From Henriciella sp. AS95 (GTDB taxonomy: Bacteria; Pseudomonadota; Alphaproteobacteria; Caulobacterales; Hyphomonadaceae): 64,000 nucleotides of DNA. Position 1 is the stretch's first letter. Each line of letters begins with the position of its first letter. The notes under the pieces were generated by a model that saw only the letters and a program-made list of their open reading frames with translations, did no database searches and had not been told where the DNA came from. Made by a program: the position numbers and the translations under genes. This document shows, one piece after another, positions 1 to 64,000 of this stretch. The stretch lies in assembly GCF_038900055.1 (NCBI RefSeq), contig NZ_JBBMQM010000001.1, positions 3,162,001 through 3,226,000 of the forward strand, written 5' to 3'.

Positions 1-1339
1 GTATCTCACGATCCTCCCTATGTGCTTGCCGTGTCAGCGGATAGTTGCGGCACAGAAACGCGCAGAGGGCGAAGACGAGGATCGGCGCAACCGTGAAGAC
101 CATGATCAGCCCGATCCGGTGGCTCGGGTCGCCCGGCTCTTCGGGATTGAATCCGATCAAGGCCAGAAGCAGGAAACTTATCCCGATCGCCAGCGCCTGG
201 CCGATCTTGTAGGCCGTGCTCATGAAAGCGAAATAGAAGCCGGCCTTGTTGACGCCTGAGCGTACATCCTCGCGATCCACCTGATCGGCCATCATCGACC
301 GCAGAAGGGCCTGGGGCGCGCCGAAGCCGATGCCCATGACAGCAATCATGGCAACAAACAGCCAGGTCGGCCCAAATAACAGCACCGGAATGATCATGAT
401 ATTGCCGGTCAGCGAGTAGAGACACGCAATCATCAGCGCAGTGTGCTTTTCCAGGCGCTTGCTGAACCACAGCCAGAGCGGGATGCCGATTATCGACGCC
501 ACGAAGAAGACAAGCAGGACGGTGCTCGCACCGCTTTCAAATCCAGCGATACCCCTCGCGACGAAGAGGAAGGTTGCAGCGGTAACGCCAACGCCGACAC
601 CGGTCGCGATCTCGATCAGGAGGACACGCCACAGCGTCGAATTCTTCAGGCTCGCCGCGATCTCTTTGAGGCTCATCTCCTGGCGCTCGACCTTGACTGG
701 CGAGATCGTCTTGTCAGGGACAAACACGAAAGCCAGCACGACAGCGGCCGGGAGGGCAAGGATCAGGAACCAGCCCATAACCGAAACTTCGGTATAGGCA
801 TCGACCTCAAATCGCATACCGACGAGCGCTGGCAGGGCCAGGATGAAAATCGTCCCGCACGCATTGACGATTTCGCGGGCTCCGAACAGGCGCGAGCGGT
901 CGTCATAGCCCGGCGCCAGGTCAGCGCCCCAGGCCTGGTGGGCTGTCTGCAGGAAGGTCCAGCCGGTGTAGATGATGAGCAGCTGCAGGAGCAGGAAACC
1001 CGCACTCGCCTGGCCGCCCCGTTCCGGCATAAACAGGAAGAAGGCGGTGATGCACATCATCGGAATACTGACGGCGATCCACGCCTTTCGCCGGCCATGG
1101 CGCCACTGATACCGGTCGACGACAATGCCGACGATCGGGTCCGAGATGACGTCCCAGACGCGGGCGATCATGAAGACGATGCCCACCGCCGCCAGACCAA
1201 GTCCCGCCTGACTCGCATAAAGCGGCGGCAAGTAGGTCGTCACTGGCAAGCCGACGGCCACGATCGGGAAGGTCAGACTGCAATAGGCGAGCAGCCGAAA
1301 GAGCGGCAGGCGGTGATTTGGGTCTTTTGGCGGGTTCAT
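1..1339 (-). CDS. MFS transporter, sugar/cation symporter (GPH/MelB-like), partial
   Basis: Reading the minus strand from an ATG at 1339 gives an open frame to the window edge (about 446 codons, stop not reached). It has a short polar N-terminus (MNPPKDPNHRLPLFRL) followed by repeated hydrophobic helices typical of an inner-membrane MFS carrier. The segment after the second helix (VWDVISDPIVG, then a DRYQWRHGRRKAW-type loop) is the signature of the MFS_2/GPH family, which couples glycoside or carboxylate uptake to cations. It starts 22 bp after the class II aldolase-like gene and is probably the last visible gene of the AtuA-type operon, so it may import that pathway's substrate. Family assignment is good; the substrate is unknown. 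Confidence 0.85.
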   Translation of the reverse strand, partial: MNPPKDPNHRLPLFRLLAYCSLTFPIVAVGLPVTTYLPPLYASQAGLGLAAVGIVFMIARVWDVISDPIVGIVVDRYQWRHGRRKAWIAVSIPMMCITAFFLFMPERGGQASAGFLLLQLLIIYTGWTFLQTAHQAWGADLAPGYDDRSRLFGAREIVNACGTIFILALPALVGMRFEVDAYTEVSVMGWFLILALPAAVVLAFVFVPDKTISPVKVERQEMSLKEIAASLKNSTLWRVLLIEIATGVGVGVTAATFLFVARGIAGFESGASTVLLVFFVASIIGIPLWLWFSKRLEKHTALMIACLYSLTGNIMIIPVLLFGPTWLFVAMIAVMGIGFGAPQALLRSMMADQVDREDVRSGVNKAGFYFAFMSTAYKIGQALAIGISFLLLALIGFNPEEPGDPSHRIGLIMVFTVAPILVFALCAFLCRNYPLTRQAHREDREI

Positions 1340-1361
1340 GTGATGCGTCTCGGTTCAGACC

Positions 1362-2120
1362 TTAGCGGTCGAAGCCGGGATTCTCCCGCTTCAGCCGACG
1401 CAGAAGAGCAGGCCAGACCAGCATGTCAGCGGCCTTCGACATGCTGCGAGACTGTTGCTCCACGACGGTCTGGACCTCGCCCTGCGGCGTCACAAGCTTG
1501 TCACTGCCCTGCGCAGCGATCTGGATCGAGCATGAGCGTTCGAGAAAGTACATGAAGGTAAAGGCAGACCCAACCGTATCGCCCACAGCCATCGTGCCGT
1601 GATTGCGCAGGATCATGACATTGCTGTCGCCAAGGTCGGCCACGAGACGCGGGCGCTCGTCATGGTCGAGCGCGACACCTTCATAGTCATGATAGGCAAG
1701 CTGGCCGTTCAACAACATGGCCGTCTGATTGGTTGGCAGCAGGCCTTCTTCCTGACAGGAGACGGCTACCCCGTCGACCGTGTGCAGATGCAGGACGCAA
1801 TTGGCATCCTCGCGCGCGTCATGCACGGCCGAATGGATCGTGAAGCCGGCGGGATTTACGATTGCATCTGAGGCATCGACCTTCTGGCCGTCGAGATCGA
1901 CCTTGACGAGGGAAGACGCCGTGATCTCCTCAAACAGCCATCCATAGGGATTGATCAGGAAGTGATGTTCTGGCCCGGGCACCCGAGCGGAAATGTGCGT
2001 GAAGACGAGGTCATCCCATCCGAACAGGGCAACCAACCGGTAAGCGGCAGCGAGATCACAGCGGATTTTCCATTCGGCTTCCGTGCAAGATGGCAGCTGG
2101 CGTTCAGCAAGTGCAGTCAT
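1362..2120 (-). CDS. Class II aldolase/adducin family protein
   Basis: 252 residues starting at MTALAERQ; the ATG at 2120 has an AGGAGCG ribosome site, so I prefer it to an in-frame start further upstream. The fold family (fuculose-phosphate aldolase/adducin) is indicated by FTHISARVPG near the N-terminus, the metal-ligand pair in VLHLHTVDG, and the later ILRNHGTMAVG segment that carries the third histidine. Such proteins bind a divalent metal and catalyse aldol cleavage or decarboxylation of hydroxy acids; many are uncharacterised. It lies in a minus-strand run with DUF4387, an AtuA-like protein and an MFS carrier, so a role in organic-acid or terpenoid catabolism is inferred. The exact reaction is unknown. 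Confidence 0.85.
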   Translation of the reverse strand: MTALAERQLPSCTEAEWKIRCDLAAAYRLVALFGWDDLVFTHISARVPGPEHHFLINPYGWLFEEITASSLVKVDLDGQKVDASDAIVNPAGFTIHSAVHDAREDANCVLHLHTVDGVAVSCQEEGLLPTNQTAMLLNGQLAYHDYEGVALDHDERPRLVADLGDSNVMILRNHGTMAVGDTVGSAFTFMYFLERSCSIQIAAQGSDKLVTPQGEVQTVVEQQSRSMSKAADMLVWPALLRRLKRENPGFDR

Positions 2121-2172
2121 GGTGTCGCTCCTGATTTGTATTCGAGTGGCGGCGTGCAGGCGTGTGGCAGAT

Positions 2173-2523
2173 TTAGTCGAGATCGACATCCAGGAGCCGG
2201 ACATATTGCTGGCCCGAATGCATGTCGCGCTCGACCATTCCGCCCTGTGGGGTCGCTCTTGGATAAGAGATCTTGATGAGGTGGAATTCGGGAACGTCTA
2301 TCTTTTTAACCAGCGCCGCATCTGTTCCGTACAGGCGACGAAAGACTTCGGGGCCCAACGCTTGGCTGTCCTTGTATCGTTCGAAACTGTCGGCGCTTTC
2401 GAACCATATATCCATGGTCACCCAGAACGGGCCGGCCTGCTTCGATCTGATGTGCTTACAAACGTCACGTAGCTTGGTCACAGTGTTGGGCACCCTTTTC
2501 TCTCTATCCGGGACAGCGCTCAT
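2173..2523 (-). CDS. DUF4387 family protein (AtuA partner)
   Basis: A 116-residue soluble protein. The start chosen is the ATG at 2523, which overlaps the stop of the upstream AtuA-like gene in an ATGA arrangement, indicating translational coupling; a start 12 bp upstream is in frame but less likely. The sequence (AKHIRSKxAGPFWVTMDIWFES-like centre) matches the small DUF4387 proteins that commonly follow DUF1446/AtuA genes. The biochemical role of DUF4387 is not established; stable association with the AtuA-like partner is inferred from constant neighbourhood. No signal peptide or membrane helix is visible. Confidence 0.8.
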   Translation of the reverse strand: MSAVPDREKRVPNTVTKLRDVCKHIRSKQAGPFWVTMDIWFESADSFERYKDSQALGPEVFRRLYGTDAALVKKIDVPEFHLIKISYPRATPQGGMVERDMHSGQQYVRLLDVDLD

Positions 2524-3899
2524 GGATTGATCCATTCTGTCCGCACAAGCTGCAGCGGATCATCAACTTCAACCACGTGATTGAGTTTGAACTCGTAGAT
2601 CTGGCCTCGCGGAACATCGGCCGGCGTGAAGGCAAAACCATAACTTGGAAGCTCCTTCTCCATCACCGCCGGATAGTGGAAGAAGTACGGATTGCAGGCA
2701 TGCGCGATGGCGTTGGCAAGTTCCTGCGACCTCGCTGTTGCAACGAACAAAGCGCCGATCTCGCGCGGCGGCGGCGTGCCCTCCGGAACCGCAGCGCCGT
2801 CAACGGCATTCCAGCCATACATTCTGACCGAGATATTGAAATGGTCATGCTCTTCAGGCGGCATGGACTCGCGTGCCCTCGCATCGAGCGCAGCCAAGAA
2901 CCGATCATGGAATCCGGACACGTCAGCGAGCACATCTGGATCCTGAATGCCGACGAGCATGATGGTTTGGTACATCCCGCCCCCAGCGCCTTCGAGCTTC
3001 ATCGTATAGGGCCGCTTCACCCATTGTGCGCCGTTGACCCGGACCGCGCGATCGCCGGGCAGCTGCTCATACGTCGCCCCCGTCACATCGAGCTGACCAC
3101 CCGGCTCTGTCAGGATGTAAGGATTGGTGTTCTCGTAAAGCATGTGAGCGCCAACGCTTTGCGGCGTACAGAGATTGTCCTGCGCAAGCGGCTCAACCTC
3201 GAAACCTTTGTGACCGACTGTGAGAAGCACGCCGGCTCCATCCCGCTTGTCGGCGCATTGGGCGCCGCATTCGCCAATCTTGCCGGCATGCCATGACGGG
3301 CCCCATCCTGCTCCCTTCCATATGGGAAAACTGGCCAGGACGGCGGGGTCCGTGGACCGGCCGCCCAGAATCACATCCGCCCCGGCTTCAAGCGCAGCGA
3401 TATACGGCTCGACGCCCATCAGCGCGACGATATGGTCGCATTGATCCACCGCTTCATCTTCGAGCGGCCCGAGCGGCGGCAGCGGCTTGATCCGGCCATC
3501 GGCGTTGAATGATTTGATGTCCCGTCCGGTTTGCTCGCTGTACAGCAAGGCAATCTTGGGCGAGAGACCGAGTTCTTCGACCACTTCCAGAAGAATGTCC
3601 CGGGTCCAGTCGACATTGAGATCACCGCCGGCCTGCCCCGAGGTCCCGATAATGACAGGAATTCCTGCTTTCTCATGAGCCTTCATCAGGATCGTCAGAT
3701 CCCGCTTGACCGCGCCCCGGCTATTCTTCGACTTGCCAGTGGCAAGATAGGCTGCACCGCTGTCGGTGGAGCCTGCATCGGACGCAATTGCCTGCGCGCC
3801 CTGGGCCAGGCCATAGTCGACTTCCTCTTCACGAACACCGGCGCCGAGGGAGCCGCATGGAACAAGGATTTTTACGGGGAGTATCTGATTGTCAGTCAT
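2520..3899 (-). CDS. AtuA-like acyclic terpene utilisation family protein (DUF1446)
   Basis: 459 residues. The N-terminus KILVPCGSLGAGV, then IASDAGSTDSGAAYL and VEPYIAALEAGADVILGGRSTDPAV, are characteristic of DUF1446/AtuA proteins. AtuA is named from the acyclic terpene (citronellol/geraniol) utilisation cluster of Pseudomonas, but the family is widespread and its reaction is unresolved, so the name does not prove terpene catabolism here. Neighbours are DUF4387 (4-bp overlap), a class II aldolase-like protein and an MFS carrier, with a TonB receptor gene just upstream on the same strand. The ATG at 3899 has no strong ribosome site. Confidence 0.82.
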   Translation of the reverse strand: MTDNQILPVKILVPCGSLGAGVREEEVDYGLAQGAQAIASDAGSTDSGAAYLATGKSKNSRGAVKRDLTILMKAHEKAGIPVIIGTSGQAGGDLNVDWTRDILLEVVEELGLSPKIALLYSEQTGRDIKSFNADGRIKPLPPLGPLEDEAVDQCDHIVALMGVEPYIAALEAGADVILGGRSTDPAVLASFPIWKGAGWGPSWHAGKIGECGAQCADKRDGAGVLLTVGHKGFEVEPLAQDNLCTPQSVGAHMLYENTNPYILTEPGGQLDVTGATYEQLPGDRAVRVNGAQWVKRPYTMKLEGAGGGMYQTIMLVGIQDPDVLADVSGFHDRFLAALDARARESMPPEEHDHFNISVRMYGWNAVDGAAVPEGTPPPREIGALFVATARSQELANAIAHACNPYFFHYPAVMEKELPSYGFAFTPADVPRGQIYEFKLNHVVEVDDPLQLVRTEWINP

Positions 3900-3929
3900 T
3901 ATCGGTGCTGGATGTCCATGAGTGGATGA

Positions 3930-3950
3930 AGCGCCCGGCCTTCGGGCGCT
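3930..3950 (-). terminator. GC-rich hairpin downstream of the TonB receptor
   Basis: An 8-bp perfect stem (AGCGCCCG / CGGGCGCT) with a 5-nt loop lies 12 bp after the receptor stop codon and 31 bp before the AtuA-like start. It lacks a clear U-tract, so it may attenuate rather than fully terminate. Confidence 0.45.
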
Positions 3951-3961
3951 CCATTATGATT

Positions 3962-6168
3962 TCAATAGTTCCAGGATAGGGTGACGCCGTAGGTTCTCGG
4001 TGGGCTGAACGCCCCGAAATTGGCGCCAAGGAATACTGCCTGGAAGGTGCGTGTACGCTCATCCGTGAGGTTCTTGCCCCAAAGCGACAGTTCCAGCCCG
4101 TTGCCGAAATTTCCCAGAATTGCGCGCGCATCGACGAAATGTGTCGGATCTCGCACTTCCGGAGGCTGGTTGCTGTTGTCGTCGAATATCTCGCTGGCAT
4201 ACCGGTAATCCGCCGCCAGCGTCAGATCGACCCCATTGGCGAATGTGTACACATAGGATGGCGAGATCGTGAGCTTGTGTTCGGGTGTCCGAGAAATCCT
4301 GTTGCCCGAATAGTCGACACCGCCCTCTACGAACTCATCGAAGGTCGCATCCGTATAGGCGTAGGCCACGGCCAGATTGAAACCGTCGGCCGGCGAGACG
4401 GCCAGCTGGGTTTCATAGCCCTTGATGGTCGCTGCGCCTGCATTGTCCGTGACATTGATACCGTTGATGGTCTGGACCGTCTGAAGGTCGGTATAGTCGA
4501 GATAGAACAGCGTATTGTTCCAGATCATCGCCCCGTCAAACAGCGTGCTCTTCTGACCGATCTCATACTGGATCGCCGACTCCGGCTCGAATGGCACAAC
4601 GGCCTCAGGAGCCGTGGCTGGCTGGTCCTGGAAGCCGCCGCTCTTATAGCCGCGGGAGATACTGGCATACAGCATATCATCAGGTGTGGCCTGAAATTCG
4701 AGACCGGCGCGATAGGTCCAGTCGTCGAAATCGGCCGAAGCGCTCGCCTCAAATATGTCGTCAGAACGAAGAGGCGCATCGCTATCGAGGTTCCCCACGG
4801 TGTAAGACTTCTCGTCCTTGGAATAACGCAGACCGCCGAAGATATTCCAGCGATCGCCGACCGGAACGGAGACGTCACCGAAGACAGCATAACTGTCGAG
4901 CTCCGCACGCTGATCGAAGACTTCTGTCAACGGGATCGGGGCGACGAGCGCAGAATCGAGCGTGAAGACGTCGAGCCGGTCAACTTCATGGGCATACCGG
5001 TAAAGCCCGACAACCCAATCAATATTGCCCGAAGGGAGGGAGGAAAGCCGCAATTCCTGACTGGAAAGTTCTGATTGCTCCCCGCTTACGTCCGGAGAGT
5101 CGCTGCTGATGTCGACACCGTTGAAACCGGGTGATGTCGGGTCCGGGTTGCCTCCATCAAAGTCGTAATTGAACCCGTAATCGAGGTCGCGATAGGAGGC
5201 GAGAAAGGTCAGTGTACCAAAGCTGAAGTCATTCGCGATCTCACCGCGTAGGCCATAGGTATCACGATCCTGAAAGCCGACCCGGGAACCATAAGTCACG
5301 TCCGGGTCGAAGTTTTGGCTATAGAAGTTCGAGAGCGGATCAGACGCATCGAGCTCGAGCACGTGATTGGCTGGGCCGGATGCGCGGTCTCTCGTGCCAT
5401 CCAGTGTCAGATGCACACGCATCGTTTCGGTTGGCTCGGTATAGAACTGCACCCGCCCACTCAGCGTGTCCTGATCCTCAACGTCCTCGTTCAGAAATCG
5501 GTTTTCGACATAGCCGTCATGACTGCGATAGGACCCGCTGACACGGACAGCGCTCGACCCGTTGGCGAATGGCAGATTGATGAAACCTGCGCCGTCGAGC
5601 CGGTTGTAATTGCCATAGGTGAGGCTTGTGCCGGCATCAAAGCCTTCAAGATCGGGTCGTTTGGTGATGACATTGATTGCACCGCCTACAACGTTGCGGC
5701 CAAACAGCGTGCCTTGCGGGCCTTTGAGCACCTCGATCCGCTCCAGATCAAAAGCGTCGAAGGCGACCATGGCAGGCCGACCGAGATAAACTTCATCAAG
5801 GAAAACAGCCGAGCTGGGGTCACCTGCAGCCCCGCGATCAGATGAACCGATCCCTCGAATGAACAGGCGGGCCTGCGTGGCCGGAAATGCGTCGAAGCTG
5901 AGACCCGGCGTGCGGCTCACAATGTCGTCGATCTGCTGGATGCGCGCATTCTCAATCTCTTCTGCGCCAAAGGCTGTCACCGTCACCGGTACATCCTGGA
6001 GGCTTTCAGCCCGGCGCTGCGCCGTGATGGTGACAACGCCCAGACGCGATCGGCATCTTCTGTATCTTGCGGGTCAGCTGCCTGTTGCGCCTGCGCCGGC
6101 ATCGCCAGAGCTGCGCCCACGGCAAAAGAACACACCCCGGCCATAAGGCTCGTCGTTAGGGTCTTCAT
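3962..6168 (-). pseudogene. TonB-dependent receptor, disrupted by a frameshift
   Basis: An outer-membrane receptor split over two frames. The first part starts at ATG 6168 behind a GGAGGAG ribosome site and encodes a clean signal peptide (MKTLTTSLMAGVCSFAVGAA...AQAQ). The frame then drifts around 6039-6052. One frame over, the expected plug start GVVTITAQRRAESLQDVP resumes and continues through plug and beta-barrel to an aromatic C-terminus (TLSWNY). One missing base near the GATCGCGTCTGGG stretch would explain it. The intact 41-kb paralogue reads LARLGVVTVSARRRDE at the same place. It may be a true pseudogene, a phase-variable gene or a sequencing error. As written, the distal part has no exported start. 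Confidence 0.85.
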
Positions 6169-6351
6169 GTCTACTCCTCCCAGTCCGTTTTTCGTCCGGT
6201 GTGTCGTCCACCGATGCGCGAGCCTAAGACCAGGAAGGCGAAAACCGCGTGGCAAGAATTTTACATTTTTGGATAAAGTGTGCTGGAGGGGGATTGAGCC
6301 GTCAGAGTTGCCAGTCCAAGGGGGTTTGAGGCAGATTGGCGGACGGAGACC

Positions 6352-7059
6352 ATGATGCACATCGCCGGACGCCTAAACTGGATTGAAGAACTGCCGCAAG
6401 ACGCGCAGACGGCCATACGTCAGCGTTTCGTGTATCGGAATTTGAGTGCGGGCGACGTGATCGGCGAAGCCGGCCAGCCTTCCGAAGGCATGTATCAGGT
6501 TCAGTCCGGCTATATCAAAATGCTCGCCGATCAGCCCGACGGGGAGCGCGCCCTGCTTCTCATCTATATGCGCGGCAATTGTTTCGGTGAATCCACAGTG
6601 ATCGCGCAGCGACCTCATCATCACACGACGGTGGCAGCCAGCGCGGCCCGCATCGCCTTTCTCAACCATGCGGACTTTCACGATCTCTACTGCCAGTACC
6701 CGTCCATCCCTGAAGCGCTTTGCCGAAAGTTCGCAACGGCCCTTAGCTCGATGATCTCGTTCAGAGAAACCCAATCTCAGGCTAATGTCGGCCAGCGCGT
6801 GGCCCGCGTGCTCTACAATTTGGCGGAAGTCAGTGATGCCCAGCAGGTCGGCCAGTACCGGGAAATCGATGTGCCGTTCACCATCGCCGATCTGTCCAGC
6901 TTTCTCGGTGTCACGCGCCAGACCGTGCAGAAGGAAATCTCCGCGCTCAAGAAGCGGAACCTGATCTACAAGCTTCACGGCACCTGGACGGTCAGGGATA
7001 TGAGCCAGCTGAACAGCCTCACCTTCCAGGCCGAGCCTGTTTCCGCCACAAAGGACTGA
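6352..7059 (+). CDS. Crp/Fnr family transcriptional regulator
   Basis: 235 residues: an N-terminal cyclic-nucleotide-binding-like beta-roll (about 20-130, with GEAGQPSEGMYQVQSGYIKM), a dimer helix around 125-160, and a C-terminal winged helix (about 170-225) whose recognition helix is in LSSFLGVTRQTVQKEISALKKR. No N-terminal cysteine cluster is present, so it is not an oxygen-sensing Fnr; the ligand is unknown. It is divergent from the broken TonB receptor across a 183-bp gap and is a plausible regulator of that operon. Two adjacent ATGs (6352, 6355) could serve as start. Confidence 0.88.
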   Translation: MMHIAGRLNWIEELPQDAQTAIRQRFVYRNLSAGDVIGEAGQPSEGMYQVQSGYIKMLADQPDGERALLLIYMRGNCFGESTVIAQRPHHHTTVAASAARIAFLNHADFHDLYCQYPSIPEALCRKFATALSSMISFRETQSQANVGQRVARVLYNLAEVSDAQQVGQYREIDVPFTIADLSSFLGVTRQTVQKEISALKKRNLIYKLHGTWTVRDMSQLNSLTFQAEPVSATKD

Positions 7060-7074
7060 CGCCCTCCAGCGCTC

Positions 7075-7965
7075 TCACACCGAGGGATATGCGTTCAACG
7101 CCTTGGTCCATAGCGCTTCGGCGGCCGGGGACTGGCGGGCGCGCGGACGCCAGAGCCGAATCTCGATCGGAACGTCCTGTTCCGGAATCGGCGCCCTCAG
7201 CAGGGTCCCGGTTTCAATATCTTCTGTGACCAGGCTAAGCGCCGTCCAGGCCACCCCGCGTCCGCTGCGGGCCATGGCCGTGAGCACGCTTGCGAGATGA
7301 GAAGTGAAGACCGGACTCGCCGGTGGCTCATTCCCCGATTTCGCCCAGGCGGCAGCCAGGATCCGCCCCATCCCGGATTCAGGAGCAAATGCCAGCTGCG
7401 GCGGAGCGGACTGGCTAATGCTGTCGGCAAGGCGCGGCGCGATGACAGGAAGAAGGACATCCTCGCCCAGGACAACCGAGCGGAAATCCTTTCCGAACCG
7501 GGTCGCCGCAGCCTCATGGTGATGGCACAGCAGAAACTGCGCGCTTCCTTCCACCATGAGTCTTTCACAAGCGACCATATGATCCGCCGTCAGCTCGACC
7601 GTGACGCTGGTGGGCTCGTCCTTCTCCAACTGGCGCAACCATGCCGGAAAGAATGTCAGCGAGAGCGCATGGGTCGAGGCGAATCTGAGCGTCTCGGCTG
7701 ACGCCTTCCCGATGCCGCGCGCTTCCTCCCGGCCAAGCTGCAGGCGGCGAAGGGTCTGCTCGGCAACCGCCTTGAAGGCCTCTCCGGCAGGCGTGAGCTT
7801 CATCGTATGCGTTGTCCGGTCGATAAGCTGCGCACCGACCCAGTCCTCCAGCGAGCGGATGCGCCGGCTGAATGTCGGCTGCGTGACCGCTCGCTGTTCG
7901 GCGGCGCGCGCAAACCCGCCTTCTTCAATCAGCGCCAGAAAGTCATCCAGCCATTCAGTATTCAT
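7075..7965 (-). CDS. LysR family transcriptional regulator (HypT/YjiE-like)
   Basis: 296 residues with an N-terminal helix-turn-helix (about 3-60; FARAAEQRAVTQPTFSRRIRSLEDWVGAQL) and a LysR substrate-binding domain (about 90-290). The RRIRSLEDWVGA wording resembles the hypochlorite-responsive HypT/YjiE branch, though methionine-based sensing cannot be inferred. It ends 15 bp from the convergent Crp/Fnr gene and is divergent from the formylglycine-enzyme gene across 309 bp, so that gene is its most likely target. GAGGG lies upstream of the ATG. Confidence 0.88.
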   Translation of the reverse strand: MNTEWLDDFLALIEEGGFARAAEQRAVTQPTFSRRIRSLEDWVGAQLIDRTTHTMKLTPAGEAFKAVAEQTLRRLQLGREEARGIGKASAETLRFASTHALSLTFFPAWLRQLEKDEPTSVTVELTADHMVACERLMVEGSAQFLLCHHHEAAATRFGKDFRSVVLGEDVLLPVIAPRLADSISQSAPPQLAFAPESGMGRILAAAWAKSGNEPPASPVFTSHLASVLTAMARSGRGVAWTALSLVTEDIETGTLLRAPIPEQDVPIEIRLWRPRARQSPAAEALWTKALNAYPSV

Positions 7966-8274
7966 GTCGGTGGACCCTCAAATGCTCCAGGCTGGCAGAA
8001 CGCCACGATGTATTGCATACGCGCCGAGCGCGCAAAGCTCGCCGTCCAGTTTGATTGAGACGCTGGCATCCTACTGACTGATTGATGTCATGAATGGAAG
8101 ACGCTCCTGCCCCTGATCCCGAACGACATATTCGTTGCTTCAAAAGCTCCATAGGTTAGCAGCAATCGAAAGTGCTGTGACTCGTTGCCAAAGCGGATTT
8201 TTCCCTGAACTGCCCACAAAACCGAAAAATCTCGGGGTGGACAGCGCGTCGAGCGAACCGGAGTATCTGCAGAT
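7966..8274. other. Intergenic region between divergent LysR and FGE-like genes
   Basis: 309 bp without a supported gene. It must hold both divergent promoters and probably a LysR binding site, but I could not single out a convincing T-N11-A box or hairpin. Confidence 0.4.
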
Positions 8275-9321
8275 ATGAGTAAATGCTTTGGTCTCCGAGA
8301 TGGTGGCAGGTTCGTCTGCAGGTTTTTCCAGTCCGCAATGCTCGTCCTGGGATTGGGCGCGCCTGTCATCGCCAACGCCGAGACACCTGCAGCCTGCGTT
8401 GAGGCGCTGCCGCCAGTCTGGGTGGAGGGCGGTCGCTTCACACTGGGAAGTAATGAAACCTACCGCGAAGAGGCGGCTGCCAATGAGGTGGATGTATCAG
8501 GCTTCTGGATGGACCCGACAGAAGTCACCGTGGGTGATTTCGATAAATTCGTGAAAGCGACTGGCTACGTCACAATCGGCGAGCGCGGTCTCGACGAAGA
8601 TGACGTCGACGCCGAAATCCTGAAAGCCTACCCGCAATATCGCGAATTGATGGTGCCAGGTGGCGCCGTATTCAAACCGAATGCGCGAAGCTCCCTGCGC
8701 AACGCAAACTGGTGGGCGTTCGTGCCGGATGCCAATTGGCGCTACCCCGAAGGCCCGGATGAAGTCGCAGCGGAGCCTTCTCACCCGGTCACCCAGATTG
8801 CTTATGAAGACGCCGCTCAGTACGCCGCTTGGGTGGGGGGCCGACTGCCAAGCGAGGCGGAGTGGGAATACGCAGCCCTCGCTGGTCAGTCCAACGAAGA
8901 ATTCGGGTCTGCGCCGCCTTCCGAAGCGAACACGTGGCAAGGGATTTTCCCGGTCATCAACACGGCCGATGATGGGTTTGCCGAGGTCGCTCCGGTCGGG
9001 TGTTTTGCGCCAAATCAGAATGGGCTCTACGATATGCTGGGCAATGTCTGGGAATGGACGGCCGATCCATATGCCCCTGGCCACGCCACTCATCGCCCAG
9101 ATGCACCGTCCTCGGCGGAAAAGGAAAGCAGCGTCTCCACCCCCGACGAACCGCCGGCCAGGGTGATCAAGGGCGGCAGCTTCCTCTGCGCTGCCAATTA
9201 CTGCCGACGCTATCGCCCCGCTGCGCGACAACCCCAGGAAACCGGTCTCGGCACGAACCATATCGGTTTCAGAGTCGTGTACGACCGCCCTCCCCCAGCA
9301 GAATCACAATCTAAGCAATGA
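8275..9321 (+). CDS. Exported formylglycine-generating enzyme-like protein (SUMF1/FGE family)
   Basis: 348 residues with a signal peptide (hydrophobic core about 21-34, cleavage after VIANA at 35) followed by one FGE-sulfatase domain (about 45-335). Family landmarks are GGRFTLGS, WVGGRLPSEAEWEYAA, DMLGNVWEWTAD and, at the end, RVIKGGSFLC-AANYC-RRYRPAAR. The last keeps both catalytic cysteines (C305 and C310), as in true formylglycine-generating enzymes that oxidise a sulfatase cysteine to formylglycine; many bacterial relatives lack them. No sulfatase is encoded in this window, so its client is elsewhere or it does another oxidation. A start at 8338 would remove part of the leader and is less likely. 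Confidence 0.85.
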   Translation: MSKCFGLRDGGRFVCRFFQSAMLVLGLGAPVIANAETPAACVEALPPVWVEGGRFTLGSNETYREEAAANEVDVSGFWMDPTEVTVGDFDKFVKATGYVTIGERGLDEDDVDAEILKAYPQYRELMVPGGAVFKPNARSSLRNANWWAFVPDANWRYPEGPDEVAAEPSHPVTQIAYEDAAQYAAWVGGRLPSEAEWEYAALAGQSNEEFGSAPPSEANTWQGIFPVINTADDGFAEVAPVGCFAPNQNGLYDMLGNVWEWTADPYAPGHATHRPDAPSSAEKESSVSTPDEPPARVIKGGSFLCAANYCRRYRPAARQPQETGLGTNHIGFRVVYDRPPPAESQSKQ

Positions 9322-9568
9322 GCAGAATTGAGCGCCGCGATAGGGCAGCGCGCGCCTCGAATTGCTGGAAACCGGTTCGCAATAGACGGACAGCAGCGCC
9401 AGCCCAACCGTTTCGAACGCCACCAAAGCCCGGCATTCGATGTGTATTAACGCAAGCCCCTGGCTGCATTGGCCCTCTGTTGCATTCAAGTGCTACACAT
9501 TTTGCGACACAAACGCAGATTGCGGAGACGACGTGCTCTGCACACCGCCCCCGAAATCGTCCTGTGAC
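9322..9568. other. Convergent intergenic gap
   Basis: 247 bp between the ends of the FGE-like gene and the second TonB receptor. No gene, clear terminator or repeat was recognised. Confidence 0.35.
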
Positions 9569-11836
9569 CTAGAACTTCAGATTCACGCTCACGCCATAGG
9601 TCCGCGGTTCGATATAGCGCTGTTGCAGACGGCTCGTGATGAACTGGATATACCGCGTCTCATCCAGTTCTCTTTCATCGGTGAGGTTCTTGGCCCAGAG
9701 GTAGATGCCATAGTTTCCATCTGGCGCTTCATACCCCGTACGGACATTGATGAGTGAATAACCGGGCAGAAGATCTGTCGGATCGTTCGTGGACCCGTCT
9801 GCGCCATAGCGTTCGCTCTTATAATTGTAATCCAGCCGCGAGCGCCACTGGCCCTGATTTGGCAGGGGAACATCATATCCAATCGCTGCATTGATCGTCC
9901 ATTTCGGGGCGAGCGGCACGCGATTGCCCGTCGCGTCCGTCCGCCGGTCGATGACCCCGTCATTGTCGTCGCCAAAACTGCCTGCGGGACGCTGGAGCGG
10001 CACACCCTCAAAGGAATCGTAGGTGGAATCGACATATCCGATGCCCAGGGCCACAAGCAGCGGGTCGGTGGGTCTCGCGGATAATTCCAGCTCAAACCCC
10101 TTGGATTCGACGCTGGCCGCATTTCTCAGGACGTTGGTGCCAATCGTTCCGACGGTCGGGTCGAAGACACGAACCTGAAGATCGTCATAATTCAACAGGA
10201 ACACCGCGCCATTGAGCTGCGCCATGCCATTGAACAGGCGGGTCTTCATGCCGGCTTCATAGCTGGTTACAGATTCTGGATCCACGGTGAGATCGTTGGC
10301 AAGAATACCGGTCGTGATGTTGCCGCCGACATTGAATGCACCCGACTTGTAGCCGGTTGCCACGCTCCCATAGGCCATGATGTCATCGGTGAACTGGTAG
10401 CGCAGACCGGCAGTGTATGAGATGTCGCTATCCTGGATATCTTCATCGATATCAGCCTGGCCGAATGGCACACCAAAAGCTGGCAGGATTGCCGCCGGAT
10501 CAGAGGTCTGCAGCGCTTCCAGCTCTTTTGTTTCATCTGTGTAGCGCAAGCCGCCAAACAGCGTGAGATCGTCGGTGACACGAAAGTTCGAGTGAAAGAA
10601 AGCCGCGAAGCTTTCAACATCGACATCGTACTGGAAATTGGCAAAGCCAGCGAGCGCCGGGATCCAGGTCGGCAGGACCTCTGCAACTTCATCGCGGCTG
10701 TTGGCCTGCTTGAAATAATAAAGACCGGCAACATAATCGAAGCGATCAAATTCAGGCGATGCAAGACGCACCTCCTGGGTGAACAGATTCTGTCCGACCA
10801 CCATCTTGTTGCGGTTATAGCCGCGAAAGTCCGACCCATCGACGTCGCGCGGCGCATTGATCTTGTCATCGCGATAGCCGGTTATCGAGGTCAGCGAAAA
10901 ACCGTTCTCGAACTCGTGCTCAACCGTCAACGATGTACCGAATGTCTGAAGATCATTCCGGTCGATGAAGTCGCGATACACGGTAAATGGCTCGTCATCA
11001 CCGGTGTAATTGGTGAAACCAATATCGGCGTTTTCCGCCTCATAATGGCGTGAGACGGAGTGGCGGTGATCGACTGAGAGGTACACCCCTGTATCGGGCG
11101 TTGGCGTGTAGCCGACCAGCAGACGGCCATTAAAGTCGTCGATATTGGCGAGATCCACCCCCAGGGTCCTGTTCCTGACATACCCATCGCGTTCGGTGCC
11201 GGACAGTGCCAGACGAAAAGCGAGTTTGTCTTCAACGACCGGGACGTTGACGCTCGCCCTGACCCGGCGCAGATTGTAATTGCCGAGCTCGGCGGAGACC
11301 TGTCCGGCAAGTTCATTGTCCGGGCGTTTGGAAACAATATTGAGCGCGCCTGCGATCGTATTCTTTCCGAACAGTGTTCCTTGCGGCCCGCGCAGGACCT
11401 CCACGCGTTCGATCTCGCCGAGATCCTGATTGACCGAAAAGTGCTTGCCCATATAGACGCCGTCGAGATAGACGCCGTAGCCATTGTCAAAGCCGATCTG
11501 AAGCGGCTGAGCCTGCTGAAAAACACCCCGGATCGAGATATCGGCGCCGCCGCCTTCACGGCTTGAAGGATAGACCAGGTTCGGGATGGAGTTGGCCAGG
11601 TCCTGCAGATTCTGTGAGCCGGTCGCTTCGATCTGTGCTTCGCTGAACGCCGAGATGGATATCGGCACATCCTGAAGGTTTTCCTCGCGTTTGGTCGCCG
11701 TAATCGTCACCGTATCAAGCGTGCGCGATTGCTCCGTATCCTGATCGGCTTCCTGCGCGTGGACCGCGCCGGTTGCGCCAGCCATAGATGTCGCGATCCC
11801 TGCGAGTATCGCTCTCTTCCACTTTGATTCTCTCAA
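9569..11836 (-). CDS. TonB-dependent receptor
   Basis: 755 residues: signal peptide (MRESKWKRAILAGIATSMAG...VHAQ), plug domain beginning DTVTITATKREENLQDVPISISAFSE (about 45-160, with RVEVLRGPQGTLFGKNTIAGA), and a 22-strand-type barrel ending in the aromatic motif GVSVNLKF. The start is a TTG preceded by GAGGAAGC; no better in-frame ATG keeps the signal peptide. Receptors of this group take up siderophores or hydrophobic/oligomeric nutrients with TonB-ExbBD energy. Divergent from a LysR regulator that may control it. Ligand unknown. Confidence 0.92.
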   Translation of the reverse strand: MRESKWKRAILAGIATSMAGATGAVHAQEADQDTEQSRTLDTVTITATKREENLQDVPISISAFSEAQIEATGSQNLQDLANSIPNLVYPSSREGGGADISIRGVFQQAQPLQIGFDNGYGVYLDGVYMGKHFSVNQDLGEIERVEVLRGPQGTLFGKNTIAGALNIVSKRPDNELAGQVSAELGNYNLRRVRASVNVPVVEDKLAFRLALSGTERDGYVRNRTLGVDLANIDDFNGRLLVGYTPTPDTGVYLSVDHRHSVSRHYEAENADIGFTNYTGDDEPFTVYRDFIDRNDLQTFGTSLTVEHEFENGFSLTSITGYRDDKINAPRDVDGSDFRGYNRNKMVVGQNLFTQEVRLASPEFDRFDYVAGLYYFKQANSRDEVAEVLPTWIPALAGFANFQYDVDVESFAAFFHSNFRVTDDLTLFGGLRYTDETKELEALQTSDPAAILPAFGVPFGQADIDEDIQDSDISYTAGLRYQFTDDIMAYGSVATGYKSGAFNVGGNITTGILANDLTVDPESVTSYEAGMKTRLFNGMAQLNGAVFLLNYDDLQVRVFDPTVGTIGTNVLRNAASVESKGFELELSARPTDPLLVALGIGYVDSTYDSFEGVPLQRPAGSFGDDNDGVIDRRTDATGNRVPLAPKWTINAAIGYDVPLPNQGQWRSRLDYNYKSERYGADGSTNDPTDLLPGYSLINVRTGYEAPDGNYGIYLWAKNLTDERELDETRYIQFITSRLQQRYIEPRTYGVSVNLKF

Positions 11837-12163
11837 TGCTTCCTCCGCATGGCGCCATTTTGTTGATGGTGGAGGTTGGCGCCCTTCTCCTTATTTCGAA
11901 CCGGCAGGCTGACAGCGCAGATGCTGCCGCCTGGTCTGTCAAAGACAGGCAATGTTCGGGAGGTCACGATTCACAAATGTCGAAGGCGCACTTTTAACAA
12001 GCACAAACCCCTCCCTGTCATCCGGTCTCTGTTCGCCGGTTGATTTGAGTATTGTCGAGCCACCGATATTCCGAAACAGAAGATGATTGCGTGGGGACAT
12101 AGCCTTGGTCTATGCCTTTTGAGAATTTCGGCTCTGAATAGCCCTCGATAGCGAGACCGCAAA
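11837..12163. other. Intergenic region between divergent TonB receptor and LysR genes
   Basis: 327 bp without a gene. It should contain both promoters. Two GGCGCC copies about 25 bp apart (around 11852-11884) are visible, but I have no firm reason to call them an operator. Confidence 0.35.
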
Positions 12164-13078
12164 ATGGATCTTCATCACCTGCGCCTTGTCGCGGAAATCT
12201 GCGAACGCGGCAGTATTGGGAAAGCGGCGCAGGCACTCGGTATTTCGCAGCCGACACTAAGCAAGACACTTGCCCGCCTAGAAGATCAGCTCGGCCAAAT
12301 CCTGTTTCAGCGCGGTCGCGGAGGATCAGCAACGCCAACAATATTTGCAACGCACATCAGCGCGCGCGCCCGCGAAATTCTGCGCTGGTCGGATCAGCTT
12401 GCTCGAGAAGTCGAACTCCTTGCCGGCGGAGAAGTCGGCCGCGTTCGCATGGGTATCGGGCCAGGCGCGAAGGCCTTGCTGATGCCGGAACTGGTCACGA
12501 AAATTCTGAACCGATTTCCCAACCTGCATCTCGACGTCGACGTGCTCGCCTCTGACGAGCTGTATGACAGGCTGATTTCCCGTCAGCTCGACCTTGTCGT
12601 CGGACACTTCAGCCCCCTGCTGGACTTCCCCGATATGCGCGTCCTGCCGCTTGTGGATGAGCCTGGCTCGTCAATTGTCCGCGCCGGCCACCCTTTGACC
12701 GAAATCAAGAACATCACCTGGCAGGACAGTCTGAATTTTCCGCACGTCTCGACCGTCCGATACAAGACTTACGCGCCGTATTTCTCGGAAGGCCTTCCCG
12801 CAGGGGCCGAACAGATCCTGACAACCGTCAGAACCTCGGATATGGAATGCGCGCACCGGCTGGTCTCAGAGATGGACTTTGTCGCGCTCGCCTCCCAGCT
12901 CGTCTTTCGATCTGATCTTCAGTCCGGACGCTTCGTGACCCTGCCGCTACCTCGCCGATATCATTCAGCCTGCTCAGTCGCCGTCACCGATGAGGCAGCT
13001 CACTTTCCAGTCGTGCGCGGAATTATCGATCTCGTCCGCCAAGGGCTGGAAAAGGCTGGGCTCGAATTGTTGTCGTGA
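12164..13078 (+). CDS. LysR family transcriptional regulator
   Basis: 304 residues. The N-terminal winged helix (about 1-60; GSIGKAAQALGISQPTLSKTLARLEDQLG) is followed by a LysR co-inducer-binding domain (about 90-295). It is divergent from the TonB receptor at 9.6-11.8 kb and lies 334 bp upstream of the Old Yellow Enzyme gene, so either could be a target. The ATG at 12164 has only a weak ribosome site. The inducer cannot be inferred. Confidence 0.88.
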   Translation: MDLHHLRLVAEICERGSIGKAAQALGISQPTLSKTLARLEDQLGQILFQRGRGGSATPTIFATHISARAREILRWSDQLAREVELLAGGEVGRVRMGIGPGAKALLMPELVTKILNRFPNLHLDVDVLASDELYDRLISRQLDLVVGHFSPLLDFPDMRVLPLVDEPGSSIVRAGHPLTEIKNITWQDSLNFPHVSTVRYKTYAPYFSEGLPAGAEQILTTVRTSDMECAHRLVSEMDFVALASQLVFRSDLQSGRFVTLPLPRRYHSACSVAVTDEAAHFPVVRGIIDLVRQGLEKAGLELLS

Positions 13079-13330
13079 AGGCGACGTCTCTCTCATTCGC
13101 ACGCTGACCCGCGCTGCCCGTTCGTTTCGAGACGCTCCGCTTAAGCCTTCTTGCATGTTAGCTTGTCTTGAAAAGTGAAGCTTCATGCGACTTTTTCCTG
13201 TCTCAGTCTTTAGCACCAGCATGCCCGTAATCTGCGGGCGGCGCCGATCGCGGCGAAACCACTTCCACATCGCCAACTGCCTCGTGCAGACTCTGCGCGC
13301 GTGTTGCTAAATTTGAGCCCGCCCTTAAAG
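13079..13330. other. Intergenic region downstream of LysR gene
   Basis: No gene seen. A weak AT-rich inverted repeat (AAAAGT at 13171-13176 with ACTTTT at 13190-13195, around a GAAGCTTC core) may act as a LysR terminator. Confidence 0.3.
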
Positions 13331-13343
13331 CTAATGATATTAG
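13331..13343 (+). promoter_or_regulatory. 13-bp palindromic operator candidate, copy 1
   Basis: CTAATGATATTAG followed by TTTTA, 69 bp before the Old Yellow Enzyme start. First of at least twelve related CTA-n7-TAG elements in promoters of the 13-48 kb cluster. Confidence 0.65.
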
Positions 13344-13412
13344 TTTTACAGAAAAGCGCGAGCGACGATTCAGGAGCGACCTGCGCTCGACCTTTCGGAG
13401 GAGGGAACGCAT

Positions 13413-14531
13413 ATGACTTCAAAAGCTATCACCACGCCGACGACCCACAGGCCTGCCTCGAAAGCCCCTACCCTGTTCTCCCCCATCAAGGTCGGAGCGG
13501 TGGAAGCCCCCAACAGGATTTTCATGGCGCCGATGACGCGTGGAAGGGCCACGCAAGATCACGTCCCAACTGAAATCATGGCAGAATATTATGCCCAGCG
13601 CGCAAGCGCCGGACTGATCATTTCTGAAGCGATCGGAGTCAGTCCTGAAGGCCTGGGATGGCCGTTCGCTCCGGGTCTTTACACGAAGGACATGGTGAAA
13701 GGCTGGAAAAACGTCACCGACCGCGTCCACAGTTCAGGCGGACGTATTTTTGCGCAGCTCTGGCATATGGGCCGTCTGTCGCATCCCAGCTTCTGGGGAG
13801 GCGACAAACCGGTTTCCGCTTCTGCAACTCTCAGAATTGGGGAATGTCACACCTACGATGGAAAGCGCCCTTACGTAGAAGCTCGTGAGCTGGCCACTCA
13901 GGAGATTCCGACCCTCATAAAGCAATTCGCCGATGCGGCCGAGAATGCCATGGATGCTGGCTTTGACGGCGTTCAGCTACACGCAGCAAATGGCTATCTC
14001 ATTGACCAGTTTCTTCGCGATAGCTCGAACCAACGCCAGGACCAATACGGCGGGCCGATCGAAAACCGGATACGGTTTCTTGTCGAAACAACTCAGTCTG
14101 TGGTCAGCCGAGTCGGCGCGGATCGCTCGTCCGTCCGACTGTCGCCGAACGGAGAATCCCAAGGCATCGACGACAGCAATCAGGATGCTCTATTTACCGC
14201 CGCCGCTCGGGCGCTTTCGCCCATGAACCTTGCTTTCCTTGAGCTGAGAGATGTGGGCCCACACGGCACGTTCGGTTCATCCGATCGGCTTCAAGTCGCG
14301 CCACTGATCCGCAGGGTTTATGATGGCCCCCTTATTCTAAACGCCGATTATACGCCGGCAACCGCGCAGCATACTCTCGATATTGGACTTGCGGACGCGA
14401 TTTCATGGGCACGCTATTTCATCTGCAATCGCGACCTGCCCCAAAGGTTCAAGGACGGAAATTTCCGAACGCAGTCGGACATGTCGACATGGTACTCACA
14501 GGGCCCGGAGGGCTATATCGATTATGATTAG
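13413..14531 (+). CDS. Old Yellow Enzyme family alkene reductase (FMN)
   Basis: 372 residues, start ATG 13413 behind a GGAGGAGGGAA ribosome site. It is a TIM-barrel flavoprotein of the OYE/N-ethylmaleimide-reductase group: NRIFMAPMTRGRA at the start of the barrel, AQLWHMGRLSHP, the substrate-binding H-x-x-N pair in VQLHAANGYLIDQFLRD, and LILNADYTPATA near the phosphate-binding end. Such enzymes use NAD(P)H to reduce alpha,beta-unsaturated ketones and aldehydes. It opens the operator-bearing catabolic cluster and is followed by a convergent P450 gene; reduction of an enone intermediate is a reasonable inference. Substrate unknown. Confidence 0.9.
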   Translation: MTSKAITTPTTHRPASKAPTLFSPIKVGAVEAPNRIFMAPMTRGRATQDHVPTEIMAEYYAQRASAGLIISEAIGVSPEGLGWPFAPGLYTKDMVKGWKNVTDRVHSSGGRIFAQLWHMGRLSHPSFWGGDKPVSASATLRIGECHTYDGKRPYVEARELATQEIPTLIKQFADAAENAMDAGFDGVQLHAANGYLIDQFLRDSSNQRQDQYGGPIENRIRFLVETTQSVVSRVGADRSSVRLSPNGESQGIDDSNQDALFTAAARALSPMNLAFLELRDVGPHGTFGSSDRLQVAPLIRRVYDGPLILNADYTPATAQHTLDIGLADAISWARYFICNRDLPQRFKDGNFRTQSDMSTWYSQGPEGYIDYD

Positions 14532-14550
14532 CGTCGGAGCCGGCCGACGC
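14531..14550 (+). terminator. GC-rich hairpin between convergent OYE and P450 genes
   Basis: GCGTCGG / CCGACGC stem of 7 bp with a 6-nt loop immediately after the OYE stop. There is no U-tract; it may serve both converging transcripts. Confidence 0.35.
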
Positions 14551-14591
14551 TCGGTCGACCGCTCTCCGCAGCAAATATCCGGGAAACGGGC

Positions 14592-15800
14592 CTAGACGTC
14601 CCACTCTATTGGCAGCGCTTCCAGAGCGATAACCAGGCCAGCCCGCGAATGGTGGCGCTCACCAGGCTTCAAACGGAAGCTCGGAATTCGTTTGACCCAC
14701 TCTTCGGTAAGGATCCTGATTTCGGTTCTTGCCAGATTGTTGCCGATACAGAGATGCGGACCGGACGAAAACGTCAGATGAGTCAGCATTTCGCGATCGA
14801 CATCAAACTCCCCAGAATTCTCAAAGCGCCGATCATCGCGGCTACCAAGCGGCAGTGCGCAGACGATCATCTCGCCTTCCTTGAACGTCACGCCGAATTT
14901 CTCGCAGTCCTTGGCCACAAGCCGGGGCGTGTTCACGACGCCGAAGCTGCGAATGCCTTCCTGTACAAAGTTCGGAATTATCTCAGGCTCCTTGACCAGG
15001 CGGGCCTGAAGCTCCGGGTTCCGGGCGAGGTGCCGGTACGTGTACGACGTGACATTGGTAACGGTGTCCATCCCACCGAGGAAGAGGAGCAACAGCATGT
15101 CCTGTAGCTCATCATCGCGGATTGTCCGTCCATTTATCTGGAAGTTCACCATTTTGGAGATGAGGTCGTCGGCCGGATTTTGCCGACGCATCTCGGCAAT
15201 GCCCATCATGAGAGAGATGATCCGTCCGCCCAAGGCCTGATAGTCTTCAGCCGTACGAGCATTGAAATAGTCATCGGCGAGCGCGCGGAAGTCATGCAGC
15301 TTATCCAGCGGCATACCCATCAGGTCCATGAAAACGGAAACCGGAAAACGTGCCGACACCTCCCTGACGAAATCGCATTCCCCTTTGTCGGCGATGTCTT
15401 CAATAATTTCGATGGCAAACTGGCGGATGCGTGGTTCCATAGCCGACACAGATTTAGGCATGAAGAACGGCATCAAGGCCTGACGAAACGGAAGATTATC
15501 TGGAGGATCCAGATTCAGGGGAATGTTACGGGGCGGGTTTTCCACGCGTGGCACTTGCATTTCCCGAGCGGAGAAATGCTCAAAGTCCTTCACGATTTCA
15601 AATATGTGCTCATACCGCGTTGCGATCCAATGCCCCCCGTTTCGGGGACTATAGAAAATATCGGGCGCATCCTGATGCAGGGTCTGAAAAGACGCTTGGA
15701 CATCGTCCGTGTGTCTCGGATCACCATAAATATCGAAGTCGAATACAAGACTGGCATCGACATGATCTGGCACTTCTGAAATCAAATTGGCTTCGGACAT
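14592..15800 (-). CDS. Cytochrome P450, CYP101-like
   Basis: 402 residues from ATG 15800 (GGGAGGTGAG upstream). It has the oxygen-binding I-helix motif GGMDTVTN, the E-x-x-R charge pair in QEGIRSF, and the heme-binding loop FSSGPHLCIG with thiolate Cys351. I-helix, K-helix and C-terminal wording resemble camphor hydroxylase (P450cam), which takes electrons from a putidaredoxin-type ferredoxin. Exactly such a ferredoxin is encoded divergently at 16142. It is soluble with no membrane anchor. It probably hydroxylates a terpenoid-like or alicyclic substrate; the actual substrate is not determinable. Two operator copies lie in the divergent promoter region. Confidence 0.9.
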   Translation of the reverse strand: MSEANLISEVPDHVDASLVFDFDIYGDPRHTDDVQASFQTLHQDAPDIFYSPRNGGHWIATRYEHIFEIVKDFEHFSAREMQVPRVENPPRNIPLNLDPPDNLPFRQALMPFFMPKSVSAMEPRIRQFAIEIIEDIADKGECDFVREVSARFPVSVFMDLMGMPLDKLHDFRALADDYFNARTAEDYQALGGRIISLMMGIAEMRRQNPADDLISKMVNFQINGRTIRDDELQDMLLLLFLGGMDTVTNVTSYTYRHLARNPELQARLVKEPEIIPNFVQEGIRSFGVVNTPRLVAKDCEKFGVTFKEGEMIVCALPLGSRDDRRFENSGEFDVDREMLTHLTFSSGPHLCIGNNLARTEIRILTEEWVKRIPSFRLKPGERHHSRAGLVIALEALPIEWDV

Positions 15801-15855
15801 CGTGGATCTCACCTCCCTTTTTGCGCCACAAATCCACTAGCGCGGCGCATCATGT

Positions 15856-15868
15856 CTAAATGTATTAG
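15856..15868 (-). promoter_or_regulatory. 13-bp operator candidate, copy 2
   Basis: CTAAATGTATTAG, 56 bp upstream of the P450 start in the divergent P450/ferredoxin promoter region (15801-16141), which otherwise holds no gene. Confidence 0.55.
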
Positions 15869-16090
15869 TTTTTTAATTCGTACTCGTAAAGAGGTCTGAC
15901 GGTGGCATTATGGTCACTGGCCGGCGGAGGCATTCCGGGCAAGCTCAAACCGACCTAAGAAGCGAATTTGTCAGTCGCTGAGCGCTTTAAGATATTGCCA
16001 GACGGCGTTGCCAGGACAAAGCTTCGCCTGTTCGACAATGCACTACGGCCTCGCAAGGACGACACGGGGTCAACGAATTTCCTATTGAAA

Positions 16091-16103
16091 CTAATGTCTA
16101 TAG
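16091..16103 (+). promoter_or_regulatory. 13-bp operator candidate, copy 3
   Basis: CTAATGTCTATAG followed by TTTTA, 38 bp before the ferredoxin start; same element and same trailing TTTTA as copy 1. Confidence 0.6.
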
Positions 16104-16141
16104 TTTTATAAGCCCGATTCTGCAGGATCGATGGAAAGCCT

Positions 16142-16462
16142 ATGCCAAAAGTAACATTTGTAGATTTTCAAGGCGAAGCGCGCACGGTGGATGGAACGGT
16201 CGGCCAGAGCGTCATGGAAACCGCCGTAAGGAATGACATTCCAGGTATTGTGGCTGAATGCGGCGGCTCATGCGCATGCGCGACATGTCACGTCTATGTC
16301 GATGAGGCATTCCTGGAGAAACTTACACCTCCCTCGCAATCCGAAACAGACATGCTGGATTTTGCAGAGGGCGCCCAATCGAACTCCCGCCTTTCATGCC
16401 AGATCACGCTCAGCGATGCGCTGGACGGCCTGAAAGTCACCACCCCCGAAACCCAATACTGA
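16142..16462 (+). CDS. [2Fe-2S] ferredoxin, putidaredoxin/adrenodoxin type
   Basis: 106 residues with the cluster ligands C40-x5-C46-x2-C49 and C86 (ECGGSCACATCHVYV, then RLSCQI), plus an extra Cys44. This is the vertebrate-type/putidaredoxin class that passes single electrons from an NADH-dependent ferredoxin reductase to bacterial class I P450s. Its divergent neighbour is a CYP101-like P450 and the two share a promoter region with two operator copies. No ferredoxin reductase gene is found in the window. It is followed 10 bp later by an SDR gene, probably co-transcribed. Confidence 0.93.
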   Translation: MPKVTFVDFQGEARTVDGTVGQSVMETAVRNDIPGIVAECGGSCACATCHVYVDEAFLEKLTPPSQSETDMLDFAEGAQSNSRLSCQITLSDALDGLKVTTPETQY

Positions 16463-16472
16463 AGGGCCCTAA

Positions 16473-17255
16473 ATGACGGACCAAGAAACACGCTCGAACG
16501 CGGTGGACCTCACCGGCAATGTCGCTTTCGTAACAGGAGCAGGATCAGGACTTGGCCGCAGGTTTGCCAAAACTCTGGCGCTCAGCGGCGCGAAGGTCCA
16601 CCTGAGCGGTCGTCGGCTAGAGCCGCTTCAGTCGCTAAGGGATGAGCTGGAGGCGCTCGGCTGCACTGTATCGCTTGCCTCAATGGATATTTGCGACGCA
16701 GACGCGATTTGCGCTTCTCTGGACCACGCAGAAAGCGAACTCGGGACTGTCGATATTCTCGTTAACAATGCCGGCATAAGCGATGCTGATTTCGCCACTC
16801 GGCTCGATCTTGAACGCATCGATCAGGTCATCTCGACCAACTTCCGCGGGCCCTTCATTGCCAGCCGCGAAGTCGCAAACCGCCTGATCAAAGCAGAGAA
16901 ACCCGGGCGGATCGTCAATCTTTCATCGGTCGGTGCGTTTCACTATCGTCCGAACTCCGCATCGGCCCTGTATTGCGCCACGAAGGCAGGCATTGTCCGG
17001 ATGACTGAAACCCTAGCAATCGAGTGGGCGCGTTACAACATCAACGTAAACGCTATTGCCCCCGGCATGTTTTACTCAGAGATGACCGACGGGTTTATTG
17101 ACCGCGTCGGCGACGGCATCAGCGATCGCTACCCCAGAAAGCGGATTGGTGATCCGGCCTGGCTGGACTCAACACTCCTGTATCTCGTCGACCCCAGATC
17201 TCACTTCGTAACAGGCACGTGCATCATTGCAGATGACGCGCAAGTCGCGAGATGA
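16473..17255 (+). CDS. SDR family oxidoreductase
   Basis: 260 residues, classical short-chain dehydrogenase: NAD(P)-binding TGAGSGLGRRFA near residue 20, NNAG at about 90, catalytic Ser in NLSSVGAF and Y-x-x-x-K in YCATKAGIV. AAGGGCC precedes the ATG. It lies 10 bp after the ferredoxin, so it probably oxidises the alcohol made by the P450 or an acyl-CoA hydroxy intermediate. Cofactor and substrate are not evident. Confidence 0.9.
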   Translation: MTDQETRSNAVDLTGNVAFVTGAGSGLGRRFAKTLALSGAKVHLSGRRLEPLQSLRDELEALGCTVSLASMDICDADAICASLDHAESELGTVDILVNNAGISDADFATRLDLERIDQVISTNFRGPFIASREVANRLIKAEKPGRIVNLSSVGAFHYRPNSASALYCATKAGIVRMTETLAIEWARYNINVNAIAPGMFYSEMTDGFIDRVGDGISDRYPRKRIGDPAWLDSTLLYLVDPRSHFVTGTCIIADDAQVAR

Positions 17256-17320
17256 ATTCGTCGCGTGTGGTGCCGAATCCTAACCGTGTTGACGCATGCC
17301 CCGCACCGGGTATTGTGTGC

Positions 17321-17333
17321 CTAACAATATTAG
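17321..17333 (+). promoter_or_regulatory. 13-bp operator candidate, copy 4
   Basis: CTAACAATATTAG, 54 bp before the DUF35 gene, in the only sizeable gap of the ferredoxin-to-aldehyde-dehydrogenase run; suggests an internal promoter. Confidence 0.6.
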
Positions 17334-17387
17334 ATTTAGAGCACCCCATGAATCCAAACCCATATCAACCCGGAAAGCAGCACGCAT

Positions 17388-17801
17388 ATGAGTGAGGCTA
17401 TGACCCAGTACACAACTGGCGCTGACCAGGCCTATTTCGAGGGGCTGGAAGCCGGAGAAGTTCGTGTTCAATCCTGCGCAGGATGCGGCACTGTGCACTG
17501 GCCGGCAGTGTTCAGGTGTCCCGAGTGCGGCAGCTGGGAGCACAAGTGGAAAGCGGTGAAGCCCGTTGGCAAGGTCTTCAGCTGGACGAGGACCTGGCAC
17601 GATTTCGGTGCTCCCAAGCAACTCCAACCGCCCTTCGTGACGCTTGTGGTCACTTTGGATGGTGTCGATCATGTCCGCCTGCTTGGGACGCTCGATAAAC
17701 CCGATGAGCCGGTCAGCATTGGCCAGGATGTGGAGGGCCGCATCGAAACCTTTGACTTTCAGGGCCGAAAGATTCCGGCGCTGATCTGGTCAAAAGTTTA
17801 A
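17388..17801 (+). CDS. DUF35 zinc-ribbon/OB-fold protein
   Basis: 137 residues. N-terminal rubredoxin-like zinc ribbon with C30-x2-C33 and C44-x2-C47 (CAGCGTVHWPAVFRCPECGSW), then an OB-fold (about 55-135). DUF35 proteins act as CoA-binding partners of thiolase-like or hydratase enzymes; in actinobacterial steroid side-chain degradation a DUF35 domain partners Ltp2 to make an active retro-aldolase. The next gene, 10 bp downstream, is an Ltp-type thiolase homologue, so an equivalent two-protein aldolase is inferred. An alternative ATG at 17400 exists. Confidence 0.88.
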   Translation: MSEAMTQYTTGADQAYFEGLEAGEVRVQSCAGCGTVHWPAVFRCPECGSWEHKWKAVKPVGKVFSWTRTWHDFGAPKQLQPPFVTLVVTLDGVDHVRLLGTLDKPDEPVSIGQDVEGRIETFDFQGRKIPALIWSKV

Positions 17802-17811
17802 GGAGAGGCAT

Positions 17812-18981
17812 ATGCAGGGCATAGCAGGAAACATTGCTGCAGCGGGCATTGGCCTGAGACAGTACAAAAGAGGTAGCGCGCCTCTTCCCGAGAGGGGCGT
17901 TTTGATTGGCGCCATCGTCGATGCTTGCGAGGATGCGGGCCTCCATCCATCGGAAATCGACGGCTTTGCCTCTTATGGCGACGATAACAACGAGCCCGTA
18001 AGGCTCATGACCGATCTGGGCATCAAGGAGCTCAGGTGGTGCAGCACCGTGTTTGGCGGCGGCGGCGGCGGCATCGCGGCAGCGATTGGCCAGGCTGCCG
18101 GCGCAATTCTAACGGGCCAAGCCAGCGCCGTTATCGTCTACAGGGCTTTGGTGCAGGGAGACAGTGGACGTCTTTCGGCCGCCGTCATGGCGCACCACTT
18201 GAACACGCATATGATTGGAGCTGGCATCATTGCGCCTGCCCAGACCTGCGCCATACGGGCGAACCGTCTTTTCGAGCATCATGGCGTGCCGCAAGAAACC
18301 GCCAAGGCCGTCGTTGATGCATGCTATTATCACGGCGCCAGGAACCCGGAAGCGGTGGCTTATGGCAAGTCGCTAAGCTCCGACGAGTATGAGAACTCCC
18401 GGATCATAAGCGAGCCGTTCCATCTGTTTGATTGTTCTCGCGAGAATGACGGGGCGGGCGCCATTCTCATTGTGTCTTCAGAACGCGCTCGCGACCTTAA
18501 GCAGAAACCCGCTTACGTGCTCGGCGTGACTCAAGGCGCAGCGAAAGGCTGGGGCGACCTTCTCGAAAATGACGATGAGGATCAGTACGCAACCGCAGGC
18601 TTCAAATCCGTTGCTCGCAATTTGTGGGATCAAACCGGCCTGACCCCGGCAGATATCGATGTCGCTCAAATATACGAAAACTTCAGTGCGCAGGCGGTCG
18701 CTTCCATCATCGATCATGGGTTCTGCACCCTAGAAGGTGCCGGCGAATTCATCACCTTCGACAACCTGATCGCTCCAAACGGAAAGCTGCCGATCAACAC
18801 GTCCGGCGGAAATATTGCGCAAGGTTTTGTGCACGGCATTGGAATGATCATCGAGAGCGTTCGTCAGATACGCGGAGAATCGTCAAATCAGGTCGAAGAT
18901 GCCAAAACGGTTCTTCTCGCTGGAGGCCCCGGCGCGCCGATCGTCAGCTCGGCCATTTTTGGCGCAGAACGACCACAATAG
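17812..18981 (+). CDS. Thiolase-fold lipid-transfer-type protein, likely retro-aldolase partner of DUF35
   Basis: 389 residues behind a GGAGAGG ribosome site. The protein has the thiolase double fold but, where thiolases carry the acyl-accepting cysteine, it reads STVFGGGGGGIAAAI without a nucleophilic Cys. The C-terminal half keeps DVAQIYENFSAQAV and GGNIAQGFVHGIG. This pattern fits the SCPx/Ltp2-like non-thiolytic group, which cleaves beta-hydroxy acyl-CoA side chains by retro-aldol chemistry with a DUF35 partner, here the preceding gene. An aldehyde dehydrogenase follows, fitting disposal of an aldehyde or ketone product. The specific substrate is inference only. Confidence 0.82.
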   Translation: MQGIAGNIAAAGIGLRQYKRGSAPLPERGVLIGAIVDACEDAGLHPSEIDGFASYGDDNNEPVRLMTDLGIKELRWCSTVFGGGGGGIAAAIGQAAGAILTGQASAVIVYRALVQGDSGRLSAAVMAHHLNTHMIGAGIIAPAQTCAIRANRLFEHHGVPQETAKAVVDACYYHGARNPEAVAYGKSLSSDEYENSRIISEPFHLFDCSRENDGAGAILIVSSERARDLKQKPAYVLGVTQGAAKGWGDLLENDDEDQYATAGFKSVARNLWDQTGLTPADIDVAQIYENFSAQAVASIIDHGFCTLEGAGEFITFDNLIAPNGKLPINTSGGNIAQGFVHGIGMIIESVRQIRGESSNQVEDAKTVLLAGGPGAPIVSSAIFGAERPQ

Positions 18982-18998
18982 TTTCGGAGTAAAAGCAC

Positions 18999-20429
18999 AT
19001 GCAGTTCGACAGTGACTACAAGATGCTCATCGATGGCGAGCTGGTGGGTGCCAACGACACGATAGATGTCGTCAATCCCGCCACGGAAGAGGCCTTCGCC
19101 ACCTGCCCCCGAGCTTCGAGCGATGATCTGGAAGCAGCCGTCAGCGCAGCAAAGCGGGCATTCTCCAGCTGGAAGAAGACACCCATTGAAGAACGCCGGT
19201 CCGCGCTTCGAAAAGCGAGCGCCCTGATCATGGAGCACGCCGACGCATTTGCGAGCTTGTTCACCAAGGAGCAAGGACGCCCGACAGCCATCGCTAAAGA
19301 AGAAATCATGGGAGCCGCCTACTGGTTTGCAGGCACTGCAGACCTCGACCTGCCTGTCGACGTCACTGAAGACACTGACACCAGGCGGATCGAAGTTCAT
19401 CACGAGCCTCTTGGCGCGGTCTGCGCCATTGTCCCTTGGAATTTTCCTGTGCTTCTGGCCAGCTGGAAGATTGCGCCCGCGATCCTTACGGGCAACACAA
19501 TTGTCCTTAAACCTTCTCCCTTCACGCCGCTGTGCACACTTAAGCTGGGCGAGCTGTTGCAGGACGTGTTTCCACCGGGCGTGATCAATATCATTAGCGG
19601 CGGGGATGAACTTGGCCCATGGATGACATCGCACAAAGGCTTCTCCAAAATCACCTTCACGGGGTCTACCGCGACCGGTCGGAAAGTGATGGAATCGGCC
19701 TCATCTGACCTCAAGAAAGTCACCCTGGAACTTGGTGGCAATGACGCCGCGATTGTTCTCCCAGACGTCGATGTCGACAAAGTTGCTGAGCAGATCTTCG
19801 CAGGCGCATTTTCGAATACGGCGCAGATTTGCGTGGCAACCAAAAGGCTCTATGTCCACGAGGCGATTTATGACGCGATGCGTGACCGCCTCCACGATCT
19901 CGCCAAAGCAGCGACCGTTGGAGACGGGAGCAATCAGGGTAACCGGTTCGGGCCGATACAAAACAAGGCTCAATTCGACCGAGTCACAAACCTGCTTGAG
20001 GACGCAAAAACCAGTGGACTGACGATGCTGTACGGCTCTGACGTCCCGAAGAAGGGTTTTTTCATCCCGCTCACTATCGTCGACAACCCTCCAGAGAACT
20101 CTCGCGTCGTCCAGGAAGAAGCATTCGGCCCCATCCTGCCCATGATGAAATTCTCGGATATTGATGAAGTCATCGACCGCGTAAACGACACAGAATATGG
20201 CCTGGCTGGCGCCGTTTGGTCATCGGACATTGAAAAAGCTACGAAGGTGGCTGCGGCAATGGAAAGCGGCACGGTCTGGATCAACCAGAATCTCCAATCG
20301 ACGCCACTTACGCCGCTGACGGGACACAAGCAATCAGGCGTCGGATCGGAGAATGGCGTTTACGGCCTGCGTGAGTTTACGCAGCCCAAAGCCATCTACA
20401 TTCCAAAATCTGCAAGCAATGTCGCTTGA
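18999..20429 (+). CDS. NAD(P)-dependent aldehyde dehydrogenase
   Basis: 476 residues with the ALDH superfamily landmarks: VPWNFP near 145, KPSPFTP at 171, glycine motif FTGSTATGRKV, general base Glu245 in LELGGN, and catalytic Cys278 in NTAQICVATKR. It oxidises an aldehyde to the acid (no CoA-acylating signature seen). Located 17 bp after the thiolase-like gene in one transcription unit with DUF35, so it may oxidise the aldehyde released by retro-aldol cleavage. GGAG precedes the start. It converges with the TetR gene 8 bp downstream. Confidence 0.93.
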   Translation: MQFDSDYKMLIDGELVGANDTIDVVNPATEEAFATCPRASSDDLEAAVSAAKRAFSSWKKTPIEERRSALRKASALIMEHADAFASLFTKEQGRPTAIAKEEIMGAAYWFAGTADLDLPVDVTEDTDTRRIEVHHEPLGAVCAIVPWNFPVLLASWKIAPAILTGNTIVLKPSPFTPLCTLKLGELLQDVFPPGVINIISGGDELGPWMTSHKGFSKITFTGSTATGRKVMESASSDLKKVTLELGGNDAAIVLPDVDVDKVAEQIFAGAFSNTAQICVATKRLYVHEAIYDAMRDRLHDLAKAATVGDGSNQGNRFGPIQNKAQFDRVTNLLEDAKTSGLTMLYGSDVPKKGFFIPLTIVDNPPENSRVVQEEAFGPILPMMKFSDIDEVIDRVNDTEYGLAGAVWSSDIEKATKVAAAMESGTVWINQNLQSTPLTPLTGHKQSGVGSENGVYGLREFTQPKAIYIPKSASNVA

Positions 20430-20436
20430 AGAGCCG

Positions 20437-21123
20437 TTAGATGATTTCGGACGGAAGGCTCTTTGCCAGACCGAGACGCCTCGCCCGCTTCTTTTCAGCG
20501 GCGGTCAGGCGCTTCGGCGTCTGAGGTAAATGACGGAATCCTCGCAAGAAACTCATTATGGTTTCTTCGAACAACTCTTCCTCGTCATAAGGATTGGCGC
20601 GGACCGCCTCGGCAAGGTGCGGAAATTGCTCCAGATCGAAGTCAGGCATCGCTTGCACGCCGTATGATTTGGCAGCCGCTTCAAATAGAGCCGATCCGTA
20701 AGTGATCTTTTCCGTGCCTTCGCTGATCACCATCTGAACTTCAGGCGGATATGGACACATGGATGTCCAGAAGTCATACGCGCCTAAGAGGATGCGCCTC
20801 GGGAAAAACTGCAAAAGCAAGGGAACCGCATTGGGGTGCCGCAAAAGGGTCCGTCGAGTCGACTTGCAAAGTCGGACGAGCGTTTTTTCCCAGTCGTTTT
20901 CATCAACCTTCGGCGGTTCGATTTCCCTCAACAGCAGCAGGACAACCTCAGACAGAAGCTCGTTCTTGTCCTTGAAATGATAGTAAAGCGATGGCGCCTT
21001 CACACCGAGGCTCTTTGCTATGAGTTCAACGCTTAGTGAGCGCAGCCCCTGCGCATCGATGACGTTCAATGCGGCGACTGCTGCCCCTTCGCGGGAGATG
21101 AGAGACTTTGAAGGGCGACCCAT
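20437..21123 (-). CDS. TetR/AcrR family transcriptional regulator
   Basis: 228 residues from ATG 21123 (MGRPSKSLISREG; AGAGA upstream). N-terminal TetR helix-turn-helix (about 10-55; LSVELIAKSLGVKAPSLYYHFKDKNELL) and an all-helical ligand-binding domain to the end (KRLTAAEKKRARRLGLAKSLPSE). It sits in the middle of the operator-bearing cluster. Its own upstream region carries a looser relative of the element (CTAATAC...CAATAG, 21140-21159). I infer that it is the most likely repressor acting on the 13-bp palindromes, probably de-repressed by an acyl-CoA or pathway intermediate; this is not shown by sequence alone. Confidence 0.88.
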   Translation of the reverse strand: MGRPSKSLISREGAAVAALNVIDAQGLRSLSVELIAKSLGVKAPSLYYHFKDKNELLSEVVLLLLREIEPPKVDENDWEKTLVRLCKSTRRTLLRHPNAVPLLLQFFPRRILLGAYDFWTSMCPYPPEVQMVISEGTEKITYGSALFEAAAKSYGVQAMPDFDLEQFPHLAEAVRANPYDEEELFEETIMSFLRGFRHLPQTPKRLTAAEKKRARRLGLAKSLPSEII

Positions 21124-21139
21124 GGCATTCTCTTTAAAA

Positions 21140-21159
21140 CTAATACCATGAAGCAATAG
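21140..21159 (-). promoter_or_regulatory. Degenerate operator-like inverted repeat upstream of TetR gene
   Basis: CTAATACCATGAAGCAATAG has the outer half-sites of the cluster element but with 7 extra bases between them, 17 bp upstream of the regulator start. Autoregulation is possible. Confidence 0.35.
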
Positions 21160-21268
21160 TTAGGCCATCAGGCACCTGCAATGCCCGCTCCTGATAATTC
21201 TCCCACAACGTGCGATCGCCAGACCCGCTGTCTCAGGGGGCCTTTAACGTCTCTCGTGCCACCAAACG

Positions 21269-22882
21269 CTACACACTCGCGAGCGACTTTCTCTGGATGA
21301 TATCTGCGGCGCGCCATGCCATCGCCATGGTCGGGCCATTTGTATTGCCGGATGGAATAACCGGCATGATCGATGTATCGATCACACGTAAGCCCTCCAC
21401 GCCTCTGACTTTGAGCTCCGGATCGACAACAGACGTTTCCGGGTCTGCACTCATACGGCAACTCCCCACAGCATGATAACCGCACGTGCCGAATTGATCG
21501 TATGCTTTCAGGATATCATCATCGGAAGAGTAATCCGGTCCTGGCAGTGTTTCCTCTTCGACATATTGCGCAAGTGGTTCCTGCTGAACCCATTTTCGTG
21601 CCACGCGGACAGCACCGATCATGGCCTGTCTGTCTTCCTCAGTGTCCCGGTAATTCGTTCGCAGTTGCGGCGGTGCATCCATATCAGTTGACGTGATGTG
21701 CACATGGCCCCGCGACGTCGGCCGCAGCGGATAAATTGTTACGTGAATGCCGGGGTGGCGCTCCACATCCTTGCGATCCTTTTCAAAGTCAAAGCTGAAC
21801 GGCGCGAACAGGAACTGCGCATCCGGTCGATTGAGGCCTGGGCGGGTCTTGAACCAGGCCACTTGCTCGTAGGCTGCTGCTGACATCGGTCCGCTGCGGG
21901 TCAGATAGTATTGAAGGCCGGCCTTGATCATGCCGAGCCCGTAATATTTCTTGTTGTGCGAGATGTCCTTGTTGAGTTTCCACTGCATGATAATCGCGCG
22001 GTGCTCCAACAAATTCTCACCGACATTCGGATTTGCGACGACAACGTCAATACCGAGGTCGGAAAGCCGCTCCGGGTCGCCAATACCTGAGCGCTCGAGA
22101 ATGTTTGGCGAAGCCATTGCCCCGCCGCACAGGATCACTTCGACGCGGCACTCGATCTGCTTTTTCTGCCCCTCATGAACGACATAAACTCCAACAGCGC
22201 GCTTGCCCTCCAAAACGACGCGGTCGACCGTGCAGTCTGTAATGATGTCCAGATTGGGGCGTGACCGAATAGGGTCGAGAAAGGCTGTGGCCGCGCTTTG
22301 ACGCCTGCCTTTATACACCGTGCGAGGCGCATACCCGATGCCTTCAACATCGTCTGGAGCGTTTGTATCCGGCTTTTCAACCCACCCCATAGACTTGCCG
22401 GCATCAAGCATCGCATCGGTTATCGTGTCCTTGGTATCGGGCAACGTCACCCTTAGAGGGCCGTCTGCGCCTCTGGTTTCGTCGCCCCCCAGTTCGTGCG
22501 ATTCAAGCGCTGCGTAAGCCGCGCCAATATGATCCCAGCTCCAATCATCGCTGGAAATTTCAGCGATTGTGTCGAAATCGGCTGGCTGCCCACGCACGTA
22601 CATCATGCCGTTGATTGAGCTCGACCCGCCAAGCACGCGTCCACGCACCCAGACTTCCGATGTCTGATTATTGGTGTCTTCAGGAACACTTGCATAACCC
22701 CAAACGTGTTTCGGGTCGGCCATGACCTTGGCCAAGCCTTTGGGCATCTTGATAAAAGGATGTGTGTCTGGCGGCCCCGCTTCCAATAAAGCGACGCTTA
22801 TCTCAGGGTCCTCAGACAAGCGGTACGCCAAGACACAGCCGGCGGCTCCGGCTCCGACGATAATGTAGTCGTATTTCTTCAA
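21269..22882 (-). CDS. GMC family oxidoreductase (FAD alcohol/choline dehydrogenase-like)
   Basis: 537 residues if started at TTG 22882, which has GGGAGAG just upstream and places the FAD Rossmann motif (YDYIIVGAGAAGCVLAYRLSE) at the very N-terminus as usual. Further motifs are GRVLGGSSSINGMMYVRG (GMC signature 1), the signature-2 region GAMASPNILERSGIG, the catalytic-histidine segment GYHAVGSCRM and the closing NTNGPTMAMAWRAADII. GMC dehydrogenases oxidise primary or secondary alcohols with membrane quinone or oxygen as acceptor. An operator copy sits 24 bp upstream of the start. Alcohol oxidation in the cluster pathway is inferred. Confidence 0.92.
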   Translation of the reverse strand: MKKYDYIIVGAGAAGCVLAYRLSEDPEISVALLEAGPPDTHPFIKMPKGLAKVMADPKHVWGYASVPEDTNNQTSEVWVRGRVLGGSSSINGMMYVRGQPADFDTIAEISSDDWSWDHIGAAYAALESHELGGDETRGADGPLRVTLPDTKDTITDAMLDAGKSMGWVEKPDTNAPDDVEGIGYAPRTVYKGRRQSAATAFLDPIRSRPNLDIITDCTVDRVVLEGKRAVGVYVVHEGQKKQIECRVEVILCGGAMASPNILERSGIGDPERLSDLGIDVVVANPNVGENLLEHRAIIMQWKLNKDISHNKKYYGLGMIKAGLQYYLTRSGPMSAAAYEQVAWFKTRPGLNRPDAQFLFAPFSFDFEKDRKDVERHPGIHVTIYPLRPTSRGHVHITSTDMDAPPQLRTNYRDTEEDRQAMIGAVRVARKWVQQEPLAQYVEEETLPGPDYSSDDDILKAYDQFGTCGYHAVGSCRMSADPETSVVDPELKVRGVEGLRVIDTSIMPVIPSGNTNGPTMAMAWRAADIIQRKSLASV

Positions 22883-22905
22883 CGCGCTCTCCCAGATTAT
22901 TTGAA

Positions 22906-22918
22906 TTATTAAATCTAA
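22906..22918 (-). promoter_or_regulatory. 13-bp operator candidate, copy 5
   Basis: TTATTAAATCTAA, a weaker TTA-n7-TAA version, 24 bp upstream of the GMC oxidoreductase start in the 536-bp divergent gap 22883-23418. Confidence 0.45.
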
Positions 22919-23269
22919 TACGAGCAGTTTTATTGCTTTTGGGCAAGACTGTTCATGCCGACCCCACACATCGTGAATGTTGAAAAGCTCATCAGATTTG
23001 AGTGACCGCAATTTCCAGTGGCGGTCAGGCTCGCCCGGCTGGAACGTCGAACAGCTCTTTTTTCCTCTAACGAACTCGAGCGCTATTCACTCTGAGAAGT
23101 CAGTAGAAACAGCCAAATTTAGCGCAATCCTGTTTCGCGCGACGCCATGTAAAGAAGTGTGGCGCAACGCCGGCCTGTAATGCATCTCGGTGAGATCTGA
23201 TCCTGAACCGGGTGGCCTGTTAATTTTAGGCGTTGCCGCCAAACCGCAATATGTGTAGCAAAGATAAAA

Positions 23270-23282
23270 CTAATATAATTAG
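23270..23282 (+). promoter_or_regulatory. 13-bp operator candidate, copy 6
   Basis: CTAATATAATTAG, a near-perfect palindrome, 136 bp before the MFS transporter start in the same divergent gap as copy 5. Confidence 0.6.
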
Positions 23283-23365
23283 AACGGTGATGCTCATTCC
23301 ATAAAGGTCAGGAATGGCGGGCGGCTGCGTCGGACACCGAATCTAAAAATCCAGGGCAGGATCGT

Positions 23366-23422
23366 ATGTTGAAAAAACTTGTTTCGCTGATTGGCTCCTC
23401 ATCGCCCCAGAGACCATCGTGA
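23366..23422 (+). CDS. Possible 18-residue leader peptide overlapping the MFS start
   Basis: ATG 23366 opens a short frame (MLKKLVSLIGSSSPQRPS) whose TGA overlaps the GTG start of the MFS gene as GTGA. An AGGGCAGG stretch lies upstream. The overlap would permit translational coupling, but an 18-codon frame can easily be chance. Confidence 0.3.
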   Translation: MLKKLVSLIGSSSPQRPS

Positions 23423-24672
23423 ATTCATCACAGCCCGTCACGCAACAACCCGCGCGCGGGCAGGTCTGGCTTGCCATTGCAACCTGCTTTCTGGTGGCAA
23501 CCATTGAAGGCTATGACATTCAGATCCTTGCTATCGCCGCTCCAAAATTCGCCCCGGAACTCGGCTTCGATTCAAGTGCGCTCGGATGGATATTCGGGGC
23601 TGTCAGCTTTGGCATCATGATTGGCAGCTCATTCGGCGGACGAGCGGGCGATGTTTTTGGTCACCGAATTGTTCTGTCATCAGCCCTTCTCACCTTCGGC
23701 CTCTTCACGCTGCTCACCCCGTTCTGTCAGTCCTTCGAGTCGTTTCTGATTGTTCGTATGTTGACCGGCATTGGCTTTGGCGTCGCGCTGCCGAATCTCA
23801 TGTCGATGGCCGCCAACATTTCCACGGACAAGAGCACCTTTCGTACAAATGCTGCTGTGTTTTGGGGCGTACCACTCGGCGCGGTTGTCGCTGCAGGTCT
23901 GTTCTCACAGGGCATGAATTGGCAAATGGCTTTCTTCGGCGGGGGAACCGCGGCTCTGGCATGCATTCCGCTGGTTTTACTGTCCTTCACCGGCAAGCGA
24001 CCTGCGCGAACTGAGCCAGAGACGATGAAGGAGAGCTTCCTTCGTCAGCTCCTTTCCGACAAATACCGCAATCAAAGCCTGCTTATCTGGGTCATTTTTG
24101 CGCTGGCATACCTCGTTTCATACTTCGCATCCGTCTGGTTGCCGATGATTGTTTCGGGCAAGGGGTTCACGCCGGAAACCGCCGCGAGCGTGATGCTGGC
24201 TTACGGAATTTTCGGCATGATTGGCATTTTTGCTGTCGGCTGGGCGTGTGACCAGTTCGGCTATCAAATTCCGGTCACCCTCTGCTGGATCGCGATTGTC
24301 CCCGTTCTTATGTTCACCGCCCTCAGCAGCGACTGGTTAACGTTACATATCATCGGCGCCCTGACCGGGTTTCTGGTCAATGGTGGCGTTTTTGCTCTGT
24401 ATTCGGTCGCAGCAGCGGGATATCCGGTTCATCTCAGAGGCGCGGGCTCAGGGGCTGCCTTGGCATGGGCCCGGTTCGGCGCCATTCTCGGTCCGCTGAC
24501 AGGGGGCTGGCTGCTCAATACGAACCTGTCGCAGATTTACATAATGGGCGTGTTCGCCATCATTGCGTTGACGACCGCATCCTTCGTTTTTGTATCTGGA
24601 TTTGTTCTGAAAAGCAGGCCAGCGGCCTCGACACTTCCACCAAAGCCCAAAGCCCATGCCCCGGGGCATTGA
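23419..24672 (+). CDS. MFS transporter, aromatic acid:H+ symporter (AAHS)-like
   Basis: 417 residues, GTG start. Twelve hydrophobic segments; helix 1 carries the family's GYDIQILAIAAPKF wording and the loop between helices 2 and 3 is GGRAGDVFGHR, close to the AAHS/benzoate-transporter signature. It probably imports an organic acid by proton symport across the inner membrane. It is divergent from the GMC oxidoreductase with an operator copy between, and is followed by an enoyl-CoA hydratase gene, so it is likely induced with the pathway. Confidence 0.88.
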   Translation: MNSSQPVTQQPARGQVWLAIATCFLVATIEGYDIQILAIAAPKFAPELGFDSSALGWIFGAVSFGIMIGSSFGGRAGDVFGHRIVLSSALLTFGLFTLLTPFCQSFESFLIVRMLTGIGFGVALPNLMSMAANISTDKSTFRTNAAVFWGVPLGAVVAAGLFSQGMNWQMAFFGGGTAALACIPLVLLSFTGKRPARTEPETMKESFLRQLLSDKYRNQSLLIWVIFALAYLVSYFASVWLPMIVSGKGFTPETAASVMLAYGIFGMIGIFAVGWACDQFGYQIPVTLCWIAIVPVLMFTALSSDWLTLHIIGALTGFLVNGGVFALYSVAAAGYPVHLRGAGSGAALAWARFGAILGPLTGGWLLNTNLSQIYIMGVFAIIALTTASFVFVSGFVLKSRPAASTLPPKPKAHAPGH

Positions 24673-24768
24673 TACGCGGACGGCCGCCAACTCGGACACT
24701 TTCATTTAAACAGATGTAGATTGCCGGTCGGCGCTCATGGCGGGCCGGCGCAAGGAGAAGAAGACTAA

Positions 24769-25581
24769 ATGCTAAACGACCTTCAGCTGGAGTATGTTGA
24801 AACTCAAGTACACGACGAGGTGATGACAATCACGCTCAACCGTCCTGACCAACTCAATGCGATGAACAAAGGTCTGGTGAAGGACCTGCGCAACATCTTT
24901 CAGGCGCTCTATTGGGAACGCTCAGTCCGGGTCGTCGTGCTTCGAGCGGCCGGGCGAGCCTTTTGTGCAGGCCTGGATCTGAAGGAAGCATCCGTAACCG
25001 ATTCGTCCAGCGACCGGGACGTTGCCGCGCTTCTCGATGGACAAAGGTCGATCGCCGAAATCTACGTCGCCATGCGTCGATGCCCGCAACCAATCATCTG
25101 CTGCGTACAAGGCGCGGCAAGCGGGGGCGGTTTCGCCCTCGCACTTGCGTCCGACATCCGAATTCTCTCGGAAGATGCCCGTATGAACGCCGCTTTCATC
25201 CGCATCGGTCTCAGCGCCTGCGACATGGGTGTGTCTTATTTCATGCCGCGAATGCTCGGCATGTCGAAAGCAAGCGAATTCATGCTCACCGGGCGATTCA
25301 TCAGTGCAACAGAGGCGCTGGAATTGGGACTCGCCAATCGCGTCGTGGCGCCTGAAGCGCTAGAGAAGGAAGCTGCTTCCTTCTGCGAAGACATGTTGCG
25401 TGCAACGCCCATGGGGCTTCGCCTCACGAAAGATGTTCTCAATCTCTCAATTGATGCTCAAGGGCTCGAAGCGGTGATGGCGCTTGAAGACCGCAATCAG
25501 ATGCTCACGTCGCAGGACCCCAATTTCCGAGAAGGCGTCGCCGAGTTCATGGAAAAGCGCAAGCCGAATTACTCTTCATGA
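24769..25581 (+). CDS. Enoyl-CoA hydratase/isomerase (crotonase) family protein
   Basis: 270 residues with AAGGAGAAGAAG upstream. Crotonase fold: VMTITLNRPDQLNAMN, the oxyanion-hole segments AAGRAFCAGLDLKE and CVQGAASGGGFALALASDIRI, and a C-terminal helical trimerisation region. It acts on enoyl- or related acyl-CoA thioesters; exact chemistry (hydratase, isomerase, hydrolase) cannot be assigned. The 96-bp gap after the MFS gene contains no operator copy, so it is probably read through. Confidence 0.92.
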   Translation: MLNDLQLEYVETQVHDEVMTITLNRPDQLNAMNKGLVKDLRNIFQALYWERSVRVVVLRAAGRAFCAGLDLKEASVTDSSSDRDVAALLDGQRSIAEIYVAMRRCPQPIICCVQGAASGGGFALALASDIRILSEDARMNAAFIRIGLSACDMGVSYFMPRMLGMSKASEFMLTGRFISATEALELGLANRVVAPEALEKEAASFCEDMLRATPMGLRLTKDVLNLSIDAQGLEAVMALEDRNQMLTSQDPNFREGVAEFMEKRKPNYSS

Positions 25582-25786
25582 GGCAGCGCGTTCAGCGGCC
25601 AGGGACGGCATCACGACAAGAGCGCTTTCATACTGAAGCTCATGTCTTTCAGCTGCCCCTCCCCTGAACGGTCGGGCGATCCACAGGACACCAAAGCTCT
25701 GGCGGGCCGCTGACCGCGTCGATTGCAATCAGGCAGCCCGCTTTCAGGTATAAGGCCGCGAGCTTCGTCTCGTCCGGCACCGCCCC

Positions 25787-27286
25787 TCAGCGCACACGCG
25801 TTAATTCAGAAACGCAGCTTGCATATTTTTCTCGCAAGGGGGGTTTGGAAAGCTTGCCGGTCGCGGTGCGGGGCATCGGCTCGTTTTCAATCGCAACGTA
25901 GCGAGGCACCTTGTAATCGGCGAGCTGCTCATTGCAGTGAGCGATCAAGGCAGGCACATCGACCTCCCCGGTCGCATACACGATAGCGAGCGGGGTTTCG
26001 CCAAACTTGTCATCTTTCGCGGCAATGACGAGACACTCTTCAATGGGCTGGCCACTGCATAGCACGGCCCGCTCGACTTCAGCTGCCGCAATGTTCAGCC
26101 CACCGGAAATGATAATGTCCTTCATGCGGTCCACGAAGGTCAGCAATCCGTCTTCATCCATGACGCCCAGATCACCGGAATAAAGCCACCCATCCTTGAT
26201 CGTCTTTGCGGTCTCCTCGGGATTGTTCCAGTATTCGACCATATTGCCGGGGCCGCGCATAATGATCTGGCCCACCGTATTTGGCGGAACCCGATTGCCG
26301 TCTTCGTCTACAATCGCAATTTCGTTGAAGAGACCGCCCATTCCGCATTTCTGAGGCTGCATTTTTGCAAGATGCTCAGGCATGATGGTGCCGTTACCGC
26401 CGCACTCTGTCTGTCCGTAGATCTGGCGCACAACGATACCCTTCTTCATCCAGGTATCCTGCAAGGCCTGCGTGACCGGCGCCCCCCCGCTCGTGGCCAT
26501 CGTAATGCTGGACAGGTCGGCATCCTCAAACTCGGGCAGTTTCGACAGCGCCTCAAAGAAGACGGGCACACCGCCAAATCCGTTTATCTTCTTGTCGACA
26601 ATCGTTTTGAGGAAGGCTTGAGGCTCAAAGGACTTCAAGAAGAACAGGGAACAACCCAACACGCTATAATGGATCAGCTGCACGAAACCCGCAGACGTGC
26701 TCAACGGAGCCGGGACGATAACGCGCGAGCCCTTACCGATGCTCTGCTCTTCCATCACGTGCGTCGCGACATAACCCGTCATCGTGCGGTGTGAGAAAAC
26801 GACCCCTTTTGGCTTTGCGGTCGAGCCACTGGTTGCGATTATAACGACCTTGTCATCCGGTTTGGGCTGGTGCGCGACCGTCGCCGGCTCCCCGTGCCTG
26901 TGCTCAAAGACCGATTGCAATGGAACCGTTTCGACATCGATATTCGCAAGTCTTGCGATACGGTCTTCGTCAGCGAAGACCATGCGCGGCTCTGTATCTT
27001 CAATGATTTCTGCGAGTTCGTGTGACGTGTACCGCATATTGAGGGGCTGAGCTATGCCACCTGCTCTCAGGATGCCGAGTATCAGCACGCAATATTGAAG
27101 CGAATTGCCTGCGCAAATTCCGACCCTGTCGCCCGGCTTAAGACCTTTGTGTATCAGGTGAGCCGCTATCCGTTCTGACCAATCGCGATATTCGAGGTAG
27201 GTGACGCGGTCATCAACAAAGTCCAAGGCCAGGGCATCCGGCATCACACGCGCCCACCAATGGATAGCATCATTTATCGTCTGCAA
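25787..27286 (-). CDS. Acyl-CoA synthetase (AMP-dependent ligase)
   Basis: 499 residues, TTG start at 27286 behind GGGAGGAAA. ANL-superfamily motifs: P-loop IIATSGSTAKPKGVV (about 152-166), IYGQTECGG (A5), WLYSGDLGVMDEDG (A7 hinge region) and the C-terminal lysine motif TATGKLSKPPLREKY. It activates a carboxylic acid to its CoA thioester through an acyl-adenylate. An operator copy lies 41 bp upstream, and it is separated from the upstream Rieske gene by a strong terminator. Substrate class (aromatic, alicyclic or fatty) is unknown. Confidence 0.93.
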   Translation of the reverse strand: MQTINDAIHWWARVMPDALALDFVDDRVTYLEYRDWSERIAAHLIHKGLKPGDRVGICAGNSLQYCVLILGILRAGGIAQPLNMRYTSHELAEIIEDTEPRMVFADEDRIARLANIDVETVPLQSVFEHRHGEPATVAHQPKPDDKVVIIATSGSTAKPKGVVFSHRTMTGYVATHVMEEQSIGKGSRVIVPAPLSTSAGFVQLIHYSVLGCSLFFLKSFEPQAFLKTIVDKKINGFGGVPVFFEALSKLPEFEDADLSSITMATSGGAPVTQALQDTWMKKGIVVRQIYGQTECGGNGTIMPEHLAKMQPQKCGMGGLFNEIAIVDEDGNRVPPNTVGQIIMRGPGNMVEYWNNPEETAKTIKDGWLYSGDLGVMDEDGLLTFVDRMKDIIISGGLNIAAAEVERAVLCSGQPIEECLVIAAKDDKFGETPLAIVYATGEVDVPALIAHCNEQLADYKVPRYVAIENEPMPRTATGKLSKPPLREKYASCVSELTRVR

Positions 27287-27326
27287 AATTTCCTCCCAGA
27301 ACTCTGCGGCACTTAGCGCGCCTTAT

Positions 27327-27339
27327 CTATAGAGTTTAG
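27327..27339 (-). promoter_or_regulatory. 13-bp operator candidate, copy 7
   Basis: CTATAGAGTTTAG, 41 bp upstream of the acyl-CoA synthetase start and just past the terminator hairpin of the preceding gene. Confidence 0.5.
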
Positions 27340-27354
27340 ATTAATCGAAAAAAT

Positions 27355-27393
27355 GGCGCGGGCAATCGATTCCTGAAACCGATTGCCCGCGCC
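27355..27393 (-). terminator. Rho-independent terminator of the Rieske oxygenase transcript
   Basis: A perfect 14-bp stem (GGCGCGGGCAATCG / CGATTGCCCGCGCC) with an 11-nt loop, 20 bp after the Rieske stop. On the minus strand it is followed by ATTTTTTCG. Confidence 0.9.
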
Positions 27394-27412
27394 AAGTCAT
27401 TTGAGGTTTCGG

Positions 27413-28588
27413 CTAGAGCCGACCCTCGAGGAGTTCGTAATAAGTCAGAATCGTCTCTTCGAGACCGCAATAGGTGACGCGGTCCAGAGCGCCGCTCTTG
27501 AGACCTGCATGAGACATTTCAGCAGCCCAGAAATCTTCGCCGCCGAAGACATCCTGAATAAGCTTGTACGACTTTTCGTATATCGCTTCGCCCTTCTCCG
27601 TTTTCGGAGCGTCCGGCACCAGCATGAAATAGTCTACCGTCGTATGACCGGCCGAACGCGGCATCAGAATCATGACGCTGATATAGTAAGGGCTCGTGAC
27701 GACAACGCAGTTCGGGAAGACCTGATAAGCATGCGTGACGGTCTTGTGAATATTGTCAGTTAGCCCCTCGAGCGACTCTGGCGTGAAATCCGCTTTTCCT
27801 GAAATCTGACGGACATTGAGTCCGAAGACATCCGTGACGCTAGGCACGTCCGCGAAGAGCTGGCCAATGGAATTTCGATGAAGGCGTTGCACATGATAGC
27901 CTTCCAGAAACGGCTCGAGGACGACCTTCCAGTTCGCATCAAGCTCGAACGTGCGGCGACCGTAAACACGCGCTTTTGGAATTCCCATTGCCGTAAAATC
28001 ATCGTGGATTTGCTCGTGCAGATCGCTCCAGTCTGGCTTGGCATCCTTGTCCAGAATGGCCCAGATCATCCCCGCATGCTCGCAGCTTGGCATTTCCGCC
28101 AGATTGTGTGCGTGCTTTTCGAAGTTCTTGAATGTCTCCTGCCGTGCTGCAGCGACGAGCTTCCCATCAAGGGCGAACGTCCATGCATGATATGGGCAAG
28201 TCATCTTGTTCTGCTTGTGAACCTCACAATCATCAATGAGCTTTGCCCCTTTATGCTGACAGGCATTGAGGAAGACGTGGATCTCTCCGTCCTTGGTGCG
28301 CGTCACCAGAAGTGGGAGGCCGTAGCCATTATGCGCGATGACGCTGCCAGGCTCCAGCAGGGACGACACGGTAATCGGAACCGGCATCTTGCGGAAAATT
28401 TTCTTCTGCTCGAGCTCAAAGCGCTCATCGCCTGTAAAAATATCGACCGGCCGGCTCGCCTCGATCACCGATACGGTCGCCTCATCATGTGACGGAATTC
28501 TGCGGATGGCGTCAATCTGGCTATCACTCAACGTGTCCAGCGTCGGCTTCAGGGGATTGCGATCCATGATTACAGATGTGTCGCCCAT
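27413..28588 (-). CDS. Rieske non-heme iron oxygenase, alpha subunit
   Basis: 391 residues; ATG 28588 has GGGAGAAAG upstream. Rieske [2Fe-2S] ligands C110-x-H112 and C131-x2-H134 (NACQHKGAKL...MTCPYHAWTF) and a C-terminal catalytic domain whose iron ligands include H232 and H237 (EGYHVQRLHRNS). These enzymes add oxygen to aromatic rings or hydroxylate/demethylate alicyclic compounds using electrons from a reductase. No beta subunit, ferredoxin or reductase gene is adjacent. The gene follows an acyl-CoA dehydrogenase on the same strand, with its own operator copy 30 bp upstream. Confidence 0.92.
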   Translation of the reverse strand: MGDTSVIMDRNPLKPTLDTLSDSQIDAIRRIPSHDEATVSVIEASRPVDIFTGDERFELEQKKIFRKMPVPITVSSLLEPGSVIAHNGYGLPLLVTRTKDGEIHVFLNACQHKGAKLIDDCEVHKQNKMTCPYHAWTFALDGKLVAAARQETFKNFEKHAHNLAEMPSCEHAGMIWAILDKDAKPDWSDLHEQIHDDFTAMGIPKARVYGRRTFELDANWKVVLEPFLEGYHVQRLHRNSIGQLFADVPSVTDVFGLNVRQISGKADFTPESLEGLTDNIHKTVTHAYQVFPNCVVVTSPYYISVMILMPRSAGHTTVDYFMLVPDAPKTEKGEAIYEKSYKLIQDVFGGEDFWAAEMSHAGLKSGALDRVTYCGLEETILTYYELLEGRL

Positions 28589-28617
28589 TGGCTTTCTCCC
28601 GGTCGTTTTGTTTTTAC

Positions 28618-28630
28618 CTATTGCCCTTAG
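28618..28630 (-). promoter_or_regulatory. 13-bp operator candidate, copy 8
   Basis: CTATTGCCCTTAG followed by TTTTA on the plus strand, 30 bp upstream of the Rieske oxygenase start. Confidence 0.45.
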
Positions 28631-28668
28631 TTTTACTGCTCACCCGGCTAATGTCAATGGACGCGCGC

Positions 28669-29877
28669 TCACAAACCAAGCTGCCCCTTGCTGAGAATTT
28701 TTCGCTGGATCTCGTTGGATCCGGCATAGATCGAACCGGCCCGGTCATTGAGGTATTTGGCCGAAGCGGTGACAAGGCTATCAGGCCCGACGAGCCCCTG
28801 ATTGGATGGATGCGGCCTCGTAACCGGCCCGCCAGGGCTGGTGTGCTCCGGCTGGAAGGGCTGGACATATTCCCCTGCAAGGTCGAGCGCGATTTCAGTG
28901 ACGTGCTGGCTGAGTTCAGTCCCCTTGATCTTCATCATGGAGGCCTTGAGTCCGGGGGTGCCGCCGCCGGATAATTCCGACATCATCATGAGCTCGGCGG
29001 CCTCAAGCGCGCTTGCCTCGATTTCAGCGGCGCTGATACGCTGGGAGAGGTCACTTTCAAGACGACCTAATTCGCGAGCGACATTTCGGAGCGCGGCGAG
29101 CCGCTGCAGCAGGCGCGGCCCATAGGATGAGCCGCCGCGCTCAAACTCAAGCAGGTATTTTGCGACGGTCCATCCCTTGTCGATTTCACCGACAACATTG
29201 GCCTTGGGCACGCGGACATCGTCAAAGAAGACAGCATTCTGGATGTGCTCGCCCGACAGCATGATGATCGGGTCGACGCGCACACCCGGCGCAGTCATAT
29301 CAATCAGAAGGAAGGTGATACCGGTCTGTGGCTTGCCGCTCGCATCGGTGCGCACAAGGCAGAACATCATATTGGCTTCGTGGGCGTGCGTGGTCCAGAT
29401 CTTCGAGCCATTGCAGATGAAGGCATCGCCATCGTCTTCGGCCGACATGGAGAGTGCAGCGAGGTCGGAACCGGCATGCGGCTCGGAATAGCCCTGGCAC
29501 CAGAAGTCCTCACCCGACAGAATGCGTGGCAGGTAGTGAGCCTTCTGCGCCTCAGAGCCGTGTCCGATCAGGGCGGGTCCGCATTGCTCAATCCCCATGG
29601 GCGAAAGCGGCGGTGCGCCTGCTCTCGCGAGTTCAGTGTCGAAGATGTAGTGCTGCGCCACCGACCAGTCACAACCGCCATACTCAACCGGCCAGGATGG
29701 CGCCGCCCACCCCTGCGCATTCAAAATCGCCTGCCACTCCAAAGCTGTGGCCTTGTCCGCATAAACGCTGGTCATGCGCGCAGCATAGGCCTCGAGCTCG
29801 GGGGTCAGCTTATCTGCAAGGAAATCGCGCACTTCATTGCGGAAGGCTTCTTCTTCACGGCTGAAAGTCAGTTGCAT
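28669..29877 (-). CDS. Acyl-CoA dehydrogenase
   Basis: 402 residues with the family's N-terminal helical domain (MQLTFSREEEAFRNEVRDFL), middle beta domain (WCQGYSEPHAGSDLAALS) and C-terminal helical domain ending in YLNDRAGSIYAGSNEIQRKILSK. FAD-dependent alpha,beta-dehydrogenation of an acyl-CoA is expected. The middle insertion and GGPVTRPHPSNQG stretch resemble bacterial homologues from steroid and terpenoid clusters rather than short-chain enzymes, but this is an impression. Divergent from the CaiB-type gene with a single operator copy between. The ATG has only a weak ribosome site, and the operator begins 12 bp upstream. Confidence 0.92.
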   Translation of the reverse strand: MQLTFSREEEAFRNEVRDFLADKLTPELEAYAARMTSVYADKATALEWQAILNAQGWAAPSWPVEYGGCDWSVAQHYIFDTELARAGAPPLSPMGIEQCGPALIGHGSEAQKAHYLPRILSGEDFWCQGYSEPHAGSDLAALSMSAEDDGDAFICNGSKIWTTHAHEANMMFCLVRTDASGKPQTGITFLLIDMTAPGVRVDPIIMLSGEHIQNAVFFDDVRVPKANVVGEIDKGWTVAKYLLEFERGGSSYGPRLLQRLAALRNVARELGRLESDLSQRISAAEIEASALEAAELMMMSELSGGGTPGLKASMMKIKGTELSQHVTEIALDLAGEYVQPFQPEHTSPGGPVTRPHPSNQGLVGPDSLVTASAKYLNDRAGSIYAGSNEIQRKILSKGQLGL

Positions 29878-29889
29878 ATATAAGACTAC

Positions 29890-29902
29890 CTATCATCATT
29901 AG
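29890..29902. promoter_or_regulatory. 13-bp operator candidate, copy 9
   Basis: CTATCATCATTAG between the divergent acyl-CoA dehydrogenase (start 12 bp away) and CaiB-type gene (57 bp away); it could control both. Confidence 0.6.
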
Positions 29903-29959
29903 GTATTGAATAGGGCGGTCATGCGCCTTACTCAAGAGGCATAGCAAGGGAGGCAGAAA

Positions 29960-31135
29960 TTGACGACACCAGCCATTCTCGAAGGCGTGCGCGTGATCGA
30001 CATGACGAGCGTCGTGTTCGGCCCCTATGCGACGCAGGTCCTCGCCGATCTCGGTGCCGATGTGATCAAGGTCGAAGCGCCTGGTGGCGACCAGTTCCGC
30101 TATTCCGGTAAGCCCGCAAACACGCGCGGCATGTCTCCCGGCTTCATGGCCCTCAATCGCAACAAGCGCTCCATCACGCTTGATCTGAAATCGGAAGACG
30201 ATCGCGCCACAATGGCCGACCTTCTGCAGACAGCGGATATCTTTATCCATAATGTCCGCCTTGGCGCCATTGAGAAGCTCGGCTTCGGGCCGGACCAGGT
30301 CAAGGCGATCAAGGACGATCTCATCTACATTCATTGCGTCGGCTTTGGATCGGGCGGCCCCTATGACGGGCTGCAGGCCTATGATGATGTGATCCAGGCC
30401 GCATCTGGCACAGCAACATTGGCAGGCCGCGTCGATGGAACAGGTGAGGCGCGTTACCTGCCCTCCCTCATCGCCGACAAGGTGGCCGGCCTGAACGGCG
30501 CACAAGCGGCGCTTGCCGCCTATATCCACAAGCTTCGCACCGGTGAGAGCCAGTTCGTCGAAGTGCCGATGTTCGAGGCCTTCACCCAGTTCATGCTGGC
30601 AGAACATCTCGGCGGCCTCACTTTCGATCCGCCCAATGCCGATGCCTGCTACCCCCGGCAGATTGATCCGGACCGGCAACCGTTCCCGACAGCGGACGGC
30701 TATATCAGCATCGTCCCCTATACGCCGCAAAGCTGGAGCGTCGTCTTTGATGTTGTAGAGGATCCGGGCTTTCTGGAGCAGCCAGGCTTGCAGACCGTGA
30801 AGGAACAATTCTTCAACCAGCACAGGCTTTATCAGCGTCTTGCCGAGCTTACACCGCACCGCACCACCGCTGACTGGACCGAGCGCTTCCGGGCGGCGCG
30901 CATCCCCTGCATGCCCGTACGTGACATGGCCGACATGCTTGAGGATCCGCATCTGAAAACGACGGGTTTCTTCACCCGCCGCGAACATCCGAGCGAAGGC
31001 GGCTGGTACGACATGACAAGCCCGGTCCGCTACGGGGCCGGCACGGCGCCGCAACACACCTCACCGCCACTCATCGGCGAACACAGTGATGAAATAAGGT
31101 CAGAACTAGAGACCCAGAAGGAGAAGCAATCATGA
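29960..31135 (+). CDS. CaiB/BaiF family CoA-transferase
   Basis: 391 residues; TTG start at 29960 behind AAGGGAGGCAG. Type III CoA-transferase: LEGVRVIDMTSVVFGPYATQVLADLGADVIKVEAPGGD is the standard N-terminus, followed by RNKRSITLDLKS and the interlocked-dimer small domain. It moves CoA between acids (for example from a product thioester to incoming substrate) without ATP. Downstream GFA-family gene overlaps its stop (ATGA), so the two are co-translated. A long open frame opposite this gene is a shadow. Confidence 0.93.
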   Translation: MTTPAILEGVRVIDMTSVVFGPYATQVLADLGADVIKVEAPGGDQFRYSGKPANTRGMSPGFMALNRNKRSITLDLKSEDDRATMADLLQTADIFIHNVRLGAIEKLGFGPDQVKAIKDDLIYIHCVGFGSGGPYDGLQAYDDVIQAASGTATLAGRVDGTGEARYLPSLIADKVAGLNGAQAALAAYIHKLRTGESQFVEVPMFEAFTQFMLAEHLGGLTFDPPNADACYPRQIDPDRQPFPTADGYISIVPYTPQSWSVVFDVVEDPGFLEQPGLQTVKEQFFNQHRLYQRLAELTPHRTTADWTERFRAARIPCMPVRDMADMLEDPHLKTTGFFTRREHPSEGGWYDMTSPVRYGAGTAPQHTSPPLIGEHSDEIRSELETQKEKQS

Positions 31136-31545
31136 CGGAACGAACAGGGCAGTGTCTTTGCGGAAACGTCAGTTACACACTGAAAGCAGATCCAATCGTG
31201 ACGGCCGTCTGTCACTGCAAGCACTGCCAGCGCCAGGCCGGAAGCGCCTTTTCCGTCGTTGTCCTTGCACCGACCAATTCAGTCGAAATCAAAGGCGAAC
31301 TGAAGACCTACCACGACACGGCTGACAGCGGAGCAGCGCTCGACCGGAAATTCTGCCCCGACTGCGGATCGGCCATGTTTTCGGCTCAACCCGACAAGGC
31401 AGACACCATCATCATCAAAGCGGGAAGCTTCGACGAAACGGACTGGCTCAAACCCGTCGCTCATGTCTGGTGCGCGAGCGCCCAGCCCTGGGTCGAAATC
31501 AGCGACAAGGTCGCAAAGTTTCCAGGAAACGCCCCGGGCGGCTAG
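31132..31545 (+). CDS. GFA/CENP-V family zinc protein
   Basis: 137 residues. Zinc ligands of the GFA fold are visible as GQCLCGNVSY, CHCKHCQRQAGS and FCPDCGSAMF. The family is named after a glutathione-dependent formaldehyde-activating protein, but that activity is disputed and most members have no known role. The 4-bp overlap with the CaiB-type gene indicates coupled translation. Its TAG stop lies within a CTAG shared with the convergent hydrolase stop. Confidence 0.88.
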   Translation: MTERTGQCLCGNVSYTLKADPIVTAVCHCKHCQRQAGSAFSVVVLAPTNSVEIKGELKTYHDTADSGAALDRKFCPDCGSAMFSAQPDKADTIIIKAGSFDETDWLKPVAHVWCASAQPWVEISDKVAKFPGNAPGG

Positions 31546-32399
31546 GCCGAAGAAGGCGGCATATGCCGCTTTAGGAACCTCAGTATGGCTTCGTTGAAAG
31601 CATCATTCTTGTCACCGGCCACCATGTGGCCAGCTCCGCTAATATCCGCGACTTCAATCGATGAAATACGCGCGCGAAAGTCTTCGACCGTCTGGTCTGT
31701 GACAACGTCACTGTTCAGCCCTCTGACAAGCAGCACGGGCAGCCCCTCGGCCGACTCAAGCCCCCAAAAAGTATTGGCCATCAAAGCCCGTTCCTGATCC
31801 AGATTTACGTCCAGCATTCCCGGGTCCCAGTGCCAGTACCAACGGCCATCTGCACTTTGCCGCATATTGCGCTTCAAGCCTGATACATTTTTTGGGCGTG
31901 GGCGCGAATGGTTGTAAGCGGCAACCGCGTCAGCGGCTTCATCTATAGATCTGAAGCCGCCCAGTCCTGCCTTCATGAAGTCGACAACGCGCTGCATGCC
32001 GGCTCTTTCCGCGTTTGGGGAAATATCAACGAGGATCAATGCAGAAGGACGAAATCCAGCGCTCACCCCGTAAAGCGCACTGCCACCCCCCATCGAAGCG
32101 CCGACGACCGCGACGGACTTGTTGGGGGCCATCTGGTGGATGATCGCCTCAAGGTCAGTCCAGCGCCGGCTTAGCGGATACTTGTTGTCCGCCGACCAGT
32201 CGCTGTTCCCATGCCCGCGAGCATCGAAATTGATAACTCGATACCCTTTCTCCACGAGCTTGCGAAACGCCCCGGACCAGGAATGGCGGGTCTGCCCTCC
32301 GCCGTGCGCGAGCACAACAACAGGGCCTTCTGGCGGACCATCAACGTCAGCAACCAGCTGAACACCGTCGTCCATATCTAAAATTCGTTTTTCGGCCAT
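31542..32399 (-). CDS. Alpha/beta hydrolase
   Basis: 285 residues, alpha/beta-hydrolase fold: oxyanion segment AHGGGQTRHSW near 31, nucleophile elbow VVGASMGGGS (Ser102), and a C-terminal histidine in DISGAGHMVAGD. No signal peptide. Likely an intracellular esterase or C-C hydrolase in the cluster, but specificity is not visible. Its stop overlaps the convergent GFA gene stop by 4 bp. The upstream enoyl-CoA hydratase gene on the same strand is 58 bp away, so they may be co-transcribed from the operator at 33242. Confidence 0.9.
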   Translation of the reverse strand: MAEKRILDMDDGVQLVADVDGPPEGPVVVLAHGGGQTRHSWSGAFRKLVEKGYRVINFDARGHGNSDWSADNKYPLSRRWTDLEAIIHQMAPNKSVAVVGASMGGGSALYGVSAGFRPSALILVDISPNAERAGMQRVVDFMKAGLGGFRSIDEAADAVAAYNHSRPRPKNVSGLKRNMRQSADGRWYWHWDPGMLDVNLDQERALMANTFWGLESAEGLPVLLVRGLNSDVVTDQTVEDFRARISSIEVADISGAGHMVAGDKNDAFNEAILRFLKRHMPPSSA

Positions 32400-32457
32400 C
32401 GTTCAGGGACACTCCAACCGGAACACGCAACGCTCCACTTCGAAATTTGACATGATC

Positions 32458-33195
32458 TCAGCGCTTGGAGAATGCCTGAAGACGCTGCCCCATGTCGGGC
32501 CCGACACCTTCGCAGTGGAACACTTCATAGGCCAGCCCTGCATCCAGCGGCATGCCATCGGTCGTGTTGAGCAGGCGCTTGTAGGCAGCTGTTGAAAAAC
32601 TGGAATTCTCAACGATCTGGCGGGTCATTTCATCCACGCGCTCAAGAAATTCTCCTGCGGGATACACCGCTTCGCAAAGTCCGATGTCGAGGGCGGCGGC
32701 CGCATCCAGCGTTTGCGCCGTAAACATCAGCATTTTTGCGGTTGCGATCCCGACCCGCCTCGGCAGACGTTGGCTCATTCCCCAGATCGGTGTCAGAGCC
32801 CATTTCGCATGTGTGTCGGCGAACTTTGCATCGTCCGAGGCCACGATGAAATCGGCTGCCATGGCGACTTCTAGAGCACCGGTGTAACAATGGCTGTGCA
32901 CCGCCGCAATGACTGGCTGGGGCAGCAACTCGAGCATCCGGAGCGTTTCGCTATGCCACCCCTTGGACGGCACATCCTCGCCAGCCCCAATATCTCCCAG
33001 ATCATGGCCAGCGGAGAAGCATCTCCCCTCACCTCGAATGACAACGCACTTCACGTCGTTGTCATTTTGCAGGTCTTCGACTGCATCGCGCAGCTCTGAA
33101 AACATGCCCACAGTCAGGGCATTCAGTTTATCTGGCCTGTTCAGGATCAGATGAACGGCACCACCTCTAGTTTCACGCTTTACGAGTTCTGCCAT
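32458..33195 (-). CDS. Enoyl-CoA hydratase/isomerase family protein
   Basis: 245 residues with crotonase landmarks: AVHLILNRPDKLNALT, oxyanion segment GEGRCFSAGHDLGDI, and the second oxyanion segment VIAAVHSHCYTGALEVAMAADFIVAS. The second oxyanion loop reads SHCYTGALEVA instead of the common G-x-x-x-G-G-G, which may change activity. AAGGGAGTAGGGAA lies upstream of the ATG and an operator copy 47 bp upstream. Probably a beta-oxidation-type step. Confidence 0.9.
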   Translation of the reverse strand: MAELVKRETRGGAVHLILNRPDKLNALTVGMFSELRDAVEDLQNDNDVKCVVIRGEGRCFSAGHDLGDIGAGEDVPSKGWHSETLRMLELLPQPVIAAVHSHCYTGALEVAMAADFIVASDDAKFADTHAKWALTPIWGMSQRLPRRVGIATAKMLMFTAQTLDAAAALDIGLCEAVYPAGEFLERVDEMTRQIVENSSFSTAAYKRLLNTTDGMPLDAGLAYEVFHCEGVGPDMGQRLQAFSKR

Positions 33196-33241
33196 CTTGC
33201 GTTCCCTACTCCCTTATCAGGACTTCAAAGAAGCAAGTTAT

Positions 33242-33254
33242 CTATAATCATTAG
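33242..33254 (-). promoter_or_regulatory. 13-bp operator candidate, copy 10
   Basis: CTATAATCATTAG, 47 bp upstream of the enoyl-CoA hydratase start, between it and the end of the nitronate-monooxygenase-like gene. Confidence 0.6.
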
Positions 33255-33289
33255 ATTATGACAGCAAGGCCACCCGGTCGTATTTCGGA

Positions 33290-34249
33290 CTACGCGATGC
33301 GCGCTCGAGCGGCTTGGTATTCAGCTTCAAAACGCGCCACAAGGGTAGCGGTCGGTACGATCTCCTTAATCGCGCCGATCCCCTGACCGCAGCCCCAAAT
33401 ATCGCGCCACACCTTAGCCTCTTGGTCTCCACCGGACTTGAAACTCATCTTTGAAGGATCTGACACCGGCAGATTGTCCGGGTCCATGCCTGCTGAGACG
33501 ATCGAGGGACGGAGATAATTTCCGTGCACACCAGTAAACAGGTTGGAATAGACAATGTCTTCGGCGGAGCTATCAGCGATCATCTGCTTGTAACGTTCGT
33601 CGGCATTGGCCTCATCAGTCGCAATGAACGACGAGCCGACATAGGCGAGATCCGCCCCACATGCCTGGGCAGCCAGGATTGCATTGCCATTCGCAATCGA
33701 GCCGGATAGCGCAAGCGGTCCGTCAAACCATTCGCGAATCTCCTGAACAAGCGCAAAAGGCGAAAGCGTCCCCGCATGACCGCCTGCTCCGGCAGCAACA
33801 GCGATTAGCCCATCTGCACCTTTTTCAATCGCCTTTCTGGCGAACCTGTTATTGATGACATCGTGCATGACGATGCCTCCATAACTTTGCACCGTGCTGA
33901 AAATGTCCGTGTTTGCTGCCAGCGACGTGATTATCAGCGGCACTTTATACTTTTCACAAAGCGCTACATCGTGATCGAGCCTGTTATTCGTCTTGTGAAC
34001 GATCTGATTAACCGCAAATGGGGCTGACGGGGTGTCGGGATTTGCCTTGTCCCAGGCCGCAAGCTCTTCCGTGATCTGATGGAGCCACTCATCCAGCAGC
34101 GACTCCGGACGAGCATTCAGAGATGGGAAACTTCCGACAATTCCGGCTTTGCACTGGGCAATAACGAGCTCAGGATTTGAGATAATGAATAGTGGAGATG
34201 CGATCAGGGGAAGGCGCAGCTTTCCCTGCAGGACGGTCGGTATCGGCAT
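33290..34249 (-). CDS. Nitronate monooxygenase-like FMN oxidoreductase
   Basis: 319 residues from ATG 34249 (MPIPTVLQGKLRLPLIASPLF; GGAG upstream). TIM-barrel flavoprotein of the 2-nitropropane-dioxygenase/enoyl-reductase-II family, with FMN phosphate-binding GAGGHAG and the later DLAYVGSSFIATDEA. Many members in catabolic clusters are not nitronate oxidases but NAD(P)H-dependent flavin or enoyl reductases, so the name is provisional. Divergent from the PadR gene across a region holding the TTGACTAGTCAA palindrome. Confidence 0.87.
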   Translation of the reverse strand: MPIPTVLQGKLRLPLIASPLFIISNPELVIAQCKAGIVGSFPSLNARPESLLDEWLHQITEELAAWDKANPDTPSAPFAVNQIVHKTNNRLDHDVALCEKYKVPLIITSLAANTDIFSTVQSYGGIVMHDVINNRFARKAIEKGADGLIAVAAGAGGHAGTLSPFALVQEIREWFDGPLALSGSIANGNAILAAQACGADLAYVGSSFIATDEANADERYKQMIADSSAEDIVYSNLFTGVHGNYLRPSIVSAGMDPDNLPVSDPSKMSFKSGGDQEAKVWRDIWGCGQGIGAIKEIVPTATLVARFEAEYQAARARIA

Positions 34250-34334
34250 GGTTTGGCGCTCCGTTTGAATTGATATTGCGCGGCCCGGCCGAAAGGGTCT
34301 GGCCACATTTGGCCCAATCCAATAAACACAAAAT

Positions 34335-34346
34335 TTGACTAGTCAA
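34335..34346. promoter_or_regulatory. Perfect palindrome TTGACTAGTCAA
   Basis: A 12-bp perfect palindrome in the divergent gap between the nitronate-monooxygenase-like gene and the PadR gene, distinct from the 13-bp cluster element. Plausible binding site for the PadR or nearby TetR regulator. Confidence 0.5.
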
Positions 34347-34482
34347 TTATTTTAATAGTTTCGCAAATTGAGCGGCGCTTTTTGAAACCCAAGCAGTGCC
34401 TATCGCTGTCGCGACGAAGCCACTAGGGTCGTCAAATTCGCAATCCATGATGCGAGTCATCGGCACCAGCTTTGGAGGAATA

Positions 34483-35046
34483 ATGGCTCTCGCTCACGCC
34501 ATGCTGACCGTTTTATCCGGCAAGCCGCTAAGTGGCTACGATCTCGCGAAGACTTTCAAGACGTCCATCGGCTTCTTTTGGCATGCAAGCCCACAGCAGA
34601 TTTATGCTGAATTACGGCGTTTGGAATCCAAGGAACTTATTAAGGGCAGACGCCACTCCCAGGACAAATATCCTGACAAGATCATCTGGTCGATTACCGT
34701 GGCCGGCCAGGAGGAACTGGCGTCCTTTATTGCCGCGAGCAGCAAGCCAGCGTCGATCAAGGATGACCTCTCAGTGAAAGTCTATGCTCTCGACATTGAA
34801 AATGCTCATGAAATCCGGACCCAACTCATCGAACGATTGCAGTACCATCAGGAACGATTGTCATTGTTCAGAAAGATCGAGAAGAACCTTGATCGAAACG
34901 GTCACGAAAATCCGGACACCGCAGGCCGATATATCGGTTTAAGGTCGGGCTTGCTTTATGAGCAATCGAGGATCGACTGGTGCATGGAGGCGATCGCGCA
35001 CATTGAGCGGCTCACAGAAAGCGAAGGTCAATCCGGTTCGGTTTGA
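34483..35046 (+). CDS. PadR family transcriptional regulator
   Basis: 187 residues from ATG 34483, chosen for the GGAGGAA site six bases upstream; a longer in-frame version exists but adds an unrelated N-terminus. The N-terminal winged helix (MALAHAMLTVLSGKPLSGYDLAKTFKTSIGF...) and following wing (KELIKGRRHSQDKYPDK) are typical PadR, with a C-terminal helical dimerisation domain (about 90-180). PadR proteins usually repress detoxification or phenolic-acid genes. Its 3' end overlaps the convergent TetR gene by 19 bp. Confidence 0.9.
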   Translation: MALAHAMLTVLSGKPLSGYDLAKTFKTSIGFFWHASPQQIYAELRRLESKELIKGRRHSQDKYPDKIIWSITVAGQEELASFIAASSKPASIKDDLSVKVYALDIENAHEIRTQLIERLQYHQERLSLFRKIEKNLDRNGHENPDTAGRYIGLRSGLLYEQSRIDWCMEAIAHIERLTESEGQSGSV

Positions 35047-35627
35047 TTGCCCGTCCGGAAGGCTGGAACCGCGAAGGCTTTTACCAGCCTGCTCAAGCTG
35101 TCTTCATCCATGCCCCCCTCACTTGAGAGGCGGCTGAGCGTGTATTGCAGGCTGAGCAACCAGTCCGCCGCATCTCGAGGCTCAATGCCTGGTGACAAAT
35201 CACCCTCGCGCTGGGCTTTCAGAATGATCGGCGCCCAGCACTCGCGCGAGGCTTCACGAATGAGAGATCCCTCGCGCATGAAAGTCATTCTGCCGTCCGT
35301 CAACCGAGGAGTCACAGGATTGGACCGGGCGAAGCGCACTGACTCTAGTAGATAGGCCTCAATGAGCTCAGGAAACGACATCACTCCCACAACTGAAGCG
35401 AAAAACTTTAGATTGAACTGCTTGAGCCGATAAACAACAACCGCCTCAAGCAGCTTCTCTCGCGTTCCAAATTCTCGATAGAGCGTCACGCGAGCCACAC
35501 CGGCTTCACGCGCAATGTCGGTCATGTTCGTGTTGCCGATACCCTTCCGCGTCAGGCATTTTATCGTCGCACGGATCATGTCGAGGCGCTTGTCTTCGCC
35601 TGAAACAATCGATGACGTTTCGGACAT
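35028..35627 (-). CDS. TetR/AcrR family transcriptional regulator
   Basis: 199 residues. The helix-turn-helix is near 30-60 (NMTDIAREAGVARVTLYREFGTREKLLEAV), with a ligand domain to the end. A 13-bp palindrome lies 17 bp upstream of its start and may be its own operator. The gene lies between a P450 (same strand, upstream) and the convergent PadR gene. Ligand and targets unknown. Confidence 0.9.
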   Translation of the reverse strand: MSETSSIVSGEDKRLDMIRATIKCLTRKGIGNTNMTDIAREAGVARVTLYREFGTREKLLEAVVVYRLKQFNLKFFASVVGVMSFPELIEAYLLESVRFARSNPVTPRLTDGRMTFMREGSLIREASRECWAPIILKAQREGDLSPGIEPRDAADWLLSLQYTLSRLSSEGGMDEDSLSRLVKAFAVPAFRTGNQTEPD

Positions 35628-35643
35628 GCGATTAGCCTTTCGG

Positions 35644-35656
35644 TATGAGCCTCATA
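35644..35656 (-). promoter_or_regulatory. Palindrome TATGAGCCTCATA upstream of TetR gene
   Basis: 13-bp inverted repeat, perfect apart from the central base, 17 bp before the TetR start; position and symmetry suit autoregulation. Confidence 0.45.
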
Positions 35657-35708
35657 TGACAGTTCGTTTCAAGCTCTTCCCAAGTCTGGATGTAGCACAT
35701 CCAGACAC

Positions 35709-36938
35709 CTACGCTTGCTGCGTTCGCTTCTTCCACGTCATGGGAAGGCTAAGCAAGGCGATGATTGATCCGATCTTGATTCGTTTTGGCGCGTTTTCAT
35801 CCAGCTCGAAATGAGAGAAACCGGCCAGACACTCCTCAAGCAACACGCGAAGCTCCAGCCGCGCAAGCAGGTGGCCGACGCAGAGGTGCGGTCCGGTCGA
35901 AAACATGAGATGAGTTCGTGACTGCCGCTCTGCATCAAACTGGTGAGGACATCCATTCACGCTCTCATCGTAACCCGCCAGAGCCAGCGGGCACAGGACA
36001 AGATCTCCAGCCTTCAGCTTGACCCCCTCCAGCTCCACGTCCGACACGACCGTCCGAACAGTGTTTACAACACCACACGTTCGGAGTGTCTCTTCCAGAA
36101 AGCCCTTGCGAAGCTCTTCTGAACCAGCCAGGGCTTGCTGAAGCTCTGGCCGGGCGGCCAGGCGTTCAAACATGAAGCCGGCTCCATTCGCGACCGTATC
36201 GAGTCCTGCAAGAAACAGCAGAAAACACATCGATTCCAGTTCATCTTCACCGAGCCCGGCCGGGCCGGACTGCTCTTCGATCAAAGCGCTGATCAGGTCA
36301 TTCTGAGGCGCCTTCCGCCGCTCACCAATCGCTTCTCTCAGATGCCCTATAATTTCGGCAGCCAGCTCTTGGCGCCGCGGCCCGTTGGGGATGGAGAACC
36401 ACTCTTCAACGATCTCGCGGAACCTGTGAAACTTTGTTTCCGGCAATCCCATGAGCTTGAGAAAGACATAGACCGGCAGCGGAATAGCGATCTTGGCCAT
36501 GAAGTCGCCCTGCGCCGTTTCAGCGGCCGCGTTCACCAGTTCTCTCGCCTTCGCCCGAACCTCGTCTTCCAGCGCATTCACCCGTTTAGATGAGAAGTGC
36601 TTCATCAGGATCAGTCGGTATGGCGTATGCGCAGGCGGATCCAGCGTGAGCGGTATCAGAGTGGGTTGCCCGCTGCTTTTCGGAAGAGTCAGCTGACAAG
36701 ACGAGAAATGCTCTGGATCGGTCAGGATTCTGCTCATTACATCAAACCGCTTCGCGACCCAGTGGCCGCCATTGAGGGATGTAAAGAATAAATCCGGAGC
36801 CTCTTCGAGCATGCGCGCCACGCCGGCCTGAACATTATCCGTCAAATTAGACCTGCCGCTCAAACCGTACAGATCGAACTCGAAGCGCAGCGCATCCGGA
36901 ACATGGGCCGGTACGTCTTGAGTTGTCTCCACGCTCAT
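35709..36938 (-). CDS. Cytochrome P450
   Basis: 409 residues from ATG 36938 (GGAGATCAGGG upstream). I-helix motif AGLDTVANG, E-x-x-R in LEETLRTCG, and heme loop FSTGPHLCVG with thiolate Cys353. It resembles the other P450 of the cluster (same YG-x-S/D...N-GGHW start and CGVVNT...V region), so it is a diverged CYP101-type paralogue. It could share the ferredoxin at 16.1 kb; none is adjacent. Divergent from the LuxE-like gene with an operator copy between the two. Confidence 0.9.
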   Translation of the reverse strand: MSVETTQDVPAHVPDALRFEFDLYGLSGRSNLTDNVQAGVARMLEEAPDLFFTSLNGGHWVAKRFDVMSRILTDPEHFSSCQLTLPKSSGQPTLIPLTLDPPAHTPYRLILMKHFSSKRVNALEDEVRAKARELVNAAAETAQGDFMAKIAIPLPVYVFLKLMGLPETKFHRFREIVEEWFSIPNGPRRQELAAEIIGHLREAIGERRKAPQNDLISALIEEQSGPAGLGEDELESMCFLLFLAGLDTVANGAGFMFERLAARPELQQALAGSEELRKGFLEETLRTCGVVNTVRTVVSDVELEGVKLKAGDLVLCPLALAGYDESVNGCPHQFDAERQSRTHLMFSTGPHLCVGHLLARLELRVLLEECLAGFSHFELDENAPKRIKIGSIIALLSLPMTWKKRTQQA

Positions 36939-37006
36939 CCCTGATCTCCTCACCCGTTTATCGCCCGACTTTGTGGACGGTTAGAAAAAACTGTTGATCC
37001 ATTAAT

Positions 37007-37019
37007 CTTATGACGATAG
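37007..37019. promoter_or_regulatory. 13-bp operator candidate, copy 11
   Basis: CTTATGACGATAG between the divergent P450 (69 bp) and LuxE-like gene (84 bp). Confidence 0.5.
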
Positions 37020-37102
37020 GTATACGAGTGAAACAAAAATGCAAGTTTGATACATCGATCAAATTCGGGTCAAAACTTGGTAAAAATAAGGGAGGCGAGA
37101 AA

Positions 37103-38527
37103 ATGCCAGAGGTTCTTACGGTCGATGAATTCATTGCTGATCCAGTGGAGTACTTTGACTGGTCGCTGACCGACATGTTCACGATGCCGGCCGAAAAAAG
37201 AAATCAATTTCAAATTGAAGGCCTGAAGATTCGGTTCGAGCAATTGCGTGATCGGATCGGATTTCTCAAAAAGCTCGCAGACAGAGACGGTATAAACAGC
37301 ATCGAAAAGGTAGAGGATGTCATACCTCTCCTCTTTGATCATACGATCTATAAATCCTATCCCTCCTCCCTTCTCGAAACGAACAACTTCACCAAGATCA
37401 ATTTATGGTTGAGCAAGCTGACAACCGCGAACGTTCGTGATGTAGACGTTTCCGCCTGTACGAGCATTGATAGCTGGCTCGATGTCATGGATCGCGAGAC
37501 GGAGCTGTGCATCCATCACTCGTCTGGCACAACCGGAACAGTGTCCCTGTTTCCAAAGGCGAAGGCCGAACTGTCCGCCTTCACCAAACTTTATCCTCTT
37601 AGGTTTCAAAAGTTTGGCGATCCACGCCCACGCGAAGTGCAGCCGAAAGCGCATGTGATTTCGCCAAGCTTCCGTAGCGGCGGATCTGCACACTTTCGAA
37701 TTAATGATGAGTATTTCAAGCGAATCGCGCACGGCGACGATGACTTCATGCACGTCGCGTTTCCCGGCCGGATGAGTGCAGACATCCTGTACCTCGCGGG
37801 TCGCATCAGGGCCGCCAAAGCACGGGGCGAACTAGACCGCCTCGAGCTTTCTCCCACCCTCATGTCCCGGCTTCAGGAGTTTGAGACTGACCAGTCGAAA
37901 CGCGAAGAGCGGATGCGGGAATTTCTTGAGGAAGTAACCACTAAACTTGCTGGCGAGCGTGTCTTCATGGCCTGCGCCCCCACCTATCTCTGGCCTCTTG
38001 CCGAGCGGTCTCTTGAAAATGGCAAGTCCGGCGTCTTCGCTTCGGATTCCGTGATCTCGAGCGGCGGCGGCGCAAAGGGAATGGTTCTTCCTGACGATTG
38101 GAAAGAGCAGGTGATGAAGTTTGCGGGCGTTGACCGCCTCACCATGAACTTCGCCATGACTGAGATGAACGCGAACAATCTTCTGTGTGAGAACGGCCAT
38201 TATCATATGGCCCCATGGATCATACCGTTCATCCTCGATCCAGACACGAGCGAACCGCTTCCACGAACCGGGACTGTCTCGGGTCGCCTGGCCTTCTATG
38301 ACTTGCTGCCCGACACCCATTGGGGGGGCTTCATCACCGGTGATGCCGTAACGATGACCTGGGACAAGCCCTGCGGCTGCGGCCGCGAAGGCCCGTACCT
38401 GCACCAGACAATCAGTCGTTTCAGCGAACTCCAGGGGGGTGACGACAAGATCAGCTGCGCCGCATCGGCGGAAGCCCATGAAGAAGCGATGGACTACCTG
38501 GCGTCCCTTCAATCGGGCGCGTCCTGA
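37103..38527 (+). CDS. LuxE-like acyl-adenylating synthetase
   Basis: 474 residues from ATG 37103, preceded by AAGGGAGGCGAG. An adenylate-forming P-loop is present as HHSSGTTGTVSLFPKA (about 139-154), but the rest is unlike standard acyl-CoA ligases and closer to the LuxE acyl-protein synthetase/PaaK side of the ANL superfamily. A late CGCGREGPYLHQTISRFSELQGGDDK segment resembles the C-terminal region of such enzymes. The next gene is a clear LuxC reductase; in luminous bacteria LuxE activates a fatty acid and passes it to LuxC for reduction to aldehyde. A similar two-step carboxylate reductase is inferred. No luciferase gene is present. Confidence 0.68.
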   Translation: MPEVLTVDEFIADPVEYFDWSLTDMFTMPAEKRNQFQIEGLKIRFEQLRDRIGFLKKLADRDGINSIEKVEDVIPLLFDHTIYKSYPSSLLETNNFTKINLWLSKLTTANVRDVDVSACTSIDSWLDVMDRETELCIHHSSGTTGTVSLFPKAKAELSAFTKLYPLRFQKFGDPRPREVQPKAHVISPSFRSGGSAHFRINDEYFKRIAHGDDDFMHVAFPGRMSADILYLAGRIRAAKARGELDRLELSPTLMSRLQEFETDQSKREERMREFLEEVTTKLAGERVFMACAPTYLWPLAERSLENGKSGVFASDSVISSGGGAKGMVLPDDWKEQVMKFAGVDRLTMNFAMTEMNANNLLCENGHYHMAPWIIPFILDPDTSEPLPRTGTVSGRLAFYDLLPDTHWGGFITGDAVTMTWDKPCGCGREGPYLHQTISRFSELQGGDDKISCAASAEAHEEAMDYLASLQSGAS

Positions 38528-38561
38528 AAGCCGTCCATCAATCAGCAGGAAAGTGTCTCAC

Positions 38562-40043
38562 ATGACCACTCTTAAAACAGCGGCGAAAACTGAAATCGCC
38601 CCAGCAGTCATTCGCGGGCAGATCATCGATACGGATCTTGTCGATTTTGGCGGACGCAATGGCGACCTGAAGTTCCGCGCGCCGGACCCGAACTCGTTAC
38701 TGGGGCGCCTGCCTCTCGGCAATCCGAACCGACTTCAGGACATGTACAGCCTCAGCATGGATGAGGTCACTGACTACTTGCTGTCGCTTGGCAAAGAACT
38801 CGACATCAAAACGAACAAGCACCTGCAGTACGCGCTCGATTTGACGATCCAGACGGCACCAATGACGCCACCACTGGTTCGCAACCAGTACGCTCGTTTG
38901 CCGTCGCTGTTCACCCGCGAAGAAATCGACGATATGATCGGCCAGATCGGTCGCCCCTATCTGGAAGACTGGGTCCTCGACCGAACGACCTCAACCGGTG
39001 CCAAGCGATACGTCAAAGCCTTCGGTGCCCGCGCCATCCATATTGTTGCCGGCAACAGTCCGGTCCTTTCTGCGGTCACAGCCATGCGCAATGCGGTTGC
39101 GCGGGGTGATGCAATCATCAAGGCGCCTTCCAATGATCCTTTCACCGGGATCGCCGTCGCTCGCACCATGATCGACATGGCGCCAGACCACCCAATTACG
39201 AAGCACCTTAGCATCGCATACTGGAAGGGCGGCGACGAAGCTTTCGAGAGCAAGCTCTACCAGCCGCACAATGTTGAAAAAATCGTCGCATGGGGTGGCT
39301 TTGCGTCGGTCAAGCACATCACGAAATACATTCAGCCCGGTATCGAACTCATCTCTCTGGATCCCAAGAGGAGCATCAGCATCATTGGTCCCGAAGCGTT
39401 CGATGATGACGCTTCCATGAACCAGGTGGCGAAACGTGTCGCTGCTGACTTCGGCGCTCATAACCAGGAAGTCTGCGCCAGCGCTCGGGTCGTCTACGTC
39501 CTGTCCGGCTCCGACGATAAGGGCATCGAGCAGACCACCGAACTGGCCCGCCGCGCTTATGACAGCCTCAGAAAACTGCCCGAGCATGTCAGCACGAAGC
39601 CGAAATTCGGCATCAACAGAGACCTGAAAAGCCAGCTCGATTCGGCGTCCCTATTGGATGATTTCTATGAAGTCGTGGGCGGCGAGGATGATGATGGCGC
39701 TGTCATCGTCTCAAAACTTCCCGAACCCGTTGATTTTGCGCCAAGCCTCACAAATCGCGTGGCCAATTTTGTGCCCGTCGACTCGATAGAGGACGTCTAC
39801 CCACGAATTGACGCTTACTGCCAGACGATTGGCATCTACCCAGAAAAGCTCGTGCCCGAAATTCAGGACCGGCTGGCATTGGCCGGCGGCCAGCGACTGG
39901 TCTCGCTCGGATATGCGGGCATGGCAGCGACCGGCTTTGGCGCGCCGCAAGACGGCGTCGAGCCTGTTCGGCGGCTCTGCAAGTTCATTTTCCGGGAAGA
40001 AGCAGATCTAGAAACGACCCCTGCCCTGTGGAAGGTCGACTGA
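38562..40043 (+). CDS. luxC: LuxC family acyl-CoA/acyl-protein reductase
   Basis: 493 residues from ATG 38562 (AGGAAAG upstream); a longer frame overlapping the LuxE-like gene is unlikely. The aldehyde-dehydrogenase-like LuxC fold is seen in IHIVAGNSPVLSAVTAMRNA, IIKAPSNDPFTG and the catalytic cysteine C305 in HNQEVCASARVVY. LuxC reduces an activated acyl group to aldehyde with NADPH; the reverse, oxidation of an aldehyde to an acyl thioester, is also conceivable in a catabolic setting. It sits between the LuxE-like gene and an SDR that could interconvert the aldehyde and alcohol. Confidence 0.82.
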   Translation: MTTLKTAAKTEIAPAVIRGQIIDTDLVDFGGRNGDLKFRAPDPNSLLGRLPLGNPNRLQDMYSLSMDEVTDYLLSLGKELDIKTNKHLQYALDLTIQTAPMTPPLVRNQYARLPSLFTREEIDDMIGQIGRPYLEDWVLDRTTSTGAKRYVKAFGARAIHIVAGNSPVLSAVTAMRNAVARGDAIIKAPSNDPFTGIAVARTMIDMAPDHPITKHLSIAYWKGGDEAFESKLYQPHNVEKIVAWGGFASVKHITKYIQPGIELISLDPKRSISIIGPEAFDDDASMNQVAKRVAADFGAHNQEVCASARVVYVLSGSDDKGIEQTTELARRAYDSLRKLPEHVSTKPKFGINRDLKSQLDSASLLDDFYEVVGGEDDDGAVIVSKLPEPVDFAPSLTNRVANFVPVDSIEDVYPRIDAYCQTIGIYPEKLVPEIQDRLALAGGQRLVSLGYAGMAATGFGAPQDGVEPVRRLCKFIFREEADLETTPALWKVD

Positions 40044-40064
40044 TCCCAGTCGGTAAGTGCAGCA

Positions 40065-41033
40065 ATGATGACACCTTCGAAATCACGATTTGACGAAAAC
40101 TCGACAGCACAAGAAGTGCTTGAGGGCGTCAATATGTCAGGAAAAGTCGCCGTAATTACAGGCGGCGGCGGCGGCCTGGGCTTTGAGACTGCTCGATGCC
40201 TGATGGCAGCCGGTGCTGACGTCATCATTGGCGGACGCACACCTGACAAAATTAGAGATGCCGCCGATTCCCTTGCAAAGACGTATCCGGATCTGGAGGT
40301 CCATAGCTTCACGCTTGATCTGGCCGACCTCGAAAGCGTGGATCGATTTGCCGATGACGTGATCGCTCTCGGGCGTCCCATCGATTTACTCATTGCAAAT
40401 GCGGGGATCATGGCATGCCCACTGGCCCGAACGAATATCGGCCTCGAAATGCAATTTGGGACCAATTACGTCGGACACGCCTTGCTGATCAGCCGTCTGG
40501 CGTCGTCGTTACGGACCGATTCAGACACGCGAGTCGTCTGCCTGAGCTCTTCGGGTCATCACTTTTCGCCTGTCACGCTGGATGATCTCAACTTCCAGGA
40601 GCGCGACTATGACAAATGGGTTGCGTACGGACAGTCTAAGACGGCCTGCGCCCTCCTCGCGCGGAAGGTTCAGACCGACATGTCAGATCGAAACGTCACC
40701 GGTCTCGCCGTACACCCTGGCGTGATTGGCACTGGTCTGATGCGCCACCTCACCAAAGACGACTATGTCGCCTTGAGGAAACGACCCGATGCCCCCGACC
40801 CGTCCTCCCGCAAACGAAAGAATGTGGAGCAAGGCGCGGCCACCACTGTCTGGGCGGCGAGCGAACCCTCACTAAAAGGCAAGTTTGCCTATCTTGAGGA
40901 CTGCCAGATCGCTCAACCGATTGAGCAGCCGAACACCGTTTCTGGCGTACTTCCGTATGCGGAAGACCCAGTTACGGCTGACCGGCTATGGGCCGAAACC
41001 GAAGAACTTATTGGGAGAAAATTACCGCTCTGA
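40065..41033 (+). CDS. SDR family oxidoreductase
   Basis: 322 residues, longer than classical SDRs and resembling the retinol-dehydrogenase/WW-domain oxidoreductase branch. Nucleotide motif AVITGGGGGLGFETA, active-site YGQSK (Y-x-x-x-K), and LIANAGIMACP for the NNAG position. It follows luxC by 21 bp and precedes the TonB receptor, so alcohol-aldehyde interconversion linked to LuxC is a reasonable inference. Two adjacent ATGs (40065, 40068) have only weak ribosome sites. Confidence 0.9.
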   Translation: MMTPSKSRFDENSTAQEVLEGVNMSGKVAVITGGGGGLGFETARCLMAAGADVIIGGRTPDKIRDAADSLAKTYPDLEVHSFTLDLADLESVDRFADDVIALGRPIDLLIANAGIMACPLARTNIGLEMQFGTNYVGHALLISRLASSLRTDSDTRVVCLSSSGHHFSPVTLDDLNFQERDYDKWVAYGQSKTACALLARKVQTDMSDRNVTGLAVHPGVIGTGLMRHLTKDDYVALRKRPDAPDPSSRKRKNVEQGAATTVWAASEPSLKGKFAYLEDCQIAQPIEQPNTVSGVLPYAEDPVTADRLWAETEELIGRKLPL

Positions 41034-41128
41034 GAAGAGCGCGATCAAGGCTGCACCCGCACGCGTGCACGTACCAAAAAAAGTAACTCAAGTTGCGATG
41101 CCGACGGAGTCGGCAAGGGAGGAAAACC

Positions 41129-43567
41129 ATGAAATTCTACTTCAACACAACGGCCATGTCAGTGGTCACTTTGGCCATGCTGGGATCGGATGCGATCCTC
41201 GGGATGGCGAACGCTCAAGAGCAAACGACGGCTGAAGTCGAGGCGGCGCAGACGCAAGAGGATAAACTTGCGCGTCTGGGCGTCGTGACGGTGTCAGCAC
41301 GCCGTCGCGACGAAAGCATCAACGACGCGCCGGTCGCGATCACCGCCCTGGATGGTGATCAGCTTGGCGACTATGCCATCGACGATTTTTCGGACATTGC
41401 GACCCAGGTTCCAACGATGGTGGTTGGCCGTGGCACATCGGGGACTGGAGCCAGCATCTTTCTGAGAGGTGTTGGTTCAACATCACTCAGTGCCGGCTTC
41501 GACCAATCCGTGTCGATCAATTTCGATGGCGTCCCGATGAGCCGCGGACGGGAAATCATTCTGAGCCAGTACGACATTGAGCGGGTAGAGGTGCTGAAGG
41601 GTCCTCAGGCTCTGTTCTTTGGGAAGAATACAACCGGTGGTCTGATCAATGTCGTGACCAAAGGTCCGACCGATATATTCGAGGCCGGAGGTCGAGTTGG
41701 CTATGGCTTTGAAGCAGACAAAATTTATGGCGAAGGCTTTGTATCAGGGCCACTGACGGACACGCTGAGTGCCAGGCTTGCCGTTCGTGCGGTTGATAGC
41801 GAAGGCGCATTTGAAAACAACGCATCGCTGGTTTCCACAGATCCACTTGGCCGCACGATTCGCCGGACATCTGAAAAGCGCGGCGGAGAAGAAGACCTGA
41901 GCGGTCGCTTCACCTTGGACTGGACGCCGTCGGAGTTTGCCAATCTGGAACTCAAGGTGGGTGCCAGCAGTCACGAGGATCGTGGTGCATCAGAGCTGGT
42001 TGAGCGCGTTTGCGCGGCGGGTCGGACAACACCCGCAACGGCAAATGGTGTCCCACCGAGCCCAAACTCGGGCTGCACCATCGACGGCGTATCCGACTAT
42101 GTGACGATCCCTCAGGAAGTAACGATAAACTACCCGTTCGCACGTGACGGAGAGCCCTACGCGGATTTTAACTCCGAGTACGGTATTCTTACCGGCAGCT
42201 TCAGCTTTGATACGTTCGATATCGATACGATCACGGGCTACTATCAGTTTGAGCAGCAGGATCTGAACAACGTCGGAGGCGAATCCTACCCCGCCACTTT
42301 CACTCAGCGGGCCGACTTCTCTCAAGCCTCGCAAGAAATTCGATTTACGACGAAATGGGACGGCCCGTTCAATCTGATGTTCGGTGGCTTTTATTCGGAT
42401 GAAGACTTTCTCTTCTATTCGTCGGCTTACATTTTCCCGGTTCCAGTCGATCCAGTTCAGAACACCGCCAGGACATTTGTTCGCAACTCAGAATTCGAGG
42501 CGACCACGACGTCGCTTTTCGCCGAAGCGCGCTATGACCTTACCGACACGCTGGAACTATCGGGCGGCGCCCGTTGGTCGCGCGTGGAACGGGATTCACT
42601 GCAGTTCTCCGCAGCGCCCCATTCGAATTTTGCCGGCGCATTTCCGGACGGCGTCAGACTGGAAGACGAGTTCTCGGATGAAAACGTGTCGCCACAAGTC
42701 ACCCTACGCTGGAAACCATCGGTCAATACGACCTGGTATGTCAGCTATAAGGAGGGTTTCAAATCTGGTGGATACAACCTCTCTCAGTCTCTGACACCAG
42801 CGGCTTCTGTTGCAGCGGGCGAGTATGACAGCGAGACAGCCCAGGGCTTCGAAGTTGGCCTGAGAACGATTGCGTTTGATCAGCAGCTTCGCTTCAACGC
42901 GACTGCCTATGACTTCGAATACGACAACCTTCAGGTGCAGAAGTTCGACCCGGTTACGATCGGTCAGATTTCCGACAATGCCGGTTCGCTTACGACCAAA
43001 GGCGTGGAAGTTGATTTCGACTTCGCTCCGAATGCGGTCGAAGGTCTGTCGATCCGCGGTGCGCTGGCGTACAATGACGCCTCATATAGCGACTATGTTG
43101 GCCAGTGTTTTGGCGGACAGACAATTGCCGAGGGTTGTACGCTACTTCCAAACAATGGTGCCTTCACCAGCCGTGATTATGATGGCCTCACGCCGCCAAA
43201 ATCACCTGAGTGGTCCGGCCGGTTCGGCGGCTCGTACCAGTTCCCGATTGGTAGCCTGACAGCACAATTGTCTTCAGACCTAACCTATACGTCTGAATAC
43301 AATTACACGGACACCCTGCGCCCGGATTCCATTCAGGATGCGTTTACGAAGATTGATGCTGCGTTCTCGATCACGGGCCCAACCGATCAATGGACAGTTT
43401 CACTGATCGGACGGAACCTCACCGACGAACTGGTCGCGTCAAGCGCCAACGATATTCCGTTCACTGGCGGTGCAGGAACTGGCACGACATCTGGCACGCG
43501 CAGCGACATGTCGGCTCAGGTCGCCAATCCTCGCGAGGTCTATCTCGAGCTGTCCTATCGCTTCTAG
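41129..43567 (+). CDS. TonB-dependent receptor
   Basis: 812 residues from ATG 41129 (AAGGGAGG upstream): signal peptide (MKFYFNTTAMSVVTLAMLGSD...ANAQ), plug beginning ARLGVVTVSARRRDESINDAPVAITA, with RVEVLKGPQALFFGKNTTGGL, then the barrel with an aromatic C-terminal strand (VYLELSYRF). A strong terminator follows. Embedded in the catabolic cluster after luxE/luxC/SDR, it likely imports the hydrophobic pathway substrate across the outer membrane. No operator copy was found directly upstream, so it may be read from 37.0 kb. Confidence 0.93.
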   Translation: MKFYFNTTAMSVVTLAMLGSDAILGMANAQEQTTAEVEAAQTQEDKLARLGVVTVSARRRDESINDAPVAITALDGDQLGDYAIDDFSDIATQVPTMVVGRGTSGTGASIFLRGVGSTSLSAGFDQSVSINFDGVPMSRGREIILSQYDIERVEVLKGPQALFFGKNTTGGLINVVTKGPTDIFEAGGRVGYGFEADKIYGEGFVSGPLTDTLSARLAVRAVDSEGAFENNASLVSTDPLGRTIRRTSEKRGGEEDLSGRFTLDWTPSEFANLELKVGASSHEDRGASELVERVCAAGRTTPATANGVPPSPNSGCTIDGVSDYVTIPQEVTINYPFARDGEPYADFNSEYGILTGSFSFDTFDIDTITGYYQFEQQDLNNVGGESYPATFTQRADFSQASQEIRFTTKWDGPFNLMFGGFYSDEDFLFYSSAYIFPVPVDPVQNTARTFVRNSEFEATTTSLFAEARYDLTDTLELSGGARWSRVERDSLQFSAAPHSNFAGAFPDGVRLEDEFSDENVSPQVTLRWKPSVNTTWYVSYKEGFKSGGYNLSQSLTPAASVAAGEYDSETAQGFEVGLRTIAFDQQLRFNATAYDFEYDNLQVQKFDPVTIGQISDNAGSLTTKGVEVDFDFAPNAVEGLSIRGALAYNDASYSDYVGQCFGGQTIAEGCTLLPNNGAFTSRDYDGLTPPKSPEWSGRFGGSYQFPIGSLTAQLSSDLTYTSEYNYTDTLRPDSIQDAFTKIDAAFSITGPTDQWTVSLIGRNLTDELVASSANDIPFTGGAGTGTTSGTRSDMSAQVANPREVYLELSYRF

Positions 43568-43575
43568 ATCAAAGC

Positions 43576-43609
43576 TGGCTGGCGGACATATCAACATGTC
43601 CGCCAGCCA
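43576..43609 (+). terminator. Rho-independent terminator after the TonB receptor
   Basis: Perfect 14-bp stem (TGGCTGGCGGACAT / ATGTCCGCCAGCCA) with a 6-nt loop, 8 bp after the stop and followed by ATTTTTTG. Confidence 0.92.
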
Positions 43610-43722
43610 ATTTTTTGTCGATAAGGCCGGTCAATCCGGCGGCTGATATCGGCAGTTCCGTCCAGGCCATTCAGTCTGGACGGCATTTCTCAACAACCCT
43701 GCTGCCTTGTCATTGGAGCCAC

Positions 43723-44868
43723 ATGAATCTTCTGCTGACCGATGATGACCGCGATTTCCAGCGAGAGGTGCGTGAGTTTCTCGCTGAGAAGCTGACGGAC
43801 GAGCTGCGGCTCGAAGGAGCCCGGTGCAGCGGGATTTATTGCGAGTACGATGTCGCCAATGCCTGGCACAGGATTCTGGCCGACAAGGGATGGAGCGTCC
43901 CCAATTGGCCAATGGAATATGGCGGTTGCGACTGGTCGCCCCTGCAAAACTACATCTTCGAAGTCGAACTTGCCCAAGCGGGCGCGCCGCCAGTTTCGCC
44001 CAATTCAACGCATATGGTCGGTCCCGTCATAATCGCTTTTGGGACGGACGAGCAGAAGGCAAAATATCTGCCAGCGATCAGGAGCGGCGACGACTGGTGG
44101 GCACAGGGCTATTCCGAACCAGGGGCCGGGTCCGACCTGGCGTCGTTGAAATGCGCAGCGAGCCGCCAAGGCGACGAATATGTCGTGAACGGATCCAAAA
44201 TCTGGACAACCCACGCGCATTTTTCAAACAGGATTTTCTGCCTTGTCCGGACACGGACAGAGGGCAAACCGCAGGCAGGGATTAGCTTTCTTCTCATCGA
44301 CCTGGATACGCCGGGCATTTCCATCCGCCCCATCATCTCGATATCGGGCGAACATGAACTGAATGAGGTCTTTTTCTCCGATGTTCGCGTGCCTGTTTCA
44401 TCCAGGATTGGAGAAGAGAATGACGGGTGGACGGTTGCAAAATATCTTCTGCAACACGAGCGGTCTCACACCTGGTCTCCGCTCCTCCGGGCCCGGCTCG
44501 ACAGACTAAAGCATAGAGCCCAACACGCCTGTGCCGAAAAGTTCAGCCGTTGTGAGATTGATCTCACCGCCCTCGAAATGTCCGAGATGAGAGCGTTACA
44601 AGCGAATTCGGAATCCGGCCCGCTCTCAACAGCGACGTCATCAACCATGAAAGTCCTGGGGACTGAGCTGCGCCAGAAAATAAGCGAGCTGGCTCTCGAA
44701 ATCGATGGGCATCCGCCCGTTTCGACACTTGAGCCAGACCTTTTGAGCGCCCTGGGACTGACCGACAGCCAAGTCGCCACACGCACCTATCTCAACGATC
44801 GCGCAGCCTCGATCTACGCCGGGGCCAACGAAGTGCAACGCAACATTATCTGGAACTCAATAAGGTGA
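43723..44868 (+). CDS. Acyl-CoA dehydrogenase
   Basis: 381 residues from ATG 43723 (GGAG upstream); an upstream extension in the same frame crosses the receptor gene and its terminator and is rejected. N-terminal MNLLLTDDDRDFQREVREFLAEKLTDEL, middle-domain WWAQGYSEPGAGSDLASLK, C-terminal TYLNDRAASIYAGANEVQRNI. It closely parallels the 28.7-29.9 kb acyl-CoA dehydrogenase but is shorter in the C-terminal domain. The two may form a heteromeric enzyme as in some steroid pathways, or act at different steps. Confidence 0.91.
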   Translation: MNLLLTDDDRDFQREVREFLAEKLTDELRLEGARCSGIYCEYDVANAWHRILADKGWSVPNWPMEYGGCDWSPLQNYIFEVELAQAGAPPVSPNSTHMVGPVIIAFGTDEQKAKYLPAIRSGDDWWAQGYSEPGAGSDLASLKCAASRQGDEYVVNGSKIWTTHAHFSNRIFCLVRTRTEGKPQAGISFLLIDLDTPGISIRPIISISGEHELNEVFFSDVRVPVSSRIGEENDGWTVAKYLLQHERSHTWSPLLRARLDRLKHRAQHACAEKFSRCEIDLTALEMSEMRALQANSESGPLSTATSSTMKVLGTELRQKISELALEIDGHPPVSTLEPDLLSALGLTDSQVATRTYLNDRAASIYAGANEVQRNIIWNSIR

Positions 44869-44878
44869 GAAACACTGA

Positions 44879-46114
44879 ATGGTAGAAACGCCCCAAGAGT
44901 ATCAGAGCCAATTTCGTCGCCTATGGGTACCGTGCATGATGGTTGCATTGGCCGTTGCCTTTCAGGCCGCGACCTATGGCATCCTGATGTATAGTTTTAC
45001 CTTCTGGGTTGACCCCTGGATGACGGAGTTCGAGACAAATCGAAGCCGTGTCATGGCCGTCATTTCCGCTCACACGATCGCTATGGGCATCGCGGCTGTT
45101 TTCCTGGGGCGCTGGATCGACCGTATTAAAGCGCGGCTCGCGCTGACGATCGGACTGATCTGCCTGTGTTGTGGGCTCGCGATCATCTCAATCGTCAACA
45201 ACATATGGCTCATCATGGCCGTATACGTTGTTATCATGCCTTTCGCCGCCGTCTTTGCTGGCCCGCTAATGGCGATGTCCCTGATCGCGCGGAATGTCCG
45301 CTCGCGCCAGGGTCTGGCCTTCGGGATCACCTCCATGGGCACATCGATCGGCGGAGTGGCATTTCCCTTTATCGTAACCAGCCTGACAACCAGTATCGGC
45401 TGGAGAGAAACGCATTTGTGGCTTGCCGTCGCCATCGCCCTGCTCCTCATTCCGATCGGCTGGATCATATTGTCCTTCGAGCAATACGAACCCCGCAAGA
45501 GCACCAGCACCGCAGCGCAGAGCCGGTCAGAGACGCTGAGCATTATCAAGACGCGTCATTTCTGGATCCTGTCAGTATCGTACTTTGCGATTGCGTTGGT
45601 GTTCAGCGGCCTCCAATTCAACCTCCGCCCCTTTGCTAGCGACCTAGGCCTTACCGTCGAGCAAACCGCGATGATTGCGTCGAGCATTGCGCTCGCAATG
45701 GTGGTTGGGAAGCTCGGCACGGGTCTTCTGATGGATCATTTCGATAATCGGGTTCTTTTTGCCGGGGGCGCAACCTTGCTGGCGGGCGCCGTCACATTGA
45801 TCATGCTCGGCGCCAGCTTTGAATCGATGATCGTGGGTTTTTCGCTGTTGGGTGCGGGGTCCGGCGCTTTTCTGCCTCTCAAGGGAGCGCTCTTCTCACA
45901 AGCTTTCGGCGCCGCCTCGATCGGCCGTGCGATGGGACTGGCCCAACCGATTATAACGCTCTACGCGCTCAGCCCTCTGCTCGGTGGCTGGTTGCGGGAC
46001 GCAACGGGCAGCTATGCGCCCTTCCTCATCATCGTGCTTGGCGTTTCGCTCCTGACAATTCCATTGATAATCGCGGGACCGAATTCCAGACGGCCTCGCC
46101 CAGCTATTCAGTGA
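44879..46114 (+). CDS. MFS transporter
   Basis: 411 residues, twelve predicted membrane helices, with the MFS loop FLGRWIDRIKARLAL between helices 2 and 3 and GFSLLGAGSGAFLPLKGALFSQAFGAASIGRAMG in the second half, similar to monocarboxylate/oxalate-formate-type carriers. It follows the acyl-CoA dehydrogenase by 10 bp and precedes the sulfurtransferase by 6 bp, indicating one operon. Direction and substrate unknown. Confidence 0.87.
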   Translation: MVETPQEYQSQFRRLWVPCMMVALAVAFQAATYGILMYSFTFWVDPWMTEFETNRSRVMAVISAHTIAMGIAAVFLGRWIDRIKARLALTIGLICLCCGLAIISIVNNIWLIMAVYVVIMPFAAVFAGPLMAMSLIARNVRSRQGLAFGITSMGTSIGGVAFPFIVTSLTTSIGWRETHLWLAVAIALLLIPIGWIILSFEQYEPRKSTSTAAQSRSETLSIIKTRHFWILSVSYFAIALVFSGLQFNLRPFASDLGLTVEQTAMIASSIALAMVVGKLGTGLLMDHFDNRVLFAGGATLLAGAVTLIMLGASFESMIVGFSLLGAGSGAFLPLKGALFSQAFGAASIGRAMGLAQPIITLYALSPLLGGWLRDATGSYAPFLIIVLGVSLLTIPLIIAGPNSRRPRPAIQ

Positions 46115-46120
46115 TATCCC

Positions 46121-47017
46121 ATGCCCAGCACACTCCATCCCCGTTCGGCTGACGCGATGCTCATTTCTACGAGCGCGCTAGCCGATATTTATCAACAACC
46201 GGACGTGCGGGTGCTCGACGCAACCGTGCACATCCATCAGCGCGAGAACGGCAAAAGCGGGGCTCATAGTGGGAAAGCCTCGTTCGAGCAGTCCCACATT
46301 CCCGGCGCTCATTTTGTTGATGTCCTGAAGGATCTGTCTGACCTTCGAAAGCCCAATCGGTTTGCCATGCTGGACGAGGTCACCTTCTCTTCGCGAATGG
46401 CCGCATTGGGCATCAAGTCCGACAGTCATGTCATCGTCTACTCCGCGACCAGCATCGCCTGGGCGACGCGCGTCTGGTGGTTATTGAAATATCACGGGTT
46501 CGAGAAGGTGTCGGTTCTCGATGGCGGGTTCGCGAAATGGCTCGCCGAAGATCGCCCCGTCGAGAGCGGTGCCGCGGCGCCGTCAGCTGGCGAATTCGAC
46601 CCCTGTCTCAACCACTCCCGGATCGCCGTCCGCTCGGATGTTCAACAAGCTAATGCATCGTCTTGTCCCGTGATTGTCGACGTGCTGGCGCCAGAGCACT
46701 ATCGCGGCGAAAGTGGAGATCCATTTAGTTTCGGACGCCCAGGGCACATTGCAGGCGCGATCAATCTGCCGAGCGATCAGCTCATGAATGTCCAGACGGG
46801 CGAGGTCTTGCCGGCCGATAAAATTCGCGCCCTGACGAGGCCAATCCTAGGGTCGCTCGACACTCCCGTGATCACGTATTGCGGAGGCGGCATTGCGGCG
46901 ACACAAGTCGCATTTGCATTGGAACTGGCTGGTTTCACCGACGTGCGCGTCTATGACGGCTCACTATCCGAATGGGCGGCAAATCCAGACCTTCCCATGG
47001 AAACCGGCGAAGCTTGA
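46121..47017 (+). CDS. Sulfurtransferase with tandem rhodanese domains
   Basis: 298 residues: inactive N-terminal rhodanese domain (about 15-140, with HIPGAHFVDVLKDLSD) and active C-terminal domain (about 165-295) carrying Cys254 in the loop CGGGIAAT. Thiosulfate or 3-mercaptopyruvate sulfurtransferase activity is expected; the loop alone does not decide between them. Why it is co-transcribed with an acyl-CoA dehydrogenase and transporter is unclear. A start at 46157 is also possible because the first ATG lacks a ribosome site. Confidence 0.9.
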   Translation: MPSTLHPRSADAMLISTSALADIYQQPDVRVLDATVHIHQRENGKSGAHSGKASFEQSHIPGAHFVDVLKDLSDLRKPNRFAMLDEVTFSSRMAALGIKSDSHVIVYSATSIAWATRVWWLLKYHGFEKVSVLDGGFAKWLAEDRPVESGAAAPSAGEFDPCLNHSRIAVRSDVQQANASSCPVIVDVLAPEHYRGESGDPFSFGRPGHIAGAINLPSDQLMNVQTGEVLPADKIRALTRPILGSLDTPVITYCGGGIAATQVAFALELAGFTDVRVYDGSLSEWAANPDLPMETGEA

Positions 47018-47041
47018 ATGCGCCGCCAGGTGCATTCAAGC
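47012..47041. terminator. Hairpin between convergent sulfurtransferase and Rieske genes
   Basis: 10-bp perfect stem GCTTGAATGC / GCATTCAAGC with a 10-nt loop, spanning the sulfurtransferase stop codon. No U-tract, so efficiency is doubtful. Confidence 0.45.
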
Positions 47042-47062
47042 CCGCAGGGTCCAAGTCTACGC

Positions 47063-48262
47063 TCAGGCTTCGAGCGCCGCATCAATTCCTTCATAAAACA
47101 GCGGTATGGCGGACTCCATCCCACAATAAATGACGTCTGGAATAGCCCCGGAGGCCAGCCCGATCTGGCACGTTTCTGACGCCTTGAAATCTTCATTGCC
47201 GAAGACATCCTGGATCACTTCATAGGACTTGGCATAAAGCTCTTCCGCCTTTGCGTTATCCGGTTTTGAGTCCGTCAGCATGTAGTAGTCGACCGAAGAT
47301 TTCCCGGCGCCGCGCGGCATAATGATCATGACGCTCGTATAGTACGGGCTCGTGATAACGACGGTATTGGGAAACAGATTATAGGCGTGCGTGACATATT
47401 TCCGGATATTGAGATCCGGCATGTTGATGACCTCTGGCGTGAAATCGCCTCGTCCACTCGTCTGACGAATGTCGCGGCCGAACCGCTCCTGAACGCCCAC
47501 GACATCTGCGAACATATCCATGCCGAGAGGGCCAATCGATTTCACATGCAAACGCTGAACATGATACCCTTCAAGGAACGGCTCCATCACCAGTTTCCAG
47601 TTGGCCTCCAGCTCAAAGCGCCGATAGCCGTACATGTGCATACCGGGCAATTTGAGGCAGTCGAAATCGTCTGAAATCTGTTGATTCACGGCCGAAAAAT
47701 CGCCCTCGGAATCCGGGTTCAATATCCCCCAGATGATACCGCCAGCCTCCAGGCTTGGAAGCTCGCGTAGCGGGCGCTCGGATTTTTCAAAATCGGCGTA
47801 TGTCTCTTCTCTTGGCACGCCGCGAACCGCGCCATCCAGACCGAACGTCCAGGCATGATATGGACACGTCACCGACCCGGCTTTCTTGGCGCCGCACCCT
47901 TCGTGCAGCAAAGCGCCTTTGTGCGTGCACGCATTCAGAAAGGCTCTCAGCACACCCTGCTTATCGCGGGTCAGAAGAACCGGTACGCCATAGCCGTCCA
48001 GCGCAAGAATGCTCCCATTTGCCGGAATGGCAGAGGAAGGCGCCAAGGGTACCGGCTGGCGACGGAAAATCTTCTCCTGCTCCAGTTGATAATGATCTTC
48101 GCTCAGAAAATATGAAGCTGGCCGGCGCGCAGACAGTTTTTCGGCAACCGAGTCTTCGTGTGCGGGAATACTCTTTATAGCCTGAATCTGGCTGTCATTG
48201 AGCTCATCGATTGAAAGTCCGTACTTAGGTCCCGTGCGCTGTTTTTCTTTGGTGGTCAGCAT
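47063..48262 (-). CDS. Rieske non-heme iron oxygenase, alpha subunit
   Basis: 399 residues from ATG 48262 (GGAAGGGAG upstream); a TTG further out lies inside the operator and is rejected. Rieske ligands C112-x-H114 and C133-x2-H136 (NACTHKGALL...VTCPYHAWTF), mononuclear-iron histidines H234 and H239 (EGYHVQRLHVKS). It is a clear paralogue of the 27.4-28.6 kb oxygenase. Again no beta subunit, ferredoxin or reductase is nearby, suggesting alpha-only enzymes sharing a distant reductase. It marks the right end of the operator-bearing cluster. Confidence 0.92.
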   Translation of the reverse strand: MLTTKEKQRTGPKYGLSIDELNDSQIQAIKSIPAHEDSVAEKLSARRPASYFLSEDHYQLEQEKIFRRQPVPLAPSSAIPANGSILALDGYGVPVLLTRDKQGVLRAFLNACTHKGALLHEGCGAKKAGSVTCPYHAWTFGLDGAVRGVPREETYADFEKSERPLRELPSLEAGGIIWGILNPDSEGDFSAVNQQISDDFDCLKLPGMHMYGYRRFELEANWKLVMEPFLEGYHVQRLHVKSIGPLGMDMFADVVGVQERFGRDIRQTSGRGDFTPEVINMPDLNIRKYVTHAYNLFPNTVVITSPYYTSVMIIMPRGAGKSSVDYYMLTDSKPDNAKAEELYAKSYEVIQDVFGNEDFKASETCQIGLASGAIPDVIYCGMESAIPLFYEGIDAALEA

Positions 48263-48288
48263 TCCCGTGTCTCCCTTCCTGAGATAAT

Positions 48289-48301
48289 CTAATGACAATA
48301 G
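48289..48301 (-). promoter_or_regulatory. 13-bp operator candidate, copy 12
   Basis: CTAATGACAATAG, 27 bp upstream of the Rieske oxygenase start; the rightmost copy seen. Confidence 0.6.
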
Positions 48302-48367
48302 ATAAAATCAGGAAAGGCGGTCGATAAGTAGAATTACCTAGCTGGAAAGGGGTCGGCGTGATGCTGC

Positions 48368-50716
48368 CTAGTTCGGCGGGCAGAGCTGCTGCAGATCAGG
48401 CGGAACGTCCGCTTCGGCTGAGTCAGACGCCATCAGGGCCACAGCCTCGTCCACAACAGCGCAAGCGGAACCAGAGGCCTCGCCGGAGGCCAATAGCTGC
48501 GCCTTCACGATCAAACCATCAAAGGCAATCTGATCATAGAACCGGTCATCGGGATGCTGAGCGATGAGTGAGCGCGAAAGCGCCACGCTTTCCTCGATGG
48601 CTGCCAGGGCCTGATCGATATCGCCAGCCAGTTGAAATGCCCTCGCCAAAGCGATCAGCATGCGCGCCAGCCCCTCGACACCGCCCGCATCTTCAGGGTC
48701 GGCCTCTGCGATCTGGCGCGCAAGCGCGACGGACCTCTGGGCGGCCGCCACGGCTTCGGGACCAGCCTCCATATTGCGATAGGCATGCGCCAGTTTGGAA
48801 TAGCCGACCATGAGCTGAGTGAGCTGATAATAGTTTTCGGGTTCGGCCTCGAGCATCGCTTCGCGGTACGCGATCGCCTTGTTGGCCGCTTCAGCCGCCT
48901 CTTTGCCGCGACCGAGATCGTTCAGGATTTCAGCTTGTTGTGACTGGAGATAGGCGCCCATTTCCTCGCCGCCGCCAAGACGTTCATACATGTCTGGGGT
49001 GAGCGTCGGCAACCACTCGTCCAGAAACCTTGTTGCGTCTTCGAGGCGCTCTTCGGCCATGAGGATTTGCAAGAGGTCTGTGCGCGCACTCCACAAGTGG
49101 CGCAAAAAAGGACGCTCATCGGCGTTTTCCATCGCCAGCCCTTTTTCGGCCAGCGCCGTGGTCTCTGCATTCAGGGCGAGAGCAGCCTCAGCATCGCCCT
49201 CATAGTTGAGCATCTGCATGGTCTGCATGCGCTTGACCATGACTAGTTCGGCCAGCGCTTCTGCGTTCTGCGGCGAGGCGGCCAGCGCGCGTTTGAACGA
49301 GACTTCGGCATTCGCCAGCATTTCGCCAGATGTCTCCAGGTCACCAAAGTTTGCGACGCCAATTCCGCCATAGAGATCAGACAGCCTGAACTGGATGGTT
49401 CCGATTTCGAACAGCACGTCTTCGGGCGCTGTCTCGTCGAGCGCGAGCGCGTCGACATAGGTCTGGACGAGATCGGCGAGGCTCTTTCGGGGCTCTAGTG
49501 TGCCAGCGACTTTGTCGAACGAGTCGTAGACGTCGAAGATCAGCGAGTTGCTGAGCGTGCGCGCTTGCGTGAAGCGTGCATTTGCGTCGGCAAGCGCCCG
49601 CTCTGCGCGGTTGTACTGGACGAGCGTGACCACGAGGGCGAAGGCGAGCCCGGAAACGGCAAGCGTGCCAAGCGTAACAGCAAGCTGGCGGCGGTGCAGG
49701 AATTTTCTGAACCGGTAGCGGGCGCCGCCGGGCATGGCCTCGACGGGGCGGTTCGCGATGTAATTGTCTATATCATCGACCAGTGCGTCGATGCTGGGAT
49801 AACGGTCTGCGGGATCGGCAGCGCTGGCCTGATCTATGATTGATCGCAATTCCTGGTCAGGATTGTCAAAAAGATCGGCGAGCAACCGGCCCAGTGAATA
49901 TATGTCTGAGAGCGTATTGGCGGCAGCGCCCTGACGTCGCTCGGGTGCCGCGTAGCCTGGCGTAAAGCTCATCGATGCAATGGTCGCACTGCCACCCTCG
50001 CTCGGTTCTGCTGCGGCGCTGATGTCGTGCGGCTTTGCAATGCCGAAATCGATAAGCTTCACGACACCGTCATGCGTAACGAGAACATTTGATGGGGTGA
50101 TATCGCGATGAACGATCAGGTTCTGGTGCGCATGTCCGATCGCACTACAAATCGATGCGAACAATGAAAGCCTGGCGAGCTTGTCGAGATGATTGGCATC
50201 GGCCCATTCAAGCACCGGATCGCCGTCGACATACTCCATCACAATATATGGCGATCCATCATCCATGTAACCGCCATCGAAGAGCCGCGCGATGTTGGGG
50301 TGATTGAGGCTTGCCAGAATTTGTCGTTCGCGGCCGAACCGCTCAGCCAGCGATATTCGCATGGCGCCTGCGCGAATGACCTTTATGGCAACGCGGTGCT
50401 CAAAATCTCCGGCGTCGCGCTCGCCAAGATAGACAGCGCCCATACCGCCGCGGCCTATCAATTCGGAAATTCTGTAGGCACCGATTTTCTCCGGGGGGGC
50501 AGCTTCATCAGGATCAAAGCTGTCCTTGCCAGCGCCGCCCGTCGCCAACACTGTCCGGCCGCTATCGGCATCGAGCAAGGCGAGTGTTCTCAGAAACAGG
50601 AGCTGGTTGTCACCGCATCGGTCTCGTAGCCAGCCGACACGCTCACCGCTGGGCTGATCAAGCGCCTGATCCATGATCAACATGGCTTCGCGCTCAATCG
50701 TATCTGGTTCACTCAC
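48368..50716 (-). CDS. Serine/threonine protein kinase with TM helix and TPR-like region
   Basis: 782 residues; GTG start at 50716 overlaps the sigma-factor stop (GTGA). Kinase domain about 80-325: glycine loop GRGGMGAVY, K112 in VAIKVI, catalytic loop HRDITPSNV with D205, DFG D223, and YAAPE. The usual Lys of HRDLKP is Thr207. A membrane helix (about 345-365) is followed by some 400 residues of alanine-rich helical repeats, TPR-like, presumably extracytoplasmic sensing or scaffolding. Kinases of this build are often paired with ECF-type sigma factors, as here, and may control the sigma factor by phosphorylation. Autophosphorylation is not evident from sequence. Confidence 0.88.
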   Translation of the reverse strand: MSEPDTIEREAMLIMDQALDQPSGERVGWLRDRCGDNQLLFLRTLALLDADSGRTVLATGGAGKDSFDPDEAAPPEKIGAYRISELIGRGGMGAVYLGERDAGDFEHRVAIKVIRAGAMRISLAERFGRERQILASLNHPNIARLFDGGYMDDGSPYIVMEYVDGDPVLEWADANHLDKLARLSLFASICSAIGHAHQNLIVHRDITPSNVLVTHDGVVKLIDFGIAKPHDISAAAEPSEGGSATIASMSFTPGYAAPERRQGAAANTLSDIYSLGRLLADLFDNPDQELRSIIDQASAADPADRYPSIDALVDDIDNYIANRPVEAMPGGARYRFRKFLHRRQLAVTLGTLAVSGLAFALVVTLVQYNRAERALADANARFTQARTLSNSLIFDVYDSFDKVAGTLEPRKSLADLVQTYVDALALDETAPEDVLFEIGTIQFRLSDLYGGIGVANFGDLETSGEMLANAEVSFKRALAASPQNAEALAELVMVKRMQTMQMLNYEGDAEAALALNAETTALAEKGLAMENADERPFLRHLWSARTDLLQILMAEERLEDATRFLDEWLPTLTPDMYERLGGGEEMGAYLQSQQAEILNDLGRGKEAAEAANKAIAYREAMLEAEPENYYQLTQLMVGYSKLAHAYRNMEAGPEAVAAAQRSVALARQIAEADPEDAGGVEGLARMLIALARAFQLAGDIDQALAAIEESVALSRSLIAQHPDDRFYDQIAFDGLIVKAQLLASGEASGSACAVVDEAVALMASDSAEADVPPDLQQLCPPN

Positions 50717-51273
50717 CGCGGATCCGCCGCCATCGCATCAACAAGCCAGGCGCGCGCAACGCGCCACTGGCGTTTAATCGTGGACTCTGAAGTTCCGATG
50801 ACTTCGGCGATTTCCGGCACGGTGAGCCCACCGAAATAGCGAAGCTCGACAATGTCGGCTTTCTCACTGTCGAGCGCATTGAGCCGAATGAGCGATTTCT
50901 CCAACACATCAAAATCAAGCCGGTTGGGTTGGCCTTCGATCCGCGTAACGAGCGTCACCTTCTTGTGATGACGTTTGTCCGAATTCTTCCGGCGCGCATT
51001 GTCGATCAGGATGCGGCGCATCGCGCGGGCGGCCAAAGCCAGAAAGTGCGACTTGTCGGCCCACTCAATCTGGTCAAGCTGGATCAGGCGTATGGCGGCC
51101 TCGCTGACGAGGTCACCGGTCGAAAGCGAGCTGTTACGCTCCGCCCGGAGCATCGCGGCCGAGACCTGCAGCAGCTCTGAATACAATGCATCAAAGAGGG
51201 CGTCACGGGCGTCGAGATCGCCCGCTCGCCAGCCCTTCAGAAGTTCCTTGCAGTCGCTCTTGGTAGCAGTCAT
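50713..51273 (-). CDS. ECF-type RNA polymerase sigma factor (TIGR02999-like)
   Basis: 186 residues. Region 2 is about 20-95 (GDLVSEAAIRLIQLDQIEWADKSHFLALAARAMRRILIDNAR) and region 4 helix-turn-helix about 130-180 (LRYFGGLTVPEIAEVIGTSESTIKRQWRVARAWL). This matches the TIGR02999/Sig-70_X6 branch, often found beside TPR-type Ser/Thr kinases and without a classical anti-sigma factor. Coupled by overlap to the kinase gene. Divergent (148 bp) from the SPFH/FHA/kinase operon, which is its most obvious candidate target besides itself. Confidence 0.9.
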   Translation of the reverse strand: MTATKSDCKELLKGWRAGDLDARDALFDALYSELLQVSAAMLRAERNSSLSTGDLVSEAAIRLIQLDQIEWADKSHFLALAARAMRRILIDNARRKNSDKRHHKKVTLVTRIEGQPNRLDFDVLEKSLIRLNALDSEKADIVELRYFGGLTVPEIAEVIGTSESTIKRQWRVARAWLVDAMAADPR

Positions 51274-51421
51274 TGCACATTCATCCCTCGCCCGACACTA
51301 GGCCTCGTTCGAGATCTGATGCAAGCGCCGCACCATTCGGAAAAACTTTTTAGCCCGCTCGTGACCCGATTTCCGGCAAAGTGACGCCTCTGTCCATGAA
51401 CCAACCTTTTTGAGGAATGTC

Positions 51422-51970
51422 ATGGAAGACGCGATCAATTCAATTCCCGAGGAAGCCTGGCCGCTTCTAGATGCACTGCTGCTGATCACCTGTGTCGTCA
51501 CTGCCCTGTGGCTGATCTGGGTCATCTTTGTCAGCTGGCGGCGTAAGGCGTCAAACCTGACAAGCGTGCGCGGTGCATCCGCCAATCGTCGGGCCTCGCC
51601 AGACTTTCTCGAGGTCGATGAGAAAGCCCGCAAGGCCGCCATCGCTCGCGGGGAAGCCTATGACAAGGTTCTCGACAAGCGAGATGCAACCGAGGCCGCT
51701 GAAGCGCGTCGTGAGTTGCGTCGCAAAGAGAGCATGGTCTCTCGCGCCGGACGTCTGATCTCATTTGCCATGGCGCTCTTTTCCCTGGCGACGATGGTCT
51801 CCGGCACGCTGTTCCAGGTGTCGGTCATGGGTCGCTACTGGGAGCAGTATTCAGCCGGCGAGCGCCTCATGGCTGTCATCCAGGAACACCCGATCGGCGT
51901 GGCTGTCACCGTCGCCGTCATTCTCTTCAACATCGTGACCTTCGTCACCAACCGTAAGTGGGAGGGCTAA
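51422..51970 (+). CDS. Membrane protein, first gene of the SPFH/FHA/kinase operon
   Basis: 182 residues from ATG 51422 (TTGAGGA upstream). Three hydrophobic segments: about 16-39 (LDALLLITCVVTALWLIWVIFVSW), about 116-141 (LISFAMALFSLATMVSGTLFQV) and about 155-176 (HPIGVAVTVAVILFNIVTFVT). A charged, alanine-rich, probably coiled-coil stretch (about 42-110, EVDEKARKAAIARGEAYDK...EAARRELRRKES-like) lies between helices 1 and 2 on the cytoplasmic side. I do not recognise the family. It is 3 bp from the SPFH gene, so it probably forms its membrane anchor. Confidence 0.8.
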   Translation: MEDAINSIPEEAWPLLDALLLITCVVTALWLIWVIFVSWRRKASNLTSVRGASANRRASPDFLEVDEKARKAAIARGEAYDKVLDKRDATEAAEARRELRRKESMVSRAGRLISFAMALFSLATMVSGTLFQVSVMGRYWEQYSAGERLMAVIQEHPIGVAVTVAVILFNIVTFVTNRKWEG

Positions 51971-51973
51971 ATC

Positions 51974-53566
51974 ATGGCCTCTGAACCAATTGTCCTCAGC
52001 GATCCGCGCATGCTTGCAGAGTTCATGCGCCAGAGCGAATTCAAGGCCTTCTTCGAGAAGCGCTTTGCAGTCCCGCCAGATTATGCCGCGCTTCTGTTCA
52101 AGAATGGCCAGCTGATCGATGCCTTCAAAGGCGGTCACTTTTCGGTCGGCGGTCTGGTCGACAAGCTGAAAAGCATCGTTGGCGGATCGACGCACGTCTC
52201 CATGATGATCGCTGATCTGAAACCGTTCCAGCTCAAGACTGTCCTGAAAGCGACGAGCCGTGACCATGTGGACATTGCAGGCGTTGTCACCATCGAAATG
52301 CAAGTCAATCCGGACAAGCCGTCCAACATTCTCGGCATGATGCACGGCGTCGACCGTGCGCCGGGCGACGCAAATGATCTCGGGCGCAAGGCGCTGGCCA
52401 AGGCCGATGTCATGGACCGCATCCGCCCACACTTCTCCGACCGCATCTTTGAAGCCACACTTGGCCGGATGGATGCGAAGGATATTCGCGGCGACACTGG
52501 CCTGCAGGACAAGCTTCAGGCGGAAATGATGAAAGAGGTCGAGCGCGTTGTCGGCGATCTCGGTCTGATCGTTCGCTCCACGTCCATCGAATGGGCCCAG
52601 AACGCCGAGGAAGCTGCCGAGCAGGCCCGCGCAGAAGCCGAACGCCGCCAGAGAGAGGTCGAATACCAGATCGAAATGACCATGCGCCAAGCCGAACTGG
52701 TCAATGATGCGACCCAGTTCGAGATCAAGTCGAACCTCGAGCTTGCGAAACTGCAAAGCGCGACGGAAGACGAACTCAAGCACATGGCGCTCAACAGCGA
52801 GATCGAGTTCATCGACGCGCGCGAGAATGCCAAACGCCGCCAGGAACTGGAAGAACTCGACCACCAGATCGAGTTTGTGAAGCGCGAACGCGACGCGATG
52901 TTCGACGGCCAGCTCGCCTCAGCCCAGAACCAGACGGACCTGATCCGTATCCAGAAAGAGCAGCAGAAGCTCGACACAGAGATGGCTGCACTTCGCGAGC
53001 GGCATATGCAGGAGATGAAGAAATCCGGTGCGCTTTCCGAACTGGAAGTCGCCGAGATCGCGAACAAACAACAGCGCATCCACATTTCCGAACTGCAGGA
53101 AATAGAGCTGCGCGGCGACAAGGTTCGTGCCGAAATCAAGCGCATGGACCGCGAGCAGGAGCACAAGGGCAAGCTTGCTGAACTCAATATCCACAAGGAT
53201 ATGAGCGCAGAGCAGATCCTCGCGATCCAGGCCGGTCTCTCACCAGATGTGGCCCTCGTTCTGGCAGAGCGCGCGCGTGCTGAAACGTCTGCCAATCAGG
53301 ACAGCATGAACCTCATGCGTGAAATGGTCGAAGCGGCCCAGGCCTCGCAAATCCGCTCGGAATCGCAAGCCCGTGAAATGTTCAGCATGGGCATGACGGG
53401 TGCGGCTGGCGTCGCAGCCGGCGCTGGCGGTGGCCAGGCCCCTCAGGGCGCCATTGGAAACCAGGCCCAGGCATCAACGGAAACGATCGACTGCCCGAAA
53501 TGCAGCACCGCAGCGCCGGCCACTTCGAAGTTCTGCATGAAGTGCGGACACAAGCTGCGGACCTGA
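51974..53566 (+). CDS. SPFH/band-7-like coiled-coil protein with C-terminal zinc ribbon
   Basis: 530 residues. An N-terminal SPFH-like domain (about 25-205; VPPDYAALLFKNGQLIDAFKGG, then DLGLIVRSTSIEWAQ) is followed by a very long charged coiled coil (about 205-450, repeated EAERRQREVE, KRRQELEELDHQIEFVKRERDAM), an Ala/Gly-rich linker (about 475-500) and a zinc ribbon C507-x2-C510...C521-x2-C524 (DCPKCSTAAPATSKFCMKCG). No TM helix of its own. SPFH proteins oligomerise into membrane-associated scaffolds; the ribbon matches the one at the N-terminus of the operon kinase, suggesting a shared binding partner. Function unknown. Confidence 0.85.
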   Translation: MASEPIVLSDPRMLAEFMRQSEFKAFFEKRFAVPPDYAALLFKNGQLIDAFKGGHFSVGGLVDKLKSIVGGSTHVSMMIADLKPFQLKTVLKATSRDHVDIAGVVTIEMQVNPDKPSNILGMMHGVDRAPGDANDLGRKALAKADVMDRIRPHFSDRIFEATLGRMDAKDIRGDTGLQDKLQAEMMKEVERVVGDLGLIVRSTSIEWAQNAEEAAEQARAEAERRQREVEYQIEMTMRQAELVNDATQFEIKSNLELAKLQSATEDELKHMALNSEIEFIDARENAKRRQELEELDHQIEFVKRERDAMFDGQLASAQNQTDLIRIQKEQQKLDTEMAALRERHMQEMKKSGALSELEVAEIANKQQRIHISELQEIELRGDKVRAEIKRMDREQEHKGKLAELNIHKDMSAEQILAIQAGLSPDVALVLAERARAETSANQDSMNLMREMVEAAQASQIRSESQAREMFSMGMTGAAGVAAGAGGGQAPQGAIGNQAQASTETIDCPKCSTAAPATSKFCMKCGHKLRT

Positions 53567-53578
53567 GGAATGCTGACC

Positions 53579-54712
53579 ATGTCGTCTTTCCAATACGCGC
53601 CAAAAGCCTGTTGCTCGCGGTCTGCAGAAATCAGCGATGCTGGATTCTGCGGCGAGTGCGGCGAACCGCTGATCCGCTGCATGGCGTTTCAGGAATGCCA
53701 TTCGGTGCTGGACTCGACCGGAAAATGTCCGGTCTGCGTCCGGCCCGAGCTTTCGCTTGACGCTGGCGCTGCCAGCACGGTGCGGGAGGGCGGCAAGCTC
53801 GCCCTGCCCCTGATCATCCGGAACGGCTCGCACGTCGGACGCCCGCTCTTCGTGACCGGCCTCTGGACGAAGGAAGACGATTCACACTGGACCGAAATCC
53901 CTCTCGACTTCGAACGGCTTGATCCGGAAGCAGCAGCGAACGTCGGTATCCGGACCGGGGTGCTCGATCATGCCGGTATTCATCGCATTGACGTGCGCAT
54001 CGCCATCGCGACGCGCTATCAATGGCGCGAAGAAGCATTCGTGCTCACCAGCTCCATCGTTTTCCCTGTCGAAAGCAAGGATCCGGACGGCCCGGTGACC
54101 AACATCACTCTGACGGCCGACCAGATCGGCGCGGGCACAACAATCTACAACCCGACCCGGATCGAACAGGACAGATCGCGCGGCATCGAGACAAATACCC
54201 GTGCCATCCCCCTGAAGACACAACGTGCCGACAAGGTCGAAACCGATAGCGGACTGCGCGGCTATGATGATGGAAAGGTCGTACCCCGCTGGGTCTCGTT
54301 CGCATGGAAGGGCTTCGCGGAAGAAGATCACCCAGAAGAAGGGATCATTCTGGACGCAGCAGGCTTGCTCTATCTCGGACGCAACGCTGTTGGCCGGGCG
54401 GAAGACGGCAATGATGCGAGGCTGGTTGTGAACGCGCGGGACGGCTCCGTTTCAAAGCTGACGGGCTCGATTTCCCGCCAGCATTTCTCTTTCTACACCG
54501 AATCCGGCCGGTTGTGCCTGCGCGTCGACAGCCAGTTTGGCCTGCGCGTCAATGGCGACGCCTATGGCCGCACCAAGACGGTGACCCTGCACGATGGCGA
54601 TGTGATCTCGCCCCTTCGAACCCATCCGGACGCACTCAAGATCAAGGTCACTTTCGAAGCCGAGCGCGACAATGTCACCCGCATCGTTCTCAACCGAACC
54701 TCGAATGCGTGA
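53579..54712 (+). CDS. Zinc-ribbon and FHA domain protein
   Basis: 377 residues from ATG 53579 (TGAGGA upstream at good spacing; ATG 53570 is too close to that site). N-terminal cysteine-rich part (about 8-60) has two CxxC knuckles, FCGECGEPL and KCPVCVRPE. The middle (about 70-190) looks like a beta-sandwich. A C-terminal FHA domain (about 275-360) carries YLGRNAVGR, the phosphothreonine-pocket segment SISRQHFSFY and FGLRVNGDAYG. FHA domains read phosphothreonine, so a target phosphorylated by the kinase encoded next is the natural inference. No membrane segment. Confidence 0.87.
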   Translation: MSSFQYAPKACCSRSAEISDAGFCGECGEPLIRCMAFQECHSVLDSTGKCPVCVRPELSLDAGAASTVREGGKLALPLIIRNGSHVGRPLFVTGLWTKEDDSHWTEIPLDFERLDPEAAANVGIRTGVLDHAGIHRIDVRIAIATRYQWREEAFVLTSSIVFPVESKDPDGPVTNITLTADQIGAGTTIYNPTRIEQDRSRGIETNTRAIPLKTQRADKVETDSGLRGYDDGKVVPRWVSFAWKGFAEEDHPEEGIILDAAGLLYLGRNAVGRAEDGNDARLVVNARDGSVSKLTGSISRQHFSFYTESGRLCLRVDSQFGLRVNGDAYGRTKTVTLHDGDVISPLRTHPDALKIKVTFEAERDNVTRIVLNRTSNA

Positions 54713-54725
54713 GGAAACGAAAATC

Positions 54726-55943
54726 ATGTCACAATGTCCCAACTGTCATACCAGCCTTCCAGACAATGCGAAATTCTGCGCGTCCTGCGGGACGGCTTTG
54801 ACTGACCAGCCTGCCGATACCTCAGCAGACGACCTGGCGTCCATGCACACCGTGTCAGGTCTCGAGACTGTTGCTCCTGGCATTCCGACGGAAGACCCTG
54901 ACCCCAAGATGGACCCGCGGGCGATCACGCCGGGCACCATGATCGCCAGCAAGTACAAGGTCGAACGCAATATTGGCGCTGGCGGCATGGGGGTTGTCTA
55001 CAAGGCCGTCGAAGACGTGACCGATTCAGCCGTCGCCATCAAGCTGATCCCTCCGGGCCAGGTGCGCAGCGAGAAAGCGGTTCAGCGACTCATCGACGAA
55101 GGCAAGACGACGCGCGGTATCGCGCATCCGAATGTCGTTCGGATCTTCGATATCGGCGTGTGGAACAGCGCCCCCTACATCGCCATGGAATATGTGGAGG
55201 GTAAACCGCTCCACGTCTGGCGTAACGAAAAGATGACCCGGAATGAGGAAGTCTCCGCACGCACGGCGGGCCAGATCATCAAGGAAGTCCTGAACGGTCT
55301 TGAGGCGGCTCATGCGGAAGGTGTTATCCACCGCGATCTCAAACCCGAAAACATCATGCTGATCGGTGAGCCGACGGATCAGCACGCCAAGGTCAAGATT
55401 GTTGATTTCGGAATTGCGCTGGCGACCAACCAGCAGACGCAGGAAGCCAGCGGCACCGGCCTCGGCACGCAGCTCTACATGGCGCCTGAGCAGATCCGGA
55501 ACGCCAATGCTGCCAACCCGGCCGCTGACCTCTATTCGGTGTCCAAGATTTTCTACGAACTGATCGTCGGTGTTCTTCCGACCGGCCACTGGTCGCCGCC
55601 TTCCGACGGGCGTTCAGACGTTCCGCAGCAGATTGATGAACTGATCCGCAAAGGTCTTTCGCCGAACCGGGACAGCCGGCCACAGTCTGCCGCCGACTAT
55701 CGCGAGCAGATGATTGCTGGGTTCAACCCCAGCCAATCAACCCGTGGACACCGCCTCAAGGCCGATCCGACGGAAATGAAGGATGCCCAGAAAAATCTGA
55801 TGGAGGCCTATGGGCGCATGTTCAAGGCCATCCCGAAATGGGGATGGGCCGTCATCATCATCTTTGGTCTGATTGCCGCGTTCGCCGTCTCGGAGCCCCA
55901 GGAATGCTTCTATGACAATTACAATAATTGGGTGTGCTCATGA
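54726..55943 (+). CDS. Zinc-ribbon Ser/Thr protein kinase with C-terminal TM and C-x9-C tail
   Basis: 405 residues from ATG 54726. Zinc ribbon C4-x2-C7...C18-x2-C21, linker, then a complete kinase domain (about 75-335): GAGGMGVVY, K106 in VAIKLI, HRDLKPEN with D204, DFG D228, and MAPEQ. A juxtamembrane region (MFKAIPKWGWAV) leads to one TM helix (about 373-389) and a short outside tail with two cysteines spaced C-x9-C (CFYDNYNNWVC) before the terminal Ser. Unlike the sigma-linked kinase, all catalytic motifs are canonical. It lies between the FHA gene and a tiny gene that copies its TM/tail. Confidence 0.92.
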   Translation: MSQCPNCHTSLPDNAKFCASCGTALTDQPADTSADDLASMHTVSGLETVAPGIPTEDPDPKMDPRAITPGTMIASKYKVERNIGAGGMGVVYKAVEDVTDSAVAIKLIPPGQVRSEKAVQRLIDEGKTTRGIAHPNVVRIFDIGVWNSAPYIAMEYVEGKPLHVWRNEKMTRNEEVSARTAGQIIKEVLNGLEAAHAEGVIHRDLKPENIMLIGEPTDQHAKVKIVDFGIALATNQQTQEASGTGLGTQLYMAPEQIRNANAANPAADLYSVSKIFYELIVGVLPTGHWSPPSDGRSDVPQQIDELIRKGLSPNRDSRPQSAADYREQMIAGFNPSQSTRGHRLKADPTEMKDAQKNLMEAYGRMFKAIPKWGWAVIIIFGLIAAFAVSEPQECFYDNYNNWVCS

Positions 55944-56107
55944 TTGCGCGTTTGAAAAATGCTTTTGGACGGATGTTCAAGGCGCTCCCGAAATGGGCGT
56001 GGGCTGTCATCGCAATATTCGTCCTCCTGGTCGTCTATCTTCTTTTGCCGGAGTCGGGCGAAGGCTACTGTTACTATGACAATTGGGGGGAAGAGATATG
56101 CCCGTGA
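55940..56107 (+). CDS. 55-residue single-pass membrane protein resembling the kinase tail
   Basis: Overlaps the kinase stop (ATGA). It encodes MIARLKNAFG-RMFKALPKWA-WAVIAIFVLL-VVYLLLPESG-EGYCYYDNWG-EEICP: a basic N-terminus, one TM helix (about 21-37) and an outside tail. Juxtamembrane GRMFKALPKWAWAV matches GRMFKAIPKWGWAV of the kinase, and the tail has the same C-x9-C spacing with an aromatic-YDN core (CYYDNWGEEIC). Homology to the kinase C-terminus makes a real coding gene very likely despite its size. It may pair with, compete with or anchor the kinase in the membrane; the role is inferred. Confidence 0.82.
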   Translation: MIARLKNAFGRMFKALPKWAWAVIAIFVLLVVYLLLPESGEGYCYYDNWGEEICP

Positions 56108-56146
56108 TCCGGCTCCGCCTGCCGCTCTTCATGAAAGGCAACATCA

Positions 56147-57202
56147 ATGACTAATACGTCTTATCGCATTGACGGCTATATCGCCGCCGACCCGAATGAC
56201 CCGGTCCCATCGCTGCGTATGACCGGGCGCCCTGACCTTCCGTCTGCAGTTGATCTGTCGCCCATGTGTTCGCCGGTCGAAAACCAGGGACATGTTGGCT
56301 CCTGCACGGCGAACTCTGTCGCCGGCGCGCTGGAATATCACCAGATCCTGCATCGCCAGCCGATGACGGACCTCTCGCGTCTCTTCTTGTACTACAATGC
56401 CCGCAAGATAGCCGGCCGGGTCGACAAGGATAAAGGCTGCTCAATGGCGCAGGCTGTCGCGTCTTACCTGGCATTCGGCGCCTGCCCAGAGCCGGTCTGG
56501 CCCTACAATGAAGCTGCATGGTCGCAAGAACCGTCACAGGAAGCCTATGCCGCAGCACATCAATTCGGCTCGCTGCAATATGCCAGCATTGAGCACGGCA
56601 TCGAACTGAAGGTCGCTCTGGCGTCTGGACTGCCGATCATATTCGCGATGGGCGTGCCAAAGCAGGGCCTCATGGTCATCGGCAAGAATCACGGCGTCGT
56701 CCCGGCGCCGGATGATGGAAACTGGGAAGAGGCCAATGGTGGCCATGCAATGCTGATCGTCGGCTATGATGATGCCAGGAACGCCTGGCTGGTCCGTAAT
56801 TCCTGGGGCCGCGATTACGGCATCAATGGCTATGTCTGGATCGATTACCGCGTCATTGACCATTACAAACTGCCACAGGCCTTCTGGACCATAGGGTCTC
56901 TGGATCGGGCAAAGTATTTCCAATTGGCAGGAGCTTCGCCAACAGCCGCTGTAGAAGCGGTCGTGTCCAAGGCGCCGCCAACTGTCCAGGATCAGATTCA
57001 CGCGTTCAAGACCCGCGTTCGAGATGACCTTGAAGCGAATTTGCATTCGACACGCAATTCCATTCGTGACCGGCTGCGCGGACCTGGCGCGGGCGGCGGC
57101 TACGATCGAGGACCAGGCGCTGGCGGCGGATATGACCGTGGTCCGGGTGTCGGTGGCGGCTACGACAAAGGCCCTGGCGCGGGTGGTGGTTATGACGAAT
57201 AG
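56147..57202 (+). CDS. Papain-family (C1) cysteine protease with Gly-rich C-terminal repeats
   Basis: 351 residues with no signal peptide. Peptidase C1 landmarks: oxyanion Q47 and catalytic C53 in ENQGHVGSCTANSVAGALEYH, His200 in NGGHAMLIVGYDD, Asn218 in VRNSWGRDYGINGYVWIDY. No inhibitory propeptide is seen. After the protease domain a helical stretch (about 280-310, QDQIHAFKTR...TRNSIRDRL) leads to four 10-residue RGPGAGGGYD-type repeats (311-350). The next gene is a paralogue with one copy of this tail. As a probably cytoplasmic enzyme in a kinase/FHA operon it may process a signalling or structural target; substrate unknown. Confidence 0.9.
   Translation: MTNTSYRIDGYIAADPNDPVPSLRMTGRPDLPSAVDLSPMCSPVENQGHVGSCTANSVAGALEYHQILHRQPMTDLSRLFLYYNARKIAGRVDKDKGCSMAQAVASYLAFGACPEPVWPYNEAAWSQEPSQEAYAAAHQFGSLQYASIEHGIELKVALASGLPIIFAMGVPKQGLMVIGKNHGVVPAPDDGNWEEANGGHAMLIVGYDDARNAWLVRNSWGRDYGINGYVWIDYRVIDHYKLPQAFWTIGSLDRAKYFQLAGASPTAAVEAVVSKAPPTVQDQIHAFKTRVRDDLEANLHSTRNSIRDRLRGPGAGGGYDRGPGAGGGYDRGPGVGGGYDKGPGAGGGYDE
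57080..57199 (+). repeat. Four tandem 30-bp coding repeats
   Basis: Four in-frame units of about GGACCTGGCGCGGGCGGCGG plus TATGAC-type ends, each encoding GPGAGGGYD and a charged residue. Synonymous differences between units argue for maintained protein repeats rather than a very recent slippage. Confidence 0.85.
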
Positions 57203-57295
57203 GCGGGCCGTGGGGGTGCCTGCCCGTCCGGCGCGGGCGATTGCCTTGGGGACAAATAGGCAAGACGCCTGTGCCGGACACATGGGAGAAAGCGA

Positions 57296-58273
57296 ATGCT
57301 AGAATTCATTGATGGATTTGCGATCGGGGGCTGCTTGCCTGATGAGGCAGGCACCAGCTTTCCACAGCTCAACAAGACAGCCTCTGTGAGCCGGCCTGCC
57401 AGCGTTGATCTGCGGGCGCATTGCTCCCCGGTGGAAGACCAGCGCCGTGTCGGGTCCTGTGTTGGCAATGCGGTTGCGGGCGCTCTGGAATACCACCAGA
57501 TCAAGAATGGCAGGTCGCTCCGCGATCTCTCCAGACTCTTCATCTATTACAATGCCAGACGCCTTGAGGGCAAAGAAATGGAGGACACGGGTTGTTCGCG
57601 TCGCAAGGCGCTGGCCTCGGTCCTGGCCTATGGTGTCTGTCCCGAAACGATGTGGCCCTATCAGGAAGCCATGGTCACCGTGGCTCCCACGCGCGACTGT
57701 TACAGCGCTGCACAGCGCTTCCTCGGCGTTGAATTTGCCGAGCTCACCCATGGCAATGCTGTGAAGGACGTACTGGCGTCAGGGCTACCAGTGGTGTTTG
57801 GCATGGGCGTCCCTGCAAGCTTGAGCCGTATGAATTACGAAAACTGGATCATGCGAGCGCCTGACGACGGACAATGGGAGCCGTCGAGAGGCGGCCACGC
57901 CATGCTGATTGTCGGTTATGATGACACAGAGAATATGTACCTCATCCGAAACTCGTGGGGCACAGGTTGGGGCCGGGACGGCTATATGCTCATGCACCAT
58001 GACGTCCTGATGCATTACACCCAGCCACCTGTTTATCTCGGTGAGCGCCCATTCGTCATCGGGGCCATTGCCGAGTCCCGCGCCTATGAGGTGAGTGGAC
58101 TCGACAAACAGGCCTTCATGTCGACAGCGACAACAGGTGCCAGCCCGCAGGTTCAGGACGAGATTTCAGCGCTTCGCCAGTCGCTCGCCGAAGATCTTGA
58201 AAGCAGTCTCAACAAAACCCGGCAATCGATCCGGGACCGTCTTCGCGGTCCTGGTGCCGGAGGAGGATATTGA
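57296..58273 (+). CDS. Papain-family (C1) cysteine protease, second copy
   Basis: 325 residues from ATG 57296 (GGGAGAAAG upstream). Q49 and C55 in EDQRRVGSCVGNAVAGALEYH, His201 in RGGHAMLIVGYDD, Asn219 in IRNSWGTGWGRDGYMLMHH. No signal peptide or propeptide. Paralogous to the preceding protease over its length, and its C-terminus repeats the same module (VQDEI...DLESSLNKTRQSIRDRLRGPGAGGGY), ending exactly after one GPGAGGGY unit. The pair may form a heterodimer or act on different substrates. Its stop overlaps the next start (TGATG). Confidence 0.9.
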   Translation: MLEFIDGFAIGGCLPDEAGTSFPQLNKTASVSRPASVDLRAHCSPVEDQRRVGSCVGNAVAGALEYHQIKNGRSLRDLSRLFIYYNARRLEGKEMEDTGCSRRKALASVLAYGVCPETMWPYQEAMVTVAPTRDCYSAAQRFLGVEFAELTHGNAVKDVLASGLPVVFGMGVPASLSRMNYENWIMRAPDDGQWEPSRGGHAMLIVGYDDTENMYLIRNSWGTGWGRDGYMLMHHDVLMHYTQPPVYLGERPFVIGAIAESRAYEVSGLDKQAFMSTATTGASPQVQDEISALRQSLAEDLESSLNKTRQSIRDRLRGPGAGGGY

Positions 58274-58776
58274 TGCCTACCCCCGTTCCCACGCCGTCGC
58301 GCCAATCGAGCCGCAAGCGTCTCTCTGTCTTTCGCAGGATCGAAACCGTTACCCCGCTCCTTGCGGTGCCTGTCGTCATTTACGTCATCATGACGTGGAC
58401 GGCTGGCGGCAACCATCAGGATGGCGTGCCAGCCATCAGCGGCATGCTTGGCGCTCCGCTGCTTTCCATTCCGATGATATCCGGCGTGAAGTGGACGCTG
58501 AGCGTCGGCAGCGCCCTGCTCTTCTTCGCACTGGTCCTGCTGTCATTCGAGATTGTCAAAGCCACGAGTTCGAAGTCGAGCGCGATGGTCAACCATGCCG
58601 CGTCCATGGCCGTACTTCTCTTTTGTCTCGTCATGTTCCTGCTGATTGCCAATTTCGCGACGGCGACATTCTTCCTGCTCTCAATGATGGCCCTCATGGA
58701 CGTGCTCGTCGGTGTGATCGTCAGCATTGTATCTGCCCGCCGCGACTTCGGCGTGGGCGACGGCTTCGCTGGATAA
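58273..58776 (+). CDS. Four-helix membrane protein of unknown function
   Basis: 167 residues from ATG 58273 (GGAGGAGG upstream, overlapping the protease stop). A basic, Pro/Ser-rich N-terminus precedes about four hydrophobic segments (about 28-43, 75-92, 108-126, 128-150). No recognised family. Translational coupling to the protease gene makes it part of the same operon, possibly tethering the proteases to the membrane. Confidence 0.78.
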   Translation: MPTPVPTPSRQSSRKRLSVFRRIETVTPLLAVPVVIYVIMTWTAGGNHQDGVPAISGMLGAPLLSIPMISGVKWTLSVGSALLFFALVLLSFEIVKATSSKSSAMVNHAASMAVLLFCLVMFLLIANFATATFFLLSMMALMDVLVGVIVSIVSARRDFGVGDGFAG

Positions 58777-58856
58777 TCAGGACAGGAGACCAGCCAGAAA
58801 GCAGCACGCACGTGCAAGCTCTTGTCGCGCGCCGATACGTTTGAGGGGTTAGGCCT

Positions 58857-59666
58857 TTGAGCCAGGGCTCCGTCGGCGTAAGGAAAGGTCCGCGCCAGGA
58901 GCCTTGCCGTCACGTGTCTTTGCCAGACCTCTTTCTTATTGTGATCGCCCCATTCGTCGGCGTCGCTATTGGAATACTGCCTTCGCGCTGGGCCGATGGC
59001 GACACGGAAGAAATCCCGCAAAGGGCGTGTTCCAACTGCGGGGGCGGGTGCGATTGGTATCTCTGGGTGCCCGTCCTGGGCTGGCTCTTGCGGGGCGGCA
59101 AATGCCGGGAATGCGGGGCGCGCCTTTCCATCTTTTATCCAATCGTCGAAATTCTCGCATTGCTCGTCGCGCTCACCGCGTACTACTTCGCCCCGCCAGG
59201 GACTTTTATCCTGTCCTGCCTGATGGGATGGACGCTTCTGGCGCTCGCCGCGGTCGACTGGAGAACCTTCGTTCTGCCGGACCCGTTGAATGCCCTGCTT
59301 GCCGCCCTCGGAGGCATCATGATCGTGACCGTCATGCCCGAGCGGTGGATGGACAAGGTCATCGGAGCGCTGGTCGGCTATGGGATCCTGTTTGCTGTCG
59401 AGGTTTTCTACCGCGTCTATCGCGGCCGCGAAGGCCTCGGCAGAGGTGATGCCAAATTGCTTGGCGCGATCGGCCTCTGGGTTGGGTGGATGAGCCTGTC
59501 GGACATCTTACTCATTGCATCTCTGGCCGGGCTTGGCTTCACGCTCGCCAGCAACGCCTTCCAGCGACAAGCGGTATCCGGTCAAACAGCACTGGCCTTC
59601 GGTCCTTGGCTGGCGCTGGCTGGTTGGATCAGCTGGCTTTGCGGACCAATTCTCGTGGCGGTTTAA
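58857..59666 (+). CDS. Prepilin peptidase-like A24 membrane protease
   Basis: 269 residues, TTG start at 58857 with GAGGGG upstream. N-terminal domain with a tetracysteine zinc site (C58-x2-C61, C83-x2-C86; CSNCGG...GKCRECGARLS), then six or so membrane helices holding the two catalytic aspartates in AAVDWRTFVLPD and GRGDAKLLGAIG. Such enzymes cut the leader of type IV prepilins and pseudopilins. No pilin, secretin or assembly ATPase is encoded in the window, so its substrate is elsewhere or is a non-pilin. It follows the four-TM gene by 80 bp. Confidence 0.9.
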   Translation: MSQGSVGVRKGPRQEPCRHVSLPDLFLIVIAPFVGVAIGILPSRWADGDTEEIPQRACSNCGGGCDWYLWVPVLGWLLRGGKCRECGARLSIFYPIVEILALLVALTAYYFAPPGTFILSCLMGWTLLALAAVDWRTFVLPDPLNALLAALGGIMIVTVMPERWMDKVIGALVGYGILFAVEVFYRVYRGREGLGRGDAKLLGAIGLWVGWMSLSDILLIASLAGLGFTLASNAFQRQAVSGQTALAFGPWLALAGWISWLCGPILVAV

Positions 59667-59822
59667 GGCGGAGCCATTGAGGCCTTTACCTCAAACATCC
59701 TGCCCAGTTGCATAACCAAGACCGCCAGCCGCCCCAACAAAAACGCCATACATGTCGATCCAGCAGTGGACACTGGCCCGCCTTTGTAATCGACTGTCCA
59801 AAATATTTTGGAGGAAAAGCCC
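59667..59822. other. Short intergenic gap before the VCBS lipoprotein gene
   Basis: 156 bp with no gene. It could hold a promoter for the lipoprotein gene; no clear motif seen. Confidence 0.3.
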
Positions 59823-61391
59823 GTGAGACTCCCTGTTGCGGCAACAACGCTGCTTTTCATTTCATCATGCGCAACACCCGTGCCGCCTGCGGAGGACGCG
59901 GGTAATGCCGAACAAACCGTTGCATCCACGCTCACCCGGGCGACGACCGCCGATGGCAAATATATCAGCTGGCGAGAACATTTGATCGACACTGAAAGCG
60001 TCAATGGCGGGGTAGAGATTCGCGGCGGTGACGGCCTCGCCATGGCCGATCTTGATGGCGATGGATTTCAGGACGTTGTCTCCGTTCATGAAGACTCGGC
60101 ACATATTCGAATAGCCTTTGGTAGCGCCTCGCCCGTTGAGTGGACGCTCATGACGTTGGCGCAGGGCGACGACGCGAAAGCCGTCGAAGACGTCGCGATT
60201 GGCGACCTGAACAATGATGGCCGTCTCGACATTATCGCTGCTTGCGAGGACGGTCATCTGATCTATTTCGAAAACCCGGGTGAAGCGGCGAAAAAGGGTC
60301 CCTGGCCATCCATCATTCCCTCCATCACGCGCGGACGCGGATCCTGGCTGCGCGTTTTCATGGCCGACATGAATGGAGATGGACAGCTCGATATCACCGC
60401 CGCCAATAAGGGCTCGGCCGATATCGTTACCGACGAACAAGCCGCCAAGACAGCCAGCACCACATCTCTATTCGTGCTCGACGGCCCGCCGCTCGAACAA
60501 TCATCATGGCGAGAGCAGGTCTTGCTCCGGTCCGGCATCGCAAACACCGCTCGCCCGATCGACTTCGATGGCGACGGAGACTTCGATGTTCTGGCCGCGT
60601 CGCGTCAGGACCAAACGCTCTTTGTTCTCGAAAACGCCGGCACGTCGGCCGACGGCACCGTACAGATAAACACGCATGACGTGGCGATCGATGTGCCGTC
60701 TGACGGCGACCAGGAACTCACCGCGCAGACCAATGCTTTCATGGATGACACGACTGACCTTGATGGCGATGGCCTTGTAGACCTTGTCCTGTCAGCGCAG
60801 CTGACGCCGGCCGATGGCGGTCAACCCTGGCTGGGCCTGGTCTGGCTCCGCCAACCGGCCTCCTTTGATGAAGCATGGACGCTGACGAAAATCGGCGACA
60901 CGCTGCCTGACTGGATCGCAGGCCTTCGCCTGGCCGACATCGATTCCGATGGCGACCTCGATGTCATCACGGGTGGGTATTCGGGCCTGAACATTCTCGT
61001 CGGTGCCTATTCGGGCGCCGCCCGGGACCATGATGACCCCTCCGTGACGGCCTCTGATTCAACGGGCCGGATCGCCTGGTTCGAAAACCCCGGCAATGCC
61101 AGCGGAGACTGGACACGTCATGATATCTCGCGGCGCGTGCGTGGTATGTTTGATGGCTTCATCGCGCAGGATCTCGATGGCGATGGGGACCTCGACATGG
61201 TCGCGACACGCGGAAACAGCGGCTCTCATGACGGCGTTTTCTGGCTGGAGCAAGTTCGCACGGACGACCCGCAGCGCAACTTCCAACCCGCCAACCCCAA
61301 CGAAAGCCGCGCCTTGCCACTGCCGCCGGAGAACTGGATCGAGTCCTATAGCGGCGGCGAAACCTACGCTCCGCCGCCCAACACAGAATAA
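59823..61391 (+). CDS. FG-GAP/VCBS repeat lipoprotein
   Basis: 522 residues from GTG 59823 (GGAGGAAAAG upstream). Lipoprotein signal: RLPVAATTLLFISSC with the modified cysteine at 16. The rest is a beta-propeller-like array with at least seven calcium-binding D-x-D-x-D-G-x-x-D loops (DLDGDGFQD, DLNNDGRLD, DMNGDGQLD, DFDGDGDFD, DLDGDGLVD, DIDSDGDLD, DLDGDGDLD). Expected to be membrane-anchored outside the cytoplasm and to bind polysaccharide or protein ligands. Same strand as the kinase/protease operon but after a 156-bp gap; membership is uncertain. Confidence 0.9.
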   Translation: MRLPVAATTLLFISSCATPVPPAEDAGNAEQTVASTLTRATTADGKYISWREHLIDTESVNGGVEIRGGDGLAMADLDGDGFQDVVSVHEDSAHIRIAFGSASPVEWTLMTLAQGDDAKAVEDVAIGDLNNDGRLDIIAACEDGHLIYFENPGEAAKKGPWPSIIPSITRGRGSWLRVFMADMNGDGQLDITAANKGSADIVTDEQAAKTASTTSLFVLDGPPLEQSSWREQVLLRSGIANTARPIDFDGDGDFDVLAASRQDQTLFVLENAGTSADGTVQINTHDVAIDVPSDGDQELTAQTNAFMDDTTDLDGDGLVDLVLSAQLTPADGGQPWLGLVWLRQPASFDEAWTLTKIGDTLPDWIAGLRLADIDSDGDLDVITGGYSGLNILVGAYSGAARDHDDPSVTASDSTGRIAWFENPGNASGDWTRHDISRRVRGMFDGFIAQDLDGDGDLDMVATRGNSGSHDGVFWLEQVRTDDPQRNFQPANPNESRALPLPPENWIESYSGGETYAPPPNTE

Positions 61392-61417
61392 GCGCGCCGC
61401 ACAGCGCCTCGCGTCGT

Positions 61418-62432
<1,015 letters not shown>

Positions 62433-62477
62433 TTCTAGGCCCGGATTTGGTCAAAAACACCCGTCACGCGGGGGAAA

Positions 62478-63368
62478 TCAGATCTCGCCGCGAATGCGCT
62501 TCATGACACCGGAAAAGTCGAGACCGGCATGGCCGTCCTCGTCGAGCTTCGCATAGATGTCGCGGGCATGTTCGCCGAGCGGGGTATCTGCGTCCGCGCC
62601 ATCCGCTGCACCGAGTGCCAGCCTCAGATCCTTCAGCATCATCGCGACCGCAAAGCCCGGCTGATAGTCCCGGTTCGAGGGCGCTGCCGGCACCGGGCCG
62701 GGCGCCGGACAATAGCTTGTCATCGACCAGCACTGGCCAGAGGCCGTCGACGAAATATCGTAGAAAGTCTGCGCATCGAGGCCGAGCTTTTCAGCCAGAT
62801 TGAACGCTTCGCAAGTCCCGATCATCGAGATACCGAGCAGCATGTTATTGGCGATCTTGGCCACCTGTCCGTTGCCGGCATCGCCCGCGTGAAAGACGTT
62901 CTTGCCCATGATCTCAAGCAACGGCTTCGCTTTCTCAAAGGCCTCATCTGGGCCGCCAACCATGAAGGTTAGCGTGCCGGCATCGGCTGCCGCTGTCCCA
63001 CCGGACACCGGGGCATCGACCATAAGGAAGCCGCCATCAGCGGCTTTCTTCGCGGCTTCACGGCTCTCCTCGACAGAAATGGTCGAGCAGTCGAGAAACA
63101 GCGTGCCAGGCGCGGTATGCGAAGCGACGCCATCGTCACCGAAATAGACTGAGAGGACATGTTTGCCCGCCGGCAGCATGGAGACCACAACATCAGCGCC
63201 CTCTACGGCATCTGCGAGAGAACCTGCGCCGGTCGCGCCCGCCTCCTCGGCCTTGCGGACTGCCTCGGCGCTCAGATCGAAGGCCCGCACCTCATGGCCT
63301 GCCTTGGCGAGGTTCGCGCACATCCCTGAGCCCATATTACCAAGCCCGATAAAGGCGACTTTTGTCAT
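62478..63368 (-). CDS. mmsB: 3-hydroxyisobutyrate dehydrogenase
   Basis: 296 residues from ATG 63368 (GAGGAAACAG upstream); an upstream extension overlapping the next gene is rejected. N-terminal NAD motif VAFIGLGNMGSGMCANLAKAGH, substrate motif DAPVSGGTAAADAGTLTFMVGG, and catalytic lysine in GNGQVAKIANNMLLG. It oxidises 3-hydroxyisobutyrate to methylmalonate semialdehyde in valine degradation. The upstream gene, 14 bp away, is a 3-hydroxyisobutyryl-CoA hydrolase that supplies its substrate. Confidence 0.93.
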   Translation of the reverse strand: MTKVAFIGLGNMGSGMCANLAKAGHEVRAFDLSAEAVRKAEEAGATGAGSLADAVEGADVVVSMLPAGKHVLSVYFGDDGVASHTAPGTLFLDCSTISVEESREAAKKAADGGFLMVDAPVSGGTAAADAGTLTFMVGGPDEAFEKAKPLLEIMGKNVFHAGDAGNGQVAKIANNMLLGISMIGTCEAFNLAEKLGLDAQTFYDISSTASGQCWSMTSYCPAPGPVPAAPSNRDYQPGFAVAMMLKDLRLALGAADGADADTPLGEHARDIYAKLDEDGHAGLDFSGVMKRIRGEI

Positions 63369-63382
63369 GACTGTTTCCTCTT

Positions 63383-64000
63383 TCAGATGAATTGGAGCTC
63401 GTTCTCGCCCAAGGGTGCGAAGAAGCTGTCGACGAGATCGTCTGATACCGCTTCCAGCGTGGGAGGCTCCCATTTCGGATTGTGGTCCTTGTCGACCAGC
63501 ACGGCGCGTACGCCTTCAATGAAGTTCTCTGTGCAGACCAGACGCCCGCCGATCCGGTACTCCATTTTCATGTTCTCGCGGAAATCGCTCATCTGCCCGC
63601 CTTCGGTGAGCTGGCGGTGGGCGATCTTCATGGTGAGCGGTGATTTTGACGCGAGCGTCTCGGCCTGCGCTGTGGCCCAGTCACTACCGGCTTTTAGCGC
63701 CGCGACGATCTCCTCGACCGTGCTCTTGCCGAAGCAATCATCAATCTCGCCTTGATGCTCGGCATAGCTACGGCTCGCCTCAGTCTTCAAGCCATCGAGC
63801 GCCGACACGCCGTCTTCACAGAGTTTGTCCGCCAGCCCGGCTGGGTCCTCGGCGAAATGCGTTGCGACACCCGCCGCCAGCACATCTTCGCCCTTTAGCC
63901 GCGCGCCGGTCAGCGCGAGCCACATGCCTGTCGCCCCATCAAGGCGCGGCAGGAACCAGCCGCCACCCACGTCGGGGAAAAGGCCAATACCGCTTTCCGG
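63383..64000 (-). CDS. 3-hydroxyisobutyryl-CoA hydrolase, partial (5' end beyond window)
   Basis: The last 205 codons of a crotonase-fold gene entering from the right edge. The visible start PESGIGLFPDVGGGWFLPRL is the characteristic second oxyanion/active-site region of 3-hydroxyisobutyryl-CoA hydrolases, and the C-terminus (ENFIEGVRAVLVDKDHNPKWEPPTL) is equally typical. It releases 3-hydroxyisobutyrate from its CoA ester in valine catabolism, feeding the MmsB enzyme encoded 14 bp downstream. Upstream valine genes probably lie just past the edge. Confidence 0.92.
   Translation of the reverse strand, partial: PESGIGLFPDVGGGWFLPRLDGATGMWLALTGARLKGEDVLAAGVATHFAEDPAGLADKLCEDGVSALDGLKTEASRSYAEHQGEIDDCFGKSTVEEIVAALKAGSDWATAQAETLASKSPLTMKIAHRQLTEGGQMSDFRENMKMEYRIGGRLVCTENFIEGVRAVLVDKDHNPKWEPPTLEAVSDDLVDSFFAPLGENELQFI

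Follow-up and report, generated by a model that had tools for sequence, protein, structure and literature searches.

What might a bacterium do with a Ser/Thr kinase, an FHA protein, an SPFH-type scaffold and papain-family proteases encoded side by side? A reading made from the sequence alone had described eight same-strand genes with this content in the stretch of Henriciella sp. AS95 DNA analysed here (64,000 nucleotides, referred to as the window), and their coordinates, strand and gaps of -4 to 93 bp all proved correct. The intergenic distances along the operon are 3, 3, 13, -4, 39, 93 and -4 bp, taking 54726 as the start of the kinase gene (the longest frame, as entered in the ORF list, begins at 54672) and 55940 as the start of the tiny gene behind it.

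Components and conservation of the gene set

The operon, which lies on the plus strand throughout, begins and ends with genes for membrane proteins. Hydropathy counts give three transmembrane (TM) segments for the first product, TM1 (51422..51970), and four for the last (58270..58776), in line with the sequence-only reading; no Pfam family was found above cut-off for TM1, and none for the four-TM protein. NLT and PDFL motifs located between the first and second TM segments of TM1 are invariant in 22 sequences. With its inferred topology, TM1 is a candidate membrane anchor and carrier of phosphorylation sites.

The second product (51974..53566) had been described as an SPFH/coiled-coil scaffold with a zinc ribbon. 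Its predicted structure, of modest quality (mean pLDDT 64), places an SPFH fold before a coiled coil, as expected of the SPFH superfamily; all 36 PDB matches at E<=0.001 are SPFH proteins, the best being prohibitin (E 2.4e-6), HflK/C, flotillin and stomatin. The search for an SPFH/Band 7 Pfam domain gave no match at E<=0.1, the C-terminal Zn_Ribbon_1 match (24.3 bits) lies slightly below the curated cut-off of 25, and the hydropathy count indicates no TM segment.

The FHA reader and the kinase of the earlier description were both upheld. The FHA protein (53570..54712) combines an N-terminal Cys-rich ribbon, an Ig-like sandwich (residues about 58-173) seen in the predicted structure, and an FHA domain (about 240-370) recovered both by Pfam (3.6e-7) and in a predicted structure of good quality; by hydropathy count it has no TM segment. 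The kinase (54726..55943) has an N-terminal zinc ribbon (4.8e-8), a Pkinase domain (3.8e-47) and one TM segment in its tail, which ends in a short Cys-containing part. Its Gly-loop, HRD, DFG and APE motifs and Cys ribbon are present in 23/23 loci, the Lys standing in A(V/I)K in 13 of them and in ALK in the other 10. The tiny protein that follows (55940..56107), for which no Pfam family was found, was rightly taken for a mimic of the kinase tail: it has one TM segment, is 47% identical to the kinase TM segment and tail, and represents a local duplicate of them. Besides this tiny gene in the window, six other loci have a stand-alone copy of the extracytoplasmic part of the kinase, there in the form of a lipoprotein-like gene.

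Two papain-family (C1) proteases complete the operon (a, 56147..57202; b, 57296..58273). Both match Peptidase_C1 (9.7e-17 and 6.8e-18), and both retain within this domain the catalytic Gln, Cys, His and Asn of the papain family, residues kept by 95% or more of 27 copies. A single segment flagged by the hydropathy count inside the protease domain of a is read as globular. Protease a carries a basic C-terminal tail with GPGAGGGY-type repeats and b a tail of the same kind; by eye, such a tail is present on 27/27 proteases, and a profile of it gave strong matches only among these proteases, in 16 genomes. The closest solved relative by sequence is 3ois (5.4e-39), which we take to be a Xylella cysteine protease; its alignment stops at residue 251 of 351, leaving the conserved tail uncovered.

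The co-occurrence and gene-order check suggested by the sequence-only reading was run on 23 loci (the window and 22 loci of relatives, mostly Hyphomonas and Henriciella), each counted once after dropping duplicate rows (L016, L017, L019-L023 and L026, the same loci as L027, L045, L029, L028, L041, L037, L035 and L040). The order SPFH-FHA-kinase-C1 is kept in all 23, and TM1 is present in 22, the remaining locus (L038) being cut by a contig end. The twin proteases and the tiny gene, real as they are in the window, do not belong to this core, since two protease copies occur in only 4/23 loci (the window, L027, L032 and L045) and no stand-alone counterpart of the tiny gene was found in the other 22; to judge from these comparisons, both are lineage additions. 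The four-TM gene lies outside the operon in several relatives. Near or beside the sigma/kinase genes described below, 6/23 loci encode a metallophosphatase, a possible eraser.

The host group of the locus is marine Hyphomonas-type bacteria. Strong SPFH matches were obtained in 12/150 genomes of the order, this genome included, and proteases of the present type (E<=3e-60) in the same 12, with none in the 138 others (next best 2e-27). Within the family the distribution is patchy (11 of the 30 other listed genomes carry the locus), and the genomic neighborhoods differ between relatives. A multi-gene system of SPFH protein, FHA protein, kinase and papain protease was not found in the open-access literature, which agrees with the earlier claim that no named system has this composition. 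The kinase as writer, the FHA protein as reader, the SPFH protein as scaffold and a protease make up a conserved set in a combination that is apparently undescribed.

A divergent sigma factor and a shared candidate promoter motif

Divergent from the operon, on the minus strand (48368-51273), lies a pair of genes overlapping by 4 bp, which encode an ECF sigma factor (50713..51273; TIGR02999 Sig-70_X6, 1.3e-53) and a Ser/Thr kinase with a TPR part (48368..50716). The latter has a Pkinase domain (8.6e-35, residues 81-283), one TM segment (345-363) and a C-terminal part, probably extracytoplasmic, on which TPR models score 0.002-0.044, all short of the cut-off. Counterparts of the TPR kinase adjoin the locus in relatives, and we propose that it is the sensor kinase of the sigma factor. 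Orthologs of the sigma factor, with identities of 66% or more, are encoded in 12/12 genomes with the locus and 0/19 without it (Fisher 7e-9, uncorrected for relatedness); in one of the 12 the ortholog lies on another contig than the locus. The earlier reading had connected neither this pair nor the promoter motif with the operon.

A candidate ECF promoter, TGACCCG-N16-CGCCT (51362..51389, plus strand), precedes the first gene by 32 nt. With variants allowed, the motif precedes TM1 in 20/22 loci, the exceptions being L032, one base off (TGAGCCG), and L044, where it is absent; where the four-TM gene stands outside the operon in L024, L025, L033 and L039, it has a motif copy of its own. The window's own genome holds 8 exact TGAMCCG-N16-CGCCT sites versus 1 in the backward control, and all 8 sit 13-52 nt before an ORF. 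Besides the operon, they precede seven other genes, mostly for membrane and exported proteins.

Across genomes, the strict motif occurs 27 times among the 12 locus-bearing genomes (11/12 genomes; backward control, 5) and 7 times in the 19 without it (6/19 genomes, 1-2 sites each; backward control, 2). Leaving out the 7 TM1 sites and retaining two four-TM sites (G060, G021), the comparison is 20 versus 7. Three of the 7 sites in locus-free genomes are one site shared by close relatives, 41 nt upstream of a riboflavin synthase gene (named by eye), and two lie inside ORFs of 857 and 995 codons; the looser motif is widespread without the locus (18/19 such genomes). We surveyed the context of 22 sites in genomes with the locus (7 in the window's own genome and 15 in others; for one strict site of G110 there was no locus): four have no downstream ORF by the rule used, several fall within ORFs on the opposite strand, and another five (L046, L088, L099, L102, L103) within same-strand ORFs of at least 100 codons.

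Taken together, the sigma/kinase pair and the promoter motif are the best-supported functional clue to this locus, and the operon appears to be under the control of a stress sigma factor and the sensor kinase paired with it.

Proposed mechanism and its significance

The reading that we prefer, to which we give about even credence from sequence comparisons, is that the genes form a sigma-factor-controlled envelope-response system in which an envelope signal, acting through the kinase and sigma factor, would induce a membrane-held SPFH scaffold that couples phosphorylation, FHA binding and papain proteolysis. By analogy with ECF43 precedents, the TPR kinase would sense a signal beyond the cytoplasmic membrane and phosphorylate the co-encoded sigma factor. 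The latter would then act at TGACCCG-N16-CGCCT to transcribe the operon together with a few other genes, most of them for membrane or exported proteins, a step supported by the co-occurrence of sigma factor and locus and by the shared motif. The soluble SPFH protein would form an oligomeric scaffold, tethered to the membrane by TM1, the four-TM protein or both, much as YdjI needs YdjG and YdjH. On this scaffold the zinc-ribbon kinase would phosphorylate partners, the FHA protein would bind the phosphothreonines, and the papain protease or proteases, docked via their shared C-terminal tail, would cut membrane-associated clients. Phosphorylation might assemble the scaffold and trigger proteolysis, as the sequence-only reading supposed. 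Stand-alone copies of the extracytoplasmic part of the zinc-ribbon kinase would tune that kinase, and the metallophosphatase, where present, would reset the pathway.

More tentatively, and with some doubt, we suggest that phospho-gated proteolytic membrane scaffolds form a new class, to which this locus would belong: a resident kinase would write on a soluble SPFH cage, an FHA protein would read there and papain proteases tethered by their C-terminal tails would cut, the whole being installed as needed by a kinase-activated sigma factor. If true, checkpoint-style kinase-FHA signalling would have a bacterial counterpart, wired straight to a cathepsin-like protease.

If the preferred mechanism is right, one bacterial pathway would contain two Ser/Thr kinases in series, one directed to transcription through the sigma factor and the other to local signalling on a membrane scaffold holding cathepsin-like proteases. 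It would link three kinds of bacterial parts that are poorly understood, namely ECF sigma factors paired with STPKs, soluble SPFH-zinc-ribbon proteins and papain proteases of the cytoplasm, and would offer a compact model of SPFH scaffold control over proteolysis. Should the mechanism prove wrong, the promoter motif and candidate regulon would still open the system to direct tests in culturable marine bacteria.

Alternative functions and known systems

A TIGR02999-type ECF factor encoded with a TM-bearing Ser/Thr kinase is also found in the ECF43 pairs EcfK/PknS of Xanthomonas citri, which promotes resistance to amoebae (PMC13147305), and EcfP/PknT of Vibrio parahaemolyticus, which promotes polymyxin resistance (PMC8999054). 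This likeness raises the possibility, in our view an unlikely one, that the locus is a predation- or antimicrobial-peptide-resistance programme with an SPFH/protease effector in place of the type VI secretion system (T6SS). The T6SS sheath family is found in 0/31 genomes, the output genes are different, and Pfam recognised no resistance family in the six genes scanned (all motif genes outside the operon but L051). The sigma factors differ as well. Region sigma-2.2 reads (S/A/T)(T/S)(G/S/N)D here, versus QTTA/STTA of ECF43 (reference motifs from PMC13147305 and PMC8999054); placed by eye, the position of EcfK T51 holds Gly, Ser or Asn, and never Thr, in 20/20 aligned sequences, and the Asp at the fourth place is kept. 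Since the key Thr is missing, activation would need another site, such as the Thr of KVT in the sigma2-sigma4 linker (19/20, Glu in L044), a merely possible counterpart of EcfK T106. According to a review, STPK activation has been shown for an ECF43 factor of Hyphomonas neptunium (PMC8999054), which may or may not be the present ortholog.

Archaeal ESCRT loci suggest a membrane remodelling or protein sorting machine, ESCRT-like without an ESCRT-III of its own, which we think quite improbable. Their inventory, as described for the Meth_adaptin, Halo_FHA and main clades, includes SPFH-coiled-coil-zinc ribbon proteins, zinc ribbon with Ig, FHA, STK and STP, with these parts distributed among different clades (PMC10936438). 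The present locus resembles it down to the Ig-like domain of the FHA protein, with the STP likeness consisting in the metallophosphatase of 6/23 loci; a partner is also available in the cell, as all 31 genomes examined, with or without the locus, encode PspA, the bacterial relative of ESCRT-III, at another place (in the window's own genome once, at C1:63730, far from the window). Unlike in archaea, neither Vps4 nor ESCRT-III was found among the eight operon proteins and the products of the sigma and TPR-kinase genes, and a papain protease is not mentioned for archaeal loci in section 5 of PMC10936438.

Defence, which the sequence-only reading had listed beside stress and envelope quality control, has been weakened as an option. 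An anti-phage or conflict system, in which infection would trigger the kinase, FHA assembly and papain proteases and end in cell death or stall, would suit the patchy presence and differing neighborhoods, the protease and kinase composition, and the match of the kinase to PADLOC kinase models. Against it, the PADLOC 2023 matches, judged from the best 25 of 36 families, are confined to the kinase domain of the kinase and leave the seven remaining operon proteins unmatched, and 0/10 flanking proteins from six loci, mostly metabolic or transport, gave a match. To our knowledge, such systems are not typically controlled by ECF sigma factors with a mostly membrane and exported regulon, and we hold this explanation to be very unlikely.

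That the genes are unrelated neighbours, held together by chance or by a general tendency of genes to cluster, has nothing of weight in its favour beyond the mobility of the four-TM and sigma genes and is hardly credible, being refuted by the core order of 23/23 loci, which persists with SPFH or FHA identities as low as 35-41% to the window's proteins, and at odds with the correlated identities of SPFH, FHA, kinase and C1 proteins (r 0.88-0.95, uncorrected for species history).

The envelope-response reading finds two further points of comparison. HflK/C-FtsH and prohibitin share with the present locus the theme of scaffold and protease and the SPFH fold (predicted here, with HflK/C-FtsH among the PDB matches); unlike HflK/C-FtsH, the locus encodes a papain-type cysteine protease instead of an AAA protease, and its SPFH protein has no TM segment. 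The closest analogue, not a homologous system, is the Bacillus subtilis sigmaW/pspA-ydjGHI operon, in which YdjI, an SPFH protein without TM segments and with a zinc finger, is sigmaW-controlled and is brought to the membrane by the small membrane proteins YdjG and YdjH of the same operon (PMC8581546). Likened by description, both are operons under ECF control (proposed for the present one) that encode a TM-less SPFH protein with a C-terminal zinc finger or ribbon together with small membrane proteins; unlike pspA-ydjGHI, the present operon has no PspA family among its proteins, its SPFH protein has no Band 7 Pfam match, and a kinase, an FHA protein and papain proteases have been added.

Conservation and distribution of the locus

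Two short peptide patterns drawn from the SPFH alignment, searched for in a single genome of each species, recovered at least 19 named loci; the 19 from this pattern scan, three further genomes and the window itself give 23 distinct loci. The sequence-only reading of the operon (51422..58776, forward strand) had raised co-occurrence of the SPFH and C1 (papain-family) protease genes in a fixed order in relatives, and this was borne out, as the core order SPFH, FHA, kinase, C1 protease is the same in all 23 loci. The gene for the three-TM membrane protein TM1 (51422..51970) was found in 22, the exception being L038, whose locus begins at a contig end. The system is real and conserved, and its gene content, order, co-occurrence, upstream motif, folds and active-site motifs are established.

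The hosts are mainly Hyphomonas and Henriciella, with three further members of the family (L018, L024, L025), a Parvularculaceae MAG (L042), Pontixanthobacter aquaemixtae (L044) and MAGs known by a broad label, either Proteobacteria (L043) or Alphaproteobacteria (L028, L041). One contig, L031, is labelled Acidobacteria; because its gene content is of the L028-L030 type (Hyphomonas), it is possibly mis-binned, or else a transfer. In P. aquaemixtae, which belongs to another lineage, the sigma/kinase pair follows the operon and shares its strand. Strong SPFH matches occurred in 12 of 150 genomes of the order (own genome included), and the system-type C1 protease in the same 12; the system is patchily distributed within the order. 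One of 385 genomes in a class-wide sample was positive (AS95 itself), as were two of 398 in a phylum-wide sample searched with the FHA profile; outside the family, the system is rare among the samples searched.

Accessory genes vary. Two proteases are present in 4/23 loci, and a metallophosphatase gene (family determined for one) adjoins or lies near the sigma/kinase genes in six of the 23. The tiny gene duplicates, locally, the TM segment and tail of the kinase, to which it is 47% identical (codon-position differences of 14, 16 and 27). In six loci (L018, L028-L032) kinase and protease are separated by a lipoprotein-like gene, whose relationship to the longer C-terminal domain of the kinase was seen in the two of the six that were compared (best E 5.8e-10). 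These sequence relationships suggest that the extracytoplasmic part of the kinase has given rise to a free copy on two or more occasions. A prepilin peptidase (A24) gene follows the operon by 80 bp on the same strand (58857-59666); no counterpart was found in the mapped relatives.

Sigma factor, candidate promoter motif and regulon

An ECF sigma factor (TIGR02999, 1.3e-53) is encoded divergently from the operon, its gene overlapped by 4 bp by that of a kinase with one TM segment and weak TPR matches (48368-51273, reverse strand). The sigma gene is close to the operon in 20 loci; of the other three, L038 and L043 are short of flank and L027 (G135) carries it on another contig. Among 31 genomes, a sigma ortholog (at least 66% identity) was present in 12/12 with the operon versus 0/19 without (Fisher 7e-9, genomes treated as independent of kinship), and three of these 19 have a relative of at most 39% identity. 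In L018 and L028-L031, a protein encoded downstream of the TPR kinase, 236-238 residues long except in L028, where the frame is longer, is homologous to L048, a motif-preceded protein of AS95.

The regulatory half of the system is a variant of ECF43-type signalling. The ECF43 factors EcfK and EcfP are activated by their partner kinases PknS (PMC13147305) and PknT (PMC8999054), respectively, and a Hyphomonas neptunium ECF43/STPK pair was tested by Iyer et al. 2020, according to PMC8999054. The decisive sigma-2.2 threonine of ECF43 factors is replaced in the locus sigma factors. Since a linker position holds threonine in 19 of 20 sequences and glutamate in the twentieth (L044), we propose that it may act as a switch, by analogy with EcfK T106.

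The motif TGA(A/C)C(C/G)G-N16-CGC(C/T)(T/G) lies upstream of TM1 in 20 of 22 loci (51362-51389 in the window), at a distance of 19-40 nt from the start position used, or 130 nt in L043; it is one base off in L032 and absent in L044. In AS95, TGAMCCG-N16-CGCCT has eight sites versus one for the backward control, and each of the eight is 13-52 nt upstream of an ORF. One of them serves as the candidate site of the operon. The other seven precede genes for a Sel1-repeat protein, a 299-residue protein of no family, a protein that resembles an autotransporter by eye, and four proteins that have no Pfam match above the cut-off and, on visual inspection, seem to be membrane-bound or exported. In four genomes (L050, L059, L094, L097) the motif precedes members of one protein family, about 185 residues long, and where the 4-TM gene is located outside the operon it has its own copy of the motif (L024, L025, L033, L039). 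With the TM1 sites used to derive the motif left out, the stricter form gave 20 matches in 12 locus-bearing genomes versus 7 in 19 without (binomial 2e-4). The looser form is not by itself diagnostic, as it is present in 18 of 19 locus-free genomes. The system's genes are probably co-regulated. In three closely related locus-free genomes (L054, L084, L087), a riboflavin-synthase-like gene is preceded at 41 nt by a motif match, probably a chance occurrence that they have inherited in common.

Proposed mechanism and known systems

Bacillus pspA-ydjGHI is under an ECF factor, and its SPFH protein YdjI, which has a C-terminal zinc finger and no TM segment, depends on membrane partners (PMC8581546). 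Because the operon's output is alike, we propose that the SPFH scaffold would be held at the membrane by TM1 and/or the 4-TM protein, with the zinc ribbons of the SPFH protein, FHA protein and kinase mediating assembly. The kinase would write, and the FHA protein read, phosphothreonines, for which the invariant NLT of TM1 is a candidate site. The C1 proteases may dock via the basic C-terminal tail found in 27/27 copies; a profile of this tail gave no strong match other than these proteases in 16 genomes. All interactions in this scheme, its trigger and its substrate are inferred. By eye, the motif-preceded proteins L053 (AS95, C1:3598036) and L100 (G120) have basic tails resembling that of the proteases, and an L053 homolog adjoins the locus in L031 (19911-20522; own motif at 19863).

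The suggestion that the gene set lacks a known system name has stood up, no published description having been found in the open-access literature; the system is apparently undescribed. Its composition fails at least one membership test of each known system compared. PADLOC recognised no defence system for the operon or the flanking proteins checked, and a T6SS sheath gene was found in none of the 31 genomes. PspA, Vps4 and ESCRT-III are absent among the operon proteins; each of the 31 genomes, locus present or not, codes for PspA elsewhere, which neither supports nor excludes a link between PspA and the system. Archaeal ESCRT loci, as described in section 5 of PMC10936438, hold many of the operon's domains, spread over different clades, whereas the ESCRT hallmark genes are missing from the Henriciella operon. 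As a set of genes the system appears to be new; its parts come from known domain families.
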